Assembly (NCBI RefSeq): GCF_030540775.2
Contig: NZ_CP141266.1
Coordinates: 3,087,001-3,151,000 of the forward strand
From: Flavivirga abyssicola
GTDB lineage: Bacteria; Bacteroidota; Bacteroidia; Flavobacteriales; Flavobacteriaceae
DNA: 64,000 nt
Direction of reading: 5' to 3'
Made by a program: the position numbers and the translations under genes. The notes below the pieces were generated by a model. The model ran no database searches. It saw nothing but the letters and a program-made list of their open reading frames with translations, and was not told where the DNA came from. Of this stretch, positions 1-64,000 are shown piece after piece (position 1 is the stretch's first letter; each line of letters opens with the position of its first letter).

Positions 1-1040
1 CGAGCAGTTCCTTTTATTAAAATACAGTCCACAGGGATGAGTTCCTCGTTTCTGATAAGTAATCGATCACCTTTTTCTATGTCATAGACTTGTATGGATT
101 CTTCTGTGCCTTCTGTAGTGATTTTTGTAATTCCGATAGGGAAATACGATTTGTAATCGCGTTCAAAGGATAAAAAGGTGTATGTTTTTTGTTGAAAAAA
201 CTTTCCTAGTAATAAAAAGAAGATGAGTCCTGTTAAACTATCAAAAAAGCCAGAACCTGCATCGAAAATAATTTCAGCAGAACTTCTTACAAATAATACT
301 AAAACGCCTAAAGCAATAGGGACATCAATATTTAAAATTTTAGATCGAAGCCCTTTAAATGCAGAAATAAAATAATCTTGGGCTGAGTAAAAAACAACAG
401 GAAGTGAAAAGAAAAACATGAGCCATCTAAAAAGGTGTTTGTATTTTTCTATCCAAAAGCCATCTACTTGAAAATATTCAGGAAACGATAAAAACATGAC
501 ATTTCCAAAAGCAAAGCCAGCAATTCCCAGTTTGTATATTAAGGAACGATCAATATGCTTTTTGCCAACACTATAATCGTCTAAACTTATAAAAGGCTCG
601 TAGCCAATACTACTTAATAATGTTACGAGGTTTTTTAATGTAAGTGATTTGCTATTAAAAGTGACTCGGACATTTTTTTTACCAAAATTGACTATGGATG
701 CACTTATAGATGGATTTAGTTTGTTTAAGTTTTCTAAAATCCAAATACAGGAACTACAATGAATATGTGGAATATACAACGTAACTATTTGAGTATCGTC
801 ATTATTAAACTCCAGTAATTGTTCTACAATTTTTGCATTATCTAAAAAATTGTACTTGCCTTCAACATCTTTGGGAGTTGCTCCGGGTGCTTGCTGTAAG
901 TCGTAGTAACAGGTTAAATCGTTTACAGAAAAAATCTCGTAAACAGTTTTACAACCGTTACAACAAAATGACTTCTCATCAAATATTATTGTAGAGGATG
1001 TAGCATCTAACCCACAATGAAAACATGTGTTGTTGCCCAT
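1..1040 (-). CDS. ccoI: Copper-translocating P-type ATPase, CcoI/FixI-like (5' part only)
   Basis: I translated this myself. It starts at an ATG at 1040 and stays open to the window edge, giving about 346 residues. The N-terminus has a Cys-rich segment (CFHCG, then CCNGC), as in FixI/CcoI proteins, followed by a heavy-metal-associated domain with HIHCSSC. Several hydrophobic helices and the start of the actuator domain (IPVDCILIKG) come next. The family exports Cu(I) across the inner membrane for assembly of cbb3-type cytochrome oxidase. The catalytic phosphorylation and ATP-binding domains lie outside the window. It is transcribed divergently from the FNR-type regulator, the usual arrangement for cco/fix genes in Bacteroidota, and the shared intergenic region holds an FNR-like palindrome. 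Identification is firm; the exact substrate is inferred from the family. Confidence 0.9.
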   Translation of the reverse strand, partial: MGNNTCFHCGLDATSSTIIFDEKSFCCNGCKTVYEIFSVNDLTCYYDLQQAPGATPKDVEGKYNFLDNAKIVEQLLEFNNDDTQIVTLYIPHIHCSSCIWILENLNKLNPSISASIVNFGKKNVRVTFNSKSLTLKNLVTLLSSIGYEPFISLDDYSVGKKHIDRSLIYKLGIAGFAFGNVMFLSFPEYFQVDGFWIEKYKHLFRWLMFFFSLPVVFYSAQDYFISAFKGLRSKILNIDVPIALGVLVLFVRSSAEIIFDAGSGFFDSLTGLIFFLLLGKFFQQKTYTFLSFERDYKSYFPIGITKITTEGTEESIQVYDIEKGDRLLIRNEELIPVDCILIKGTA

Positions 1041-1066
1041 TTTTATTTGCTCATTTATACCTACAA

Positions 1067-1110
1067 CAAAAGTCATAAATCATTTCACTTTATAATATGA
1101 TAATTGTCAT
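1067..1110 (-). promoter_or_regulatory. FNR-type site and -7 element for ccoI
   Basis: The palindrome ATGATAATTGTCAT lies at 1097-1110 (ATGA-N6-TCAT). Read on the minus strand, 22 bases separate it from GACTTTTG (1074-1067), a 7/8 match to the Bacteroidota -7 consensus TAnnTTTG. This puts the palindrome centre near -41.5 of the predicted start, the class II activator position. The same 12-base core and the same spacing recur before pflB. The site also lies about 38 bases before the regulator's own ATG, so autoregulation is possible. Confidence 0.65.
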
Positions 1111-1147
1111 GTTTTCTTTATTTTTACACGACGAGTAATTTATTATT

Positions 1148-1825
1148 ATGGGCAAGTGCGAACAATGTATTATTAAGCAGTTTAACTCTCTTAAATCCTT
1201 GACTAAGGATGAGTTAATACGTATTTCAAATTGTAAAACTTCATACACTATAAAAAAGGGCACTGTTATTTTTGAAGAAGGCGAGGCTGTAAATGGCGTT
1301 TATTGCGTTAAGGAAGGCATTTGTAAACTTTCTAAATTAAGTGAAAACGGTAAAGACCAAATAGTAAAAATGGTGGTTAAAGGCCAATTACTGGGGCAAC
1401 GTTCCCTTGTAAGTGACGAGAATTCTAATTTACAGGCAACGGCTTTAAATGATATGGAAGTTTGTTTTATTCCTAAAAGTGAAATAATAGCAGATCTTCA
1501 AAAGAACCCAAAATTTTCATTCGACATATTGAAAGATATGGCGCATGATTTACGGGAAGCCGATGATATTATAGTTAATATGGCACAAAAATCTGTGAGG
1601 CAGCGACTGGCAGAGGCTTTAATATATATACATAATAGTTTTGGAGTGAATCCAGATGGTACACTTAGTGTTTTATTATCTCGTGAAGATTTTGCCAATA
1701 TAGTTGGTACTGCAACCGAGTCGGCGATAAGAGTGTTATCTCAATTTAAAAAAGAAGGACTCATTTCTACTATTGGAAAGCAAATTAAGATTGAGAATAT
1801 AGAAGGTTTAAAACGGATTGAATAA
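1148..1825 (+). CDS. FNR/CRP-family transcriptional regulator
   Basis: A protein of 225 residues with an N-terminal cyclic-nucleotide-binding-type beta-barrel (about residues 25-125), a dimerisation helix and a C-terminal winged helix. The recognition helix carries E191-SAI-R195, matching the Glu and Arg of CRP/FNR DNA readers. Cys4, Cys7 and Cys29 form an N-terminal cluster reminiscent of, but not identical to, the Fe-S ligands of E. coli FNR; Cys53 and Cys59 are further candidates. It sits divergent from ccoI. An identical TGATAATTGTCA core occurs in this intergenic region and before pflB, so it is the obvious candidate reader of that site. Oxygen sensing through a cluster is inferred, not shown. 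Confidence 0.9.
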   Translation: MGKCEQCIIKQFNSLKSLTKDELIRISNCKTSYTIKKGTVIFEEGEAVNGVYCVKEGICKLSKLSENGKDQIVKMVVKGQLLGQRSLVSDENSNLQATALNDMEVCFIPKSEIIADLQKNPKFSFDILKDMAHDLREADDIIVNMAQKSVRQRLAEALIYIHNSFGVNPDGTLSVLLSREDFANIVGTATESAIRVLSQFKKEGLISTIGKQIKIENIEGLKRIE

Positions 1826-1833
1826 TTCTTAAG

Positions 1834-2044
1834 TTAACGTCAGTTCTATATATTATAAATTGATAATCAGATACTTAAAAAATTTTGAAGGAGAGATCAT
1901 GTCATTCCGACGAGGAACGAGGAGGAATCTCATCATGATGAGATGTCTCGTCACTCATGCTTCGCTCCGTCGACATGACAAACAGCTGTATTTCATTGCA
2001 TTATATAATTTGTTTTTAATAAAGTTTACGTCGATTCAGGTTAA
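1834..2044. repeat. Dispersed 211-bp repeat, copy 1
   Basis: This element is closely repeated at 16434-16645. It begins TTAACGTCAG and ends TCAGGTTAA, giving weak terminal inverted similarity. The middle contains GTCATTCCG, a perfect palindrome around CTCATCATGATGAG, and the closing arm GACATGACA, so it can fold into a long hairpin. A short open frame inside it is not a gene. It resembles non-autonomous palindromic elements scattered in flavobacterial genomes. No transposase is present. Confidence 0.75.
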
Positions 2045-2091
2045 GTTATATAAAAGAGGCTGAATTCTTAAAAGGTAAATAAAAAATATAA

Positions 2092-2164
2092 TGTCCGTTG
2101 GAGCACAGTTGAACCCTTCTTATTTAATGAAGTGTTTTAGTTCTCGACTGCGCTCGAACGGACA
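2092..2164. repeat. Long imperfect inverted repeat between convergent genes
   Basis: The left arm begins TGTCCGTTGGAGCACAGTTG (2092-2111) and pairs with the right arm CGACTGCGCTCGAACGGACA (2145-2164) with few mismatches. The loop is about 30 nt. The right arm is a sequence type commonly scattered in flavobacterial intergenic regions. Lying between the convergent regulator and peptidase genes, it may also stop transcription, but there is no strong T-run. Confidence 0.6.
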
Positions 2165-2197
2165 AAAATTAGACTTTTTAGAGCTTTTTTGTTTTCT

Positions 2198-4144
2198 TTA
2201 ACTTGTTGTTTCTGCCTCTATTTCTTTAGCAGGAGTTTCTCCATCTATTGATGCATTTTCTTTTTTAAGATAGGTATCTAAAAATTTGAGAATACTACTA
2301 TATGCTTCAATTTGATTTTCTTTCTTGACAAAACCATGACCTTCATCTTCGAATAAAACGTATTCTACAGGAATACCATTTTTACGAACACCAGCAACGA
2401 TTTCATCAGATTCTACCTGTAAAACTCTAGGGTCTTTAGCACCTTGTAAAACAATCAAGGGTTTCGTTACTTTATCTGTATGAAATAAAGGAGATATTCT
2501 GCGTAACCTTATAGAGTCTGCCGTATGTGGATTTCCTAGTTCTTTATAGAGTGCGTCTTTAAAAGATTCCCACCATGGTGGAATACTTTTAAGTGTACGA
2601 ATCCAGTTTGTAACTCCAAATATGTTAACACCTACAGCAAACTCTTCTGGTGTATAAGTTAATGCAGCCATCGTCATATAGCCACCATAAGAACCACCCA
2701 TAATGCCAATTTTACCAGCATCAATTTCTGGTTGAGAGGCTAACCAATTTTTACCTTCTACGCAATCCTGCAAATCTTTTTCACCGTGATTGAGGTCATC
2801 CATTTGGTAAAATGTTTTACCATACCCACTACTTCCACGGTTATTTACAGCAAGTACTGCATAGCCATGATTAACAAGATATTGCGTTAAAGAACTGAAA
2901 TTTTGCCTGCTTTGCCCTCCAGGGCCACCGTGTACTAAAACAAGTGCAGGAACTTTAGTTTCAGCCGATGCTTGATGTGGTAAATAGTAAATCGCAGGAA
3001 TTTCTACACCATCAAAAGACTTATATCTAATCACTTTAGCGGTTACCAAATGATTGGCATCAATGTCTTTATTGAGTACATCTGTAAGCTGATGTAGTTT
3101 TTTAGAGGCAAGGTTATATGTAAATAAATTCGATGGACTATTGGAACCACCAACATACATACGCATCATGGTTTCGTCTCTAGAAATTCCAACACTGGTT
3201 ATACTGCCATTTTGAAAATCGGGAAGCTTTAAGTTTTCACCAGAAGCCATATCTAGTATTTCTATAACGTTTTTTGCATCTTCGTTTATAAAGCTTACCA
3301 TATATTTCTCATTATGAGTAAAATAAATACCACTTACATCCCAGGATCTTTCTAAAACTTTTTCCCTTTCACCAGTAGCAATATTATATTTCATAACATA
3401 CGAAAACTCAGCACCATCATCCGTAGTATAATAAAGTGTTTTGTTGTCTAAAGAGAAATCTTCAGCAGAATTACTACTTTGATTTTCGTTTACTTTAGTG
3501 AGCGATTTATCAGTTCTGTTATAAATAAAAATATCACTGTCGTTTGTGTTTATTGTTTTACTTAAAGCTAACAAGTTCTTGTCACTCGAAATAACATTAA
3601 AACTATAACCTTCATCATTTTGATAAATGAGTTCAGAAGCCATGTTCTCAACGTTCATTTCATAAACATCCATATAACGTTTATCTCTTTTGTTAGAACC
3701 ATAAGTAAAGCTTTTTCCGTCGTGAGACCAGCCGTAAAAAGAAGCTCTGGCTCCTTCATCTGGTGTTAGTTCTGTAATGGAACCATCAATGTCTCGTAAG
3801 TATAAATGATAAATTTCATCGCCGTTACCATCAGCTCTATACAACATACGTTCATCATTTGGAAAGTATGAAATGCCAAAAATGGATGAAGAATCTGAAG
3901 CCGTTATAGGTGTAAAATCACCACCATTTGTTGGAACCGTATACATGTTATAAATTCCAGATCGGTTACTAGATACTAATAATTTTGATTTGTCTGGAGA
4001 AAAACTTCCTCCACCTACAGCTTCATTATCCATGAACTGTTCAATTGTGTACTCTTTTAAATTAAGAGCGACTTCTTTTGTTTGTTTTTCTTTTTTACAA
4101 GAGATAAACAAAACCAAAAGGACTAAGGTTACCAGTTTATTCAT
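2198..4144 (-). CDS. S9-family prolyl-oligopeptidase-like lipoprotein peptidase
   Basis: A protein of 648 residues. The N-terminus is a lipoprotein signal (short hydrophobic stretch then ISCKK), so the enzyme is probably lipid-anchored in the cell envelope. Residues about 40-380 form a WD40/TolB-like propeller, and the C-terminal third is an alpha/beta hydrolase. The likely triad is Ser485 in GGSYGG, Asp571 in GAKDPR and His603 in DEGHGF. The family includes dipeptidyl and acylaminoacyl peptidases that trim short peptides. Its start lies 2 nt after the stop of the upstream BNR-repeat gene, so the two are almost certainly co-transcribed and perhaps translationally coupled. Substrate specificity cannot be told from sequence. 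Confidence 0.93.
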   Translation of the reverse strand: MNKLVTLVLLVLFISCKKEKQTKEVALNLKEYTIEQFMDNEAVGGGSFSPDKSKLLVSSNRSGIYNMYTVPTNGGDFTPITASDSSSIFGISYFPNDERMLYRADGNGDEIYHLYLRDIDGSITELTPDEGARASFYGWSHDGKSFTYGSNKRDKRYMDVYEMNVENMASELIYQNDEGYSFNVISSDKNLLALSKTINTNDSDIFIYNRTDKSLTKVNENQSSNSAEDFSLDNKTLYYTTDDGAEFSYVMKYNIATGEREKVLERSWDVSGIYFTHNEKYMVSFINEDAKNVIEILDMASGENLKLPDFQNGSITSVGISRDETMMRMYVGGSNSPSNLFTYNLASKKLHQLTDVLNKDIDANHLVTAKVIRYKSFDGVEIPAIYYLPHQASAETKVPALVLVHGGPGGQSRQNFSSLTQYLVNHGYAVLAVNNRGSSGYGKTFYQMDDLNHGEKDLQDCVEGKNWLASQPEIDAGKIGIMGGSYGGYMTMAALTYTPEEFAVGVNIFGVTNWIRTLKSIPPWWESFKDALYKELGNPHTADSIRLRRISPLFHTDKVTKPLIVLQGAKDPRVLQVESDEIVAGVRKNGIPVEYVLFEDEGHGFVKKENQIEAYSSILKFLDTYLKKENASIDGETPAKEIEAETTS

Positions 4145-4146
4145 AT

Positions 4147-7100
4147 TTAATTGATTTTAAATGATTTCACATGTTTAAAAGGGGAGCGTTTTATATTTTC
4201 TATCGAATTTTGGTAGGTTTTCCAGTCTTCATTAAAAAATGTATTTGTTTTATCAAGTCCGCTTTTTAAAGCATCTTTTGCATATTTTATAAGTGTGGTT
4301 TCTGTTGTTGTTAATCCATTTTGTCTGGATCGGACATAGCCATTGGCTAAATTAATACGCTGATTAATGTTAACTTCAGGATTACGTTTTATACCTTGTC
4401 TTTTATCTTCTTTTCCTAAAAACAGATTAATAATTGTGTCGATCTTCTTGGCAATATCCTTTGAAGCCTTTATTTGATCTTTATATAATTCTTTATCCAG
4501 TTTTTTCAATTCAGATTGATATTTTTTTGCAATTTCTTTACTTTCAGCCAATTGTTTTACAGCATCAGCCATGATTTGTATCATGTTTTCAATGTTCTTT
4601 GATGCTTTGTATACCTCATTGATAGCGTTATCAGATTTATTTAAACGCGGATCATTCTTTATGGTAATCATTTCCTCTGAGGTTTGATCTCCAAAATTCA
4701 ATACTATTTTATATGTCCCAGGTTTTACTTTGGTTCCTCTAGGTTCTTCTTTATTTTTAATAACTTTTCGCGAAGCTCTTTTAGGCCCTTTTTCATTCAT
4801 CTGCCAAGCCCATTTATATATTCCGGTTTCTTTTGGTGCTTTTTGCTTCAATGTTCTTATTAATCGGTCACCATCATAAATTTTCATGGTTAAAGAATCC
4901 CACTTGACCTGAGCTTGATTCAGGTTCTCATCAATTGTCTCATTCTCTTTTTCGTTATCCTCTTCCTCTTTTTTCTCTTCATCAGACGATTCTTTTTTAT
5001 CGATGGTTACATAATATGAAATTAATGCACCAGCCTTTCTGTTCTTTCCATGGTATATGGCGTCTCCTCCAAATCGAGTTCCTGTTGGTTGTTGATAAGC
5101 AGCTAAATATGACGTAGGAGGTTCAAATAATTCTAATTTTTGATTAAGAATTTGTTGGTTTTCAGTAATGGCTCGTAATGGACGAATATCATCTAAAACC
5201 CAAGCTGCACGACCAAAAGTTCCAATAATTAAGTCATGTTCGCGGGGGTGAATAATTAAATCTTTTACAGGAACAGTAGGAAAGCCTTCTGTCCATTTAA
5301 TCCATGTATTCCCAGCATCAAGAGAGATATATAAACCATCATCCGTGCCTAAAAATAATAGGTTAGGGTTTTCAATATCTTCTACGATGGATAGCGTATA
5401 GCTTTTTACATCCTTGGCATCAACAATACGTTGCCAAGTTTTACCGTAGTTTTTAGTTCTGTAAGCATAAGGAGTATAGTTAAAACGTCTATAATCATTT
5501 GCTATTAAAAGTGCTTCGCCTTTATTTTTATTAGATGCTTTTATTTGAGCAATCCAACTTCCAGAAGGCAAATCTTTAACGTTTTTTGTAACATCAGTGT
5601 AAGTCTGTCCGCCATTTTGAGTGATGTGTACACGGCCATCATCTGTACCAATCCAAAGCATGTCTTTTTCTAATGGAGAAGGTTCAATAACTAAAATGGT
5701 GCAATGGTTTTCAGCGCCTGTGGCATCTAAAGTTAGTCCACCACTTTCACTTTGTTTTTGTTTCTCCGGGTCATTTGTTGTTAAATCTTCAGAAATAACG
5801 GTCCATGTTAAGCCTTTGTCGGTAGATTTATGAACAAATTGACTTCCAAAATACAATGTGCTGGAATCAAAAGGATCGATATTAATAGCCGAATTCCAAT
5901 TAAATCGAAGTTTTACATCAGCATCAGGATGTGTTGGTTTTACAGTATAATTATTTCCAGTTTCAGAATCATATCTGATGACATAACCTTGTTGACTCAT
6001 AGACCACCCAAAACGGGAATCTTCTTTATCAGGAACGACATCAAAACCATCACCAAAACTTATTTCCTGCCAATAGGAATTTCTAATACCTTGAGATCGC
6101 CATACATAAGCAGGACCCTTCCAGGAACCATTGTCTTGCATACCTCCATATACGTTATATGGAATATCATTATCGACATTAATATGGTAAAATTGCGCTA
6201 CAGGCAGATTTCCTATAAACCGCCATGTTTTCCCGCCGTCTTTAGTGATGTTTAGTCCGCCGTCATTACCGTCTATCATAAAGTTGCCATTGGTAGGATG
6301 TATCCACCAGGCATGATGATCTGGGTGGATGCCATTATCGGCACCATAAGCAGGCATAAGCCGTGAAAAGTTTTTTCCACCGTCCTGACTAACGTTTACG
6401 TAAGTGTATATACTGAAAATACGATTTTCATTTTGTGGATCTACATAGATTTCAGAATAATAAAATGGGCGGTTGCCAATATCATTTTTATCATTTATTT
6501 TTTGCCATTTAAACCCGCCGTCTTCACTCTTATATAGTGCATTTTTTTTAGCTTCTATAAGTGCATAAATAATATTAGGTTTATTAGCAGCAATGGCAAT
6601 ACCTATACGTCCTAGGTTTCCTTTTGGTAAACCATCGTCATCAGTTAGCTTTTTCCAGGTTTCACCACCGTCATGTGTAATATGTAAACCAGAACCTTTG
6701 CCACCGGAATTAAAAAACCAAGGATCACGCTTATGCTCCCACATGGCTGCAATGAGTTTATTTGGATTTGTTGGATCCATAACTAAATCAGCAGCTCCTG
6801 TTTTATTATTAACGAATAATATGTTGTTCCAGGTTTTTCCACCATCTGTTGTTTTATAAACACCACGTTCTGGATGCACGCCCCACGGTGAACCTATAGC
6901 TGCAACATAAACGGTGTTTGGATGTGTTGGGTCTATAACAACACGATGTATATGCCGTGTTTGTTCTAAGCCCATTAGTTTCCAATTTTTGCCACCATCT
7001 AATGATTTGTAAATACCATAACCACCATTTAAACTATTTCTTGGATTACCTTCACCCGTTCCGGCCCAAATAACACTTGGGTTAGATTGTTGAATGGCAA

Positions 7101-7368
7101 CAGCTCCAATAGAAGCCGTTACTTCTTTATCAAAAATAGGTTGCCATTTAATACCTCCTGAAGTGGATTTCCATAAACCTCCAGAGGCTGTACCTACATA
7201 CATAACATCTGGGTTGGAGTGAACAACATCAATCGCAGTAACGCGACCAGACATACCACCAGGACCAATGTTGCGTGGTTGCATGTTTTTTAATAAGTCC
7301 ATTGAAAATTCTTGAGATAGTACAGAAATTGATGCTAATAGCATCAAGAGACAAAGAGTGTGTTTCAT
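4147..7368 (-). CDS. Large secreted BNR/Asp-box (sortilin/VPS10-like) repeat protein
   Basis: A protein of 1073 residues with an N-terminal signal peptide (MKHTLCLLMLLASISVLSQ). Residues 25-760 contain many Asp-box motifs of the form S.DGG.TW (for example STSGGIKW, TTDGGKTW, THDGGETW, TKDGGKTW, TQNGGQTY), which indicates one or two beta-propellers of the sortilin/glycosidase-like type. A Lys/Glu-rich acidic stretch near residues 800-830 is followed by a beta-sandwich-like segment and a helical, coiled-coil-prone C-terminus. I see no T9SS tail. Such proteins are annotated as glycosyl hydrolases, but catalytic residues are not evident. It is the first gene of an operon with the S9 peptidase. 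Confidence 0.88.
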   Translation of the reverse strand: MKHTLCLLMLLASISVLSQEFSMDLLKNMQPRNIGPGGMSGRVTAIDVVHSNPDVMYVGTASGGLWKSTSGGIKWQPIFDKEVTASIGAVAIQQSNPSVIWAGTGEGNPRNSLNGGYGIYKSLDGGKNWKLMGLEQTRHIHRVVIDPTHPNTVYVAAIGSPWGVHPERGVYKTTDGGKTWNNILFVNNKTGAADLVMDPTNPNKLIAAMWEHKRDPWFFNSGGKGSGLHITHDGGETWKKLTDDDGLPKGNLGRIGIAIAANKPNIIYALIEAKKNALYKSEDGGFKWQKINDKNDIGNRPFYYSEIYVDPQNENRIFSIYTYVNVSQDGGKNFSRLMPAYGADNGIHPDHHAWWIHPTNGNFMIDGNDGGLNITKDGGKTWRFIGNLPVAQFYHINVDNDIPYNVYGGMQDNGSWKGPAYVWRSQGIRNSYWQEISFGDGFDVVPDKEDSRFGWSMSQQGYVIRYDSETGNNYTVKPTHPDADVKLRFNWNSAINIDPFDSSTLYFGSQFVHKSTDKGLTWTVISEDLTTNDPEKQKQSESGGLTLDATGAENHCTILVIEPSPLEKDMLWIGTDDGRVHITQNGGQTYTDVTKNVKDLPSGSWIAQIKASNKNKGEALLIANDYRRFNYTPYAYRTKNYGKTWQRIVDAKDVKSYTLSIVEDIENPNLLFLGTDDGLYISLDAGNTWIKWTEGFPTVPVKDLIIHPREHDLIIGTFGRAAWVLDDIRPLRAITENQQILNQKLELFEPPTSYLAAYQQPTGTRFGGDAIYHGKNRKAGALISYYVTIDKKESSDEEKKEEEDNEKENETIDENLNQAQVKWDSLTMKIYDGDRLIRTLKQKAPKETGIYKWAWQMNEKGPKRASRKVIKNKEEPRGTKVKPGTYKIVLNFGDQTSEEMITIKNDPRLNKSDNAINEVYKASKNIENMIQIMADAVKQLAESKEIAKKYQSELKKLDKELYKDQIKASKDIAKKIDTIINLFLGKEDKRQGIKRNPEVNINQRINLANGYVRSRQNGLTTTETTLIKYAKDALKSGLDKTNTFFNEDWKTYQNSIENIKRSPFKHVKSFKIN

Positions 7369-7420
7369 TTACGAGGTTAATTAATTTTAATAAAGATAAG
7401 GAAAACTTGTTGCGAGATTC

Positions 7421-7435
7421 TTAACATGATGTTAA
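7421..7435. promoter_or_regulatory. Perfect palindrome in the divergent BNR / VWA intergenic region
   Basis: TTAACATGATGTTAA is a 15-base perfect palindrome about 40 bases upstream of the VWA gene start (7475) and 53 bases upstream of the BNR gene start (7368). Its placement between divergent promoters suggests an operator. The binding protein is unknown, and chance occurrence in AT-rich DNA is possible. Confidence 0.35.
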
Positions 7436-7474
7436 TATAACATTTCAGAAAAAATATAGTATTTTTATAGTGCT

Positions 7475-8605
7475 ATGAGGAATAATAAAACCATAAGAAA
7501 AGGTTTTGTATTTAAAAAATATGAAAAACCTTATCAATCTCCTTTTGATAGAATTTTCGAAGTCTTCAAAGAACTTATCACACATACATCGGGTGATTTT
7601 GACGAGGCTATTGACTGGTTACGGGAATTAGATAAAGAATATAAACTCACTACTGATGATTATTCTATTGATGATTTTATTGAAGACTTAAAGAAGAAAG
7701 GCTATATAAGAGAAGAGATAGACCCTAATGGTAATGGCGGTATGGCTATTACAGCAAAAACAGAACGTGCTATTCGTCAGCAAGCATTAGATCATATCTT
7801 TGGGAAGATTAAACGTAGTGGACAAGGAAACCATAAAAGCAAAGGTATAGGTGTAGGAGATGAGCATACAGGAGATTTTAGGAATTATCAATTTGGTGAT
7901 GCTTTAGATAAAGTATCTATGACCGAAAGTTTAAAAAATGCTCAGATAAATCATGGTATCGGTGATTTTAACCTATCAGAGGAAGATTTAGTTGTTGAAG
8001 AGACACTTCATAAATCGCAGATGAGTACGGTTTTGATGATTGATATCAGCCATAGTATGATTCTTTATGGAGAAGATCGAATTACACCCGCTAAGCGAGT
8101 AGCTATGGCATTGGCCGAATTAATTACAACACGTTACCCTAAAGATACTTTAGATATTTTAGTGTTTGGAAATGATGCATGGCAGATTGAAATTAAAGAT
8201 TTACCGTATTTAAAAGTAGGGCCATATCATACCAATACTGTTGCAGGTTTACAATTAGCAATGGACTTACTCCGAAGAAAAAGAAATACCAATAAACAAA
8301 TATTTATGATTACCGATGGAAAACCAAGTTGTTTGCGTTTACCAGATGGTGAGTATTATAAGAATAGTAATGGTTTAGATAAACATATTGTGAATAAATG
8401 TTATGCTATGGCACAACAAGCAAGACGTTTACACATTCCCATTACAACATTTATGATTGCCCAAGACAGTTATTTAATGCAGTTTGTAAGAGAGTTTACT
8501 TATGCGAATCAAGGAAAAGCATTTTATACAGGATTAAAAGGATTGGGTGAAATGATTTTTGAAGATTACGAAACGAATAGAAAGAAACGTATTAGGGGTA
8601 GCTAG
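7475..8605 (+). CDS. VWA-domain protein, partner of a MoxR/Mg-chelatase-like ATPase
   Basis: A protein of 376 residues. The N-terminal half (1-180) is charged and helical. From residue 184 a von Willebrand factor A domain begins with an intact MIDAS motif D190-I-S192-H-S194, followed by a conserved ITDGKP segment. There is no signal peptide, so it is cytoplasmic. The next gene encodes a ChlI-like AAA ATPase. VWA plus AAA pairs of this kind act as metal-dependent remodelling or chelatase-like machines, and the client here is unknown. The pair is separated by a 240-bp gap full of repeats, which is unusual for this gene pair. Confidence 0.9.
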   Translation: MRNNKTIRKGFVFKKYEKPYQSPFDRIFEVFKELITHTSGDFDEAIDWLRELDKEYKLTTDDYSIDDFIEDLKKKGYIREEIDPNGNGGMAITAKTERAIRQQALDHIFGKIKRSGQGNHKSKGIGVGDEHTGDFRNYQFGDALDKVSMTESLKNAQINHGIGDFNLSEEDLVVEETLHKSQMSTVLMIDISHSMILYGEDRITPAKRVAMALAELITTRYPKDTLDILVFGNDAWQIEIKDLPYLKVGPYHTNTVAGLQLAMDLLRRKRNTNKQIFMITDGKPSCLRLPDGEYYKNSNGLDKHIVNKCYAMAQQARRLHIPITTFMIAQDSYLMQFVREFTYANQGKAFYTGLKGLGEMIFEDYETNRKKRIRGS

Positions 8606-8625
8606 AAATATAAATTAAACTTGCT

Positions 8626-8646
8626 CCTCCCTTTTTGAAAGGGAGG
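8626..8646. repeat. Short palindromic repeat hairpin
   Basis: CCTCCCTTT-TTG-AAAGGGAGG is a perfect 9-bp stem with a 3-nt loop. It is followed by a second hairpin, ATTTTTC-AAA-GAAAAAT (about 8650-8666), and then GGAGGG. This composite CTCC...GGAG unit looks like an interspersed palindromic element 20 bases after the VWA stop. It is not a typical terminator because no T-run follows. Confidence 0.55.
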
Positions 8647-8686
8647 TGGATTTTTCAAAGAAAAATTCGGAGGGTTAAAAAAAACA

Positions 8687-8721
8687 TGATACTAAAAAAA
8701 GATATATAAATTTTAGTATCA
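8687..8721. repeat. 11-bp perfect inverted repeat
   Basis: TGATACTAAAA (8687-8697) and TTTTAGTATCA (8711-8721) are exact reverse complements with a 13-nt loop. It is the third hairpin in the VWA-AAA spacer. Function unknown; no T-run suggests it is not a terminator. Confidence 0.5.
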
Positions 8722-8732
8722 AATAATAAGGA

Positions 8733-8830
8733 TTATAATAGAAATTAGGCAAAAGAATATATAAAGGAAGATAGAATATAGAACATGAATATAGTAATTT
8801 AAGTCTATTTTCTATAATCTAAGATCTCTT
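8733..8830. repeat. TAGA-rich inverted arms, gene-less S23-element look-alike
   Basis: The left arm contains GATAGAATATAGAAC (8770-8784) and the right arm GTCTATTTTCTATAATC (8803-8819); they are largely complementary. Only 18 nt lie between them (8785-8802), reading ATG, four codons, TAA. The arms have the same TAGA/TCTA character as those framing the two S23-type genes at 19.1-19.5 and 20.8-21.2 kb, so this may be an empty or internally deleted copy. The similarity is of style, not a long identical sequence. Confidence 0.4.
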
Positions 8831-8845
8831 TTTTAAAAAAAGAAT

Positions 8846-10312
8846 ATGAAAATAGAAAACATAAAAACACTAGGCGATTTAAAAAAAACAGGGTATCAAT
8901 CTAAATCTATTAAAGATGAATTGAGAGAAAACCTGATTAAAAAAATAAAGAATAAAGAGACAACTTTTGAAGGGGTCCATGGTTATGAAAACACGGTAAT
9001 TCCTGAGTTAGAACGTGCTATTTTATCACGTCATAATATCAACCTTTTAGGGTTAAGAGGACAAGCAAAAACACGTTTGGCTCGTTTAATGTTAAATTTA
9101 TTAGACGAATACATACCGTATGTTGAAGGTTCCGAAATTAATGACGATCCGTTGCAACCAATTTCAAGATTTGCAGTGGAGTTGATAAAAGAAAAAGGAG
9201 ACCATACACCAATTTCCTGGTTACCAAGGCATGAACGCTTTGCAGAAAAATTGGCAACGCCAGATGTTACTGTCGCTGATATTATTGGTGATGTTGATCC
9301 CATTAAAGCTGCTAATTTAAAATTAAGTTATGCAGATGATAGAGTGATTCATTATGGAATGATACCTAGAGCTAACCGTTGTATATTTGTGATTAACGAA
9401 TTGCCAGATCTGCAAGCAAGAATTCAGGTTGCTTTGTTTAATATTTTACAAGAAGGTGATATTCAAATTAGAGGCTTCAAATTACGTTTACCTTTGGACA
9501 TGCAATTTGTATTTACAGCTAACCCCGAAGATTATACGAACAGAGGAAGCATTGTAACGCCTTTAAAAGATAGAATAGGCTCTCAAATTTTAACGCATTA
9601 TCCTGTAAATATTGAAACAGCCAGACTAATAACAGAACAGGAAGCTAAATTAGTAGAAAATCAAAAACATACGGTTTTAGTGCCGGATTTAGCTAGGGAT
9701 TTATTAGAACAAATTGTTTTTGAAGCTCGCGAAAATGATTTTATTGATGCTAAAAGTGGTGTTAGTGCACGATTGAGTATTACTGCTTTAGAGAACTTGT
9801 TGAGTACTGCCGAACGTCGGGCGTTGATATCAGGAGATAAAATTACTATGCTACGGTTGAGTGATTTTGTTGGTATTATTCCATCTATTACAGGAAAAGT
9901 AGAGTTGGTTTATGAAGGTGAGCAGGAGGGAGCAGCCGTTGTTGCTTATAACTTAATAGGAGATGCCGTAAAAACTTTATTCAATGAATTTTTCCCTAAG
10001 ATTGAAAAACTAAAAAGACAGGAAGATGTGGGGCCTTATGATGATATTGTATCCTGGTTTTTTAATCAGAAAGACGGTTTTGAGTTATTAGATGATTTAC
10101 GTGATAAAGAATATAGAAATTTATTAGATTCTATCGCGCCTTTAGATAATTTGTTAGGAAAATATCAACCTAATGTATCTAAGCCGGATAGTTATTTTGT
10201 AAAAGAGTTTGTGCTTTGGGCATTGGTAGAATATAAACAGTTAAGCAAACAGAGGTTTACTGAAGGTATTCAATTTAAGGACCCTTATGGTAGTTTTATA
10301 AGCGGGATATAA
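8846..10312 (+). CDS. AAA+ ATPase, MoxR / magnesium-chelatase ChlI-like
   Basis: A protein of 488 residues. The P-loop is GLRGQAKT at residues 69-76. The Walker-B region is IFVINE at 180-185, where the usual Asp is Asn184; I recall this INELPDL form from relatives of this sigma54/ChlI-like subfamily, so it need not mean loss of activity. The sensor-1 region FTANPEDY and a DRIG arginine-finger-like motif follow, then a helical lid and a helical C-terminal extension. There is no signal peptide. Together with the upstream VWA protein it makes an AAA/VWA pair. The client protein or metal is unknown. Confidence 0.88.
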   Translation: MKIENIKTLGDLKKTGYQSKSIKDELRENLIKKIKNKETTFEGVHGYENTVIPELERAILSRHNINLLGLRGQAKTRLARLMLNLLDEYIPYVEGSEINDDPLQPISRFAVELIKEKGDHTPISWLPRHERFAEKLATPDVTVADIIGDVDPIKAANLKLSYADDRVIHYGMIPRANRCIFVINELPDLQARIQVALFNILQEGDIQIRGFKLRLPLDMQFVFTANPEDYTNRGSIVTPLKDRIGSQILTHYPVNIETARLITEQEAKLVENQKHTVLVPDLARDLLEQIVFEARENDFIDAKSGVSARLSITALENLLSTAERRALISGDKITMLRLSDFVGIIPSITGKVELVYEGEQEGAAVVAYNLIGDAVKTLFNEFFPKIEKLKRQEDVGPYDDIVSWFFNQKDGFELLDDLRDKEYRNLLDSIAPLDNLLGKYQPNVSKPDSYFVKEFVLWALVEYKQLSKQRFTEGIQFKDPYGSFISGI

Positions 10313-10381
10313 AAACTGGATTTTTGGCTAAATAAAAATCTGGCTTGTGGTTAGTAACGTATATAAGTAAAAAACCTACTT

Positions 10382-11776
10382 ATGAATAAACGTTATCTTA
10401 CATTCGTTTACCTGTTATTTTCATTGATTAGTCTTTCTAATGCTCAAATTTCGGAAGTAAATTTTCTGAATAGAGATTATGATTATGGTATTCAGCCAAC
10501 TAACATTCAAGCTAATGATGTATATGATGTCTATGTTGCATGGCGAAATGCTTTTGCTACACCTTGCACAAATGGAAGATATAGAATAAAATTTGATACA
10601 CCTACGGAAACAGTTTCAGAAGGAATTGCTTATGGGATGTTATTAGCAGCCTATGCAAATGACAAAGAGCTTCTAGATGGTTTGTGGCTTTATTATCAGG
10701 ATTTTTCTAATGCTAATGGTGTTATGAACTGGAAAATAGATGGCTGTTCTAGCGTTATTGGTCAAAATGGTGCGACTGATGCCGAATTGGATGCTGCCAT
10801 AGCTTTGATTGTAGCAGATAAACGTTGGGGGAATTCCGGTACTATAAATTATAAAAGTGATGCTCAGACTTTAATAAGTGCTATAAAAAACTATGAAGTA
10901 GAAGCTAATACGAATGTGTTAAAACCAGGGGATGCATGGGGAGGAAGTGCAAATACAAATCCATCATACTTTGCGACAGGTTATTTTAGAGTGTTTGGTG
11001 AGTATACCAACGATACGACTTTTTGGAATGACGTTGCTGATACTTGTTATGATATTATCAATGCGAATTTGTCTAAAAATAATGCCGCTTATAATTTAGT
11101 ATCGGATTGGTGCGAGGCAGATGGCGACTATTCTGCTATTGTACCTTGGGCTCACGATCAAGGGAAATCCTATTTTTACGATGCGGCCAGAACTCCATGG
11201 CGAATAGCCATAGATTATGTGTGGTACGGTAATTCAAAAGCATTAGATTACTCTGTTTTATGTAACAATTTTGTTACTGTTAAAGGTGGTTTTGATAAAA
11301 TATATCCAGGGTACAGTCAAGCTGGCGTTGCAATTAATACAGCTTATAAAGACCCAACGTTCACAGGAGCTTACGCTACAGCAAGCATGTCCTCAAGTAC
11401 TCAAAGCTTTGTAAATAACGGTTATACTGAATTAAAAAATCAATCAACAAGTGCCTACTTTGGAGCTACATTAAGAGCTATTTATATGTTTGCACTTTCA
11501 GGTAATGCATATAATCCATTAAAAGAACCTTCTTTAAGTGTTACTGAAATAGATGATATATCTTTCGAAATATATCCTAACCCTACTTCGGATTATTTAT
11601 TTGTGAATTTTAGGTCTACAAGACCAAAGACACTTAGTCTGTATTCAATTAACGGAGCTAAGTTGTTAAGTAAACCAATTGATAATTCTGAAATAAAGCT
11701 AGATATTAGGCATTTAAAAACGGGAATCTATCTTCTAAATATTGATAAGGAAAACCATAAGATTGTTAAATTATAA
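10382..11776 (+). CDS. Secreted glycoside hydrolase family 8 enzyme with T9SS tail
   Basis: A protein of 464 residues with a signal peptide (about 1-21, ending SNA-Q). The (alpha/alpha)6-barrel shows the GH8 signature SEGIAYGM with Glu80 as candidate acid, ATDAELD with Asp133, and YDAARTPWR with Asp267 as candidate base. The last 75 residues form a type A T9SS C-terminal domain (IYPNPTSDYL ... GIYLLNI), so it is exported to the surface or medium. GH8 members act on beta-1,4-glucan, mixed-linkage glucan, xylan or chitosan, and the exact substrate is not predictable here. It is not in an evident polysaccharide-utilisation locus. Confidence 0.93.
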   Translation: MNKRYLTFVYLLFSLISLSNAQISEVNFLNRDYDYGIQPTNIQANDVYDVYVAWRNAFATPCTNGRYRIKFDTPTETVSEGIAYGMLLAAYANDKELLDGLWLYYQDFSNANGVMNWKIDGCSSVIGQNGATDAELDAAIALIVADKRWGNSGTINYKSDAQTLISAIKNYEVEANTNVLKPGDAWGGSANTNPSYFATGYFRVFGEYTNDTTFWNDVADTCYDIINANLSKNNAAYNLVSDWCEADGDYSAIVPWAHDQGKSYFYDAARTPWRIAIDYVWYGNSKALDYSVLCNNFVTVKGGFDKIYPGYSQAGVAINTAYKDPTFTGAYATASMSSSTQSFVNNGYTELKNQSTSAYFGATLRAIYMFALSGNAYNPLKEPSLSVTEIDDISFEIYPNPTSDYLFVNFRSTRPKTLSLYSINGAKLLSKPIDNSEIKLDIRHLKTGIYLLNIDKENHKIVKL

Positions 11777-11781
11777 TTAAG

Positions 11782-12354
11782 TTACCAATTCCCCCGGTCC
11801 TTTATATTAGCTTTACAAAGTTTGATGATTTCAACAATGCGTTTTTGTTTGGTTTCTTCTCTTTTTGCTTGATTTAACCAATACAAATAGTGTTTCCTGT
11901 ATGAAGGTGCAAAGTTGTTATAATTATTAAAGGCTGTTGGGTGTTTGTTAAATGCTATTTGTAGAGCTTCTGGAATAATACCTTTTTCAACATCATCTAA
12001 AGCCGTCCAACTACCATTTTTCTTTCCGATTTCAATAATTTTAAAACCACTTTCGTGCATTAAATTATTGGCAGTAAGCTCTTTTATATATCTTTTGTTT
12101 AGAGCACTCCACACACTTTTTGAATTTCTTGGAGTAAAGCGTTGTTTCCTTTTTCCGTTACCCAAGCTTTTTACTGTGGAATCGATCCAACCGTAGCAAA
12201 GCGCAACTTTTACAGCTTCTTCCCATCGCATGGAAGGCTCTTTGTTTTCTACTTTATAAAAAATAAGATAAATACCTTTAGAAGTACCATGATTTTTGTG
12301 TAACCAGTCTCGCCATTCTGTATCTGTCTTAAAATATAGTTCAGTAGTTTCCAC
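11782..12354 (-). CDS. YdeI/OmpD-associated family protein
   Basis: A protein of 190 residues with no signal peptide. The N-terminal half carries the family pattern (ALCYGWIDS, then RFTPR and WSALNKRY), followed by a helical basic C-terminus. Members are annotated as bacteriocin-protection or OmpD-associated proteins, but the molecular activity is not established. Its start is 2 nt after the stop of the upstream M1 peptidase gene, so it is probably the second gene of that operon. It converges on the GH8 gene with a 5-nt gap. Confidence 0.85.
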   Translation of the reverse strand: METTELYFKTDTEWRDWLHKNHGTSKGIYLIFYKVENKEPSMRWEEAVKVALCYGWIDSTVKSLGNGKRKQRFTPRNSKSVWSALNKRYIKELTANNLMHESGFKIIEIGKKNGSWTALDDVEKGIIPEALQIAFNKHPTAFNNYNNFAPSYRKHYLYWLNQAKREETKQKRIVEIIKLCKANIKDRGNW

Positions 12355-12356
12355 TT

Positions 12357-14003
12357 TTATAGTTTTTTTACTTCAATATAAAAATCTTTATCCACTTCAA
12401 AAGACATGATTCTTAATTCCGATGTCATGGTTTTCCATTCAGTTTTCGGAAATAACCATTGGTCATTTCCATTAATGTTTATTTGGATAGGCATATCAAA
12501 TTTATCAACAACATTTGTCCACCGGTATTTTAATCCATTTTTATCGATTGTATATTCAAGTGTTGGGATTTTTGTGGTTCTTAGATATTGATTAAAAAAT
12601 TCTGTGAGATCAATCTCAGTTTTTTCACTTAAATAGTTTTCGATTTGTTCGGTTGTAACTGTTTGATGAAAAAAATCTCTATTTAATCCACGTAAAATTT
12701 GCCGCCATTTTTCATCATCTTCAATAAGTTGTCTAAGCGTATGTAGCATGTTGGCACCTTTAAAATACATATCACTAGAACCTTCTTTATTAACATTGTA
12801 ATGACCAATTAGAGGTTTGTCATTTATAATATTTTTACGCGTACCGATCACATATTCAGCGGATGCTTCTTTGCCATAATAGTAATCTAAAAATAGGTTT
12901 TCGGAATAGGTTGTAAAGCTTTCATGTATCCACAAGTCTGCAACATCTTTACAGGTAATGTTATTAGCAAACCACTCATGGCCAGATTCATGGACAATAA
13001 TAAAATCAAACTTCAATCCCCACCCAGTACCAGATAAGTCGCTACCTAAATACCCTTTTTTATAGTCATTTCCATAGGTGACAGAACTTTGGTGCTCCAT
13101 ACCTAAATAAGGTACTTCAACCAGCTTAAAACTGTCTACGTAAAACGGGTACTGACCAAACCAATGCTCGAAAGCTTTCATCATTTTAGGGACATCTTTA
13201 AAATGTTCTTTAGCTTTCTCTAAGTTATCTTTTAAGACATAATAGTTTAGGTCTAAATGGCCTCCTTGTCCATTATAAACCTCAGAAAAGTTAGTGTAAT
13301 CACCAATATTTATATTGACGCCATAATTATTTATAGGACTTTTAACAAACCATCTAAATGTTTTTGAATCCGTATATTGCTCTACACGCCTTAACCTGCC
13401 ATTAGATATATTCATTAGGTTCTTGGGAACATTTACACTAATAAGCATACTGTCTACTTCATCATACATATGATCTTTACAAGGCCACCATACACTAGCT
13501 CCCAAACCTTGACAAGATGATGCTATAAAATGGTTCCCGTTGGGATCTTTTTTCCAAGAAATACCACCATCCCAAGGGGCTTTAATTGCTTCTCTTGGTT
13601 TACCCTCATAATAAACTTCAATAGAATTTACGTCTCCTATTTTTTGTTTTTCAATAAGGTTTATAAAATGCGCATTGCCATCATGTTTTATTTTTAATTC
13701 TGTACCATTCTGAATGGCTCTAGTAAGGTTTAAAGGTGTTTGCAAATCAATTTGCATAACAGAAAAATCCTCTAAAACCGTATATTGAATAGTATTCTTC
13801 CCCGAAATGAATTTTTCATCAGGATTTACTTTAATATCTAAATGATAATAATTTAGGTCCCACCAAGCACGTTCTGGAGTTATAGAACCTCTTAAAGTAT
13901 CTTGTCTAGTGAAAATACTGTTCTCTGAAAATAGTCCTTGAGCATTTAAGGAAATACATGAAATTATTGAGAAAAGGCATAAGACATATAAGCGGTGAGT
14001 CAT
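12357..14003 (-). CDS. M1-family zinc metallopeptidase
   Basis: A protein of 548 residues with a signal peptide (to about residue 21, SLNA-Q). The zinc site is HESGH at 338-342 with the third ligand Glu361 in WIHESF, the HExxH-18-E pattern of gluzincins. The exopeptidase motif is GMEH at 301-304 where GxMEN is typical, so aminopeptidase specificity may be altered. It is shorter than full aminopeptidase N because it ends soon after the catalytic domain. A perfect TAATTTTG -7 element lies upstream, and the downstream YdeI-like gene is 2 nt away. Probably a periplasmic or outer-membrane peptide-degrading enzyme. Confidence 0.93.
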   Translation of the reverse strand: MTHRLYVLCLFSIISCISLNAQGLFSENSIFTRQDTLRGSITPERAWWDLNYYHLDIKVNPDEKFISGKNTIQYTVLEDFSVMQIDLQTPLNLTRAIQNGTELKIKHDGNAHFINLIEKQKIGDVNSIEVYYEGKPREAIKAPWDGGISWKKDPNGNHFIASSCQGLGASVWWPCKDHMYDEVDSMLISVNVPKNLMNISNGRLRRVEQYTDSKTFRWFVKSPINNYGVNINIGDYTNFSEVYNGQGGHLDLNYYVLKDNLEKAKEHFKDVPKMMKAFEHWFGQYPFYVDSFKLVEVPYLGMEHQSSVTYGNDYKKGYLGSDLSGTGWGLKFDFIIVHESGHEWFANNITCKDVADLWIHESFTTYSENLFLDYYYGKEASAEYVIGTRKNIINDKPLIGHYNVNKEGSSDMYFKGANMLHTLRQLIEDDEKWRQILRGLNRDFFHQTVTTEQIENYLSEKTEIDLTEFFNQYLRTTKIPTLEYTIDKNGLKYRWTNVVDKFDMPIQININGNDQWLFPKTEWKTMTSELRIMSFEVDKDFYIEVKKL

Positions 14004-14019
14004 TGTTTTTATATTTCTT

Positions 14020-14027
14020 CAAAATTA
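14020..14027 (-). promoter_or_regulatory. -7 promoter element of the M1 peptidase operon
   Basis: The minus strand reads TAATTTTG, a perfect TAnnTTTG, 17 bases before the start codon at 14003. No good -33 TTG is seen at the normal distance. The MITE-like element begins only 44 bases upstream. Confidence 0.45.
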
Positions 14028-14070
14028 AATAAAAAGGTTCTTAATGATTTGTTAATATTTACAGGGTTTA

Positions 14071-14234
14071 TTGAACTCATCTTGACTTTTTCTATTTCCT
14101 AAAAAATGGCTAAAATTCGCCCATATTTTGTTACTTTTTTTATGCTTAGCACTGCTATGCCTTGCAAAAAAAGCCTCATCGGAACAAATTTCATCTCATT
14201 TTCGGTTAAAAACAAAAAGTCAAGATGAGTTCAA
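14071..14234. mobile_element. MITE-like element with 21-bp perfect terminal inverted repeats
   Basis: The 164-bp element is bounded by exact 21-base inverted repeats (14071-14091 and 14214-14234; outer end TTGAACTCATCTTGAC). A nested inverted repeat, CTTTTTTT (14134-14141) with AAAAAAAG (14166-14173), lies inside. It encodes no protein, and I see no clear target-site duplication. Its right end supplies the TGA stop (14231-14233) of the M28 peptidase gene. This looks like a non-autonomous transposon-derived element. Confidence 0.7.
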
Positions 14235-15565
14235 TCTCTAAATACTTTACTTGGAAATGCAACAACACTTTCGAAACCGTTTTTGCCTACAGAGGCTATT
14301 CCGAAAAAATGATTATCAATAACAATACCATCTAATGTGAATTCTGAAGTATCACCAACATACCTACTATGATCCCAAGTAGGAGAGGTGGTGTTTCTCC
14401 AGTAAATTTTGTAGCCTATAGCTCCATCAACTTTATCCCATTTAAATTTTGCAGCAGGTTCTACAATACCCCCAATAGCAACATTTTTTGGTGCTGGGGG
14501 AGCGGTTGCTAAACTTGCCATATTTATAGCATTCACTGCGGTGAGTTTTTTTGCATAACCAAAATTTACATGCTCAATAACATCTCCGTATTTTATACCA
14601 TTTTCTTCTCGAATATCTTGATGTTGTTGCGTATAGTTTTCATGGGCTTCCATAATACGAATACCTACATACCCTAAATCATTAAAAGGGCGATGATGGC
14701 CACCACGTCCAAACCTATCTAATCTGTAAACCATCATAGGATTCATTTCGGGCATATACGTTTTTGTAGTTTTATAAACGTAACGTGCTAATTGGCGTGA
14801 TATACCATCTACTTCACCACCATAAAACCGACGTAGTGTCCTTTGGCGTTCTGTTTCATTTGGAGGAACAGGTTCGGAGAAAATTCTAAATGTTCTATTA
14901 TCAATAACACCATCCACCCCTTTAATATTTCCAATCATATCATTATTGAAAACACCGATAATATCCCATTCCTTTTCTTGAGCATATTTCGCTAATCCTG
15001 CACCGCCAAAGAGTCCTTGTTCTTCACCAGACAAACCTACATAAATAATGCTGCTCTCAAATTGATATTTAGATAAAACCCTAGCTGCTTCAATAGCTCC
15101 TGCCATACCAGAGGCATTATCATTAGCTCCTGGAGCATCGGTGGTGAAATCCATAGTGTTGCTGGCACGAGAATCAATATCACCGCTCATAATGATATAT
15201 CGATTGGGGTATTTAGTCCCTTTTTGAATAGCAACAACATTAACTACCCATGCATCATGAGGTACACGATTATTGCCTTTTTTAGTGACAAAATCTTTTT
15301 GATAAAAGACTTTCAGACAATTATTACAATCTTTTGAAATGGCTTCAAATTCTGATTTTATCCATCGTCTGGCGGCACCTATGCCTCTAGTATTTGAAAT
15401 AGTATCACTAAAGGTATTTCTTGTTCCGAAATTGACTAGTGTTTGGATATCATTTTCAATGCGTTTTTCAGATATGTCATCAATGATATCATACAATTGT
15501 TGATGATTTTGAGTAATACTGACGGATGAAATTAATAGTGAAAGTAATATTAGTATTTGTCTCAT
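14231..15565 (-). CDS. M28-family peptidase with C-terminal fibronectin-type domain
   Basis: A protein of 444 residues with a signal peptide (about 1-19). Metal-site motifs are GDIDS (Asp129, Asp131), ANDN (Asp149), GEEQG (Glu181, Glu182) and NNDMIG (Asp209), plus a late His in MEAHENY. The first ligand, normally His in M28 enzymes, is Asp129. Residues about 355-440 look like an FN3-type sandwich (KFKWDKVDGAIGYKIYWR). The stop codon lies in the terminal repeat of the adjacent MITE-like element, so the original C-terminus may have been altered. It is 2 nt downstream of the NTF2-like gene in the same operon. Probable secreted aminopeptidase. Confidence 0.9.
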   Translation of the reverse strand: MRQILILLSLLISSVSITQNHQQLYDIIDDISEKRIENDIQTLVNFGTRNTFSDTISNTRGIGAARRWIKSEFEAISKDCNNCLKVFYQKDFVTKKGNNRVPHDAWVVNVVAIQKGTKYPNRYIIMSGDIDSRASNTMDFTTDAPGANDNASGMAGAIEAARVLSKYQFESSIIYVGLSGEEQGLFGGAGLAKYAQEKEWDIIGVFNNDMIGNIKGVDGVIDNRTFRIFSEPVPPNETERQRTLRRFYGGEVDGISRQLARYVYKTTKTYMPEMNPMMVYRLDRFGRGGHHRPFNDLGYVGIRIMEAHENYTQQHQDIREENGIKYGDVIEHVNFGYAKKLTAVNAINMASLATAPPAPKNVAIGGIVEPAAKFKWDKVDGAIGYKIYWRNTTSPTWDHSRYVGDTSEFTLDGIVIDNHFFGIASVGKNGFESVVAFPSKVFRD

Positions 15566-15567
15566 TT

Positions 15568-16317
15568 TTATTGAATGAATGTAACTTTTGAGATTTTTCC
15601 ATTTTGAACTTCATAAATTGCTACGGCATAAAACGTATTGCCGTTAAAGGTAACTTTTTCGTTATCAACTATTTTGTTGCCCAATACCATTCTGTTTACA
15701 ATTTGTGCATTCAAATTTGGCGCTTTTTCAAAAAACGAAGCATAATTTTTACGCATAGCTTCCTGACCTTCGGAGATTAAACTATTGGGATATTTATATA
15801 GTTTAATAGTATTGGAATAGGTTGCCATAAAAACATCAATATCTCCTTTGTTATAAGCTTCTAGCTGCTTATTTACTATGCTCTCAGGATTTGAAGTCGT
15901 TTTAGAGTTATGTATAAAAGTCATGGAGTTGATGTCTTCATGATCTGTTTCATAAATAGTAATATGCCGATTGGTTTTATTATTTACAGTACCTAATTCT
16001 TCATCAATCACAACATTTTTGAGTACGATCCTATTTAATACTTTGACATGAGATTTTTTATTTTCTTTAAAAAAACGGGTATAATCTTCCTTTAGCTTGT
16101 CACGACCAGAGTACATGGCATCATTAGGAAACCTGTTTACTGAAACGTTAACATCAAAAGCGTTAGCAAATTGTTCTAAATCTCTATTGTTAAAGGGAGC
16201 TATATGCTGTTGTACAATTGAAGCAGCTCTTTCTGGATTTGTTTTATCGTTAGAATTTGATTGAGAAAAGAAGGACAAAGGAAAACAAATAACTAAAACA
16301 AAAAAAGTAGATCTCAT
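15568..16317 (-). CDS. Secreted tandem NTF2/SnoaL-like protein
   Basis: A protein of 249 residues with a signal peptide (about 1-18, FFSQ). Two copies of an NTF2-like fold follow: residues about 30-135 (VQQHIAPFNNRDLEQFANAF) and 140-249 (VNKQLEAYNKGDIDVFMATY), both with the family pattern of a helical start, F..NRD/KGD and Y.....LR.NY. Each could bind a small ligand, but no catalytic residues can be assigned. It is the first gene of an operon with the M28 peptidase, starting 2 nt before it. Upstream lie a TATCTTTA -7-like element and repeat copy 2. Confidence 0.8.
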   Translation of the reverse strand: MRSTFFVLVICFPLSFFSQSNSNDKTNPERAASIVQQHIAPFNNRDLEQFANAFDVNVSVNRFPNDAMYSGRDKLKEDYTRFFKENKKSHVKVLNRIVLKNVVIDEELGTVNNKTNRHITIYETDHEDINSMTFIHNSKTTSNPESIVNKQLEAYNKGDIDVFMATYSNTIKLYKYPNSLISEGQEAMRKNYASFFEKAPNLNAQIVNRMVLGNKIVDNEKVTFNGNTFYAVAIYEVQNGKISKVTFIQ

Positions 16318-16433
16318 GACAAAAAAATTAATGTTTTAAAGATAACGAAAATAAATCCAGAGTTATGTTAAACTATTAGTTGTATTCAAGCATTACTGTT
16401 TGTTTCGAAAATGAAGTTATTAGGTAATATTAT

Positions 16434-16645
16434 TTAACGTCAGTTTAATATATTATGAATTGATAATCAGGTGCTTAAAAAGTTTTAAAGAAGAAATCAT
16501 GTCATTCCGGACGAGGAACGAGGAAGAATCTCATCATGATGAGGTGTCTCGTCACTCATGCTTCGCTCCGTCGACATGACAAACAGCTGTATTTCATTGG
16601 ATTATATAAGATGTTTTTAATAAAGTTTACGTCGAACTCAGGTTA
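16434..16645. repeat. Dispersed 212-bp repeat, copy 2
   Basis: Nearly the same sequence as 1834-2044, in the same orientation. It has the same ends (TTAACGTCAG ... CTCAGGTTA), the same GTCATTCCG...GACATGACA inverted core and the same central CTCATCATGATGAG palindrome. Its right end overlaps the TAA stop (16643-16645) of the DUF6265-like gene. Here the right end reads ACGTCGAACTCAGG, slightly fuller than in copy 1. It fills most of the 325-bp gap between the two minus-strand genes. Confidence 0.75.
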
Positions 16646-17128
16646 TTTAGTGTAATTAAACTTAACAGTTTCTATAGAACCATTTTTTTGTTTTATATCA
16701 ACATATACATTCATTTCATTATCACCTACTTTTTCAAAGGACATACCTTCAAAAATTACTTTATTTTTAGTGATTTCTTTAAGAGGAAAATCGACTGTTT
16801 CATCTTTAGTTTCCCATCCTTTTAAGTCGTTGTTAAAGTGCTTTAATTGAAGAATGAGTGTGTTTTCTACTTCACGGATTATTTCTGTTTCGTAAAAAGA
16901 AACTTTTCCATCATTTATAAGTTTGAAAGTTGCCATCATGGAACCGCCAGAAGGTTCACTCCAATTTTCTTCTGTTTGACCTCCAAAGGCTTCTCCTTTC
17001 CAATTACCAGCAATCCACGAAATATTTTTCAATTTTGGTTCTAATGTTTTCTCAACTTGAGCATTACAAGGCAAACTAAAAAGTGAGGTCATCATTATTA
17101 AGGTAATCACAATATATACTTTCATCAT
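16643..17128 (-). CDS. DUF6265-like secreted protein
   Basis: A protein of 161 residues with a signal peptide (about 1-24, LPCNA-Q). The mature part (ISWIAGNWKGEAFGG, EENWSEPSGGSMMATF) matches the lipocalin-like pattern of the DUF6265 family, a small beta-barrel of unknown function. Its stop codon lies in the outer end of repeat copy 2. It has no close operon partner. Function unknown. Confidence 0.75.
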   Translation of the reverse strand: MMKVYIVITLIMMTSLFSLPCNAQVEKTLEPKLKNISWIAGNWKGEAFGGQTEENWSEPSGGSMMATFKLINDGKVSFYETEIIREVENTLILQLKHFNNDLKGWETKDETVDFPLKEITKNKVIFEGMSFEKVGDNEMNVYVDIKQKNGSIETVKFNYTK

Positions 17129-17227
17129 TTTATGTTTTAAACGAGTTTATAATATTAAGACGTCTGCGATGGTTAAAAAGGGACATTTTTTACAACTTTA
17201 ACAAATACTATGTAATCCAAAAAAAGG

Positions 17228-17262
17228 AAAAACGCCTCGAAAATAAATTTCCGGAGCGTTTT
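17228..17262 (-). terminator. Terminator of the fatty-acid oxidation operon
   Basis: On the minus strand AAAACGCTCCGG and the pairing arm ending GGCGTTTT form an AAACGC/GCGTTT-based stem with a short AT loop. A T-rich run follows about 35-70 bases after the acyl-CoA dehydrogenase stop. Confidence 0.65.
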
Positions 17263-17296
17263 AGAATTGAGTTAGTCACAAATTATATTGTTTATA

Positions 17297-19102
17297 CTAA
17301 AAGCAGTATTTATTTTCTTGAATCACTTTTTTAGCAATAATATCTCTTAATTCAATAATGTTAGGCATATTAACATATTTAATATAGCGTTTTAAGCCCA
17401 TAAGCATCATACGTTGTTCATCACCTGTAGAGAATGAAATAATAGAATGTTTACCAGCAGTTTCAATAACATCAATAGCATGGAATAGGTTTAATTTAGC
17501 CATTGCTATCTGTTCTTTCGCTTGATCTTCGCCTTCTTTTTTAGCCATTTTTTCTGCGCGAAGAATAGCCGTTTCGGCTAAATAAATCTGGATTAATATA
17601 TCTGATGCAGCCAACATTAATTGCTGTTGCTCTTCAATTTTCTCACCGTATTTCTGTAAAGCAGCTCCGGCTACCATTAAGAATAGTTTTTTAAGGTTCT
17701 TTACAATATTCTTTTCTTCAGAGAATAATTCAGAATAATCAGGTACATCAAAAGATGGAATACCTACCAACTCATCTTTAACAGCCATAGCTGGTGTTAA
17801 AACATCAACATGACCTTTCATGGCTTTTTTGATAAGCATACCTATTGAAAGCATTCTGTTTATTTCATTAGTACCTTCATAAATTCTTGCTATACGCGCA
17901 TCTCGCCATGCAGATTCAATGGGGGTTTCTTCAGAAAATCCCATACCTCCAAATATTTGAATACCTTCATCAGTACATCTTTGAGTATATTCAGAAACAG
18001 CTACTTTTAAGATAGAGCATTCTATAGCATATTCTTCAACACCTTTTAATTCGGCTTCCTGATGCGTATCTTTTCCATTATTTTTTCTTAGCTCAATACG
18101 ATCCTCAATATTTTTTGCTGCTCGATAACTGGCAGCTTCTCCTACCCAGCAATTCGTGGCCATTTCTGCTATTTTTTGACGAATAGCACCAAAACTAGAG
18201 ATTGGTGTTTTAAATTGAATACGCTCGTTAGCATATTTTACAGACTCTGTTATCACTCGACGTTGTGCATCTAAACATGCTGCAGCGAGTTTTATTCTCC
18301 CTACATTAAGAGCATTCATAGCTATTTTAAACCCGTTGCCTCTTGTTGATAGCATATTTTCAACTGGAACTACGGTTTCATTAAAGAAAACCTGACGTGT
18401 GGAAGAGGCACGAATCCCTAATTTATGCTCTTCTTCACCCATGGTGATACCATTAGGATTTTCCGGATCGTATTCTATGATGAATCCGGTAATATTTTTA
18501 TCGTCTTCAATACGCGCAAAAACAATCATTAAACTACAGAATCCCGCGTTTGAAATCCACATTTTTTGCCCAGTAATACTATAACTTTTACCATCAGCAG
18601 AGAGTACAGCTTTTGTTTTTCCTGAGTTGGCATCACTTCCAGCACTTGGTTCGGTTAAGCAATACGAACCAAACCATTCACCAGAAGCCAATTTTGGTAC
18701 ATATTTTTTCTTTTGCTCTTCGGTTCCGTATAAAGTAATTGGCATAGTTCCAATGCCTGTATGCGCTCCAAATGCTGTACTAAAAGAACCGGTAGCTCCA
18801 GAAATATAATCGCAAACAAGCATAGTGTCTACAAAGCCCATACCCATACCGCCATATTCTTCAGGAACTGAAACACTTAAAAAACCAAGTTCTCCAGCTT
18901 TTTGCATACATGATTCTGTTAAGGCATAATCCTTTTTTTCAAATTGTGCTTTATTTGCCCAAATTTCTCTATCAACAAATTCAGTCACGGCTTCTTTCAT
19001 CATTAACTGATCTTCATTGAAATCTTCTGGAGTGAATATATCTTCACAATTGGTGTCTTTTACTAGGAATTGTCCGCCACGTAAAATATTTTTTTCTTCC
19101 AT
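17297..19102 (-). CDS. Acyl-CoA dehydrogenase
   Basis: A protein of 601 residues, last gene of the MarR-led beta-oxidation operon. The standard three domains are clear: the alpha N-domain (LGFLSVSVPEEYGGMG), the beta barrel (YCLTEPSAGSD, KMWISNAGF) and the C-terminal helical domain (VAVSEYTQRCTDEGIQIFGG, then RDARIARIYEGTNEI, where the Glu of YEGTNEI is the usual catalytic-base region). A further C-terminal helical extension of about 170 residues is present, as in long Bacteroidota and Bacillus FadE-type enzymes. It oxidises acyl-CoA to trans-2-enoyl-CoA using FAD. It is separated from the thiolase gene by an S23-type element. Confidence 0.95.
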   Translation of the reverse strand: MEEKNILRGGQFLVKDTNCEDIFTPEDFNEDQLMMKEAVTEFVDREIWANKAQFEKKDYALTESCMQKAGELGFLSVSVPEEYGGMGMGFVDTMLVCDYISGATGSFSTAFGAHTGIGTMPITLYGTEEQKKKYVPKLASGEWFGSYCLTEPSAGSDANSGKTKAVLSADGKSYSITGQKMWISNAGFCSLMIVFARIEDDKNITGFIIEYDPENPNGITMGEEEHKLGIRASSTRQVFFNETVVPVENMLSTRGNGFKIAMNALNVGRIKLAAACLDAQRRVITESVKYANERIQFKTPISSFGAIRQKIAEMATNCWVGEAASYRAAKNIEDRIELRKNNGKDTHQEAELKGVEEYAIECSILKVAVSEYTQRCTDEGIQIFGGMGFSEETPIESAWRDARIARIYEGTNEINRMLSIGMLIKKAMKGHVDVLTPAMAVKDELVGIPSFDVPDYSELFSEEKNIVKNLKKLFLMVAGAALQKYGEKIEEQQQLMLAASDILIQIYLAETAILRAEKMAKKEGEDQAKEQIAMAKLNLFHAIDVIETAGKHSIISFSTGDEQRMMLMGLKRYIKYVNMPNIIELRDIIAKKVIQENKYCF

Positions 19103-19118
19103 GCTTGTAGTAGATTTA

Positions 19119-19539
19119 AGAAGAAAGAAAATAGAGAATAGACCTTAATTGAGGCTGTTTTGAAAGCCCATTGTCATTCTTTGGAATTCTTCTATTTTTC
19201 CTTCTAGTGTATTTAATATTATTTTGTTTATATATTTTCTATGATGTGCTACTAATAATTGTGTTCCTAATTCAAAAGATGAGCCTAAAGAGATATCTAA
19301 AAAATGACTAAAAGATTTATCTGTTCTGGCTGAACCTTCAGCAATGTTGCTAGGTATTGAAACAGAGCATCTGCTTATTTGAGAACTTAAATTGAATCTT
19401 TCATGTTTTGGAAAATCTAACAAGATATCAGATACACTATTTGTAATCTCTAAACCGAGTTTCCAAATTTTTAAATTTTTATAATTATGTCTTTGTTTAG
19501 CACACATTTTAAAATCTATTTTCTTTTATCTCTATTCTC
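19119..19539. repeat. S23 element B: inverted purine-rich arms around a small gene
   Basis: The arm at 19119-19142 (AGAAGAAAGAAAATAGAGAA...) and the arm at 19515-19539 (TCTATTTTCTTTTATCTCTA...) are imperfect inverted repeats, about 19 of 24 positions complementary. They enclose only the S23-type gene (19145-19507). In the mRNA they could pair to loop out the gene, resembling intervening sequences in 23S rRNA that carry S23 genes. Confidence 0.5.
19145..19507 (-). CDS. Four-helix-bundle protein, S23 / 23S rRNA intervening-sequence family (copy B)
   Basis: A protein of 120 residues. It shows the family pattern NLKIWKLGLEITNSV near the start, then FPKHERFNLSSQISRCSVSIPSNIAEGSAR and SLGSSFELGTQL, and is all-helical with no signal. 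Members form pentameric four-helix bundles and are related to the Avd accessory proteins of diversity-generating retroelements; their cellular role is poorly known. It lies between the thiolase and acyl-CoA dehydrogenase genes of the fad operon, framed by inverted purine-rich arms. It is related to but clearly different from copy A. It is unlikely to take part in beta-oxidation. Confidence 0.92.
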   Translation of the reverse strand: MCAKQRHNYKNLKIWKLGLEITNSVSDILLDFPKHERFNLSSQISRCSVSIPSNIAEGSARTDKSFSHFLDISLGSSFELGTQLLVAHHRKYINKIILNTLEGKIEEFQRMTMGFQNSLN

Positions 19540-19559
19540 TTCTCTCTATGGTTTTATTA

Positions 19560-20750
19560 TTAATTAAGAAACTCGAATATGCCACAAGCTCCTTGACCAG
19601 TTCCGACACACATTGTAACGGCTCCATATTTTCCTTTCATGTTACGTTTACGCATTTCATCAAATAGCTGAACTGAAAGTTTTGCTCCGGTACAACCTAA
19701 AGGATGTCCTAATGCTATGGCACCTCCATTTACGTTTATAATATCTGGGTTGAGGTCTAATTCTCTAATCACAGCTAAAGATTGAGATGCAAATGCTTCA
19801 TTTAATTCGATGAGCTCTAAATCGGATTGTTGTAGACCAGCTTGTTTTAATGCTTTTGGAATAGCCTTTACGGGGCCGATTCCCATAATTCGAGGTTCTA
19901 CACCTGCTGCTGCATAGTTGACTAAGCGAGCAATAGGTTCTAGATTTAATTCTTTCACCATTTCTTCACTCATCACCATAACAAAGGCAGCCCCATCACT
20001 CATTTGAGATGAGTTACCTGCAGTAACACTGCCACCAGCTGCAAATACAGCCCGTAATTTTGCTAAAGCTTCTTTACTAGTTCCCGCACGCGGGCCTTCA
20101 TCTTTTGTTACAGTATATGATTTGGTCGCTTTCTTTCCATTGGAATCAATATAAGTTTGTTCCACATCAATAGGCACAATCTGATCTTGAAAACGGTTTT
20201 CAGCTTGTGCTTTTAAAGCTTTCATATGTGAATTGTATGCAAATTCATCTTGATCTTCACGAGATACTTTGAATTGGTTGGCAACGGCTTCAGCCGTATT
20301 TCCCATACCCCAGTAATAATCTTCATGACCAGCTTTTACGATGTCGTAATTTAACTCAGGTTTAAACCCTGTCATAGGTACAGCACTCATACTTTCGGCA
20401 CCCCCAGCAATAATACAGTCAGCCATTCCAGATTGTATTTTAGCAGTAGCAATACCAATGGTTTCGATACCTGATGAACAAAAACGATTTACGGTTACTC
20501 CAGGAACATCTACACTATTTAACCCCATTAAAGAAATTAAACGTGCCATATTTAATCCTTGAGATCCTTCTGGCATGGCATTACCAACAATAACATCGTC
20601 TATGCGCGTTTTGTCTAATTGTGGTAATTCCTTCATCATGTATTGAATGGTTTCTGCAGCCAATTCATCGGTTCTTTTAAAACGAAAGACACCCTTTGGA
20701 GCCTTTCCAACTGCGGTTCTGTATGCTTTTACGATGTAAGCGGTCTTCAT
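19560..20750 (-). CDS. Acetyl-CoA C-acyltransferase (thiolase)
   Basis: A protein of 396 residues, the normal thiolase length. Catalytic motifs are [11 protein letters not shown] (nucleophilic Cys near residue 91), [17 protein letters not shown] (His) and [14 protein letters not shown] (second Cys). It cleaves 3-ketoacyl-CoA to acetyl-CoA and a shortened acyl-CoA, the last step of beta-oxidation. It sits between the HAD/ECH fusion gene and the acyl-CoA dehydrogenase, with S23-type genes on both sides. The spacers are therefore longer than normal for this operon. Confidence 0.96.
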
Positions 20751-20780
20751 GTGTTGTATAGTTTATTCTTAGAAAAAGAG

Positions 20781-21198
20781 GTTAGAATCTAGATGCCTAG
20801 AAATTAGACTAGTCATCGAGGTTATCTATAAACTTTCCTAACATTTTTTGAATTTGTAATATTTTATTTTCTAATTCTTCAAATTTATTTTTATTGAGAT
20901 ACCCTTCATTATGAGAAACGATTAATTGCGTTTCCCATTCGAATGCTGATCCCAGACTATTCTCTAAATATTTTTTAAAATGTTTATCTGTACTTTTACT
21001 TGATCCTTCAGCAATATTTGAAGGGATTGAAACAGCACTTCTATTCATTTGACTTATCAGATTAAATTTTTCAATATCTGGAAATGTCCTTGTTAATTTA
21101 TAATTATCGCTAACTAGGGTAATTCCATTTTCCCAAACTTTTAATTTTTTAAAATTATGTCGTGCCATAGTCTATTATCTAACGTCTAACCGTCTAGC
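20781..21198. repeat. S23 element A: inverted TAGA-repeat arms around a small gene
   Basis: On the plus strand 20781-20808 contains four TAGA units spaced about 7-8 bases apart (GTTAGAATCTAGATGCCTAG...). The far side, 21171-21198, contains four TCTA units at similar spacing (TCTATTATCTAACGTCTAAC...). The arms are therefore inverted relative to each other and enclose only the S23-type gene at 20809-21168. The layout is the same as in element B. Confidence 0.5.
20809..21168 (-). CDS. Four-helix-bundle protein, S23 / 23S rRNA intervening-sequence family (copy A)
   Basis: A protein of 119 residues, all-helical. The motifs NFKKLKVWENGITLV, FNLISQMNRSAVSIPSNIAE and LGSAFEWETQL match the same family as copy B at 19145-19507; the two share motifs but have diverged widely. 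There is no signal peptide. It is located between the HAD/ECH fusion and thiolase genes, on the same strand as the operon, so it would be co-transcribed with it. The function is unknown for stand-alone members of this family. Confidence 0.92.
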   Translation of the reverse strand: MARHNFKKLKVWENGITLVSDNYKLTRTFPDIEKFNLISQMNRSAVSIPSNIAEGSSKSTDKHFKKYLENSLGSAFEWETQLIVSHNEGYLNKNKFEELENKILQIQKMLGKFIDNLDD

Positions 21199-21201
21199 TT
21201 C

Positions 21202-23610
21202 TTAGTTTCTCAACGGTTTCCCAGTCGTTAACATATGTTGTATCCGTTCTAGAGTTTTGCGCTCTGTACATAGGCTTAAAAATGCTTCACGTTCTAAATC
21301 CAATAAATATTGTTCAGTAACTAAAGTTGGCTCGGATAAATCACCTCCTGCCATGACATAAGCTAATTTGTTTGCTATTTTATGATCGTGCTCACTTATA
21401 TAATTTGCAGCTTCCATAGAATCTGTTCCTACTAAAAACATACCTAAGGCTTGTTTTCCAAGTACTTTGACATCTTTGCGTTTTACCGGTTGTGTGTAGC
21501 CAGCTTCTGCCATTAATTTTGCGTGAGCCTTAGCTGTTGCTATTTGTCGGTCTTTATTAGTAACTACAATATCTTTTCCTTTTTGTAGTACACCCATATC
21601 AAACGCCTCATAAGCAGACGTCGCAACTTTTGCCATACCGATAGTTAAAAAGTATTCTTGTAATATATTTAATTCCACATCACCTTTTCTAAACGTATCA
21701 GAAGCTCTTAAAGCCATTTCTTTAGAACCAGCACCTCCAGGAATAACCCCAACACCAAACTCTACTAATCCAATGTAAGTTTCTGCTGCAGCGACTACTT
21801 TATCGGCATGCATGGATAATTCACAAGCACCTCCTAAAGACATGCCGTGTGGTGCTGAAATGGTTGGAATAGATGAGTAGCGCATGCGCATCATTGTATC
21901 CTGAAAATATTTGATTGCTGCATTAAGTTCATCATATTCCTGCTCAACGGCCATCATAAATATCATACCAATATTGGCGCCAACTGAGAAGTTGGCACCT
22001 TGGTTGCCAATAATTAACCCTTGATATTCTTTTTCAGCTAAATCAATCGCTTTATTAAGTCCTGCTAAAACATCACCGCCAATGGTATTCATTTTAGATT
22101 GGAATTCGCAGTTTAATATACCGTCTCCCAAATCTTCAATAACAACACCTGAGTTTTTAAAGACTTCATTAGATTTTCTAATATTGTCTAAGATGATGAA
22201 TGCATCCTGACCTGGTATTTTCTCTTGTGTTTTCTTTGGAATGTCGTAAGCATAAGTAGCTCCCTCTTTAACAGAATAAAATGATTTGCTGCCAGAGGCT
22301 AACATATCGTTTACCCAAGCGGCAGGCGCTAAGCCTTCAGCTTCCATGATTTCTATACCTTTTTCTACACCAATAGCATCCCATATTTGAAAGGGACCGT
22401 GTTCCCAACCAAAACCGGCTTTCATTGCGTCATCAATCTTATATAATTCGTCTGTTATTTCGGGAATGCGGTTTGAAACGTAAGCAAATAAAGCGGCGAA
22501 ACTTTTTCTATAAAACGCTCCTGCTTTATCCTTTCCAGATACGAGTACTTTGAAACGATCTACAACGTTATCAATAGTTTTAGTAAGCTCCAAAGTAGCG
22601 AATTTCGCTTTCTTGGCAGCACGGTATTCTAAGGTATTTAAATCTAGTGATAGGATTTCTTTTTTGCCTTCGGCGGACACTGTTTTTTTATAAAACCCTT
22701 GTTTTGTTTTACTTCCTAACCATTTGTTTTTCATCATCGTATCGATGAAATCTGGTAATTTAAAAAGTTCTAAGCGTTCATCTTCTTTGCAGTTTTCTGC
22801 AATACCATTTGCCACATGAACTAATGTGTCTAAACCAACAACATCAACGGTTCTGAATGTCGCAGATTTTGGTCTGCCAATAACTGGACCTGATAATTTA
22901 TCAACTTCTTCAATGGTTAATCCCATGTCTTTAACAGCATGAAATAAACTCATAATACTAAAGATCCCGATGCGGTTTCCTATAAAAGCAGGCGTGTCTT
23001 TGGCAACTACTGATGTTTTTCCCAGAAATTGTTCACCATAACTATTAAGGAATTCTAAAACTAAAGTATCTGTTTTAGGACCTGGAATGATTTCGAATAA
23101 TTTTAAGTAACGGGCAGGGTTAAAAAAGTGAGTTCCGCAGAAGTGTTTCTGAAAGTCTTCACTACGTCCTTCACTCATAAACTTGATAGGAATACCAGAT
23201 GTATTGCTAGTAATTAGAGTGCCTGGTGTTCTATGTTTTTCTAGTGATTCAAAAACCTGTTGCTTAATATCTAGTCGTTCAACGACCACCTCCATAATCC
23301 AATCAACGTGTGCCACTTTTGCAATATCATCTTCAAGATTACCTGTTGTAATGCGATTTGCGAACTTAGAATGATAAATTGGTGAAGGCTTCGATTTTAA
23401 TGAGGCAGCAAGGGCATCATTAACCAATCTATTTCGTACGACCTTGTCTTCAAGAGTTAAGCCTTTGGACTTCTCTTTATCATTCAGTTCTCTTGGAACG
23501 ATGTCAAGTAATAAAACATCTACGCCAATATTAGCGAAATGACATGCAATACCACTTCCCATAATACCAGAACCTATAATGGCTACTTTTTTTATTCTAC
23601 GTTTACTCAT
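21202..23610 (-). CDS. 3-hydroxyacyl-CoA dehydrogenase / enoyl-CoA hydratase fusion (FadN/FadB-type)
   Basis: A protein of 802 residues. The N-terminal NAD-binding domain starts with GSGIMGSGIACHF. HFFNPARYLKLFEI and a helical HAD C-domain follow to about residue 450. The C-terminal crotonase domain shows GANFSVGANIGM and HGMSLGGACELSMHAD, with GGAGSKEMALR further on. The order dehydrogenase then hydratase is that of Bacillus FadN, not E. coli FadB. It catalyses the hydration and NAD-dependent oxidation steps of beta-oxidation. It starts 9 nt after the MarR gene stop, as the first enzyme gene of the operon. Confidence 0.95.
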   Translation of the reverse strand: MSKRRIKKVAIIGSGIMGSGIACHFANIGVDVLLLDIVPRELNDKEKSKGLTLEDKVVRNRLVNDALAASLKSKPSPIYHSKFANRITTGNLEDDIAKVAHVDWIMEVVVERLDIKQQVFESLEKHRTPGTLITSNTSGIPIKFMSEGRSEDFQKHFCGTHFFNPARYLKLFEIIPGPKTDTLVLEFLNSYGEQFLGKTSVVAKDTPAFIGNRIGIFSIMSLFHAVKDMGLTIEEVDKLSGPVIGRPKSATFRTVDVVGLDTLVHVANGIAENCKEDERLELFKLPDFIDTMMKNKWLGSKTKQGFYKKTVSAEGKKEILSLDLNTLEYRAAKKAKFATLELTKTIDNVVDRFKVLVSGKDKAGAFYRKSFAALFAYVSNRIPEITDELYKIDDAMKAGFGWEHGPFQIWDAIGVEKGIEIMEAEGLAPAAWVNDMLASGSKSFYSVKEGATYAYDIPKKTQEKIPGQDAFIILDNIRKSNEVFKNSGVVIEDLGDGILNCEFQSKMNTIGGDVLAGLNKAIDLAEKEYQGLIIGNQGANFSVGANIGMIFMMAVEQEYDELNAAIKYFQDTMMRMRYSSIPTISAPHGMSLGGACELSMHADKVVAAAETYIGLVEFGVGVIPGGAGSKEMALRASDTFRKGDVELNILQEYFLTIGMAKVATSAYEAFDMGVLQKGKDIVVTNKDRQIATAKAHAKLMAEAGYTQPVKRKDVKVLGKQALGMFLVGTDSMEAANYISEHDHKIANKLAYVMAGGDLSEPTLVTEQYLLDLEREAFLSLCTERKTLERIQHMLTTGKPLRN

Positions 23611-23619
23611 TTTATACTA

Positions 23620-24063
23620 CTAATCGTTTTGATTATATATTTTTTTATTTAATACCATATCATTAATAACTTCAGCGACTTCATAAAAACTGTTTAATTT
23701 TTCTTCTGAAACCTTACTTTTTATAGCTTCATTAAATGTTAAAACCTTTTCTCTTGAATAGGCTCTTTTTTCGAGACCAAAATCAGTGAGAGATATGATA
23801 ACACCTCGACCATCTTTAGGGTTGGGTTTACGTTCAATAAGCCCTTTAGCTTCCATGGTTTTCAATATTCTGGATAAACTAGTCGCTTCCATTCCCATTT
23901 TTGGTCCTAAAGCAGTTGAAGGCGTGCCTTCTTCTCGATCTATACTTAATAAAGTAAAGCCTGTTGCCATAGTACTTTCAAATTTTGCAGCCTCTTCATT
24001 ATACATTTTTTGCACAGCGAGCCATGTTGTTCTTAATATATAGTCAATAGTTTTGTCTTTCAT
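23620..24063 (-). CDS. MarR-family regulator of the fatty-acid oxidation operon
   Basis: I place the start at the ATG at 24063 (MKDKTIDYI), giving 147 residues. A longer frame from 24108 would begin inside the operator and upstream of the predicted transcription start. The protein has the MarR winged helix: FTLLSIDREEGTPSTALGPKMG, SLSRILKTMEAKGLIERK and the wing NPKDGRGVIISLTDFG. It lies first in the beta-oxidation operon, 9 nt before the HAD/ECH fusion gene. A 26-bp perfect palindrome covers its promoter. Negative autoregulation relieved by an acyl-CoA is inferred by analogy; the ligand is unknown. Confidence 0.9.
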   Translation of the reverse strand: MKDKTIDYILRTTWLAVQKMYNEEAAKFESTMATGFTLLSIDREEGTPSTALGPKMGMEATSLSRILKTMEAKGLIERKPNPKDGRGVIISLTDFGLEKRAYSREKVLTFNEAIKSKVSEEKLNSFYEVAEVINDMVLNKKIYNQND

Positions 24064-24073
24064 ATTATTTAGG

Positions 24074-24089
24074 TTGGTGACCAAATATA
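24074..24089 (-). promoter_or_regulatory. -7 element and start-site palindrome of the fad operon
   Basis: The minus strand reads TATATTTG (24089-24082), a perfect TAnnTTTG. It runs into TTGGTCACCAA (24084-24074), an 11-base palindrome at the predicted start of transcription near 24078. The -33 region would fall inside the 26-bp palindrome. The second palindrome might be another operator. Confidence 0.6.
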
Positions 24090-24094
24090 TGAAA

Positions 24095-24120
24095 AATTTA
24101 TTATGCATGCATAATAAATT
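24095..24120. promoter_or_regulatory. 26-bp perfect palindrome, likely MarR operator
   Basis: The half-site AATTTATTATGCA is followed by its exact reverse complement, centred between 24107 and 24108. It lies directly upstream of the -7 element, over the expected -33 region, so a bound dimer would block RNA polymerase. Such long perfect symmetry is typical of MarR operators. The regulator gene starts 32 bases away. Confidence 0.7.
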
Positions 24121-24183
24121 GTGTAAAAATTAACACAACCTTGTTGAGAGAGTATTGAAAATGTGTTTTGTGATTTATTTAAG

Positions 24184-25950
24184 TTATGGTCTGTAGATTT
24201 TTTCTATCAAATCGACATACTTAGCCTTAATCACTTTTCTTTTCATTTTCAATGTAGGTGTTAAATGGCCAGCATCAATTGACCAAATATCTGGGGTTAT
24301 TTCGAATTTTTTTATTTGTTCCCACTTACCAAAATCTTTATTCGCCGCGTCAATTTCTTCTTGAATACGAGCTAATAGCTTTGGATTATTAATAAGATCA
24401 TTTGATGACTTAAAAGGAATGTCATGTCGTCTTGCCCATTCCTCAACAAATTCAAAGTTAAGTTGAATTAAGGCAGCAGGCATTTTTTCACCATCACCAA
24501 TAACCATGATTTGTTCTATGAAGCGTGATTGTTTGAATTGATTTTCAAGTAATGTAGGTGCTACATATTTTCCGCCCGAGGTTTTAAACATTTCTTTTTT
24601 GCGATCGGTAATTTTTAAAAACCCTTCAGCATCAAATTCTCCAATATCACCTGTATGGAAATAATCTCCAGTCATGACTTCAGCTGTTTTTGCTTCATCT
24701 TTATAATATCCCATCATAACGTTGGGACCTTTACATAAAATTTCACCATCTTCTGCTATTTTAACTTCAACACCGTCTATAACCTTACCAACGTAACCTA
24801 TTTTCCATTGGTTATTACGTTTGTCACTTGCAGAAATACCAGGAGATGTTTCCGTTAAGCCATAACATTCCATAATAGGCATGTCAGCTGCTCCAAATAT
24901 GCGTCCTAACTTGGCTTGTAATGCCGCACTTCCAGATGCCATGAATACAATATTACCTCCTAAAGCTTCTTGCCATTTTTTAAATATAAGTTTACGGGCT
25001 ATAGCTAGTTTTAATTCATACCATAGGCCATTTTTTTTGTAGGGTTCAAATTTAGTTCCAACTTCCACTGCCCAAAAAAACAGCATCTTTTTTATACCAG
25101 TTAATGCTGTGCCTTTCGCAATAATCTTGTCATATACCTTTTCTATTAACCTAGGAACTACAGTCATAGTGGCTGGTTTAATCTCTTTAGCATTATCGCC
25201 TATTTTATCCATAGATTCTGCAAAGTAAGTTTCAATGCTTCCAAATTGATATAAGTAGAGAAAAACACGCTCAAAAATGTGACATATAGGAAGAAAACTT
25301 AGCGCTCTTTCACCTTGTTTTAATGGGAATTTAAGCTGAGCTGAAAGGACATTAGAAACAATGTTATTGTGAGATAACATAACACCTTTAGGTTTTCCAG
25401 TAGTACCAGATGTATAGATTATCGTAGCTAAGTCGATTGAACTAACAGCTTCTTTTCTTTTTTCAACATCTTCTTGTGTGGATTCGTCCTTTCCAAGTTT
25501 TAATAATTCTGAATAATGTTTACAACCTTTAATATGATTGAAACTATAAATTTCTTTTAATTTTGTCTTTGATTTTATTGCATTTACTTTTTCCAATACA
25601 TCTTCGTCTGATACAAAGCAGTATATAGATTCACTATGGTTTAAGATATACTCATAATCATCTGCACCAATTGTTGGGTAAATAGGTATGTTTTGTGCGC
25701 CTATTTGAAGGATGCCAATATCTATAATATTCCACTCAGTTCTGTTTGTTGTAGAAATAACAGCAATTTTATCGTGTTTTTTTACATCAAGACTTAATAA
25801 AGCTCTACTAATGGCATTTGCCTTATCTATATATTCTTTAGTTGAGGTTTTTACCCATTTACCATCGTACTTAGTAACTAATGCAGCATCTAAAGGATGG
25901 TTTTTTAGTTGATAATAAGGAAAATCAAAAAGTCTTGTAATTTCTTTCAT
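24184..25950 (-). CDS. Long-chain fatty-acid-CoA ligase (AMP-forming)
   Basis: I choose the ATG at 25950 (MKEITRLFDFPYYQL), 588 residues. An 18-residue upstream extension in frame is hydrophobic and unlike the family. Adenylation motifs are IIYTSGTTGKPKGVMLSH (P-loop like), a YGLTETSPG A5 motif, GDYFHTGDIGEFD (A7) and LKITDRKKEMFKTSGGKYVAP (A8). It activates fatty acids to acyl-CoA, feeding the beta-oxidation enzymes. It is encoded upstream of the MarR-controlled promoter on the same strand, separated by the operator region, so it has its own promoter and may read through. Confidence 0.94.
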   Translation of the reverse strand: MKEITRLFDFPYYQLKNHPLDAALVTKYDGKWVKTSTKEYIDKANAISRALLSLDVKKHDKIAVISTTNRTEWNIIDIGILQIGAQNIPIYPTIGADDYEYILNHSESIYCFVSDEDVLEKVNAIKSKTKLKEIYSFNHIKGCKHYSELLKLGKDESTQEDVEKRKEAVSSIDLATIIYTSGTTGKPKGVMLSHNNIVSNVLSAQLKFPLKQGERALSFLPICHIFERVFLYLYQFGSIETYFAESMDKIGDNAKEIKPATMTVVPRLIEKVYDKIIAKGTALTGIKKMLFFWAVEVGTKFEPYKKNGLWYELKLAIARKLIFKKWQEALGGNIVFMASGSAALQAKLGRIFGAADMPIMECYGLTETSPGISASDKRNNQWKIGYVGKVIDGVEVKIAEDGEILCKGPNVMMGYYKDEAKTAEVMTGDYFHTGDIGEFDAEGFLKITDRKKEMFKTSGGKYVAPTLLENQFKQSRFIEQIMVIGDGEKMPAALIQLNFEFVEEWARRHDIPFKSSNDLINNPKLLARIQEEIDAANKDFGKWEQIKKFEITPDIWSIDAGHLTPTLKMKRKVIKAKYVDLIEKIYRP

Positions 25951-26298
25951 GTGTTTTTTGTAGAATCTAGATATGCAAAATATGAAATTAAAAATGATTA
26001 TCAAATTGAGTTTGTAAAATAGAATTTAATACAACAGCTTCTGGAAATTTTGATGATTTTAAGACTTTTAATTTCAGGAGCTTATTCTTTATCGTTAAAC
26101 AACTCAAATATTTTATTTTTTTTGAATTATTATGAAAATCATATCTAATTTAAGGTAAAAAATAGCAAAGTTTTATAAAAAAGATGTTTTTATTGAATAT
26201 TTAACATGTGTAAAGGTTAAAAGCTTAAATATTTTTCTGTTAAGACCATGTAACTCAAACGTTTTCGTGAAAAATCTAATCAAAAATACTTGGGTTTA

Positions 26299-26342
26299 CT
26301 GATAATTGTCAGTTTTATAATTAAGCCCAGTATTTACCTTTG
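26299..26342 (+). promoter_or_regulatory. FNR-type site and -7 element of the pfl operon
   Basis: CTGATAATTGTCAG (26299-26312) carries the same TGATAATTGTCA core as the ccoI/regulator region. Exactly 22 bases later lies TACCTTTG (26335-26342), a perfect TAnnTTTG. The palindrome centre is thus near -41.5 of a start around 26346, leaving a 45-nt leader before pflB. The rest of the 441-base gap (25951-26391) shows nothing else I can support. Confidence 0.72.
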
Positions 26343-26391
26343 ATATAGTAAAACAAGCATGATTTTTTAAAATATTAATAAAGATAAAACA

Positions 26392-28617
26392 ATGGAAGTA
26401 AAACAATTTAACTACGGAATTTGGACGGAAAAGGTCGATGTAAGAGATTTTGTTATTAATAACATTACTCCTTATCACGGAACGTCAGAGTTTTTGGTTG
26501 GACCAAGCGCAAAAACTCAAAAACTATGGGAGGTATGTAAAGAGGCTACTAAAGAAGAACGACAAAACAATGGTGTGCGTTCAGTGGATACTGAAACAGT
26601 TTCTACAGTTAGTGCCTTTGATGCAGGGTACATTGATAGAAATAATGAAGTCATTGTAGGTTTACAAACTGACGAATTATTAAAACGAACAATGAAACCT
26701 TTTGGAGGTTTTAAAGTGGTGCAAAAAGCATTACAAGAACAAGGTGTAAAACCTAATAGTAACTTAACAGAATTATTTTCTAAATACGTTAAAACACATA
26801 ATGATGGTGTGTTTGATGCCTATAATGCTGAAATAAAGAAATACCGTTCATTAGGTTTCTTAACAGGATTACCAGATAACTATGCTCGTGGTAGAATAAT
26901 TGGCGATTATCGTCGTGTGGCTTTATACGGAGTTGACTTCTTAATTAAATCTAAACAAGAAGATTTAGCCAATATAAAAGGCCCAATGAGTGATGCAGTT
27001 ATTCGCTTGCGAGAAGAAGTTTCTGAGCAAATAAAAGCATTGAAAGAAATAATTGAATTAGGTGCTAAATATGATTTAGACTTAACGCGTCCTGCTGAAA
27101 ATGCAAAAGAAGCGGTACAATGGACTTATATGGCTTACCTAGCTGCTGTAAAAGAGCAGGATGGAGCAGCAATGTCTTTAGGAAATGTATCTACATTTTT
27201 AGATATCTATATTGAGAATGATTTACAAGAAGGTCTTATTACTGAGGAAGAAGCTCAGGAATATATCGATCAGTTTGTTATGAAACTTCGTATGGTACGT
27301 CATTTAAGAATGAGTGCTTATGATGAAATTTTTGCAGGAGACCCAACTTGGGTAACTGAAGCTATAGGTGGTATGTTTGAAGATGGAAGAACTAAGGTTA
27401 CTAAAACCTCTTTTCGTTTCTTAAATACCTTATACAATTTAGGCCCTTCACCAGAACCAAATATGACCATTCTCTGGTCTAAAAATTTACCACAGAACTT
27501 TAAAGATTTTTGTGCTAAAGTATCTATCGATACATCATCAATTCAATTTGAAAATGATGAATTAATGAGAGAAAGCAGAGGGTCTGATGATTACGGCATA
27601 GCATGTTGTGTGTCTCATCAGGCGTTAGGGAAATCCATCCAGTTCTTTGGAGCACGAACTAACTTAGCTAAAACATTGTTATTGGCTATTAATGGTGGGC
27701 GTTGTGAAATAACAGGAACTCAAATGGTAGATGGCATTGAACCTTGCGATTGTGAGTATTTAGATTTCGATAAAGTCATGGCTAATTTTAAAATAGCGAT
27801 GAAAGAAGTAGCGCGTGTTTATAATGATTCCATGAACATTATTCACTATATGCATGATAAATATTATTATGAAAAAGCTCAAATGGCATTAATTGATACC
27901 AATCCAAGTATTAATATTGCTTATGGTATAGCTGGTTTATCAATTGTGGCAGATTCACTGTCAGCAATTAAATATGCAAAAGTTAAACCCATAAGAAATG
28001 AAGACGGATTAACTGTTGATTTCAAGATAGAAGGCGATTTCCCATGCTATGGTAATGATGACGATAGAGTAGATGAATTAGCGGCGAATGCCGTGGCAGA
28101 TTTTAATGATGAATTAAAGCAATTAGCAGTTTATAAGGATGCAGAACCAACCATGTCTGTGTTAACTATTACATCTAATGTCGTTTATGGAAAGAAAACA
28201 GGAGCAACACCAGATGGTAGAGCAAAAGGAATTCCATTTGCACCAGGTGCTAATCCAATGCATGGTCGCGATTCTCAGGGAGCAATTGCATCATTAAACT
28301 CGGTAGCAAAAATTAATTATAAAGATTCTCAGGATGGTATTTCAAATACATTCTCAATAGTACCAAAATCTTTGGGCGCTAATGAAGAAGATAGAATTGA
28401 AAATTTAGCAACTATTTTAGATGGCTATTTCTCTAAAAATGCACAACATGTTAATATTAATGTATTAGATAAGGAAACATTGATTGATGCTATGGATCAT
28501 CCAGAGGAATACCCACAATTAACAATACGTGTTTCTGGTTATGCTGTTAATTTTGTAAGATTAACAAAAGAACAGCAATTAGAAGTTATCACACGATCTT
28601 TCCACGAGTCCATGTAG
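26392..28617 (+). CDS. pflB: Pyruvate formate-lyase (formate C-acetyltransferase)
   Basis: A protein of 741 residues, close to the E. coli length of 760. The active-site pair Cys405-Cys406 (GIACCVSH) and the glycyl-radical motif RVSGYAV with Gly716 near the C-terminus are intact. It converts pyruvate and CoA to acetyl-CoA and formate under anoxia. pflA follows 42 bases downstream, then a transporter of the oxalate/formate family. The promoter holds an FNR-type palindrome. The protein is oxygen-sensitive by nature, so its presence implies growth under oxygen limitation. Confidence 0.97.
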
Positions 28618-28649
28618 TAGTTTTATTAATATTTTTTAAGTATCTGCAA

Positions 28650-28674
28650 AAGGAGAGTCATGCTCCTTTTGTGG
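28650..28674 (+). promoter_or_regulatory. Hairpin holding the pflA start codon
   Basis: CAAAAGGAG (28650-28658) and CTCCTTTTG (28666-28674) are perfect 9-bp arms. The 7-base gap between them includes the ATG at 28660. The GGAG arm is also the only Shine-Dalgarno-like sequence here, so folding would hide the ribosome-binding region. It may damp pflA translation relative to pflB. Confidence 0.5.
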
Positions 28675-29448
28675 ATACTAAATTTAAAAAGTTGTCTTAT
28701 CAAAACAGAAGAAAACATATTAAGAGTACACTCCATTGAATCCTTTGGAACACATGATGGTCCTGGAATTCGCATGGTTATTTTTTTACAGGGGTGTAAA
28801 TTAAAATGTCTGTACTGTCATAATCCGGATACTATTGAAACGTCTGGAGGTACCTTATACCATATTGAAGAATTGGTGAAGATGGCAGTAAAAGAGAAAC
28901 CCTATTTTGGAAAAAAAGGAGGGGTTACGGTATCTGGAGGAGAGCCTTTATTACAATCTAAAGAATTAGTGCCTTTTTTTAAAAGATTAAAAGAAGAAGG
29001 TATTCATACCAATATCGATACTAATGGTAGAATACTGAATCATTTCACAGAAGATTTATTAGATAACTACGCAGATTTAGTTATGTTGGACATTAAACAT
29101 ATGACAGAGGAAGGTTATGAAGCCATAACTGGGATGCGTAATAAAGAAACTGCTTTTAATTTTGCCAAGCATAGAGAAGCGTCAGGGAAAAAAATGTGGT
29201 TGCGGTATGTGTTGATACCCGAAATTACTAATAAACCTGAGCTTTTACACCAAATGGGGGCATATTTTAAAGAGTATAAAACTATTGAAAAGATTGAGCT
29301 GCAACCTTATCATAAACTAGGTATTCATAAATGGGAAGCTTTAGGTTGGGATTATAAACTTAAGGATGCACGTGAAAATACAAAAGAAGAAATCGATGCT
29401 GCAGTTGAGGTTTTAAAAAATTATTTCAAAGAAGTTAAAGTAAATTAA
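28660..29448 (+). CDS. pflA: Pyruvate formate-lyase activating enzyme
   Basis: A protein of 262 residues, a radical SAM enzyme with the cluster motif C46-x3-C50-x2-C53 (GCKLKCLYCHN). The conserved opening is SIESFGTHDGPGIR and the glycine-rich motif is VTVSGGEPLLQ. It installs the glycyl radical on PflB. The ATG at 28660 gives about 15 more N-terminal residues than E. coli PflA (LLLWILNLKSCLIKTEEN). I found no better in-frame ATG, so a rare start nearer residue 18 is possible. It is the second gene of the pfl operon. Confidence 0.95.
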   Translation: MLLLWILNLKSCLIKTEENILRVHSIESFGTHDGPGIRMVIFLQGCKLKCLYCHNPDTIETSGGTLYHIEELVKMAVKEKPYFGKKGGVTVSGGEPLLQSKELVPFFKRLKEEGIHTNIDTNGRILNHFTEDLLDNYADLVMLDIKHMTEEGYEAITGMRNKETAFNFAKHREASGKKMWLRYVLIPEITNKPELLHQMGAYFKEYKTIEKIELQPYHKLGIHKWEALGWDYKLKDARENTKEEIDAAVEVLKNYFKEVKVN

Positions 29449-29486
29449 AAAGTGTTGTTAGAGTCAACACTCAAATTATAAATATT

Positions 29487-30743
29487 ATGCAAACACAAAA
29501 ACTTAAAAACCGTTGGTTAATAGCAGCTTCAGCAGTTGGAATCCATATTTCGATTGGGTCTGTTTATGCGTATTCGGTTATGACCAATCCGGTTAAAGAT
29601 ATTTTTGATGTTGATGGAAGCGTTATTAAATGGGCATTTAAAATTGCTATTTTATTATTAGGATTATCAGCAGCATTTTTAGGAAGATGGGTAGAAAAAG
29701 TAGGACCTAAAGTAAGTGGTACAACAGCAGGATTGTTTTATGGAATTGGTATTTTAGGTTCCGGGCTTGCTGTACAATTAGAATCATTAACCTTATTTTA
29801 TTTATGCTATGGCGTTATTGGGGGGATTGGTTTAGGCTTAGGATACATTACACCGGTAAGTACCTTGGTTAAATGGTTTCCAGACAGACGTGGTTTAGCA
29901 ACAGGAATGGCTATTATGGGCTTTGGTTTTGCTGCTTTGGTTTTTGGACCTGTTATGCAATCACTCTTTGACACTGTTGGCGTATCCAATGCCTTTTACA
30001 TTTTAGGAATTATATATATGGTATTAATATTGTCTTCTGCAAGATATATTGAAAGACCACCAGAAGGGTATATGCCAGATGGATTTAAGCCAGGAGAAGG
30101 AAAAACTATAAAGGCAGATATGGCAAATATTGATGCTAATGCCTCTCTGAAAACGCCACGTTTTTATTACATCTGGATTATGATGTTCATTAATATTGCT
30201 TGTGGTATTGCCATTATATCGGCAGCAAGTCCGATGATGCAGGAAAAATTAAATTACACACCTATGGAAGCAGCTGGAATAGTAGGTTTAATAGGCGTAT
30301 TTAATGGTTTAGGTAGAATTATGTGGTCCAGTCTTTCAGATTATTTAGGGCGTGCAAATACATACATTATATTCTTTGCTTTTCAAATTCTGGCATTCTT
30401 TTTCTTACCAAAAATTTCCATGGAAATAGCTTTCTTGGTAGTTCTGTTTACGGTTATTACTATGTATGGTGGCGGATTTGCAACCTTGCCAGCGTTTTTA
30501 GGTGATTTATTTGGAACTAAACAATTGGGGGCGATTCACGGTATGGTATTAGCTGCCTGGGGATTAGCAGGTGTTGTAGGGCCTACAATTTACGATGTTG
30601 TTAAAAATGCCACAGGATCATTGGATGCCACTCTAGAAGTCTTTGCAGGCTTATTTGTTATCGCGTTGATTGTGTCATTATTAATGAAACGTACAGTAAA
30701 TAAAGCGTATAAAAAAATAGATGAAAAATTGAATTTTGCTTAA
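29487..30743 (+). CDS. MFS transporter, oxalate/formate antiporter (OFA) type
   Basis: A protein of 418 residues with 12 predicted membrane helices. OFA-type signatures appear: GSVYAYSV in helix 1, GIGLGLGYITPVSTLVKWFPDRRGLATG and a C-terminal half beginning near residue 225 (FYYIWIMMFINIACG). It is the third gene of the pfl operon, 38 bases after pflA, and is followed by a strong terminator. Many Pfl operons carry the unrelated FocA channel instead. Here this carrier probably exports formate, or exchanges formate or pyruvate, but the substrate is inferred from position only. Confidence 0.9.
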   Translation: MQTQKLKNRWLIAASAVGIHISIGSVYAYSVMTNPVKDIFDVDGSVIKWAFKIAILLLGLSAAFLGRWVEKVGPKVSGTTAGLFYGIGILGSGLAVQLESLTLFYLCYGVIGGIGLGLGYITPVSTLVKWFPDRRGLATGMAIMGFGFAALVFGPVMQSLFDTVGVSNAFYILGIIYMVLILSSARYIERPPEGYMPDGFKPGEGKTIKADMANIDANASLKTPRFYYIWIMMFINIACGIAIISAASPMMQEKLNYTPMEAAGIVGLIGVFNGLGRIMWSSLSDYLGRANTYIIFFAFQILAFFFLPKISMEIAFLVVLFTVITMYGGGFATLPAFLGDLFGTKQLGAIHGMVLAAWGLAGVVGPTIYDVVKNATGSLDATLEVFAGLFVIALIVSLLMKRTVNKAYKKIDEKLNFA

Positions 30744-30775
30744 ACAGCATCATTTTATTATGTCTTAGTCGAGAG

Positions 30776-30807
30776 AAGCACTTTCATTTAGTTGAAAGTG
30801 CTTTTTT
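30776..30807 (+). terminator. Terminator of the pfl operon
   Basis: AAGCACTTTCA and TGAAAGTGCTT form a perfect 11-bp stem with a 6-nt loop, followed by a T-run, about 30 bases after the transporter stop. Confidence 0.85.
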
Positions 30808-30837
30808 CATTTATTTGAGTTGTGTCTTTAAAGCGTA

Positions 30838-31494
30838 TTATTTTATTCGCGATCTTATAAATTTGAATTGTCCATTATGGTTAGATTCATGCTCGCATAC
30901 ATGAAACCATTTACAGTAGTTGTTTGTGGGGCCCCATGGAAAATCATTATCGACAGACATTAACCATTCATCATCTCGATTTGCAAACTCTTTCAGTGTG
31001 TTTTCTCTTATTTCAGAAAGATGATTTAAATAATAATCGAAGTTATTTCCTTTAATTTCTTTTCTTGCTTTTTCTCCTAAGCCAGAAGCTACATTCCATT
31101 TATCTTTATCTTCTTTAGACCAATCTCCCCATTTTTTATTTTCAAATGTATGAATTTGATAAAAGCGTTCAGTAGCAGCTAAGTGCATAAGCATGGCTCC
31201 AATAGTATTCGCATTTTCGTCAATCAAAAAATCCAGATCTGATATACTCATATCTTTTACAGGAGCAAGAATGACCATTCGCATCCAGTTCATCATAGAA
31301 ACTAGTGTTCCTATCTGGGGTGTATAGCCTTCTTTAGGCCCTACAATGTTAATATCATCTTCCTGTGAGACATTACCAAGGGGCTTTAGGTGCGGTGCCG
31401 CAAATAGGCTAGTGCTTCCAAGAGTTCCGATAGTTAATAAAGAAGATGTTTTAATGAAATTTCTTCTGTTTACTGATTTTAGTTCGTTTTCCAT
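30838..31494 (-). CDS. DinB-like protein with a Tat-type signal
   Basis: I prefer the ATG at 31494 (MENELKSVNRRNFIK); a start at 31518 would add 8 residues. The N-terminus has twin arginines followed by FIKTSSLLTIGTLGSTSLFA, a Tat-like signal with predicted cleavage near ALA/FAA-P. The remainder is a four-helix DinB/YfiT-like bundle with His residues spaced as possible metal ligands (MLMHLAATERFYQIH and HVCEHESNHNGQ). Members are often metal-dependent transferases or of unknown role. It is a single gene convergent with the pfl operon. Export by Tat is inferred. Confidence 0.82.
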   Translation of the reverse strand: MENELKSVNRRNFIKTSSLLTIGTLGSTSLFAAPHLKPLGNVSQEDDINIVGPKEGYTPQIGTLVSMMNWMRMVILAPVKDMSISDLDFLIDENANTIGAMLMHLAATERFYQIHTFENKKWGDWSKEDKDKWNVASGLGEKARKEIKGNNFDYYLNHLSEIRENTLKEFANRDDEWLMSVDNDFPWGPTNNYCKWFHVCEHESNHNGQFKFIRSRIK

Positions 31495-31709
31495 GATGAC
31501 GATATTTAGATATCTCATAAATTTACTTATTTATTTCCAGAATCCATTTTTTGCATTTTTAAAAACTCTTAATCAAAGAGAAACTTCACCTTGTCTTCCG
31601 CAAGGGAAACAAGTACCAATTAAACTAAGTTGTGCTGAGTTTAGGTTTTTAACGAAATAAATTTCAATATTGAAAACATGTGATTTTTTAAGTGTAAAAG
31701 GCTTATAAC

Positions 31710-31753
31710 ATGACTTTTATCATGGTGATTTTTCCTTTAAAAATGTACTTTTA
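31710..31753 (+). promoter_or_regulatory. FNR-type site and -7 element of ppdK
   Basis: CATGACTTTTATCATG (31709-31724) has ATGA-N6-TCAT symmetry. After 22 bases comes TACTTTTA (31746-31753), a 7/8 match to TAnnTTTG. Site type and spacing match the ccoI and pfl promoters exactly, though the N6 core differs. The leader to the ppdK ATG is about 35 nt. Confidence 0.6.
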
Positions 31754-31790
31754 AAAGACTTTTTAAAACGAGAAATTTAAAATAATAATT

Positions 31791-34520
31791 ATGGAAATAC
31801 TTGAAAATGTAAAGCATCGAGTTTTCAAATTTGGAAACAAAACAGCTGATGGAAACAGCAAAATGAGAAACCTCTTAGGTGGGAAAGGAGCAAATTTAGC
31901 AGAAATGAGTTCATTAGGAATACCGGTTCCACCAGGGTTTACTATTACAACTGAAGTTTGTACAGAATATAATTTATTAGGAGAAGAAGCTTTGGTAGAA
32001 ATGATTAAAGAAGAGGTCGAAGCTTCTATAACCAGTATCGAAACTCAAATGGGAACTTCTTTCGGGGATAAAAAAAATCCGTTACTAGTATCCGTACGTT
32101 CTGGCGCCAGAGTATCTATGCCTGGTATGATGGACACCGTTCTTAATTTGGGTATGAATGATGATGTGGTACTTGGATTAGCTAAAAAAACAAACAATGA
32201 ACAATTTGCCTGGGATTCTTACCGTCGTTTTATTCAGATGTATGGAGGAGTCGTTCTGGGTATGAAACCGGCTTCAAAGGAAGATATAGACCCTTTCGAG
32301 GAAATTATGGAGCATCTTAAAGAAAAAAGAAGTATTCAATTGGATACAGAGTTTACCGTACAGGATTTAAAAGACCTTGTTTACGATTTTAAGCGTGCGA
32401 TTAAAAAAAGGACTGGACTAGATTTCCCAACAGATCCATGGGATCAACTGTGGGGAGCAATCATTGCAGTGTTTAATAGCTGGAATGGTGATAGAGCTAT
32501 TTACTATAGAAATATGAATGGATACCCTGCAGATTGGGGAACGGCCGTCAATGTACAAGCTATGGTTTATGGTAATATGGGTAATAATTCTGGAACTGGT
32601 GTATGTTTTACACGTGATGCAGGAACAGGAGAAAATGTGTTTAATGGAGAATATTTAATTAACGCTCAGGGAGAAGACGTTGTAGCAGGTGTAAGAACGC
32701 CTCAGCAAATTACAAAACTAGGATCGCAACGTTGGGCAGAATTAGCAAAAATAGAAGCAGCAGATAGAAAAGAAAATTATCCTTCACTGGAAGAATTGAT
32801 GCCGTCCATTTTTGAAGAGTTAAATACCTATCAGGATATTTTGGAAAAACATTACCGTGATATGCAGGATATGGAATTTACAATGCAAGATGGTAAACTT
32901 TGGATTCTGCAAACAAGAAACGGAAAACGTACGGGTGCTGCTATGGTGAAAATAGCCATGGATTTGTTAAAAGAAGGGATGATTGATGAAAAAGAAGCAT
33001 TATTACTAATAGAACCAAATAAGTTGGATGAACTCTTGCACCCCGTTTTTGATCCGGGAGCACTTAAAAGAGCGAATGTTATTGCACAGGGATTGCCTGC
33101 TTCGCCTGGTGCAGCAACTGGTAAAATTGTCTTTTTTGCAGATGAAGCAAATAAGTACAAAAGCAGTATTTTAGTTAGAATAGAAACGTCTCCTGAGGAT
33201 TTAGAAGGGATGAATATTGCTAAAGGGATATTAACTGCTCGAGGTGGTATGACCTCACATGCGGCTGTTGTTGCCCGTGGTATGGGTAAATGTTGTATTT
33301 CTGGTGCAGGTGCTTTGAAGGTTAACTATAAAAAGAGAACCCTTACAGTGGATGGCCATGAATATCATGAAGGTGATTGGATTTCATTAAATGGTTCTAC
33401 TGGTAATATCATAGAAGGAAAAGTAGCAACCAGAGAACCTGAGTTAGGGGGTGAGTTTGCTGAAATCATGAAACTTGCCGATAAATATGGTGTTGTTAAA
33501 GTTAGAACAAATGCCGATAGTCCAAAAGATGCTAGAGTAGCTCGTAGTTTTGGAGCACAGGGGATAGGTTTAACAAGAACAGAACATATGTTTTTCGAAC
33601 TTGATAGAATTAAAGCCATGCGAGAGATGATTTTAGCTGATACTGTAAAAGAAAGAAAACAAGCTTTAGAGGATTTGTTACCAATGCAGCGTGCTGATTT
33701 TGAAGGTATATTTGAGGCTATGGAAGGCCATGCTGTAACTATTAGATTACTAGACCCCCCATTACATGAATTTGTTCCCCATCAATTAGCGACCCAAAAA
33801 GAGCTTGCTGAAGATATGCATATTTCTTTGCAGGCTGTTAAAAACAAAGTAGCAGAATTGGAAGAATTTAATCCCATGTTAGGGCATAGAGGCTGTCGAT
33901 TGGGTAATACATATCCAGAAATTACAGAAATGCAAACGCGTGCTATTATTGAAGCAGCACTTAATTTAAAAGAACGTGGTATTATTTGTAAGCCGGAAAT
34001 CATGGTTCCTTTGGTAGGAACTGTTAAAGAGTTTGAAGCTCAAGAACAGATCATAAGAACTACGGCAACTGCTATTTTTGAAGAGCGAAATGATACTGTA
34101 GAATATTTAGTAGGTACTATGATAGAAATACCTAGAGCGGCATTGATGGCAGATCAGATTGCGAAAAAAGCCGATTTCTTTTCTTTTGGAACGAATGATT
34201 TAACACAAATGACCTTTGGATATTCTCGTGATGATGCCAGTAAATTTTTACCAATTTACATTGAAAAAGGAATCTTAAAAGTAGATCCTTTTGAAGTTAT
34301 AGATCAAGAAGGAGTAGGGCAGTTGGTAAAAACAGGAATAGATCGAGGTCGAATAACCAAACCAAGTTTAAAAGTTGGTATTTGCGGTGAGCATGGAGGA
34401 GAACCAAGTTCTATTGAATTTTTCTATAATATAGGAATGGATTATGTGAGTTGCTCACCATATAGAGTGCCAATTGCGAGATTAGTTTCAGCACAGGCAG
34501 CTATAAAAGCTACATTATAA
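31791..34520 (+). CDS. ppdK: Pyruvate, phosphate dikinase
   Basis: A protein of 909 residues, a typical PPDK length. The N-terminal nucleotide-binding domain begins with LGGKGANLAEMSSLGIPVPPGF. The phosphohistidine domain has GGMTSHAAVVARGMGK with His490. The C-terminal PEP/pyruvate barrel contains GLTRTEHMFFE and SFGTNDLTQMTFGYSRDD, with the late Cys in ICGEHGGEP. It interconverts PEP, AMP and PPi with pyruvate, ATP and Pi. An FNR-type promoter suggests raised expression at low oxygen, where PPi-linked pyruvate formation could save ATP. It is a single gene with its own terminator. Confidence 0.97.
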   Translation: MEILENVKHRVFKFGNKTADGNSKMRNLLGGKGANLAEMSSLGIPVPPGFTITTEVCTEYNLLGEEALVEMIKEEVEASITSIETQMGTSFGDKKNPLLVSVRSGARVSMPGMMDTVLNLGMNDDVVLGLAKKTNNEQFAWDSYRRFIQMYGGVVLGMKPASKEDIDPFEEIMEHLKEKRSIQLDTEFTVQDLKDLVYDFKRAIKKRTGLDFPTDPWDQLWGAIIAVFNSWNGDRAIYYRNMNGYPADWGTAVNVQAMVYGNMGNNSGTGVCFTRDAGTGENVFNGEYLINAQGEDVVAGVRTPQQITKLGSQRWAELAKIEAADRKENYPSLEELMPSIFEELNTYQDILEKHYRDMQDMEFTMQDGKLWILQTRNGKRTGAAMVKIAMDLLKEGMIDEKEALLLIEPNKLDELLHPVFDPGALKRANVIAQGLPASPGAATGKIVFFADEANKYKSSILVRIETSPEDLEGMNIAKGILTARGGMTSHAAVVARGMGKCCISGAGALKVNYKKRTLTVDGHEYHEGDWISLNGSTGNIIEGKVATREPELGGEFAEIMKLADKYGVVKVRTNADSPKDARVARSFGAQGIGLTRTEHMFFELDRIKAMREMILADTVKERKQALEDLLPMQRADFEGIFEAMEGHAVTIRLLDPPLHEFVPHQLATQKELAEDMHISLQAVKNKVAELEEFNPMLGHRGCRLGNTYPEITEMQTRAIIEAALNLKERGIICKPEIMVPLVGTVKEFEAQEQIIRTTATAIFEERNDTVEYLVGTMIEIPRAALMADQIAKKADFFSFGTNDLTQMTFGYSRDDASKFLPIYIEKGILKVDPFEVIDQEGVGQLVKTGIDRGRITKPSLKVGICGEHGGEPSSIEFFYNIGMDYVSCSPYRVPIARLVSAQAAIKATL

Positions 34521-34549
34521 ATATTTTATTTTTTTAATTATGATCATAG

Positions 34550-34590
34550 AAGCCCAAAGTATTGTATTTACTGAGGGCTTTTATTTTTAA
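34550..34590 (+). terminator. Terminator of ppdK
   Basis: AAGCCCAAAGTA pairs with TACTGAGGGCTT (interrupted at two positions), followed by TTTATTTTT, starting 30 bases after the stop. Confidence 0.8.
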
Positions 34591-34653
34591 ACTTTTTATG
34601 AAGCATTATGATCGATTGCATAATACAAAACTACAAGTAAGCTGATTTATGAT

Positions 34654-35412
34654 TTAATTCATTAAAGATGATATAACATCAATAAATCCCTCTTTTTTTG
34701 AACGAGAAATACTTACTGTATCATTATTATTCATAACGATATAACCTCCGTCTGACTTAATGTATTTTTTTACTTCTTTTAGATTGATTAAAAAGCTATT
34801 GTGAACTCTCATAAAACCTTGCTCTAATAATAAATTTTCATATTCTTTTAAATGTTTGCTAACTAGAAGATTTTCAGATTTTTTTAGAATAAATTTGGTA
34901 TAAGAACCTTCAGCTTTGCAATAAATGATATTATTGACATCTATAAACTCAAAACCATCAGAAGTTGCCAAGCAAATTTTATTGAGTTTAGGTTTTTGTT
35001 GTTTAAGATTTAGCATGAGTGTTTCTAATTGCTTTTTATAAACGTCTTGATTTTTCCTAATACGAGCTTTTTCAACAGCTTTTTTAAGTTCGTCCAGATC
35101 GATAGGTTTTAAAAGGTAATCTAAAGAACTAAATTTTACAGCTTTGATTGCATATTGCTCAAAAGCTGTAGTGAAAATAACTTCAAAATTAAGATGAGAG
35201 ACTTGATTTAATACATCAAAACCTGTGCCTGTTTGTAGCTCTATGTCTAAAAAAACGACATCTGGTTTTAATGATTTTATTGTACTTACAGCTTCATTAA
35301 CAGATTCAGCCATTGCTGCAACTTCGATATCTACACAAAACTCTTGTAAAAGGTTTTTAAGGGTTTCTCTACTATGTTTTTCGTCTTCTACAATGACAGC
35401 TCTTAAACTCAT
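34654..35412 (-). CDS. LytTR-family response regulator
   Basis: A protein of 252 residues. The receiver domain (1-120) has the acidic pair VEDE, phospho-acceptor Asp56 in VFLDIEL, the conserved Thr in FTTAF and Lys in LKPIDL. A LytTR DNA-binding domain fills the C-terminal 100 residues (FIDVNNIIYCKAEGSYTKF, FMRVHNSFLINL). It is the last gene of a three-gene run after two histidine-kinase genes, 10 nt from the second. It is the direct output of that system; target genes are unknown. Confidence 0.93.
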   Translation of the reverse strand: MSLRAVIVEDEKHSRETLKNLLQEFCVDIEVAAMAESVNEAVSTIKSLKPDVVFLDIELQTGTGFDVLNQVSHLNFEVIFTTAFEQYAIKAVKFSSLDYLLKPIDLDELKKAVEKARIRKNQDVYKKQLETLMLNLKQQKPKLNKICLATSDGFEFIDVNNIIYCKAEGSYTKFILKKSENLLVSKHLKEYENLLLEQGFMRVHNSFLINLKEVKKYIKSDGGYIVMNNNDTVSISRSKKEGFIDVISSLMN

Positions 35413-35422
35413 AATTAACTAT

Positions 35423-37291
35423 TTATATTGGAATTTTAACAATAACTTTTGTCCCTAAAGAATTGCCTTCATTATCTTTTTTATCTATTATCTTAATATT
35501 CTTTACATTGGTGTTTTTCAATTTATTTAAAGATCTTAACCGTTCTTGAGTTACTTCTACACCTCTGGATCTATGTATAGATTCTTTTCTGGAAGTAGCT
35601 TGTCTTCCTATACCATTATCATCTATCTCACAAATAATAAAATCATCTTCTTTTTTATAAGTTATACTAAGTTTTTTATCATGGCCTTTTTTGTTAAGAA
35701 GTCCATGAATGATAGCGTTTTCAACAAAAGGTTGTACAATTAATGCTGGTATTTCAATAGCTTTCGTATGTACATTATTTTCAATATTAATAGTATAATT
35801 AAAAGTAGCATTAAAACGAAGAGACTCTAACTCTAAATAGTCATTCAACATTTTAATTTCATCTTCAAGAAGTGCATTTGTTTCTATAGAACCTTCGAGT
35901 ATGTTACGCGTTAATCTACTAAATTTTGATAAATATTTTAAAGCAGATATTCTATCGTTACTTGTTATTAAATTTTGAATAGAACTTAACGAGTTGAATA
36001 TAAAATGCGGATTTATTTGCGCTCGCAACGCTTGGGTTTTATTTGTAAACGCCTCTTTTTGATAGTGTAATTTTTCATTTTGTTCTAAAAAGACCTTGTA
36101 TGTTAATCCATAAGCAAATATTATAATATCTAAGGCACACCCTATCATTAAATAATAGCGGCTATTCAAATCAAGAAGCGCTGATCCTCTAGTATGGTAA
36201 AAATGGGCAATGGTTCCTATTAAAAAGAAAAATAATCCATAAACAATAAAATATACTAGTTTGTTTTTACCATTTAAAATTAAATAAATTAAACCAGCAG
36301 TTGAAGATGCGATTAAAGTAAGGCGTTCCATATTTATAATATAAATATGACCAATAAAGAACTCATAGTACACAAAAGAAGTATCCAAAATAAAAACAAG
36401 TATTTGAAGTACTAACATAAATTTTAAGAGTCGTTGTATAATGGGATAATCAATTTTTGTTTTTAAGTAAAACATAACAAAAAAGATATATGCCGAATTA
36501 ATAAACATTTGTACAACTTCGTAAAACCAATATTTAAGAAGAAGATTATCTCCAAATAATACCTCGTATATTTTCAATTCATAACCACTTATAAGGACAA
36601 GTAGCCAAAAGACATATAATGAATAAAATAGAAATTCTAATTGTTTTAGATATATAAAGAATGCCAGGGTTAGTAAAACCATAATAATGCATATTCCTGC
36701 AAAAATGTACATGGGGAGTACAGACTTTGTTTCATTCCATGTAGAATAATCTTTATTTAAAGTATGTTTAGCATGGCTTATGTAACTAAACTCCCAATCT
36801 TTGGGATATTCTCTTGAGATTACTTTTTTTACTTTTAAATAAAGAAATCTGTTTTGAAAAAGTGACGTGGAAGAAAAAGACACTTCAGAATGAAATTTCA
36901 CTAGCCGTACTTCTTTGTCTGCCTCAAATTGACCAATAGTTTTACTGGAAATAGAACCATTATTTAAATTATAAAGTTTGCCATAGCCAAAATTCCCAAA
37001 CTTTAAATACCATAAACTATCAGTTTTTAAAGTGTTAAGCACCTCTTTAAAATCCAATTTAATCCAATAGGTGTCTTTAGGAAGCGTTTTGTTTACAAAT
37101 AACTTTGAATCTTGAAAAGACGCATTGGAATGCAATATGGTGTTGATAGTTAGTGTGTCATCTATAGTTTTTAAAATGGTAAATGGTATAGAAGCAGTAT
37201 TTTTGTTATTAATTTGTTGTGCATAGCTGTTAAAGAATATACTAAGTGCAAGTAAAGCGAATCGTGATATTTTATTTAAAAGCTTAAACAT
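35423..37291 (-). CDS. Membrane sensor histidine kinase (7TMR-DISM type, LytS-like)
   Basis: A protein of 622 residues with a signal peptide (about 1-24), an extracytoplasmic DISM-like beta domain (25-190) and seven membrane helices (about 190-395). A short linker leads to a His_kinase domain with QINPHFIFNSLSSIQN, whose His is the phosphorylation site. The ATPase has the N-box (QPFVENAIIHG) and a G-box (EIDDNGIGRQ), so it looks active. It overlaps functionally with the LytTR regulator downstream and follows a truncated kinase gene by 3 nt. The ligand sensed is unknown. Confidence 0.92.
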   Translation of the reverse strand: MFKLLNKISRFALLALSIFFNSYAQQINNKNTASIPFTILKTIDDTLTINTILHSNASFQDSKLFVNKTLPKDTYWIKLDFKEVLNTLKTDSLWYLKFGNFGYGKLYNLNNGSISSKTIGQFEADKEVRLVKFHSEVSFSSTSLFQNRFLYLKVKKVISREYPKDWEFSYISHAKHTLNKDYSTWNETKSVLPMYIFAGICIIMVLLTLAFFIYLKQLEFLFYSLYVFWLLVLISGYELKIYEVLFGDNLLLKYWFYEVVQMFINSAYIFFVMFYLKTKIDYPIIQRLLKFMLVLQILVFILDTSFVYYEFFIGHIYIINMERLTLIASSTAGLIYLILNGKNKLVYFIVYGLFFFLIGTIAHFYHTRGSALLDLNSRYYLMIGCALDIIIFAYGLTYKVFLEQNEKLHYQKEAFTNKTQALRAQINPHFIFNSLSSIQNLITSNDRISALKYLSKFSRLTRNILEGSIETNALLEDEIKMLNDYLELESLRFNATFNYTINIENNVHTKAIEIPALIVQPFVENAIIHGLLNKKGHDKKLSITYKKEDDFIICEIDDNGIGRQATSRKESIHRSRGVEVTQERLRSLNKLKNTNVKNIKIIDKKDNEGNSLGTKVIVKIPI

Positions 37292-37294
37292 AAT

Positions 37295-37954
37295 CTATAA
37301 TAAGTTTGGTAAACTTAATAATATCTTTCCGCTATTTGAGTCAGCTTGTGTTTTAAAAGATATTTTTTTTACAATATTATATTTTTTCACTTTGTTGAGT
37401 AGTCGTATTTGATCCTGCCATTCTACCATACATTTCCTATATTCTGGTGTGTAATCTATTATTTTTTCTGAATTTGTTTCATATTTCTGTATAACTTCCG
37501 CACATACATTCTTTTTACAAATATTAAAAGATGTTTTAATACTATAATTTTTATACTGGTTGAATACGGTATGTTCAATAATGTTTTCGAACAAATTTTG
37601 AAGAATAAAAGAAGGGATCGCAGCTTCGATATTTTTAGAACCTTCTTCAATAACTATTTCGTATTCAAACTGATTATTATAGCGGAGCTTTTGTAATTTT
37701 AAATACCATCGTAACATGGCTATTTCATCTTTTAAATGTACCGTTTCTTTTTCAATGTGATTTAGATAAAAGCGGATAAGCTTACTAAAAACAGAGAAGT
37801 ACTCTAAAGCGAGTCGTTTGTTTTCACTAGTAATAAAATATTGAATGGCATTTAAGGCATTAAATACAAAGTGAGGATTCATTTGTGAATTAAACACCTT
37901 TAATTTTAAAGCAATCATTTCTTGTTTGACACTTAAAAGAGTTTCTTCTGGCAT
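37295..37954 (-). CDS. Truncated, possibly inactive histidine-kinase homologue
   Basis: A protein of 219 residues. It begins almost directly with the kinase core (SQMNPHFVFNALNAIQYFI, phospho-acceptor His conserved) and lacks any sensor or membrane segment. The ATP-binding region keeps an N-box-like LFENIIEHTV, but I cannot find the glycine-rich D-x-G-x-G box; that region reads CAEVIQKYETNSEK. It may therefore dimerise with, or accept phosphate from, the full kinase rather than act alone. It is the first gene of the run and starts 69 bases downstream of a conserved-looking divergent gap. No frameshift is seen. Confidence 0.82.
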   Translation of the reverse strand: MPEETLLSVKQEMIALKLKVFNSQMNPHFVFNALNAIQYFITSENKRLALEYFSVFSKLIRFYLNHIEKETVHLKDEIAMLRWYLKLQKLRYNNQFEYEIVIEEGSKNIEAAIPSFILQNLFENIIEHTVFNQYKNYSIKTSFNICKKNVCAEVIQKYETNSEKIIDYTPEYRKCMVEWQDQIRLLNKVKKYNIVKKISFKTQADSNSGKILLSLPNLL

Positions 37955-38020
37955 ATCATTTTTATGTTTTTTGTTTTTGGTAGATTTGAGTTGTCAGGGC
38001 TATAAAAGACCAGCTATTTA

Positions 38021-38458
38021 TTAGTCTTCTTTTATTATAAAAGGAACATCGTTTATTAGTTTCCAATTACGAGACTCGTCCATGAGTAAGGTTATTAGAG
38101 AAACAAAAGTCATTTTTTTTCCTTTTAATGTCACTTTTGCCATAGCTGTAGTACCATTTAAAAGTATTTCATGAATGGTTAAGGTTCTATTATCTCCACC
38201 TAGTTCTTTAGATTTTATTTTTTCTAAATAAACGGATTTAGACATAATGTTTACTGTACTAGCTCCAAACAAACGATTTATTATAAGTCTATAGTCATCG
38301 TCTAAATAGGTTGCTAATGTCTCGTGATCATTTTGATCACCAGCTTTAACGAAAGCAATAATAGTTGTTTTGATTTTTTCAATATTATTTTCTTGAGAAA
38401 ATCCTGTTGTGCTACTAAATAAGCTTATTATCATTATTATTAAAATTGAATATTTCAT
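38021..38458 (-). CDS. Secreted NTF2-like (DUF4440 / lumazine-binding-like) protein
   Basis: A protein of 145 residues with a signal peptide (about 1-21, GFSQ). The mature part is a single NTF2-like domain: IKTTIIAFVKAGDQNDHETLATYLDDDYRLI, then GTTAMAKVTLKGKKMTFVSLITLL and SRNWKLINDVPF. The family is usually a ligand-binding or unknown-function cone fold. It lies 66 bases upstream of the kinase operon on the same strand and could be its first gene. Function unknown. Confidence 0.8.
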   Translation of the reverse strand: MKYSILIIMIISLFSSTTGFSQENNIEKIKTTIIAFVKAGDQNDHETLATYLDDDYRLIINRLFGASTVNIMSKSVYLEKIKSKELGGDNRTLTIHEILLNGTTAMAKVTLKGKKMTFVSLITLLMDESRNWKLINDVPFIIKED

Positions 38459-38497
38459 CTGTTTATATATGTAAGTAGAAGGATTATTGATAGTTAA

Positions 38498-38535
38498 ACC
38501 ACATTGACTCTTCCTTCAATTAGAGCCAATGTGGT
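38498..38535 (-). terminator. Hairpin downstream of the lipoprotein gene
   Basis: ACCACATTGACTC and GAGCCAATGTGGT pair with one mismatch over 13 bases, 26 bases after the stop of the lipoprotein gene. No strong T-run follows, so it may act as a weak terminator or mRNA-stabilising hairpin. Confidence 0.5.
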
Positions 38536-38560
38536 AGGAAAATAATTAACTAATATGAAA

Positions 38561-39550
38561 CTATACTTTAACTACATCAGTTATCAGAATCTCAATTTCC
38601 AGATGTGAATCTACTCCTATGTTTAAATATTTTTTTACTTGGAAAACCCCCGTTCTATTGTCGTCTGTTCTAAAAAAGTAACGCATTGGCCCATTATCAA
38701 CACCAGTGGCTTTTTGTTCGTTGGCATTAAAATCTAATTCATCAAACTTGCTTATTACATTGTGGGCATCAAAAATACCATACTCAGCATCTAAAGCTAG
38801 TTCGTATGGTTCGTCCTTAGCTCTTTTAAACTTAGTAGTTGATCTATGGTCAAAATTTTGGACGACATCTTTAGGTATAGTTATATACGGTGAAGACAAA
38901 TAAAATCCATCGTATTTATTATAGGAAAAAACAGCAGCAATAGATTTTCCAGAATCTTTAACACCATTATAGCCAATACTGGCAATAGAATTACCATTAA
39001 TGTAAAGGTAAAAAGGGATGGTGGTACTATTGTTATAGGGGACTATAGTTGATAGTATAATGGTTGTTTTTATCATTTGCATTTCTGCTCTGGCTTGAGC
39101 AAAATCTAAAGCAAATGTATTGTTGTTTATATCTGTTACAACAGCTTTAAAGTTTAGTTTATGATGCAAATCTTTTTCTTTTAAATTATAATTCAGGTTG
39201 TAAATTTGTGTGTTACTATTAGCGTTATAATTAGGATGATTGGCATCAATTGTTTCATATTCTGTTTCATTACCATCTACAACTTTACTAATTACTAATG
39301 ATTTAAAACCATCGGGAGCTACTGCCTTGATAGAGTGGGTAAGCACACCATTTTCGGGACTTCCAATAATTCCTAGTTGAACGTCCTCACTACCATTTTC
39401 CAATGTTAATGTTGGAGGTGTTTCTTTTAATATTTCTTCTTCTTGTACAGCTGGACCATCATCTTTGCTACAACTTATTAATGATGTTATGACTAAAACC
39501 AGATAACCGATTACTACAATACTTAATAAATAAGAACTTAATTTTTTCAT
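38561..39550 (-). CDS. Hypothetical lipoprotein
   Basis: A protein of 329 residues with a clear lipoprotein signal (LVITSLISCSKDDG, lipid-modified Cys near 27). I do not recognise the mature part. It is rich in Asp/Asn and beta-strand-like. An Ig-like segment (GSPENGVLTHSIKAVAPDGFKSL) occupies the first half and a second beta-rich domain follows. A perfect TACGTTTG -7 element lies upstream, in a gap holding repeated TTGATAA motifs. It is divergent from the T9SS/S74 pair at 39.8 kb. Probably surface- or periplasm-exposed; function unknown. Confidence 0.75.
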   Translation of the reverse strand: MKKLSSYLLSIVVIGYLVLVITSLISCSKDDGPAVQEEEILKETPPTLTLENGSEDVQLGIIGSPENGVLTHSIKAVAPDGFKSLVISKVVDGNETEYETIDANHPNYNANSNTQIYNLNYNLKEKDLHHKLNFKAVVTDINNNTFALDFAQARAEMQMIKTTIILSTIVPYNNSTTIPFYLYINGNSIASIGYNGVKDSGKSIAAVFSYNKYDGFYLSSPYITIPKDVVQNFDHRSTTKFKRAKDEPYELALDAEYGIFDAHNVISKFDELDFNANEQKATGVDNGPMRYFFRTDDNRTGVFQVKKYLNIGVDSHLEIEILITDVVKV

Positions 39551-39579
39551 GATATTTTTTGTTTAAAATTTTGATGGGA

Positions 39580-39587
39580 CAAACGTA
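39580..39587 (-). promoter_or_regulatory. -7 element of the lipoprotein gene
   Basis: The minus strand reads TACGTTTG, a perfect TAnnTTTG, 30 bases before the start codon. A TTG occurs 15 bases further upstream, slightly closer than usual. Confidence 0.45.
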
Positions 39588-39614
39588 AAACACAATGAGA
39601 GGCAAAAATTATGG

Positions 39615-39715
39615 CAATTGATAAATGGCAATTAAGAGTTGATAGTTTGCATAATTTACTTTAACATTTTAATAGACTTCCATTTATCAATTGATTCTGT
39701 CCAATTATCAATTGC
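39615..39715. promoter_or_regulatory. Cluster of TTGATAA-type inverted motifs in a divergent gap
   Basis: CAATTGATAAATGG (39615-39628) has a perfect inverted copy CCATTTATCAATTG (39680-39693). A further TTATCAATTG lies at 39705-39714 and a TTGATAG at about 39639. They lie between the divergent lipoprotein and T9SS genes, so a shared transcription factor is plausible. The factor is unknown. Confidence 0.4.
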
Positions 39716-39741
39716 AAAAAAATAAACGGTTTACGCTGTAA

Positions 39742-39749
39742 TAAGTTTG
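39742..39749 (+). promoter_or_regulatory. -7 element of the T9SS/S74 operon
   Basis: TAAGTTTG, a perfect TAnnTTTG, lies 28 bases before the start at 39778. No TTG is found at the standard -33 distance. Confidence 0.45.
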
Positions 39750-39777
39750 TGTGGTATTAATTATAAAATAATAGACC

Positions 39778-40272
39778 ATGAAAAAAATATTACTGCTGTT
39801 TATTATTGTTTTTGTATCTCTACAAATACAGGGGCAATCCATATCAAAACAAGTTCTGGCTGGTTTAGGTAAATCTATAACCAATGACATGTATACATTA
39901 AATTTTACTGTGGGAGAACCAATAATAGGGATGGTTCAAAATGGAGAAGTCATTCAACAAGGTTTCTGGGGTTCGATATTTAATGACGATACATTAAATG
40001 TAACAACATTAATTGATGATCCCAATGAAATTAGTGTGTTTCCAAATCCAGTTATAGATTATATCCAGATTAAATATAAACTAAAAGACCCTAAAAATTA
40101 TACGGTGCATCTTTTTGATATAGGAGGAAAACAAATGTTAAATATCCAAAAAGACATATTAAATAAACACACTCAGATTAATATGAGAAACTTAATAGGT
40201 GGTACATATTTACTAGTAATCACAGATAAATCATCGAACTACAACAAATCATTTAAAATTATAAAAAAGTAA
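39778..40272 (+). CDS. Small T9SS-sorted protein
   Basis: A protein of 164 residues with a signal peptide (about 1-20, QIQGQ). A short N-terminal beta segment (LNFTVGEPIIGMVQNGEVIQQGFWGSI) resembles the opening common to T9SS-sorted companions. The last 80 residues are a type A T9SS C-terminal domain (SVFPNPVIDYIQIKY ... GGTYLLVITDKSSNYNKSFKIIKK). It has almost no other domain, so it may serve as an anchor. It lies 5 nt before the S74 repeat protein and is co-transcribed with it, which suggests a joint surface structure. Confidence 0.88.
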   Translation: MKKILLLFIIVFVSLQIQGQSISKQVLAGLGKSITNDMYTLNFTVGEPIIGMVQNGEVIQQGFWGSIFNDDTLNVTTLIDDPNEISVFPNPVIDYIQIKYKLKDPKNYTVHLFDIGGKQMLNIQKDILNKHTQINMRNLIGGTYLLVITDKSSNYNKSFKIIKK

Positions 40273-40277
40273 AAGTC

Positions 40278-42566
40278 ATGAAAACAATTTTACAACAATT
40301 AAAATATAAATTATTTATAGTTATTGCTTTAATGAGCCTAGCTACTTTTTCACAACAAGGTATAAATTATCAGGGAATTGCAAGAGATGCTAATGGTGGT
40401 TTACTAACAGATACAGAAATTACGTTAGAGCTTAGTATTATAAAAAGCACAGCAGATGGGAGTGTTATATATGGAGAAATAGATACTGTGATGACAGATG
40501 TTAATGGTGTTTTTTCATTAGTTATTGGAAATGGACAACCGGTTAAAGGAGCTTTTACAGATATAGACTGGGCAGAAGATAAACATTTTTTAAGCGTTGC
40601 TTTAAATGGTACAGCGCTTGGAGTGACAGAGTTTATGGGGGTGCCTTATGCGCAAGCTTTAGGTAAATGGCAGGCACATAAAAACGGTGTTACAGCTAAG
40701 GGTGTGGGAGGTTCAATATACGTAGGAGATAATGCAGGAGAAAATGATAATTTTACAGATAATCACAATATAGGTTTAGGTGAAAATGCCTTGCAAAGAA
40801 ACAGTGAAGGTTCCGATAATATAGCATTAGGACTGGAATCCTTAAGGTTTAATATACTTGGGATTCAAAATACAGCTATAGGTAATCAAGCCTTATATAA
40901 TAACTCTGAAGGCCATAGAAATATAGCTATTGGTAAATCGGCGCTATTTTCAAATACAAATGGTTCTAATAATATTGCCAATGGCTATACGGCATTGTAT
41001 AGTAATACTTCTGGCTCTAATAACATGGCGAATGGTTATAGAGCATTATATAATAATACTGAGGGTGAGAATAATATAGCCACTGGTTATACAGCGCTAT
41101 ATACTAATACCTCAGGATCTAATAATATAGCAAATGGTTATCAGGCTCTTTTTAATAGTAACGTTGGAAACAGCAATATTGCTTTAGGGTATTCTACACT
41201 CTTTTCGAATACAGAAGGAAATGCAAATATAGCTATAGGGACCATGGCTTTACATTCTAATACGACAGGATCTAATAATGTAGCTAATGGGTATAATGCC
41301 TTGTCGAAGAATACTGAAGGTGATTTTAATATAGCACAAGGTCATTACGCTTTATTTTCTAATACCACAGGATCTAATAATGTAGCAAACGGAAAAGGGG
41401 CATTAAGCAGAAATATAAATGGGAGTAATAATATAGCCAATGGTTCAGCAGCATTAAGCAGAAATGTAACTGGAAGTAGTAATATAGCCCATGGTTTAGA
41501 AGCATTATTTAATAATACAGAAGGGCATGATAATATTGCTAGTGGGGCTCGAGCTTTATATTCAAATGTAGGTGGAGGAAATAATATAGCTTTTGGGAAT
41601 TCATCTTTAACTTCTAATAAATATGCGAATTATAATATTGCTATCGGAACTAATTCGATGAAAGATAAAACGTTTGGTAATAGTAATGTCGCAATAGGAT
41701 TTGCTGCTGCGGAGTCTAATACTACTGGTAGTTATAATGTGGGAATTGGAAATCTTACACTTCATTCAAATATAACAGGAAGTGGTAATGTAGCTATAGG
41801 TAGATCAGCAGGTAGATTGTCGTTGGGGAGTAATAATGTTTTTATAGGGTATAAGGCAGGTCATAATGAAACAGGAAGCAATAGGCTTTATATTAATAAT
41901 GATGAAAGTGAATATCCATTAATTTATGGGGATTTTGAAACCAGCGAAGTAAGTTTTAATGCTAATGTAGGTGTTGGTATAAAGGAACCAGCAACATCTC
42001 TACATGTTCGATTTGGGAATGATGTAAATTTAGAAAGTGGTTCAGGGTATTTGTTATTAGGCGGTGAAGCTTATAACAATTTGGTTCTGGATTCAAATGA
42101 GATACAAGCTCGCGAAAATGGTGTTGCATCTACTCTTTTTCTTCAAAAAGAAGGAGGTAGTTTAAAAATAGGAGGTGAGGTTTACGTTGATAATAGTGTT
42201 GTACATGCCTCAGATAGAAGATTAAAACGCGATATAGAAGACTTGTCTTATGGTCTAAAGGAGATTCTACAATTACAACCAGCACAATATTATTGGAAAG
42301 GAAAAACGCAAGATTATAAGTCGTTAGGTTTAATTGCTCAAGATGTAGAAGAAGTCATTAAAAATGTTGTCAGCTATGATAAAGATATAGACAGATATGG
42401 CGTGAGTTATACAGAATTAATTCCGGTATTAATTAAAGCCATACAGGATCAACAGAACATAATTGATTCACAAATTAAAATAAATCAAGAAAAAGAATCA
42501 CAATTAAAAGTGTTTGAAGCTAGATTATCAACTTTAGAAGCATCTTATAAATCCAATTTTAATTAG
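40278..42566 (+). CDS. Repeat-rich surface protein with YadA-like head and S74 chaperone domain
   Basis: A protein of 762 residues with a signal peptide (about 1-27). An N-terminal carboxypeptidase-regulatory-like or Ig-like domain covers 27-135. Then come 22 repeats of about 17 residues with the pattern NIAxGxxALxxNTxGSN (nucleotides 40767-41882), as in YadA-type left-handed beta-roll trimeric heads. The C-terminus has the S74 intramolecular-chaperone signature SDRRLKRDI (Ser645 onward), then a coiled coil (735-762). S74 domains trimerise fibres and often cleave themselves at this Ser. It is paired with a tiny T9SS protein. It probably forms a trimeric adhesin-like surface fibre. Confidence 0.88.
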   Translation: MKTILQQLKYKLFIVIALMSLATFSQQGINYQGIARDANGGLLTDTEITLELSIIKSTADGSVIYGEIDTVMTDVNGVFSLVIGNGQPVKGAFTDIDWAEDKHFLSVALNGTALGVTEFMGVPYAQALGKWQAHKNGVTAKGVGGSIYVGDNAGENDNFTDNHNIGLGENALQRNSEGSDNIALGLESLRFNILGIQNTAIGNQALYNNSEGHRNIAIGKSALFSNTNGSNNIANGYTALYSNTSGSNNMANGYRALYNNTEGENNIATGYTALYTNTSGSNNIANGYQALFNSNVGNSNIALGYSTLFSNTEGNANIAIGTMALHSNTTGSNNVANGYNALSKNTEGDFNIAQGHYALFSNTTGSNNVANGKGALSRNINGSNNIANGSAALSRNVTGSSNIAHGLEALFNNTEGHDNIASGARALYSNVGGGNNIAFGNSSLTSNKYANYNIAIGTNSMKDKTFGNSNVAIGFAAAESNTTGSYNVGIGNLTLHSNITGSGNVAIGRSAGRLSLGSNNVFIGYKAGHNETGSNRLYINNDESEYPLIYGDFETSEVSFNANVGVGIKEPATSLHVRFGNDVNLESGSGYLLLGGEAYNNLVLDSNEIQARENGVASTLFLQKEGGSLKIGGEVYVDNSVVHASDRRLKRDIEDLSYGLKEILQLQPAQYYWKGKTQDYKSLGLIAQDVEEVIKNVVSYDKDIDRYGVSYTELIPVLIKAIQDQQNIIDSQIKINQEKESQLKVFEARLSTLEASYKSNFN
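40767..41882 (+). repeat. 22 tandem 51-bp coding repeats
   Basis: Twenty-two units of 17 codons (two are 16) run without a gap inside the S74 protein. Each starts Asn-Ile/Val-Ala and has a Gly at position 5 and usually Ala-Leu at 8-9. They are degenerate at the DNA level, so recent slippage is not obvious. This is a protein structural repeat, not a CRISPR. Confidence 0.9.
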
Positions 42567-42648
42567 GAGGTAATTGGTTAGTTTGTAAAAAGGAGTTGCT
42601 TTTTTTAGCAGACACTATCCCTAAAAGTGTGTAAATAGAATTTATCGA

Positions 42649-42682
42649 GGGTTTGACTTTACTTAGAGTTGAACCCTTTTTT
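42649..42682 (+). terminator. Terminator of the T9SS/S74 operon
   Basis: GGGTTTGACT and GAGTTGAACCC form an imperfect stem followed by six Ts, about 85 bases after the S74 protein stop. Confidence 0.55.
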
Positions 42683-42689
42683 CAAATAT

Positions 42690-42830
42690 AGTCAAAAATT
42701 GATTTAGAGTGGTAGCTTTAAATTTCTTTTTGCGCTTACTGATCCAATTGTGCTCACGCATGATTTTAGAGACTCTTCGTTTAGATATACAATAATTCTT
42801 GTAGAACCATAGCTCTGTTTGCTCTTGTCA
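42690..42830 (-). pseudogene. Remnant of an IS3-family transposase (OrfB)
   Basis: Read on the minus strand, the fragment gives DKSKQSYGSTRIIVYLNEE in one frame. After a frameshift it gives SKRRVSKIMREHNW and then SKRKKKFKATT in another. These match the HTH_21 region of IS3/IS150-type OrfB proteins, which have YGSRRI, RKRVxRLM and KKFKATT in this order. Only about 45 residues survive, frameshifted, with no ends or integrase core. The surrounding 365-bp gap otherwise holds two terminators. Confidence 0.75.
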
Positions 42831-42852
42831 AATTACTTGCATCAGCAAATTA

Positions 42853-42890
42853 AAAAAGACCGCCTAAATCTTTTTAGACGGCCTCTTTTA
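42853..42890. terminator. Bidirectional terminator
   Basis: CCGCCTAAA pairs with TTTAGACGG, extended by AAGA/TCTT. It is flanked by A-run and T-run on both sides, so it can act in both directions. It lies about 40 bases after the beta-helix gene stop on the minus strand. Confidence 0.75.
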
Positions 42891-42931
42891 TTTGATGTTA
42901 TTGCTCCAATATTTTCAAATTAATAAAACCT

Positions 42932-44623
42932 TTATTTAATAATTAATCTTTTAACTTGGTTGGAAGTTTCATTTTTACTTATATATCTTACTAAATATAC
43001 ACCTGATTTAATATCAGATATTGAAACTTCAATATTAGAATTTTTGTGAACTTGATAGCTTTTAATTTTATTACCCATTATACCATAAATTTCTACATTA
43101 TAGTCACTATCTCCCGTAACTAAATGAAGTTTATTGCTTGCTGGGTTTGGATAAAAAGATAAACCTGTTTTTTGTTCTTCTTCTACTTCAGCTATAGTTT
43201 TAGGTTTTTCATTTACCTTACGATTTGTACAACCATTAAAATTACTACCGTTTAACTTTATATTTGATCTTTGGTTATTAAACCAGACATTTCCTTCTGT
43301 TTTTATATCACATGCTGAAATTCTATCTGCAATAACCATATTCTTATGTCCAGAATCACCTCTTTTAAGGAAGAGCTTTTTGTTTTTGAAATTACCAGAA
43401 TAACTATTTTTTAGATTATTTGCACTACCACCAATTCTAAATCCCTCTGAATCGTTTACAGAAATAACAGTGCTTACATTACTGCTTTTACTATTAAACT
43501 TATTACCCTGTATAACAAAATTTCTAGGACCATAAGAATGTATATCACGTTTACACAATAAACCTGTATTACAGGTAGGAGATGCTTCTGCTATAGGATG
43601 ATCTCTTCCTCCTTTATTATCGTATAAAGTAATTGGGTTTTCTGTATATCTCTTATAACCTTCTTTTCCAACTATTGAAAAAATAATTCCTTTTTTAATA
43701 TTAAACGTATTGTTTTTAACAGTCACATTTTTGCAAAACTGCTCTATATGAAAAGAGGACGGATTTGGATAATTATTTGTTCCTCCGCCTACAAAAGTAT
43801 TGTTGTTGAAATTCATACCTTGTGCTTGCACGGCACCAATATTCCATCGTCTTGCTTGATTAAAAGTACAGTTTTCAACTGTTAATTTAACATTAGTGCT
43901 ACCTTCATACCTTCTTACACCTCTATCAGAGCTTTTGTTTTTGTAAAAATCATTACCACAATCCATACGAATTCCTACATCGTAATTAGTAAATACAGTG
44001 TTTTTAATTTGTACTGATTGTGTAAATGCTAGTACTGGGTTTTTTTTACCAAATTGTGTGAAATTCCCTTTATTATCTCTTTTATTTGTTCTCCTATCAA
44101 TAAGAGTAATTGCTGCAGTTCCTGTAACATTATTAATTTTACAGTTCAAGACCTTTAAGCCGTTTGTATGATATCCAAAACCTTTACCTGCAGCAATAGC
44201 TCCGCCCTTGCTGTTTTGGAAAGTACAGAACTCAAATTTAACTCCTGATTTGTTGTTAAGGTTTACAATAGGAGAAAACGGGGTTCCTTTGTTTCCATGG
44301 TCAAAAGTTAAACGCTTAAAATTTACTTTTTTCCCCAATGTGATAAAAGTAGCAAAATTCCCTGCAACTTGTAATTTAGCATTTGTATTACCTGTAGCCT
44401 GAACCGAGTTTATCTTTCCAGATAAAGTCACAGCCTTCTTAAATTTATAAGTTTTCCCGGATTGAAATTTTATAATTTGGTTATTTTTAGCAGCGTTAAT
44501 AAATTCCGTACTATAATCAAAATTCGGATTTCCAGCTCTGTGCATTATTGTTTTAGTTTGAGCTTTTAGAGTACACGTTATTAAAAAGAGTACGATAATA
44601 GATGTTTTTAAAAAATTTTTCAT
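42932..44623 (-). CDS. Secreted right-handed parallel beta-helix protein with T9SS tail
   Basis: A protein of 563 residues with a signal peptide (about 1-21, LKAQ). Residues 50-460 show repeated short strands typical of right-handed beta-helices (VKFEFCTFQNSKGGAIAAG, LKVLNCKINNVTGTAAITL, VTVENCTFNQARRW, VTVKNNTFNIKKG). The C-terminal 75 residues are a type A T9SS domain (LSFYPNPASNKLHLV ... SGVYLVRYI). Such folds bind or cleave polysaccharides (lyases, pectinases), but I can assign no catalytic residues. A likely promoter is AATATTTG near 44651. No PUL neighbours are present. Confidence 0.88.
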   Translation of the reverse strand: MKNFLKTSIIVLFLITCTLKAQTKTIMHRAGNPNFDYSTEFINAAKNNQIIKFQSGKTYKFKKAVTLSGKINSVQATGNTNAKLQVAGNFATFITLGKKVNFKRLTFDHGNKGTPFSPIVNLNNKSGVKFEFCTFQNSKGGAIAAGKGFGYHTNGLKVLNCKINNVTGTAAITLIDRRTNKRDNKGNFTQFGKKNPVLAFTQSVQIKNTVFTNYDVGIRMDCGNDFYKNKSSDRGVRRYEGSTNVKLTVENCTFNQARRWNIGAVQAQGMNFNNNTFVGGGTNNYPNPSSFHIEQFCKNVTVKNNTFNIKKGIIFSIVGKEGYKRYTENPITLYDNKGGRDHPIAEASPTCNTGLLCKRDIHSYGPRNFVIQGNKFNSKSSNVSTVISVNDSEGFRIGGSANNLKNSYSGNFKNKKLFLKRGDSGHKNMVIADRISACDIKTEGNVWFNNQRSNIKLNGSNFNGCTNRKVNEKPKTIAEVEEEQKTGLSFYPNPASNKLHLVTGDSDYNVEIYGIMGNKIKSYQVHKNSNIEVSISDIKSGVYLVRYISKNETSNQVKRLIIK

Positions 44624-44650
44624 AGTTTTTTTTAATTAAAGATTTATGTA

Positions 44651-44677
44651 CAAATATTGAAATAAGGACTGACCCAA
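44651..44677 (-). promoter_or_regulatory. Promoter of the beta-helix gene
   Basis: The minus strand reads TTG, 16 bases, then AATATTTG (7/8 match to TAnnTTTG), 28 bases before the start codon. This fits the Bacteroidota -33/-7 layout. The rest of the 402-base gap (44624-45025) has one hairpin (44942-44968) and nothing else I recognise. Confidence 0.4.
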
Positions 44678-44941
44678 AGGGAAAGAAATGTCTTATTTTA
44701 AACAAGATATGTTGAATTTAAAAGCGTGTAAAAATAAATTTATAAAGCAGGCATTACTTACGTATGCTTGCTTTTGTAGTACTTTGCCTGTTTAAATATG
44801 CTAAATAACTGTAAAATTAGGTTGGTATATTTAATAAGGTTAAAAAGGTATCTTATGTAGAAACTGATATAATGATAATGTTTGGTGAGAGTTCGTAATA
44901 GAATACGTATTGTTTGAAGATATAAAGCATAGATTATTAGA

Positions 44942-44968
44942 AGTCATCTCATAATTATTAAGATGACT
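44942..44968. terminator. Hairpin downstream of purL
   Basis: AGTCATCT and AGATGACT are perfect 8-bp arms with an 11-nt AT loop, about 60 bases after the purL stop. Only weak T-rich sequence follows on the minus strand. Confidence 0.4.
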
Positions 44969-45025
44969 CAAAAAGTTTACTTTGAATACTTCGACTTACT
45001 TTAGCTGCTATAGGCTTTGTTGTTT

Positions 45026-48000
45026 CTATTTGTTTTCAATCCACTTTCTAGCATTCACAAATGCCTCTAACCAAGGAGATACTTCATCTTGCCTTTCGTC
45101 AGGATAATTCGCCCAGTTCCATTGGAACGTAGAACGTTCAATATGTGGCATCGTTACTAAATGTCTTCCGGTTTTATCACTCATCATTGCGGTGTTAAAA
45201 TCTGAGCCATTTGGGTTATGAGGATAACCTTTATAACCATATTTTGCAACAATATGATATTGGTCTTCGGTGTATGGTAAATCAAATTTTCCTTCACCAT
45301 GGGAAATCCAAACACCTAATGTGCTTCCTGCAAGCGTAGAAAGCATTACCGAATTGTTTTCTTGAATTTTAACAGATGTAAATGAACTTTCGTGTTTGTG
45401 TGAATCGTTATGTACCATTTTTCCATGTATATCATGTTCTGGATTTATTAAATCTAATTCCATCCAAAGTTGGCAACCATTACAAATACCAACAGATAAG
45501 GTGTCTTCTCTAGCAAAGAAGTCTTTTATAACTTTATTAGCTTTTTCGTTGTACTTAATGGCTCCTGCCCATCCTTTAGCCGACCCTAAAACATCGGAGT
45601 TACTAAAACCACCAACAGCTCCTAAAAATTGAATGTCTTCAAGCGTTTCACGACCAGAGATTAAATCGGTCATATGTACATCCTTTACATCAAAACCAGC
45701 CAAATACATAGCGTTTGCCATTTCGCGTTCAGAATTACTTCCCTTTTCACGCAGTATGGCAGCTTTTGGTCTTTTTCCACTAATTTCTGGTAGTTTTCCT
45801 GTAAAATGTTTTGGAAAAATATATTGGAGTGATTGATTTCTATAATTGTTAAATCTATCTTCAGCTAAATTATTAGCTGTTTGTTTTTGATCTAATAAGA
45901 ATGAGGTTTTATACCAAACATCACGTAATCTAGAAACCGTCATCGTGAATACTTCAGCATTATTAATAATACTTAAGGTATCACTTTCCGTTACTTTTCC
46001 AATATTATGAAATTCAATATTAGCTTCTGTTAAAACAGATTCAATAGAAGCATCTTTAGCTTGAATTACTATCCCTGAATTTTCAGCAAATAATATTTTG
46101 AACGTATCTTTTTCGTTTAAGGAAGATAGATCTAATTCAGCTCCAGTATTCACATCAGCAAAACATAGTTCTAATAATGTTGTGATTAATCCACCAGAAG
46201 CGACATCATGCCCTGCAACGATTTGATCGTTAACGATTAAGCTTTGTATCGTATTAAATACATTTTTTACATAAGCAGCATCTTTAACATTTGGAGCATC
46301 GTTTCCTATTTTGTTAAGCACTTGAGCAAAGGAACTTCCTCCTAATTTAAAATCATCTTGAGAGATATTGATATAATAAATATTGCCACTGTTTTTCTTG
46401 AACACAGGTTCAACAATTTTATTTATATCGTTACAATTTGCTCCTGTCGAAATAATAACCGTACCAGGAGAAATCACTTCTTCATTCGGGTATTTTTGTT
46501 TCATTGAAAGCGAGTCTTTTCCTGTCGGCACATTAATTCCTAAATCAATTGAAAATTCCGAAACAGCTTTTACAGCTTCATATAAACGCGCATCTTCCCC
46601 TTCATTTTTACAAGGCCACATCCAGTTTGCAGATAGTGACACATTTTTTAATCCATCTTTTAAAGGCGCCCAAATAAGATTTGTCAATGCCTCTGTAATG
46701 GAGTTTCTACTACCGGCTACAGGATTAATTAATCCAGAAATAGGAGAGTGTCCAATCGAGGTTGCAATACCTTCCTTGCCTTTATAGTCTAATGCCATAA
46801 CCCCCACATTATTTAATGGTAATTGTAAAGGCCCTACACATTGTTGTTTCGCAACTTTACCACCAACACAACGGTCTACTTTATTTGTTAACCAATCTTT
46901 ACAAGCTACAGCTTCAAGTTGTAATACTTGGTCTAGGTAGCTGTAAAATTCATTGGAATTATAACTAACATCACTATAGTTTCTTTCTACGGTCTTATCT
47001 GTCATAATCGTTTTTGGTGAACTTCCAAACATATCTTCCATGGCTAAATCCATAGGTTTGTTGCCTTTGGTTTTAGATTGGAACGTAAATCGGTCATCTC
47101 CTGTAACATCACCAACAGTGTACATTGGCGAACGTTCACGATCTGCAATTTTATTAAGTGTGTCTATATGTTTTTCAGAAATCACTAAGCCCATACGTTC
47201 TTGTGACTCGTTCCCGATTATTTCTTTATCTGATAATGTTGGATCACCAACAGGTAAGGCATCTAAATCTATTTTTCCGCCTGTATCTTCAACTAATTCA
47301 GAAAGGCAGTTTAAGTGTCCTCCAGCACCATGATCGTGAATAGAAACGATAAAGTTTTCATCACTTTCTACCATCCCACGAACGGCATTAGCAGCACGTT
47401 TTTGCATTTCTGGGTTAGAACGTTGTACGGCGTTTAATTCGATACCCGAAGCAAACTCACCAGTATCAGCTGAAGATACTGCTGCACCACCCATACCAAT
47501 GCGGTAATTTTCACCACCAAGAATCACTATTTTATCACCTGTTTTTGGTGTGTCTTTTAAAGCTTGTTCTGCTTTACCATAACCAATTCCACCAGCTTGC
47601 ATGATGACTTTGTCGAAACCAATTTTACGGGCATCTTCTTCATGCTCGAAAGTTAGAACAGACCCACAAATAAGAGGTTGTCCGAATTTATTTCCAAAGT
47701 CTGAAGCTCCGTTAGATGCTTTTATTAAAATATCCATGGGAGTTTGGTATAACCAATCGCGTTCTTCAACACCTTTTTCCCAAGGCCTATTTTCTTCTAA
47801 ACGAGAATAAGACGTCATGTAAACCGCAGTTCCTGCTAAAGGAATAGAACCTTTTCCTCCTGCCAATCTATCTCTAATTTCTCCACCTGAACCTGTCGCA
47901 GCACCATTAAAAGGTTCAACTGTGGTTGGGAAGTTATGTGTTTCTGCTTTAAGTGAAATAACAGATTCGAATGCTTCTGTAGTATAATAATCTGGAACAT

Positions 48001-48682
48001 CTGCACGTTTTGGCGCAAATTGCTCCACTTTTGGACCTTTTACAAAAGCCACATTATCTTTGTAAGCAGAAACGATATCGTTAGGATTTGCTTCTGATGT
48101 TTGTCTGATCATTTTAAAAAGCGACACAGGCTTTTCTTCTCCATCAATAACGAATGTTCCGTTAAAGATTTTGTGTCGACAATGTTCTGAGTTTACTTGT
48201 GAAAATCCGAAAACTTCAGAATCCGTTAATGGTCTACCTATTTTTTTAGAAACGTCTTCTAAATATTTAACTTCTTCATCACTTAACGATAACCCTTCTT
48301 GTTGGTTGTAAGTTGCAATATCTTCAATATCTAGAATAGCTTCAGGTTGAATATCTATGGTAAAAGAGTTTTGGTTTAATCCATTGAATTTCTCTGAAAT
48401 CATTGGATCGAATGCTTTAAAATCTTCAGAAACAGCTTCGAATTCTTCAATTCTGATAATGTCAGAAATTCCCATATTTTGAGTGATTTCTACAGCATTT
48501 GTACTCCAAGGGGTTATCATGGCTGCACGCGGACCAACAAAAAAAGCATCGAGAGATGCTTGTTCTATTTTTGGCTGGTTGCCAAATAACCACGTTAATT
48601 TTGAAGTGGTTTCAGTTGATAATTCTTTTGTTGTTTGAACAGCAAATACTTTGCTGGTTACGTTTCCAAAGAAATGAATCAT
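45026..48682 (-). CDS. purL: Phosphoribosylformylglycinamidine synthase
   Basis: A protein of 1218 residues, the single-chain large form (E. coli 1295). It has the N-terminal PurS-like and linker regions, then the FGAM synthase core (VNSEHCRHKIFNG, SLKAETHNFPTTVEPFNGAATGSGGEIRD, SIHDHGAGG, NVPTGKDSLSMKQ). A C-terminal class I glutamine amidotransferase has AILREKGSNSEREMA, the nucleophile in GICNGCQLWMEL and HIERSTFQWNWANYPD. It performs the fourth step of purine synthesis (FGAR to FGAM). It is a single gene with its own promoter (TAAATTTG). I saw no riboswitch in its short leader. Confidence 0.97.
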   Translation of the reverse strand: MIHFFGNVTSKVFAVQTTKELSTETTSKLTWLFGNQPKIEQASLDAFFVGPRAAMITPWSTNAVEITQNMGISDIIRIEEFEAVSEDFKAFDPMISEKFNGLNQNSFTIDIQPEAILDIEDIATYNQQEGLSLSDEEVKYLEDVSKKIGRPLTDSEVFGFSQVNSEHCRHKIFNGTFVIDGEEKPVSLFKMIRQTSEANPNDIVSAYKDNVAFVKGPKVEQFAPKRADVPDYYTTEAFESVISLKAETHNFPTTVEPFNGAATGSGGEIRDRLAGGKGSIPLAGTAVYMTSYSRLEENRPWEKGVEERDWLYQTPMDILIKASNGASDFGNKFGQPLICGSVLTFEHEEDARKIGFDKVIMQAGGIGYGKAEQALKDTPKTGDKIVILGGENYRIGMGGAAVSSADTGEFASGIELNAVQRSNPEMQKRAANAVRGMVESDENFIVSIHDHGAGGHLNCLSELVEDTGGKIDLDALPVGDPTLSDKEIIGNESQERMGLVISEKHIDTLNKIADRERSPMYTVGDVTGDDRFTFQSKTKGNKPMDLAMEDMFGSSPKTIMTDKTVERNYSDVSYNSNEFYSYLDQVLQLEAVACKDWLTNKVDRCVGGKVAKQQCVGPLQLPLNNVGVMALDYKGKEGIATSIGHSPISGLINPVAGSRNSITEALTNLIWAPLKDGLKNVSLSANWMWPCKNEGEDARLYEAVKAVSEFSIDLGINVPTGKDSLSMKQKYPNEEVISPGTVIISTGANCNDINKIVEPVFKKNSGNIYYINISQDDFKLGGSSFAQVLNKIGNDAPNVKDAAYVKNVFNTIQSLIVNDQIVAGHDVASGGLITTLLELCFADVNTGAELDLSSLNEKDTFKILFAENSGIVIQAKDASIESVLTEANIEFHNIGKVTESDTLSIINNAEVFTMTVSRLRDVWYKTSFLLDQKQTANNLAEDRFNNYRNQSLQYIFPKHFTGKLPEISGKRPKAAILREKGSNSEREMANAMYLAGFDVKDVHMTDLISGRETLEDIQFLGAVGGFSNSDVLGSAKGWAGAIKYNEKANKVIKDFFAREDTLSVGICNGCQLWMELDLINPEHDIHGKMVHNDSHKHESSFTSVKIQENNSVMLSTLAGSTLGVWISHGEGKFDLPYTEDQYHIVAKYGYKGYPHNPNGSDFNTAMMSDKTGRHLVTMPHIERSTFQWNWANYPDERQDEVSPWLEAFVNARKWIENK

Positions 48683-48715
48683 TATGTCTTGATTTGTGTA
48701 TGTTTAAAGAAAGTG

Positions 48716-48723
48716 CAAATTTA
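48716..48723 (-). promoter_or_regulatory. -7 element of purL
   Basis: The minus strand reads TAAATTTG, a perfect TAnnTTTG, 33 bases before the purL start. No TTG occurs at the usual -33 spacing; the nearest is 23 bases upstream. Confidence 0.5.
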
Positions 48724-48828
48724 CTTCTTTTTAGTCGAATTTCATGCAAAAATATAGTGATGAAAATGGAGAGTTATCCACGAGGTTTTAAACATAGGGA
48801 ATTACCTTGTTTTATGAACAAAAAAAAT

Positions 48829-48846
48829 GCAAACCATTTGGTTTGC
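48829..48846 (-). terminator. Terminator of the small two-gene cassette
   Basis: GCAAACCATTTGGTTTGC is an 18-base perfect palindrome. On the minus strand it is followed by a run of eight Ts, 37 bases after the small gene stop. It separates the cassette from purL. Confidence 0.75.
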
Positions 48847-48882
48847 GCTTATCTCATTATTGTATGTTGTAGGCCATTATTT

Positions 48883-49053
48883 TTAAATCGGGAGTGATTT
48901 AATATTGCTCAATGTCTTTTTTGCTAATTCTATTTTTTCAGGGAACAATTCTTTGCCTTTAATATCTTTGGCAATACTAGATAGCCTCTCTTTTGTCGTT
49001 TTTGACATAGAAAGCACTTTTGTTGCTTTTAGTATTTGTTTTTTTCTTCCCAT
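48883..49053 (-). CDS. Small basic hypothetical protein (56 aa)
   Basis: I found this by hand: an ATG at 49053 gives 56 residues, beginning MGRKKQILKATKVLSMSKTT and ending NIKSLPI. It is highly basic at the start, predicted helical and has no signal peptide. It starts 27 bases after the stop of the DUF6934-like gene and is followed at once by a good terminator, so the two form one transcript. I do not recognise it. A small basic partner downstream of a larger protein could suggest a toxin-antitoxin-like pair, but nothing else supports that. Confidence 0.6.
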   Translation of the reverse strand: MGRKKQILKATKVLSMSKTTKERLSSIAKDIKGKELFPEKIELAKKTLSNIKSLPI

Positions 49054-49080
49054 TTTTTCTAAATGTTATACAAATTTACT

Positions 49081-49623
49081 TCATTTTTTCTTAAAAACCA
49101 AAATGCCAACATATTCATTTTCAGATGTGTATTGGGATAATGTGGCTTTTTTTTCATTTGTTAACCCTAAAAATGTGTATTCTTTACTTAACTCAACGAA
49201 GTTTCTATTTAGATAGTATCTATAGGTTTTAATTCTCCTGTTAAAATTTTTACACACATCTTCACAGTTCTTTTTGCAATTGGTCTTGCAAAGTTTTTTA
49301 AATTTATCGGCACTATCACTACCTTGTACCCAAATAGCAGCATCTTCGTTTTCTTTAAAGAATTGAGGAATGGTATTTAGTACTGTACTAAACACTTTTC
49401 TCATATCTCCATTATTACTATTTGAATCATCAAAAATATTGCCATTTTCTTCATTGTAATCTCCAAAACCTAAATTATAGATAACTTTTCCATTTCTTTT
49501 GGCTACAGGGGTATATTCAATCGCTTTAATTATTGATTTGTGTCCTTTACTTTCAAATAAATACTGGATTTTTCTTGTTCTTGACTTAAGAAGTTCGGTT
49601 TTATAAGCAGGTATATTATTCAA
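49081..49623 (-). CDS. DUF6934-like protein
   Basis: A protein of 180 residues with no signal peptide. The pattern IIKAIEYTP, VIYNLGFGDYNEENG, DDSNSNNGDMRKVFSTVLNTI and AIWVQGSDSADK matches my memory of the DUF6934 family of Bacteroidota, small proteins of unknown function with patchy distribution. A Cys-rich insertion (CKTNCKKNCEDVCKNF, four Cys in 14 residues) could bind a metal; it replaces the region where family members usually have an Arg/Tyr helix. It is the first gene of a cassette with a 56-residue protein. A GTCATTCC palindromic repeat lies 60 bases upstream. Possibly a mobile or defence-related gene, unproven. Confidence 0.7.
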   Translation of the reverse strand: MNNIPAYKTELLKSRTRKIQYLFESKGHKSIIKAIEYTPVAKRNGKVIYNLGFGDYNEENGNIFDDSNSNNGDMRKVFSTVLNTIPQFFKENEDAAIWVQGSDSADKFKKLCKTNCKKNCEDVCKNFNRRIKTYRYYLNRNFVELSKEYTFLGLTNEKKATLSQYTSENEYVGILVFKKK

Positions 49624-49682
49624 TATCTGAGGCTTTTGTACCCAAAGGTAATATTTTTTTTACGTTTTGTGAATTTAGTATG

Positions 49683-49725
49683 TTTGTCATTCCGGACAGT
49701 AGTGTGCCTTCGCAGGAATGACAAA
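49683..49725. repeat. GTCATTCC-type palindromic repeat
   Basis: TTTGTCATTCC (49683-49693) and GGAATGACAAA (49715-49725) are perfect 11-bp arms with a 21-nt loop. The GTCATTCC core is shared with the two 211-bp dispersed repeats, so this is a shorter member of the same palindromic group. Confidence 0.65.
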
Positions 49726-49760
49726 ACATTATTTTTATGAGATTTCTGTGTAAGCTGGAA

Positions 49761-50621
49761 TTAAAAATACTTTTTTAAAATAGAAGACACGGAACCATAA
49801 TAAGAACGCCCAAATAAATTTAAATGTACTAATAGGTAATATAGTTGATAGATTTCTATTCTTGTTGAGGTATTCTCGTCGTTTTTAAAAAGAGAGGAAT
49901 ATGTTTCATAAAAAGATGTGTCAAAACCACCGAATAGTTTAGTCATGGCAATATCCACTTCATGATGACCATAATAAATAGCAGGGTCGATGAGGTAAGG
50001 TGTACCATCTTTTGAGATGAGGTAATTGCCACTCCATAAATCACCATGTAATAAGGCTGGTTTTATATTTGTAAAGAGTGATTCCAAAGTACTTTTGATG
50101 TTTTGTATAGATGGGCATTCGTTTTTTGAAAGTAGTTGTTTTTGTTTAGCTAGTTCAAGTTGTGGTAATAAACGTTCTGTTGTATAAAAATCTACCCAAG
50201 TTGTATTTTGTCTATTGCTTTGAGGTAAACTGCCAATAAAGTTATCTTGATCTAAACCAAAACTATCAGAAGTGCATTGATGTAATTGAGCTAGTTGATA
50301 GCCTAAATTTTTGTAATCTACGGATGAAGGTGATTTACTATCAATAAACTCCATAAGTAGAAAAGCAACATTTTGAAAGGTATCACAGGCTAAAACTTTT
50401 GGCGTTTTTATGGTATTGGTTTTTCTAATGACTTGCAATCCGTAAGCTTCTATTTGAAACATGTTTGAAGCGTTTGATACATTATTGGATTTTAAAAAAT
50501 AGGCGTTGTTTGAGGTTTCAATCTTAAAAGCTTTTGAGATATCTCCACCATGAACTGGCGAAACTTTTGTGATTGATTCGTTTAGTATTTTTGATAAAAG
50601 TGATTTTAAATCATTATTCAT
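49761..50621 (-). CDS. Fructosamine-kinase-family protein
   Basis: A protein of 286 residues with an aminoglycoside-phosphotransferase-like fold. It shows the opening VSPVHGGDISKAFKIET, VAFLLMEFID (hinge), ALLHGDLWSGNYL (catalytic loop, Asp) and PYLIDPAIYYGHHEVDIAM (DFG-like Asp). These are the standard FN3K/YniA motifs. It phosphorylates sugar-amine adducts or ribulosamines on proteins as a repair step. It is the second of a run of minus-strand genes with DHFR-like upstream (19 nt apart) and is probably co-transcribed with it. Confidence 0.92.
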   Translation of the reverse strand: MNNDLKSLLSKILNESITKVSPVHGGDISKAFKIETSNNAYFLKSNNVSNASNMFQIEAYGLQVIRKTNTIKTPKVLACDTFQNVAFLLMEFIDSKSPSSVDYKNLGYQLAQLHQCTSDSFGLDQDNFIGSLPQSNRQNTTWVDFYTTERLLPQLELAKQKQLLSKNECPSIQNIKSTLESLFTNIKPALLHGDLWSGNYLISKDGTPYLIDPAIYYGHHEVDIAMTKLFGGFDTSFYETYSSLFKNDENTSTRIEIYQLYYLLVHLNLFGRSYYGSVSSILKKYF

Positions 50622-50640
50622 GATTTAAAAATAGTAAAGT

Positions 50641-51180
50641 TTATTTTTTTCGTTGATAATGACTTTGAACAATTTGATTTAAAAACACTTCTGTTTTAAC
50701 ATGATTGAACACTAGTGATTTTGGAAGGACATCAAATAATGGAATGCCATCTCCCAGCAAAATTGGAATAGTAGAGAGTCTAAGCTCGTCAATTAAATCG
50801 GCTTTAAGGAAATTTTGAACTGTTTTTCCGCCATCTATATACAAGTTATAAAAACCTTTTTTGTGAATAGTGTCTAAAACATCACGTTCTTTTCCATGTA
50901 ACAGAGTTACTTGACCTTTAAGGTTTTTAGGAACTTCTTTAAGCGAATGACTTAAAACAAATACGTGTTTTTTATAGGGCCAGTCAATATCAAAACCAAT
51001 AACGGTTTCAAATGTTGTTTTTCCCATTATAATGGCATCAATTTCCTCCATTAAATCATAATAGCCCATACCATGTTGATTTGGGTTTGGTATCATATCT
51101 AACCAATCCAGTTCACCATTTTTTCCAGCGATAAAACCGTCTAAGCTTTTACCAATAAACACAATGTTTTTATATGCCAT
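50641..51180 (-). CDS. Dihydrofolate-reductase-family protein (RibD C-terminal-like)
   Basis: A protein of 179 residues, the usual length for this family. It has KNIVFIGKSLDGFIAG at the start, AIIMGKTTFETVIGF, VFVLSHSLKEVP, YIDGGKTVQNFL and ELRLSTIPILLGDGIPLF, the NADPH-binding and substrate pattern of YyaP/RibD-C proteins. It is a probable NADPH-dependent reductase with unknown substrate, not the housekeeping folate enzyme. It starts 20 nt before the fructosamine-kinase-like gene. Confidence 0.9.
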   Translation of the reverse strand: MAYKNIVFIGKSLDGFIAGKNGELDWLDMIPNPNQHGMGYYDLMEEIDAIIMGKTTFETVIGFDIDWPYKKHVFVLSHSLKEVPKNLKGQVTLLHGKERDVLDTIHKKGFYNLYIDGGKTVQNFLKADLIDELRLSTIPILLGDGIPLFDVLPKSLVFNHVKTEVFLNQIVQSHYQRKK

Positions 51181-51263
51181 ATTTGGTTCTAAATTTATTT
51201 AAAATTAGGGGTATAAAAATAGAAGATTTAAAAAGTAAATACAGAATTTTAAACGAAAAGTTA

Positions 51264-52478
51264 TTAACCCTTTCTTTCTAAAAGCGCCATATAAAATCCA
51301 TCAAATCCAGAAGTATGAGCGAAAATCTTTTTGTCTTTTATTAAAGAGAAATCTGTACCAGCTTCAGATTTTAAAAAGGTCTCGACTTGATTTTGATTTT
51401 CAGATGGTAATACTGAACAGGTGGCATACACTAATTTACCCTGTGGTTTTACCATTCTGGAATATTGTTGTAATACGTCTTGTTGAGTGACTCTAATTCT
51501 ATCTAAAAACTCAGGCTCTAATTTCCACTTGGCATCTGGGTTTCTGCGTAAAACACCCAAACCAGAACAAGGCGCATCAATTAAAACGCGGTCTGCTTTA
51601 TTGTATAATTTTTTAATAGGTTTGGTAGAATCAATAACTTTTAATTCCACATTATGGACGCCGTTACGTCTGGCTCTTATCTTTAACTTTTTGAGCTTAC
51701 TTTCATAAATATCCATCGCTACAATCTGACCTTTATTTTCCATCAAAGACGCGATGTGAAGGGTTTTACCACCAGCACCGGCACAAGTATCCACCACTTT
51801 CATACCTGGTTTTACATCTAGAAAATCAGCTACCAATTGTGATGATGCATCCTGAACTTCAAAAAGTCCATTTTTAAAAGCATCGGTAACAAAAACGTTA
51901 GCGCGTTCAGTGAGTTTTAGTGCCGAATCATGGCCTTTGATGAATTCGGTTTCAATACCTTGGTCATGCAAGATGTTTTGCAATTTTTCTTTAGTAGTTT
52001 TAAGTGTATTGGTTCTTAAAATAACGTCAGCTTGTTCATTTTGTTTTGCTATTTCTTTGGTCCATTTTGCTTCACCTAGTTCTTCTAAACCTACATTATC
52101 AATCCAATCAGGAATGGATTCTCTAAGTTTTCTGATTTTAGATAGCTCATCAAAACGGCCTTTGATTTTTCGGGTAGGCGTACTTTCAAAATATTTCCAA
52201 TCTGGTAATTTTATACCTTTCAAGGTCGCCCAAACAGCAAACATACGCCATAAGTTGTCTCTATCAAAAGGTTCTTTTACTTCGGCAATTTCTGCATACA
52301 AACGTTTCCAACGTACTATGTCATAAGTAGTTTCAGCAACAAAAGCTCTATCTCTGGCTCCCCAACGTTTATCTCGTTTTAATAGTTGTTGAATCACTTT
52401 ATCGGCATACTTACCCTCATTAAAAATTAAGGTTAGTCCATCTATTACCGCAAAGCAAAGGTTTCTATGTAATCGCAT
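51264..52478 (-). CDS. RsmB/NOP-family RNA cytosine-C5 methyltransferase
   Basis: A protein of 404 residues. An N-terminal NusB-like helical region (1-160) carries RNA contact residues. The Rossmann methyltransferase has motif I VVDTCAGAGGKTLH, motif IV DAPCSGLGVLRRNPDAKW and motif VI VYATCSVLPSEN. The two Cys in motifs IV and VI are the catalytic pair of m5C enzymes. The likely target is 16S rRNA, by family. It is a single gene, divergent from the ECF sigma gene 144 bases away. Confidence 0.94.
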   Translation of the reverse strand: MRLHRNLCFAVIDGLTLIFNEGKYADKVIQQLLKRDKRWGARDRAFVAETTYDIVRWKRLYAEIAEVKEPFDRDNLWRMFAVWATLKGIKLPDWKYFESTPTRKIKGRFDELSKIRKLRESIPDWIDNVGLEELGEAKWTKEIAKQNEQADVILRTNTLKTTKEKLQNILHDQGIETEFIKGHDSALKLTERANVFVTDAFKNGLFEVQDASSQLVADFLDVKPGMKVVDTCAGAGGKTLHIASLMENKGQIVAMDIYESKLKKLKIRARRNGVHNVELKVIDSTKPIKKLYNKADRVLIDAPCSGLGVLRRNPDAKWKLEPEFLDRIRVTQQDVLQQYSRMVKPQGKLVYATCSVLPSENQNQVETFLKSEAGTDFSLIKDKKIFAHTSGFDGFYMALLERKG

Positions 52479-52621
52479 TTTTCAGATCTCAGTGTTCGGT
52501 ATTTAGCAAGCAGTTATACTACCTCTATGGCTAAAAAAGAACAGGTTAAAATTATTAAGGCTGCAAAGTTACGTTTAATTCAGCAATTAATTTCCTAATT
52601 TGCACGTATTAAAAGACACAC

Positions 52622-53200
52622 TTGACTGAGCAAAATTTTATTAATGATTTAAATGAAGGAAAGCAATCTGCTTATGGTAAGCTGATTGATGATTTTCAGG
52701 ATAAAGTATTTGCTACCTGTATATCGTTTGTGCCAAATAAAGAGGATGCCGAAGACATTGCTCAAGATGTTTTTGTTGAGGTTTTTAAGTCGATTGGTAA
52801 ATTTAAAGGGAATTCTAAACTATCAACCTGGATTTATCGTATTGCAACCAATAAATGTTTAGAGTTTATAAGAAAAAGGAATACTAAAAAACGTTTTGCT
52901 TTTTTACAATCTATCATGGGGAATGATTTGCCGATGGATAAAAGTAAATATTTTACGGAGATGAATCACCCTGGGGTTATTTTGGAAAACAAAGAAAAAA
53001 GTGAAACTTTATTTCTTGCCATAAATCAACTATCTGAAGACCAAAGAACCGTGTTTACACTTAGCAAGATAGATGGTATGAGTAATAAAGAAATTGGCGA
53101 CATTATTGATAAAAGTTTGTCTTCGGTAGAATCTTTAATGTTCAGGGCGAAGAAAAACTTAAGAGAATTGTTAGAGAATTATTATAAAAATGAAAAGTAA
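52622..53200 (+). CDS. ECF-type RNA polymerase sigma factor (module 1)
   Basis: A protein of 192 residues, starting at a TTG (52622). Region 2 reads EDAEDIAQDVFVEVFKSIGKFKGNSKLSTWIYRIATNKCLEFIRKR, and region 4 reads LSEDQRTVFTLSKIDGMSNKEIGDIIDKSLSSVESLMFRAKKNLRE. No ATG exists near the N-terminus, so TTG is the best start. It leads a module with a small membrane protein (38 nt downstream) and a Spy-like protein with a His-rich tail. The gene order suggests sigma, anti-sigma and periplasmic sensor. The trigger is unknown. Confidence 0.95.
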   Translation: MTEQNFINDLNEGKQSAYGKLIDDFQDKVFATCISFVPNKEDAEDIAQDVFVEVFKSIGKFKGNSKLSTWIYRIATNKCLEFIRKRNTKKRFAFLQSIMGNDLPMDKSKYFTEMNHPGVILENKEKSETLFLAINQLSEDQRTVFTLSKIDGMSNKEIGDIIDKSLSSVESLMFRAKKNLRELLENYYKNEK

Positions 53201-53238
53201 CGCAAGGTTTTAAAAATTATTGCATCTAAATATCTAGT

Positions 53239-53550
53239 ATGGAAATAAATAAGAAAATTCAAGATAAGATTAATGATACTTTCGAGTCTATGGATGCTAT
53301 TGAAACAGTTAAAGTATCTCCCTTTTTTAAGGATAAAACCATGAAAAGATTGTTTGCGGAGAAAGAAGAGGAGCAATTAATTTGGTCCTGGTTTTCTCCT
53401 AAGTTACAATTAGCAACTTTGGTTTGTTTTATTGTTTTAAATGTATTAGCGTTTACGCAACTAAATTCTAATGAACATGATAGTGATATTAATGATTTTG
53501 CAGAAACATATGGTTTGTCTTCAGGTTCGGGAACGTCATTATTTAATTAA
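53239..53550 (+). CDS. Probable anti-sigma-like single-pass membrane protein (module 1)
   Basis: A protein of 103 residues. The N-terminal 60 residues are soluble and charged (VSPFFKDKTMKRLFAEKEEE) and a single hydrophobic helix occupies about 65-80 (LQLATLVCFIVLNVLAF). A short Asp-rich tail follows outside. It lies between the sigma and Spy-like genes, the place of an anti-sigma factor, and has the F.P..F...T motif also seen in the module 2 counterpart. No zinc anti-sigma motif is present, so its action is inferred from position only. Confidence 0.7.
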   Translation: MEINKKIQDKINDTFESMDAIETVKVSPFFKDKTMKRLFAEKEEEQLIWSWFSPKLQLATLVCFIVLNVLAFTQLNSNEHDSDINDFAETYGLSSGSGTSLFN

Positions 53551-53557
53551 ATAAAAC

Positions 53558-54076
53558 ATGATGAAAAAAAACGTACTCTTATATGTGTTGTTAGTATTTT
53601 TAGTAGTGGTTAATGGTTTTTTTCTATTTAATTATTTAGGAGGTTCTAATAAAATAGAAAGTAAAAATGGTCCTAGAGGTAAAGACCCTGCTAATTTTAT
53701 TGTTAAAGAACTAAATTTTAGTGAGGATCAAATGTTTCAATTTGAAATTTTAGGCAGGGAGCATCATCATGAGATGAGACGTATAGGTCATAATATTAAA
53801 GAATTAAAAGAAACTTTGTTTAATCATATATACGATGAATCATTAAACGAAAAGACTATAGATTCTATTACAAGCTTAATAGGAGAAGAAGTAAAAAAAA
53901 GAGATATAGAGACATTTTATCATTTTAAGGATATTGAAGCATTGTGTAATGAAAAACAAAAAGGAAAATTTAAAAAAATCATTACTGAAGCACTTCATAA
54001 AGGTGGAAGACATGAACAAAGACCGCCTTTAAGAAGGGGGGACGACGATCATAGACCACCACCTCCAAGGCATTGA
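53558..54076 (+). CDS. Periplasmic Spy/CpxP-like protein with His-rich tail (module 1)
   Basis: A protein of 172 residues. An N-terminal membrane helix or signal anchor (about 5-28) is followed by a helical domain with the periplasmic heavy-metal-sensor/LTXXQ pattern (LNFSEDQMFQFEILGREHHHEMRRIGHNIKELKETLF). The C-terminus is basic and rich in His, Arg, Asp and Pro (HKGGRHEQRPPLRRG, DDDHRPPPPRH) and could bind a metal such as copper or nickel. It is the third gene of the ECF module, 7 nt after the membrane protein. A likely periplasmic sensor or chaperone acting on the anti-sigma factor. Confidence 0.82.
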   Translation: MMKKNVLLYVLLVFLVVVNGFFLFNYLGGSNKIESKNGPRGKDPANFIVKELNFSEDQMFQFEILGREHHHEMRRIGHNIKELKETLFNHIYDESLNEKTIDSITSLIGEEVKKRDIETFYHFKDIEALCNEKQKGKFKKIITEALHKGGRHEQRPPLRRGDDDHRPPPPRH

Positions 54077-54096
54077 TTTTCATAGAAATTTATGAG

Positions 54097-54124
54097 GCTC
54101 TCAGACATTGAGAGCTTTTTTTTT
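54097..54124 (+). terminator. Terminator of ECF module 1
   Basis: GCTCTCA and TGAGAGC form a perfect 7-bp stem with a 5-nt loop, followed by nine Ts, 20 bases after the Spy-like gene stop. Confidence 0.85.
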
Positions 54125-54196
54125 GAAAAAAAATAAAAATTCGCACAAGTTTTTTTTAGGAATCGCATCTAAAAATTCAAATCACAAAATAAATCA

Positions 54197-54292
54197 ATGA
54201 AAATTAGAAGAAGAGCCTTGGTCATTAGTATTTCATTTTTAGTAATTTCTTTACTAATACTAAACCTTATGGTTATTTATTTGTCATATTAA
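54197..54292 (+). CDS. Possible small membrane peptide (31 aa)
   Basis: An ATG at 54197 opens 31 residues: MKIRRRALVI, then a long hydrophobic helix (SFLVISLLILNLMVIYL) and a stop at 54290-54292. It has a basic N-terminus and a single membrane helix, and ends 12 bases before the YHYH gene. It looks like a real small protein but has no recognised family. Confidence 0.4.
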   Translation: MKIRRRALVISISFLVISLLILNLMVIYLSY

Positions 54293-54304
54293 AAAAGATA
54301 GATT

Positions 54305-55084
54305 ATGAAAAATTTAAAAAACCTATTTGTTTTGCCCTTTTTAGTAGTTATTATTTTTATAGCATGCTCTAATGAAGACGATTCAGAAATCATAGTTGAA
54401 GAAGATGAAAATACGCAACCTGTGAATACAGATTATGATATAAGTAATATTCTTTCCAAATTTGAAGGAACCGGCTTATCATATGCTGTAAATGGGAATA
54501 CAGTGACTTTCACAACTCAAGATTTACCCAATCATACAAGTCCGTATTGGCCAACAGACAATCCTTTGTATGAAGCTTATAATGGCACTAATTCCAATTG
54601 GCGTATTAATCCAAATACCATTAGTGAACAAAATATAGTTTTTACAATGTCATTAAACCCATCTGAAGCTTCAAATAAACAAGAAACGGGCTTAGGTCCT
54701 ATAGGAATAGCAAGAAATGGTGTGGTGTTTTTTAATCAATATGCAGGACCAGACCAACCATTAACCAATGAAATTGATTCATTTGATCAATGGTTAGGTC
54801 ACCCGCAACGTACAGGACAGTATCATTACCATATTGAACCGACTTATTTGACTCAACAGTTTGGGGAAGATGCTTTTTTAGGACTTTTAGCTGACGGGTT
54901 TCCTGTATACGGACCCCTTGAAAATGGAGCGGTTATTACAAATAATGATTTAGATGTCTATCACGGGCATACATCTGCTACAGCAGATTTCCCCGATGGT
55001 ATTTATCATTACCATATTACAAGTCAAGACCCATATCTTAACGGAAACGGTTATTTTGGAACTCCAGGAAATATTTCTAATTAA
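54305..55084 (+). CDS. YHYH-domain lipoprotein
   Basis: A protein of 259 residues with a lipoprotein signal (VVIIFIACSNED). The domain carries YHYHIEPTYL near residue 180 and IYHYHITSQDPYL near the end, plus HPQRTGQ and VYHGHTS, so it has many paired His residues. The family is of unknown biochemical role; the YHYH pattern suggests metal binding. It is followed directly, with 0 nt spacing, by a MORN-variant lipoprotein and then a SCO protein, a set consistent with copper handling in the envelope. Confidence 0.85.
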   Translation: MKNLKNLFVLPFLVVIIFIACSNEDDSEIIVEEDENTQPVNTDYDISNILSKFEGTGLSYAVNGNTVTFTTQDLPNHTSPYWPTDNPLYEAYNGTNSNWRINPNTISEQNIVFTMSLNPSEASNKQETGLGPIGIARNGVVFFNQYAGPDQPLTNEIDSFDQWLGHPQRTGQYHYHIEPTYLTQQFGEDAFLGLLADGFPVYGPLENGAVITNNDLDVYHGHTSATADFPDGIYHYHITSQDPYLNGNGYFGTPGNISN

Positions 55085-55651
55085 GTGCCTAAATATTTAA
55101 AATATATGATCTTGTGTGTTGGTGTGTTTTATTCCTGTAAATCAGAAATGAAGCATGTAATAGTTAATACTAATGAACACTTAGAACTAATAAATGGGGT
55201 TATGTTTTTTAATGAAATTCCTTTAACAGGTAATATAATGTCTTATTATGAAAACCATAAAGTTAAGTCAGATATTCAGTATGATAAAGGGAAAAAGCAT
55301 GGGTATGAGAAGCATTGGTATGAGAATGGTTTAAAAAAAATAGAACGCAGGTATTTTGAAGGTTTTAAAACGGCGTTGCATAAAGGATGGTGGCCAGATG
55401 GTAAACTAAAGTTTGAATACCATTTTAATAAAAAAGGGGAGTACGATGGTGTGATTAAGGAGTGGTACAAAACTGGGCAATTATTTAGGGATTTTAAGTA
55501 TATGGCAGGTAAGGAAGTTGGCAGTCAACGCCTTTGGAAAGTAAACGGTACTATTAAAGCTAATTATGAAGTGGTTAACGGAGAACGATTTGGTTTAATA
55601 GGTTTAAAAAAGTGTTATACAGTAACAGCAAATAACAATGAAATAAAATGA
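55085..55651 (+). CDS. YwqK-like (MORN-variant) lipoprotein
   Basis: A protein of 188 residues starting at GTG (55085), immediately after the stop of the YHYH gene. The extra residues MPKYLKYMI before the lipobox VFYSCKS make a complete signal, so GTG is preferred over the later ATG. The body consists of YwqK/MORN-2 type repeats (DIQYDKGKKHGYEKHWYENG, KALHKGWWPDGKLKFEYHF, YDGVIKEWYKTGQLFRDF). Members are often annotated as toxin-antitoxin related without evidence. It overlaps the SCO gene by 4 nt, so translation is coupled. Confidence 0.85.
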   Translation: MPKYLKYMILCVGVFYSCKSEMKHVIVNTNEHLELINGVMFFNEIPLTGNIMSYYENHKVKSDIQYDKGKKHGYEKHWYENGLKKIERRYFEGFKTALHKGWWPDGKLKFEYHFNKKGEYDGVIKEWYKTGQLFRDFKYMAGKEVGSQRLWKVNGTIKANYEVVNGERFGLIGLKKCYTVTANNNEIK

Positions 55652-56277
55652 GATATTCTATTATACTAGTGTTAATTTTTACCATTATATCTTGTAAAAA
55701 CAAACAAGAAGAAAGTAATAATATAACTAAGTTACCTTATTTTAATAGTACAGATTTTACTCCGGAATGGGATAAAGCAACGCATAAAATTCCAGAGTTT
55801 TCTTTTACCAATCAAAATGGAGAAGTCGTTACTAATATAACTTATAAGAATAAGATTTATATAGCTGATTTCTTCTTTACTAGTTGTCCCGGTATTTGTC
55901 CAAAACTTACCAAAAATATGGGAGATCTTCAGAAAACATACATGAATGATGAGGATATTATGCTGCTTTCGCATACCGTAATGCCTTGGAAAGATTCAGT
56001 TTCTGTTTTAAAAGATTATGCTAAAAAGTATGATATAAATGCTACAAAGTGGCATTTAGTAACCGGAGATAAAGATGCATTGTACAATATTGCTAGAACA
56101 GGCTATTTTGCAGATGAAGATTTTATGAAAACACAAGATGAAAGTGATTTTATACACACTGAAAATTTTGTTTTAATAGATAAACAAGGCTATATAAGGG
56201 GTGTTTATAATGGAACTTTAGAAATAGATGTAGAACGGTTAAAACGACATATCGCTATTTTGAAATTAAGGGGATGA
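55648..56277 (+). CDS. SCO-family copper-binding lipoprotein
   Basis: A protein of 209 residues with a lipoprotein signal (LVLIFTIISCKNK). The thioredoxin-like fold has the copper ligands Cys80 and Cys84 in FFFTSCPGICP and His170 in DFIHTENFVLID, all intact. SCO proteins deliver copper to, or reduce the thiols of, the CuA site of cytochrome oxidase. It is the last gene of the YHYH-MORN-SCO set and is followed by a terminator. Confidence 0.93.
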   Translation: MRYSIILVLIFTIISCKNKQEESNNITKLPYFNSTDFTPEWDKATHKIPEFSFTNQNGEVVTNITYKNKIYIADFFFTSCPGICPKLTKNMGDLQKTYMNDEDIMLLSHTVMPWKDSVSVLKDYAKKYDINATKWHLVTGDKDALYNIARTGYFADEDFMKTQDESDFIHTENFVLIDKQGYIRGVYNGTLEIDVERLKRHIAILKLRG

Positions 56278-56299
56278 TTTGATTCATAATAGTATTCTG

Positions 56300-56330
56300 A
56301 AGCTCCGTGATTATTTACGGAGCTTTTTAT
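56300..56330 (+). terminator. Terminator of the YHYH-MORN-SCO operon
   Basis: AGCTCCGT and ACGGAGCT form a perfect 8-bp stem with an 8-nt loop and then TTTTTA. It overlaps the stop codon of the convergent patatin gene (56311-56313). Confidence 0.8.
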
Positions 56331-59300
56331 TTTTAAAATTTATAGAATCTAATGCCATTATATTATCAACTACATCTTTGTGCTTTAACATAGCTTTCAT
56401 GAAGTGGTGGGCAGGTTTAGCTATAACTCTGCTCAAAGCAGGTTCAATAATAACGCAAGTTTTAGGACAGTTTTTACAATCACTACATATATTCATGGCA
56501 CAATTGATATATTCATCATTGTCTTTAATCCTATCTTTAATCTTTTTAATACATAAAACATCCAATTCTATTTTCCCATAAATATTTTTCACATCCTCAA
56601 AAGTAAATTTATGAGGAAGATAGATACTTATAAAACGTGTTTTATCTTTTGTCGAATCATCGCTTTGAGCCAGATAGCTTAATTTATTTTTTATATAAGA
56701 AGGAAGCATTTCTGTAGCTGCAACAGCTGTTATGATAGCAGACATTTCGCTGGATTCGTTAATCTTATAGTCTTTGCAATCCGAAATATGATCCTTTAAA
56801 AAGTATTTTATAAACAAGTCTTTATCATTTACAATGTTTAGAAACACATCTTCTTTGTGCTTTATTTTAAAGATACTATCTGCTGTGTTTATTTTTTGCT
56901 CCATTTTATTTACTGCATTATATAATTTATAAGCAGAAAGTAGTCCTGAATTTTCATAAATACCCCCGTCGTTATATTGCCCTTTTCCTTCTATGGTGGC
57001 AGCAGGGCTTATTAATGGAAACCTGTTGGTGGTAGATACGGCGTTATAAAAAGATAGTGTTTTATCTCTATTGGAGCCCAGTTCCAAGATATCATCGGAT
57101 CCCATATATAGAAGTGATTCTATGTCTTTATGTTTTTTACTGTCAACTTTAACCGAAACGGCCATACCTTGGCTTCCTTTAATGTTCGTTGTATTAGCAA
57201 TAAGTATTGGGAAAATAGAATCCTGTTTATACATGTTGTTTTTCCAATAGTTTCTGTAAGCAGTAGAATTAAATTGGTCCATATCAAACCCGGAGTAGTC
57301 AGCATATACCTTCATAGCCGATGTAGAACGATCTTTTCCTTTTAAATCACAAATAGGAACGAAAAGATGGCTAAAAAGGTCTCTGCCAAGAAGGTGTGTT
57401 AAATCCATCGCTAATATGTTTCCCGTAGCTATAGAATCAATGGTACTATTAATATGATTTTCTTTATGGCTTAACGTCATTGTTGTATTTACTAACCCTA
57501 TGGTGCCACCAGAAGCTCCAGAAAGACATACCGTGTTTTTAATAAAATTAGGATTTTTACTTATAATTTCATTTAAAACTGTCATGGTCCATGCATTGGC
57601 TTTCATACCACCTCCATAGCATCCTACATAGTATCTGGGCTTATGTTGATTAGAATCTTTATTCAGTTTACTTACATAGTCTTCAAGGCTTAATTCATCC
57701 GATTGGTTTCTTTCAATTTGTTCTAAATGATATAAATGACTTTTTGTAGCATCAATGAATCTTGCTGTAATATTGAGTATCAGTACAATTAAAACAGCAA
57801 CTGCAGAAGAGAACAAAAAACGCTTTTTGTTCTGTTTGGCATAAGTATCACCAGACTTATTGTAATAAATAAAGTGCTTAATTATTATAACGATAATACC
57901 ATAAAACAAGTAGAAATATGATAAAATAATTATTATAGCATTAATACCGAGGGCTTTTTCGGGAAAGAAGTTAACGAATATTAAAAAGAATAAATTGATA
58001 AAACCACTATGAATTAAGATTTGAAGAAATATCACATTATTACTCATGGCGCCAAAACTTAATTGCCATAAGCGTATTTTGGAGAAGAATTTTAATAAAG
58101 AATTACCTTCTGTAAAATCATGGTTTTTAAAATAGTCTTTTATTTTCTTTTTTCTTTCATTTATTGGCAACTCGGTCTCTTCATCTTTTAGATTCATTAA
58201 AGTGAAAGCATAAAAAATAGAGGATATCTTAGAATTAAAAAATACATATCTGAAAATAGATCGATATGTTCTGTAGTATACATAAGTAATAGCTTGAAAT
58301 ACAATACATAGCAGACTGATGATAACTGTTGTTTGATTATAAGGCGATTCGGTTTTAATATTGATGTACGACAGTAATAATATTAATAAGACTAAATGAA
58401 TAACAAGCGTGATAATTAGAAATATAGCGTAAACAAACATGGGTTTATTTATGCTATATAATTTTGGGGGCTCTTCTTCATCATTAGTGAAATAGAAATC
58501 TGTAGTATCGTCTTTTATGTCTCCAATATTTAAAAGATCTTTATTGTAGAACTGCCATTTTTCTTTCTTCTTTTTCAAAACGTACAGCCACCAGATAAGA
58601 GCTATTAGTAATGGAAAAGATAAGTTGCTCACAGAAAAGCCACAAACAAAATTAGTGTCTGCGGTATATGCAACCATATAAAATAGAGCAACATAAAAGA
58701 AAACTCCCAGAGTACGTCTTAAAAAATTGATATAGTTTTCATAGTTTTTATGGCTCTTGGGTTTGTTACTTTCCGGTTCTTGTTTTTTTATATACCAAAT
58801 GGTACCAAATAGCCAGAATCTTTTGGACATTCGCCAGTCTTTTTCAGGAATTTTATTACCATTTTTAAGAAGAAAATAATTGGGATAGTGAGACAAAGCA
58901 ATACAAAATATTGGAGCGAAAAGCCCTAGTAAGACAAAGACAAACTGAACAGGGTTTTCATACAAACGTACTACAATAGAATTGACCTGTGGAACTTTCG
59001 GTAAAGCAGATCCAATAATAAATAAGATAATAAGACTGATGTATGAGGACTTAATAAAATCCCAGATTATAGTCAGCCTGTTTTGTATTGAATACTTTAG
59101 TACCACCAATAGAAGTATGATTAAAGAAAAAGCATAAAAAACTTCTTTTATTTGTGCGATAGTTTCTGGGTAAGACTTTTTTATTAAGTAGCAGATGTTT
59201 TCTACTACATCGAAAGTGTAGGCAGCAATAGCTACAATTAAAAATAACCAGAAAAACCATTTGTTAGATGTGTGTTTTTTAGCTTTTGTATATACGTAGC

Positions 59301-59586
59301 ATCCCATAACATATAAAAGCGAGATAGCCCATATAAAATCCGTATAGAAAAAAAGCTTATAAAAAAGCATTACTTTAGATGAAATTTCAAGTGCTTCGAA
59401 CCAGTCGGTAAGAATAATTTTGTCTGAAAATTGAGGGTGGTCAATAAATCCATTAGTTTTAAAGATTCCAGCAAAAACGACCATAGCTATCGATAGTAGA
59501 ATGAATATAAAAAGAGCGCGTTTAGAGATTCCGTTTCTTATAAAGTATTTGAAAGGATTATAGGTTAAATCTTTGTTTTTTAGCAT
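56311..59586 (-). CDS. Large multi-spanning membrane protein with a patatin-like phospholipase domain
   Basis: A protein of 1091 residues. The first 620 residues contain about a dozen hydrophobic segments, interrupted by charged loops. The C-terminal part is a patatin domain with the oxyanion motif CYGGGMKANAW, nucleophile Ser692 in LSGASGG and catalytic Asp873 in NDGG. Both dyad residues are present, so lipid hydrolase activity is plausible. A Cys cluster near the C-terminus (CAMNICSDCKNCPKTC) could bind metal. It is unusual to find patatin fused to such a long membrane region. It is divergent from the Ycf48-like gene, with a palindrome between them. Confidence 0.88.
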   Translation of the reverse strand: MLKNKDLTYNPFKYFIRNGISKRALFIFILLSIAMVVFAGIFKTNGFIDHPQFSDKIILTDWFEALEISSKVMLFYKLFFYTDFIWAISLLYVMGCYVYTKAKKHTSNKWFFWLFLIVAIAAYTFDVVENICYLIKKSYPETIAQIKEVFYAFSLIILLLVVLKYSIQNRLTIIWDFIKSSYISLIILFIIGSALPKVPQVNSIVVRLYENPVQFVFVLLGLFAPIFCIALSHYPNYFLLKNGNKIPEKDWRMSKRFWLFGTIWYIKKQEPESNKPKSHKNYENYINFLRRTLGVFFYVALFYMVAYTADTNFVCGFSVSNLSFPLLIALIWWLYVLKKKKEKWQFYNKDLLNIGDIKDDTTDFYFTNDEEEPPKLYSINKPMFVYAIFLIITLVIHLVLLILLLSYINIKTESPYNQTTVIISLLCIVFQAITYVYYRTYRSIFRYVFFNSKISSIFYAFTLMNLKDEETELPINERKKKIKDYFKNHDFTEGNSLLKFFSKIRLWQLSFGAMSNNVIFLQILIHSGFINLFFLIFVNFFPEKALGINAIIIILSYFYLFYGIIVIIIKHFIYYNKSGDTYAKQNKKRFLFSSAVAVLIVLILNITARFIDATKSHLYHLEQIERNQSDELSLEDYVSKLNKDSNQHKPRYYVGCYGGGMKANAWTMTVLNEIISKNPNFIKNTVCLSGASGGTIGLVNTTMTLSHKENHINSTIDSIATGNILAMDLTHLLGRDLFSHLFVPICDLKGKDRSTSAMKVYADYSGFDMDQFNSTAYRNYWKNNMYKQDSIFPILIANTTNIKGSQGMAVSVKVDSKKHKDIESLLYMGSDDILELGSNRDKTLSFYNAVSTTNRFPLISPAATIEGKGQYNDGGIYENSGLLSAYKLYNAVNKMEQKINTADSIFKIKHKEDVFLNIVNDKDLFIKYFLKDHISDCKDYKINESSEMSAIITAVAATEMLPSYIKNKLSYLAQSDDSTKDKTRFISIYLPHKFTFEDVKNIYGKIELDVLCIKKIKDRIKDNDEYINCAMNICSDCKNCPKTCVIIEPALSRVIAKPAHHFMKAMLKHKDVVDNIMALDSINFKNKKLRK

Positions 59587-59630
59587 AGTAAGTCGTGTTT
59601 GTATAAAATTACATATAAATATAAAAACTG

Positions 59631-59652
59631 AAATACGTACTTGTACGTATTT
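59631..59652. promoter_or_regulatory. 22-bp palindrome between divergent patatin and Ycf48-like genes
   Basis: AAATACGTAC-TT-GTACGTATTT is a perfect inverted repeat, followed by more Ts on the plus strand. It lies 44 bases before the patatin start and 24 before the Ycf48-like start. It could be an operator, or a terminator-like attenuator for a plus-strand leader. Confidence 0.5.
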
Positions 59653-59676
59653 TTTTAACTAAAATGAAGGTGTTTT

Positions 59677-60726
59677 ATGAATAAGATCACGTTGTTATTA
59701 ATTTTTAACGTTTTGGTACTTTTGAGTTGTAAGTCCAAAGAGACTTTTGAACCTAGGAATATTTCTAAAGTTGAAGTAGAGAATTTGGTGCAAGACTCTC
59801 TGTTAAATGTTAGGGCTTTGGAAGTTGTGAAAGGAAAGGTTTTATTCGGGACTTCTAACGGAGAAATATATGTTTATAAGCCGTCTGAAAACTCGAGAAA
59901 TTTAACAACTTTGGAATGGATGGAAATAGATTCGATTAAGCCTCCAAATTATAGAGCTTTAGCATATGCAGAAAATAGAGTTTTTGGATTAGCTATTGAA
60001 TCTCCAGCATTGTTATATATGAATGGAAAATTAGTTTATAAAGAAAATCACCCTAAAGCCTTTTACGATTCTATGGATTTTTGGAATGACCAAGAAGGTA
60101 TCGCTATTGGTGACCCGACAGATACCTGTATGAGTATAATTATTACTAGGGATGGTGGAGAAACATGGAATAAGTTGCCTTGTGGTTCTTTACCAAAAGC
60201 TATAGTCGGCGAAGCTGCTTTTGCTGCGAGTGATACCAATATTGCTATTGTGGATAATCATACTTGGGTGGCGACCGGAGGAAAAGCTAGTAGAATTTTA
60301 TATTCGCCTGATAAAGGAAAAAGCTGGGAGGTATCTGATACACCTATTGTACAGGGAAAAGAAACTACGGGGATGTATTCTATAGATTTTTACGATGAAC
60401 TTAACGGGTTTGCTATTGGAGGAGACTATACCAAACCTGATAACAATAAGGCTAATAAAATTAAAACGATTGATGGAGGTAAAACTTGGGAGTTGGTTGC
60501 TAATAACGAAAATCCTGGTTACAGAAGTTGTGTGCAATATATACCAAATAGAGCAGGGGAAGAGTTAGTAGCTATTGGGTTTAAAGGGATTGACTATAGT
60601 AATGATTCTGGTAATTCATGGAAGCATCTTAGCGATGAAGGTTTTTATACCATTCGATTTTTAAATGATTCGATTGCTTATGCTGCTGGCTCAGGAAGAT
60701 TAGCTAGGTTGATTTTTAGAGAATAA
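59677..60726 (+). CDS. Ycf48-like BNR/YVTN-repeat lipoprotein
   Basis: A protein of 349 residues with a lipoprotein signal (NVLVLLSCKSKE). The body is a beta-propeller with Asp-box-like motifs (ITRDGGETWNKL, YSPDKGKSWEV, KTIDGGKTWEL, YSNDSGNSWKHL), resembling photosystem-II stability factor Ycf48 and annotated oxidoreductases of Bacteroidota. I see no active-site residues, so an assembly or binding role is more likely. It is a single gene, convergent with ECF module 2. Confidence 0.85.
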   Translation: MNKITLLLIFNVLVLLSCKSKETFEPRNISKVEVENLVQDSLLNVRALEVVKGKVLFGTSNGEIYVYKPSENSRNLTTLEWMEIDSIKPPNYRALAYAENRVFGLAIESPALLYMNGKLVYKENHPKAFYDSMDFWNDQEGIAIGDPTDTCMSIIITRDGGETWNKLPCGSLPKAIVGEAAFAASDTNIAIVDNHTWVATGGKASRILYSPDKGKSWEVSDTPIVQGKETTGMYSIDFYDELNGFAIGGDYTKPDNNKANKIKTIDGGKTWELVANNENPGYRSCVQYIPNRAGEELVAIGFKGIDYSNDSGNSWKHLSDEGFYTIRFLNDSIAYAAGSGRLARLIFRE

Positions 60727-60744
60727 AATTTTTAATTTCTACTC

Positions 60745-61188
60745 TCAATTCCCTCTCTTATGCCCTTTATTTTTGTAATGTTCTAACATTTTTCTTTTAA
60801 AATCATCTTCAGCTATTTTTAATAAAATTATTTTTTTAGGTGAAATAATTTTTAACAATTTAGATGATAATTCCATACGTTGTTTATGAAGTGAATTTTC
60901 GGCTTCATTTATCTTAGTAATTAATTCTTTAGCTCTTTCATCAGTTAGTGTGCTAATATTTCTTCTTATCTCCCGACGGATATTTCTAATATCTTCATGT
61001 CTTATTTTAGAAGTCACATTATCATAGTTATTATAAACAGGCCAAAATTTCTGAGCTTCTTGCTCTGTTAAATCTAACCTTTCTGTAATAAAAGATACTT
61101 TAAGTGTTTTTATTTTTCCTCTATTATGCTGCGCTGAAATATTAAGCGAAAAGAGAAATAGTAATATGGGAAATATGATTTTTTTCAT
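60745..61188 (-). CDS. Secreted Spy/LTXXQ-like protein (module 2)
   Basis: A protein of 147 residues with a signal peptide (about 1-19, NISAQ). A helical mature part carries ERLDLTEQEAQKFWPVYNNYDN, typical of the LTXXQ/Spy-type proteins that follow ECF sigma genes in Bacteroidota. The rest is basic and coiled-coil-like with a Lys-rich C-terminus. It is the third gene of ECF module 2 and starts 12 nt after the membrane protein stop. Probably a periplasmic sensor or chaperone. Confidence 0.8.
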   Translation of the reverse strand: MKKIIFPILLFLFSLNISAQHNRGKIKTLKVSFITERLDLTEQEAQKFWPVYNNYDNVTSKIRHEDIRNIRREIRRNISTLTDERAKELITKINEAENSLHKQRMELSSKLLKIISPKKIILLKIAEDDFKRKMLEHYKNKGHKRGN

Positions 61189-61200
61189 GAGTGTTGTGCT

Positions 61201-61701
61201 TTATTCTAGAATGATATCATCAATGTCTAGATTATCTAATATATAGTTTTCTATAGTGTCTTCGTCCCCTTCTTTGTATTCTATAAAATGTTCTTCTAAC
61301 AAATCTTTTTCAGATAGTAGTGTTGCAATTTCATAGGAACCAATATTTTCGTTCATTATATAGTTTTCAACCGTTTCAAAGTCTAAAGAGTCAAAAGCTG
61401 GTTTTTCTTCAGGAAAAGAAAGGTTAAATAAAAGTAATATAGCTGCAGCAATACCAGATAAATAAATGATGGTTTTTTTTCTAAACAAAGGAATTACTTT
61501 TGCAGGGGGCTTAGTTGAAACTTTGTCTATAATGGTATCTTCCAAATTATTGAAATAGTCCTCAGGCAATTTAAAACCGGAGTCTTTTGACATTTTATTA
61601 AGCTTTATATCACTTAAAATAACATCTTCTAAAGTGTTAAAATAATCATCAGGGACTTTAAACCCTGTTCCTTTAATGTTATGTAGTTTGTTCTGTTTCA
61701 T
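61201..61701 (-). CDS. Probable anti-sigma-like membrane protein (module 2)
   Basis: A protein of 166 residues. The N-terminus contains a tandem motif of about 32 residues: GFKVPDDYFNTLEDVIL and GFKLPEDYFNNLEDTII. One membrane helix lies near residues 72-90 (TIIYLSGIAAAILLLFNLSF), then an acidic extracytoplasmic C-terminus (KEGDEDTIENYILD). It is the middle gene of the module, 36 nt after the sigma factor. The layout matches ECF module 1. Anti-sigma action is inferred from context. Confidence 0.78.
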   Translation of the reverse strand: MKQNKLHNIKGTGFKVPDDYFNTLEDVILSDIKLNKMSKDSGFKLPEDYFNNLEDTIIDKVSTKPPAKVIPLFRKKTIIYLSGIAAAILLLFNLSFPEEKPAFDSLDFETVENYIMNENIGSYEIATLLSEKDLLEEHFIEYKEGDEDTIENYILDNLDIDDIILE

Positions 61702-61737
61702 TATTTTATTAATAAGACTTGTCTTTTTAATAAAGGT

Positions 61738-62280
61738 TTAATCTTTAGTTAAATACGCTTCAATTTTCTTGACGGCTATGTGATATGATGCTTTTAAGGC
61801 ACCTTCACTTGTTTCCAGAATATCAGCCATATCCTTGTACTTTATATCTTCAAAATATTTCATGTTAAAAACCAGTTGTTGCTTTTCTGGCAAAGTAGCA
61901 ATAGCTTGTTGTAATTTTAGTTGAATGGTGCTCCCTTCAAAATAGACATCAGATGTTAGATTGTTTATTGCTAGTTGTTGTACCTCTTCACTCGTAATTT
62001 GTAATCGTTTGGCATTTTTATTAATAAATGTAATGGATTCGTTTGTAGCAATTCGGTATAACCATGAAAATAATTTACTATTCCCTTTAAAATTATGAAT
62101 GTTTTTATAAACTTTAATAAAAGTGTTTTGTAACACGTCATCGGTGTCGTCATGCGACTTTACTATATTTCGAATATGCCAATATAAGCGTTCTTTATAT
62201 AACGTTATAAGTGTCCTAAAAGCTTTCTCTTTAAGGTTTTCTGACTTTAATTGTTCTAATAGTTGTGTTTCGTTGGTCAC
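61738..62280 (-). CDS. ECF-type RNA polymerase sigma factor (module 2)
   Basis: A protein of 180 residues. Region 2 shows DDTDDVLQNTFIKVYKNIHNFKGNSKLFSWLYRIATNESITFINK and region 4 shows ATLPEKQQLVFNMKYFEDIKYKDMADILETSEGALKASYHIAVKK. It heads a three-gene module with a membrane protein and an LTXXQ protein, parallel to module 1 about 9 kb away on the other strand. A TTAGTCT-TT-AGACTAA palindrome is 10 bases before its start codon. Confidence 0.95.
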   Translation of the reverse strand: MTNETQLLEQLKSENLKEKAFRTLITLYKERLYWHIRNIVKSHDDTDDVLQNTFIKVYKNIHNFKGNSKLFSWLYRIATNESITFINKNAKRLQITSEEVQQLAINNLTSDVYFEGSTIQLKLQQAIATLPEKQQLVFNMKYFEDIKYKDMADILETSEGALKASYHIAVKKIEAYLTKD

Positions 62281-62289
62281 AAAAATTGT

Positions 62290-62305
62290 TTAGTCTTTAG
62301 ACTAA
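62290..62305. promoter_or_regulatory. 16-bp palindrome in the leader of ECF module 2
   Basis: TTAGTCT-TT-AGACTAA is a perfect palindrome immediately upstream of the sigma factor gene. It could be an operator or a small leader hairpin close to the ribosome-binding site. Confidence 0.4.
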
Positions 62306-62514
62306 TAAATATACGGAAAGTTTAAATTTTATTTTTGATTTTATTTAATTTTCACAACATATTGATTAGTAGTATTTTACGTGTAATTTAATCGATTAAG
62401 TGTATTAAAATAACGATTAAATGCGTTTTTTTTTGGTTGCAACCGTTTTTTGTTTTATGTTTGTATCAGAAACCTACTTATTGTTGATAGTCGTCCCCAA
62501 GTCTACCAATGAAC

Positions 62515-62553
62515 AAAAAAAAGGATAGAAACCCAAATCTCTATCCTTTTTTT
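62515..62553. terminator. Terminator of the ABC exporter gene
   Basis: AAAAAAAGGATAGA and TCTATCCTTTTTTT are perfect arms with a 10-nt loop. A-runs and T-runs on both sides make it bidirectional. It lies 20 bases after the ABC gene stop on the minus strand. Confidence 0.8.
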
Positions 62554-62572
62554 ATTTTAAGTCAATAAAAGA

Positions 62573-64000
62573 CTATCCGAAACTTTGCATTTCTACTAGT
62601 TTATAGTAAACTCCTTTTTTATCGATGAGGTCTTTGTGTTTGCCTTGTTCTACAATTTCTCCTTTATTAAGAACGATGATTTCATCTGCATTTTGTATGG
62701 TAGATAATCTATGAGCTATAACAATGGATGTTCTATTTTTCATCATATTCTCAAGGGCAACTTGAACTAAACGTTCACTTTCAGTGTCTAAAGCAGAAGT
62801 AGCCTCATCTAGAATCATGATAGGAGGGTTCTTTAAAACAGCTCTTGCTATACTGAGCCGTTGTTGTTGACCTCCAGAAACTTTGTCTCCCGAATCGCCT
62901 ATATTTGTATTTATACCTTTGGGTAAAACTTTAACAAATTCCCAAGCATTAGCTATTTTTAATGCCTCAATAATCTCTTCATCAGTAGCATTTTCTTTGC
63001 CAATGAGTAAATTGTTCTTTATAGTGTCATTAAACAAAATAGATTTTTGAGTCACTAAGCCAATTAAATTTCTTAAAGAATGTTTAGTTAAGTCTCTAAT
63101 ATCTTCACCGTCTATAGTTATGTTTCCATTAGTTATATCGTAAAAACGAGTAACAAGATTGGCTATAGTACTTTTGCCACTTCCTGATTGACCAACTAAA
63201 GCGACACTCTTTCCTTTTGGTACTTCTATAGTGAACTCTTTTAAGACTAAGTCGTCTTCGTATTTAAAAGATACCTTATTGAGTTTAATAGCTTTAGAAA
63301 AACCTGTTTTAGTTTTTGCATTGGGTTTATCTGCTATAGGAGAAGATGTATTTAGAATTTCTAAAACACGTTCAGCAGCAGCATTTCCTTTTTTTACACT
63401 ATAACTGGCTTTGCTAATGGCTTTAGCTGGAGTTAAAATATTATAAGCAAGTCCCATATATACAATAAATAAACCAGCTTCAAGGCTTTTTTCATTTAAA
63501 ACCATTTGTCCTCCATACCATAATAAGATAGCTATAACAAGTATACCTAAAAACTCACTAGTTGGTGAGGCTAGATTTTGACGGTTTAGTAGTCTATTGG
63601 AAAATTTATTGAATCTAAGAGTTGAATCTTTGAACTTTTGTCCAAAAATATCTTCGGCATTGAATCCTTTAATTACTTTAAGCCCTCCTAAAGTTTCTTC
63701 TATTATTGATAAAAAGTGTCCTTGTTCGGTTTGTACTTTATCTGAGTGTTTTTTTAAACTTTTACCTATTCTAGATATAATAAACCCAGAAACAGGTATA
63801 AAAATGAAAACAAATAAAGTAAGTTGTGAACTTATGAGAAACATGGTAATGATAGTAAAAAGTATCATTAAGGGTTCTTTAACAATAAGTTCTAGAATAG
63901 ATAGAAAAGACCCTTGAATTTCTTGTACATCTGTGGTTATTCTAGCTATAGTATCGCCTTTACGTTTATCTGAAAAAAAAGACAAAGGTAAATGAGTGAT
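62573..64000 (-). CDS. ABC exporter, fused permease and ATPase (3' part, open at window end)
   Basis: The frame stays open to 64000, so the gene continues upstream; the edge residues ITHLPLSFFSDKRKGD fit the conserved cytoplasmic loop of MsbA-type exporters. A TTG start at 63985 is not real. The remaining membrane segments are followed by an ATPase with Walker A GQSGSGKST, signature VSGGQQQR, Walker B IMILDEATSALD and the switch His in VIAHRLST. It is a homodimeric half-transporter for lipid-linked or hydrophobic substrates. A lipid A flippase role (MsbA) is possible but not shown. Confidence 0.92.
   Translation of the reverse strand: MTHLPLSFFSDKRKGDTIARITTDVQEIQGSFLSILELIVKEPLMILFTIITMFLISSQLTLFVFIFIPVSGFIISRIGKSLKKHSDKVQTEQGHFLSIIEETLGGLKVIKGFNAEDIFGQKFKDSTLRFNKFSNRLLNRQNLASPTSEFLGILVIAILLWYGGQMVLNEKSLEAGLFIVYMGLAYNILTPAKAISKASYSVKKGNAAAERVLEILNTSSPIADKPNAKTKTGFSKAIKLNKVSFKYEDDLVLKEFTIEVPKGKSVALVGQSGSGKSTIANLVTRFYDITNGNITIDGEDIRDLTKHSLRNLIGLVTQKSILFNDTIKNNLLIGKENATDEEIIEALKIANAWEFVKVLPKGINTNIGDSGDKVSGGQQQRLSIARAVLKNPPIMILDEATSALDTESERLVQVALENMMKNRTSIVIAHRLSTIQNADEIIVLNKGEIVEQGKHKDLIDKKGVYYKLVEMQSFG

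Follow-up and report, generated by a model that had tools for sequence, protein, structure and literature searches.

FNR of Escherichia coli recognizes the site TTGAT-N4-ATCAA, and its cluster cysteines are C20, C23, C29 and C122. At FNR class II promoters, pfl among them, the site is centred at -41.5, the class II position for CRP and FNR activators; a further site lies in FNR's own promoter. Bacteroidota are abundant in seas and guts, and to our knowledge activator-dependent transcription in this phylum is poorly mapped. The housekeeping promoter of one member, Flavobacterium psychrophilum, has a -7 box, TAnnTTTG, mapped to positions -12 to -5 (PMC9723704). The same study reports that under oxygen limitation cbb3 oxidase is strongly up and haem synthesis is up. 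As far as its main text could be consulted, it describes sigma motifs and no activator palindrome, and the strings "crp", "palindrom" and "fnr" do not occur.

The window, the whole 64-kb stretch of the Flavivirga abyssicola genome analysed here, contains two promoters built to one plan: a palindrome, a spacer, and a -7 box. The spacer is 23 bp when counted from the 12-mer TGA-N6-TCA, as below, and 22 bp from the 14-mer. The elements and genes concerned are these:

1..1040, minus strand: open frame truncated by the window edge, which we take to be a ccoI-like copper-transporting P-type ATPase, its start presumably at 1040
1067..1074, minus strand: ccoI -7 box GACTTTTG at spacer 23, found in the sequence by pattern match
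1098..1109, no strand assigned: palindrome common to the divergent ccoI and regulator promoters (14-mer 1097-1110)
1119..1126, plus strand: TATTTTTA, predicted to be the -7 box from which the regulator gene is itself transcribed, 9 bp past the palindrome
1148..1825, plus strand: FNR-like regulator of the CRP/FNR superfamily with C4, C7, C53 and C106
26299-26312, plus strand: pfl palindrome, 14-mer CTGATAATTGTCAG, read from the sequence
26300..26311, plus strand: predicted pfl activator site TGATAATTGTCA, palindromic, predicted centre -41.5
26312..26334, plus strand: pfl promoter spacer, 23 bp (22 bp, 26313-26334, from the 14-mer)
26335..26342, plus strand: pfl -7 box TACCTTTG, its position relative to the start taken from the accessible text of PMC9723704
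26392..28617, plus strand: pfl, formate C-acetyltransferase (TIGR01255, above cut-off)
28660..29448, plus strand: pflA, pyruvate formate-lyase-activating protein (TIGR02493, above cut-off)
29487..30743, plus strand: MFS monocarboxylate transporter, L-lactate type (NF049980, above cut-off), perhaps in one presumed operon with pfl-pflA

An initial annotation of this DNA had described the pfl promoter as palindrome, 22 bases and -7 box, and coordinates 26299-26342 agree. It gave the ccoI promoter the same construction, which can indeed be read at 1110-1067 on the minus strand; a genome-wide scan recovered this element (1067-1110) as 3088067-3088109. Two details needed correction. The cores, said to be identical, are so only by way of the palindrome: the ccoI reading strand carries TGACAATTATCA, which is the pfl core in reverse complement. 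The ccoI box agrees with TAnnTTTG, the motif ascribed to the sigma factor, in five of the six fixed letters. The pfl spacer is T-rich directly 3' of the palindrome, as are 60 promoter strings from the family. On the opposite (minus) strand, the pfl palindrome is accompanied by TATTTTTG at spacer 11 (26281-26311), an arrangement also present in one relative (G008).

Could the shared spacing be a coincidence between two AT-rich promoters? The 12-mer by itself is found at chance level, as that explanation would have it: where 15 two-mismatch matches would be expected in the window, 14 occur, and there are five genomic sites for TGAYAATTRTCA against seven for the reversed pattern. (The palindrome alone was rejected as a site predictor on this genomic count.) A loose pattern of palindrome plus -7 box likewise gave 56 matches in the genome against 66 for its reversed control. 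Spacer 23, however, accounts for fourteen of the 56, whereas any other spacing has 1.4 on average (Poisson P ~3e-10). Since the total is no higher than the control, the signal is the spacing and not the number of matches. Placement adds to this. When open frames of at least 150 aa are taken as ORFs, 13 of the 14 sites with spacer 23 fall outside them, as opposed to four of 25 sites with other spacings (Fisher P 3.5e-6); the 25, of which 21 are inside ORFs, are those of the 42 for which a locus was available. The fourteenth overlaps an open frame only if an upstream ATG is taken as the start. Thirteen of the 14 sites precede a gene.

Relatives follow the same rule. A strict pattern (TGAYAWWTRTCA, a spacer of 8 to 38, then TANNTTTG) was applied to 60 genomes, this one included, and matched 203 times, against 22 for the reversed pattern. 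Among 150 of these that were listed, spacer 23 occurs 102 times, and the remaining 30 spacings together account for 48. A phylum sample of 296 genomes repeats the excess: spacer 23 appears in 82 of the 120 matches listed from other genomes of the family, and in nine of the 21 listed from the same class outside the order. One match with spacer 37 recurs as a near-identical 57-nt stretch in five genomes (G001, G002, G005, G007 and G009); it is probably a conserved coding stretch rather than a promoter.

Retention of the spacing in orthologous promoters had been set beforehand as a test, and the proposal survives it. Orthologues of pfl (E 1e-150 or better) were found in 15 of the 60 genomes; 13 of their promoters contain the palindrome, each time with spacer 23. 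A fourteenth (G025) retains half the palindrome at unchanged distance, and the last (G013) has no palindrome. For the ccoI/regulator intergenic region, 80 named loci were examined, and a palindrome was sought within 150 bp of the regulator. It is present in 67. On the ccoI side of these 67, a side called without locus-by-locus identification of the neighbour, 65 show nAnnTTTG at spacer 23. Thirteen loci have no palindrome within 150 bp; one of these has a single-base variant, and most others, as read, differ in their upstream neighbour. Within the genus, hemN is preceded by a spacer-23 site in all 12 genomes (11 verified, at 85-98% protein identity), and pta by a strict match in ten of the 12 (nine verified, 89-98%). 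The sites and their fixed spacing are thus conserved across the Flavobacteriaceae.

Chance origin is rejected by the reversed-pattern control, the spacing histogram, and the intergenic test. With the histograms alike in this genome and its relatives, with orthologous promoters keeping the distance, and with the spacer-23 sites placed between genes, coincidence has a probability close to nil; the initial annotation had already thought it a hard explanation for the two promoters. The scan of genome and relatives that it called for has likewise borne out the spacing.

What would this spacing mean for transcription? With the -7 box at -12 to -5, a spacer of 23 bases puts the palindrome at -47 to -36, with its centre at -41.5. 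An activator site at fixed spacing and so centred would be a class II site, if the start position is carried over from the F. psychrophilum map; the centre near -41.5 proposed earlier agrees with the -7 box position published there, in the text accessible to us (PMC9723704). The predicted pfl start is then ~26347. In the 60 family promoter strings, T occupies -33 in 82% and -32 in 78%, so that the palindrome borders on a T-rich -33 element. The regulator side has a different geometry: TAnnTTT[A/G] stands 9 bp from the palindrome at 55 of the 67 loci. Relative to the regulator's predicted start, the palindrome would then be centred at -27.5, where a bound dimer should block polymerase. Autorepression is therefore predicted.

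The genes that follow the sites suggest what the sites are for. Gene names here were given by recognition, except for pfl and pflA, which are based on profiles. On that understanding, the regulon predicted from two promoters does exist, with spacer-23 sites standing before: pfl-pflA; ccoI; a ccoS-like gene with ccoNO; hemN and a universal stress protein gene; pta-ackA; nrfHA and a cytochrome assembly gene; and the nosZ cluster. Other sites in this genome are followed, on the same presumption, by a thioredoxin-like gene; by a gene of ~600 aa and then nadA; and, each with a site of its own, by mdh, a metallo-beta-lactamase-fold gene, and a response regulator. The spacer-23 site at 3937922 has what appears to be a lipoprotein gene downstream; at 3588436, no gene was found nearby downstream. 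By our reading, seven of the 13 genes or operons with spacer 23 have plain low-oxygen roles: pyruvate fermentation via formate and acetate, high-affinity oxidase, oxygen-independent haem synthesis, and anaerobic respiration.

Spacer 24 also occurs. It is that of the site at moeA, a gene which adjoins nap. Two overlapping sites, with spacers 23 and 24, lie at genome 2196383-2196457 between the nosZ cluster and an Rrf2-type regulator; we take a cytochrome c gene of the cluster to be on one side and the regulator (spacer 24) on the other. In a relative (G014:C33:500-3600), divergent sites lie between 2-oxoacid:ferredoxin oxidoreductase-like and ferredoxin-like genes. That genome has 20 strict matches of any spacing, and perhaps a larger regulon.

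The regulator encoded at 1148-1825 has the CRP/FNR fold: a cNMP-binding beta-roll (PF00027) followed by a Crp helix-turn-helix (PF13545). Foldseek matched its AlphaFold2 model to Aliivibrio fischeri FNR structures (E 4.4e-13 for 5e44); the model is moderate, with a mean pLDDT of 72.3 and ~50 over the first 20 residues. The promoter architecture had been called FNR-type, a label that needs qualifying. The regulator is FNR-like: its score against the NCBIfam Fnr model (PRK11161.1) is 91.8 bits, against a cut-off of 228, and the third cluster cysteine is missing. In alignment with A. fischeri FNR, the CxxC motif (C4, C7) and the beta-roll cysteine (C106) are kept, Asn13 occupies the position of the third loop cysteine, and Cys53 stands opposite an Ala. 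The FNR layout of three cysteines in an N-terminal loop and one in the beta-roll is therefore not that of this protein.

The four cysteines nonetheless behave as a set. In an alignment of 60 proteins, 55 contain the complete set C4, C7, C53 and C106, five have none of the four, and mixed cases do not occur. The alignment comprised the window protein, 19 of its 30 family homologues, and 40 proteins chosen from the homologue matches (17 families, down to 34% identity). The 11 nearest family homologues were not among the 60; each of the 30 contains the four cysteines. A separate alignment of loci was kept out of the count because its loci had been found with peptide patterns containing these cysteines. 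No other cysteine is universal among the 60. None of the 55 four-cysteine proteins has Cys at position 13, and nine of them have another Cys within residues 8-20. All five exceptions come from one family of the order (f5); cysteine-less homologues of that family are encoded at loci L203-L205, L240 and L241.

The model suggests a possible role for C53. It places C53 in a predicted strand at 50-56 and C106 in one at 103-109; in CRP-type jelly rolls we expect these strands to be neighbours, and C53 could accordingly stand in for the ligand missing from the loop. Joint presence or absence points the same way and, with the alignment to FNR, suggests a relocated [4Fe-4S] ligand in an FNR-like regulator. 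A competing thought is that the four cysteines form a zinc site or a thiol redox switch and that the regulon answers redox or nitric oxide, not oxygen by way of a cluster, since only three of FNR's four ligand positions are kept. Those three positions do match FNR's, however, the four cysteines are kept or lost as a set, and many of the targets are classic low-oxygen genes, so we think this reading unlikely. The fuller proposal is of a Bacteroidota FNR class whose cluster would sit on C4, C7, C106 and a C53 moved from the loop to a beta-roll strand, and which in Flavobacteriaceae would run one low-oxygen regulon throughout the family by a strictly spaced class II arrangement with the TAnnTTTG sigma factor. 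It is put forward tentatively, as a proposal with slightly less than an even chance.

Does this protein read the sites? The genome encodes a second FNR-type paralogue, outside the window (4439247-4439873, minus strand), with a near-canonical CX2CX4C motif, a beta-roll cysteine (VLC), and Phe at position 53. One genome thus holds two FNR-type cysteine layouts. The sites might be class II sites read mainly by this paralogue: it lies ~14 kb or less from the nrfHA and moeA/nap sites, and E and I-R recur at the corresponding places of its recognition helix. Yet the paralogue was not found in seven relatives (G016, G017, G019, G020, G023, G026 and G034), where its best match is the window-type protein, at 32-37%, and strict spacer-23 sites persist in four of them: G016, G019, G026 and G034. 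(Absence is less sure in G026 and G016, which are 84% and 90% complete.) Genes after the sites in these four include hemN, ccoS-like, universal stress protein, OmpW-like and cytochrome c-like genes: hemN and ccoS in G016, ccoS and the universal stress protein gene in G019. The spacer-23 site of G034 has no start codon within 250 bp. Moreover, the window regulator adjoins the palindrome at 67 of the 80 loci. The paralogue is thus quite improbable as main reader, although it may serve some of the regulon, chiefly nrf, nap and nos.

Genomes with and without the window regulator were also compared. With the loose pattern, spacer 23 is in excess in G034 (6 of 47) and G023 (4 of 28), and not in G021 (1 of 28), which has neither protein at ortholog level, or G030 (2 of 43), whose homologue is diverged. 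Three genomes with a homologue (G023, G027 and G030) have no strict matches; in G023 the core found at spacer 23 is a variant one. Across the order outside the family, at least one match of any spacing occurs in nine of 11 genomes with a homologue and in one of 12 without (P 0.0006, though kinship confounds the count). Of the nine, two (G040 and G053) belong to f5, and their matches never have spacer 23. Within the family, the corresponding figures are 29 of 32 and three of five (P 0.13, likewise confounded). In the phylum sample, four family genomes lack a homologue: G111 has two matches and G146 four, of any spacing, and the other two have none. The association of regulator and sites of any spacing is therefore significant across the order and not inside the family, and only partly useful.

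None of 25 matches across six f5 genomes has spacer 23. Thirteen have spacers of 33-35, mostly in TTATTTAGAAT- or ATTCTAAATAA-like context, and perhaps mark the site of another regulator. The idea that f5 keeps the spacer-23 grammar with a cysteine-free homologue was dropped on this count.

Three observations thus favour the window regulator as reader: it is divergent from ccoI across a shared site; sites persist where the paralogue is not found; and the spacing rule is absent in f5, the one family where the regulator's cysteines are lost. This genomic evidence supports assigning the spacer-23 sites to the 1148-1825 protein, the probable reader named by the initial annotation.

These considerations lead to a model that treats the element as a class II activator site joining an FNR-like regulator to the Bacteroidota housekeeping sigma factor. 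When oxygen is low, the 1148-1825 protein, probably dimeric and with an oxygen-labile [4Fe-4S] cluster, would bind TGAYAWWTRTCA centred at -41.5 and touch RNA polymerase at TAnnTTTG. Expression of pfl, cco, hemN, pta-ackA and other low-oxygen genes would then be switched on. The proposed reason for a spacer fixed at 23 bp is that contact with polymerase needs the same face and the same distance. At its own promoter, where the palindrome at -27.5 would fall between the -33 and -7 elements, the regulator would repress itself. As a whole, the explanation by a class II site and the FNR-like 1148-1825 regulator is one that we consider likely.

If so, a rule that can be read from genomes (palindrome, 23 bp, TAnnTTTG) would predict both genes induced by low oxygen and their likely reader, and class II activation at an unusual promoter becomes directly testable. 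Should C53 prove to be a cluster ligand, a very well studied bacterial oxygen sensor would have a new ligand layout. Three things go beyond the initial annotation: the extent of the rule, the cysteine pattern, and the autorepression that the shared palindrome predicts. No such site, spacing or cysteine layout is described in the titles and abstract openings that the searches listed, or in the accessible text of PMC9723704, PMC8510549, PMC12040651 and PMC3520743.

How, then, does the system compare with those already described? Bacillus subtilis Fnr uses three cysteines with aspartate 141 as fourth ligand (PMC3520743, accessible text) and so provides a precedent for an altered fourth ligand; its cysteines lie in a C-terminal extension, whereas those of the window regulator are N-terminal and in the beta-roll. 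Among solved structures, the best match in both fold and sequence is 2GAU, a CRP homologue from Porphyromonas gingivalis, also of the Bacteroidota; the sequence match begins at residue 32, leaving the N-terminal CxxC of the window regulator outside it. The P. gingivalis CRP homologue is described, in the text available, as a cAMP-independent CRP (PMC12040651). With the sigma-A promoters of F. psychrophilum, the sites share the TAnnTTTG -7 box.

FNR of E. coli and A. fischeri is also among the closest described systems. Shared features are the superfamily fold, a CxxC near the N-terminus, a cysteine at the C122 position, and a 14-bp palindrome with TGA...TCA. The -41.5 centre, the pfl target, and the site in the regulator's own promoter are likewise predicted here. 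Unlike FNR, most homologues of the window regulator have Asn or Ser for the third loop cysteine, and the window regulator has a new cysteine where A. fischeri FNR has Ala. The sites, to judge from their sequences, would work with a TAnnTTTG -7 box. They keep TGA-N6-TCA over FNR's 14-bp span, with inner Y/R variable and outer pairs mostly A, C or G/T, not T...A; the two window sites have A or C as outer base, against T in the E. coli FNR box, which qualifies the earlier label of an FNR-type site. The kind of system is thus a known one, of which the sensor layout and the promoter partner are a variant.
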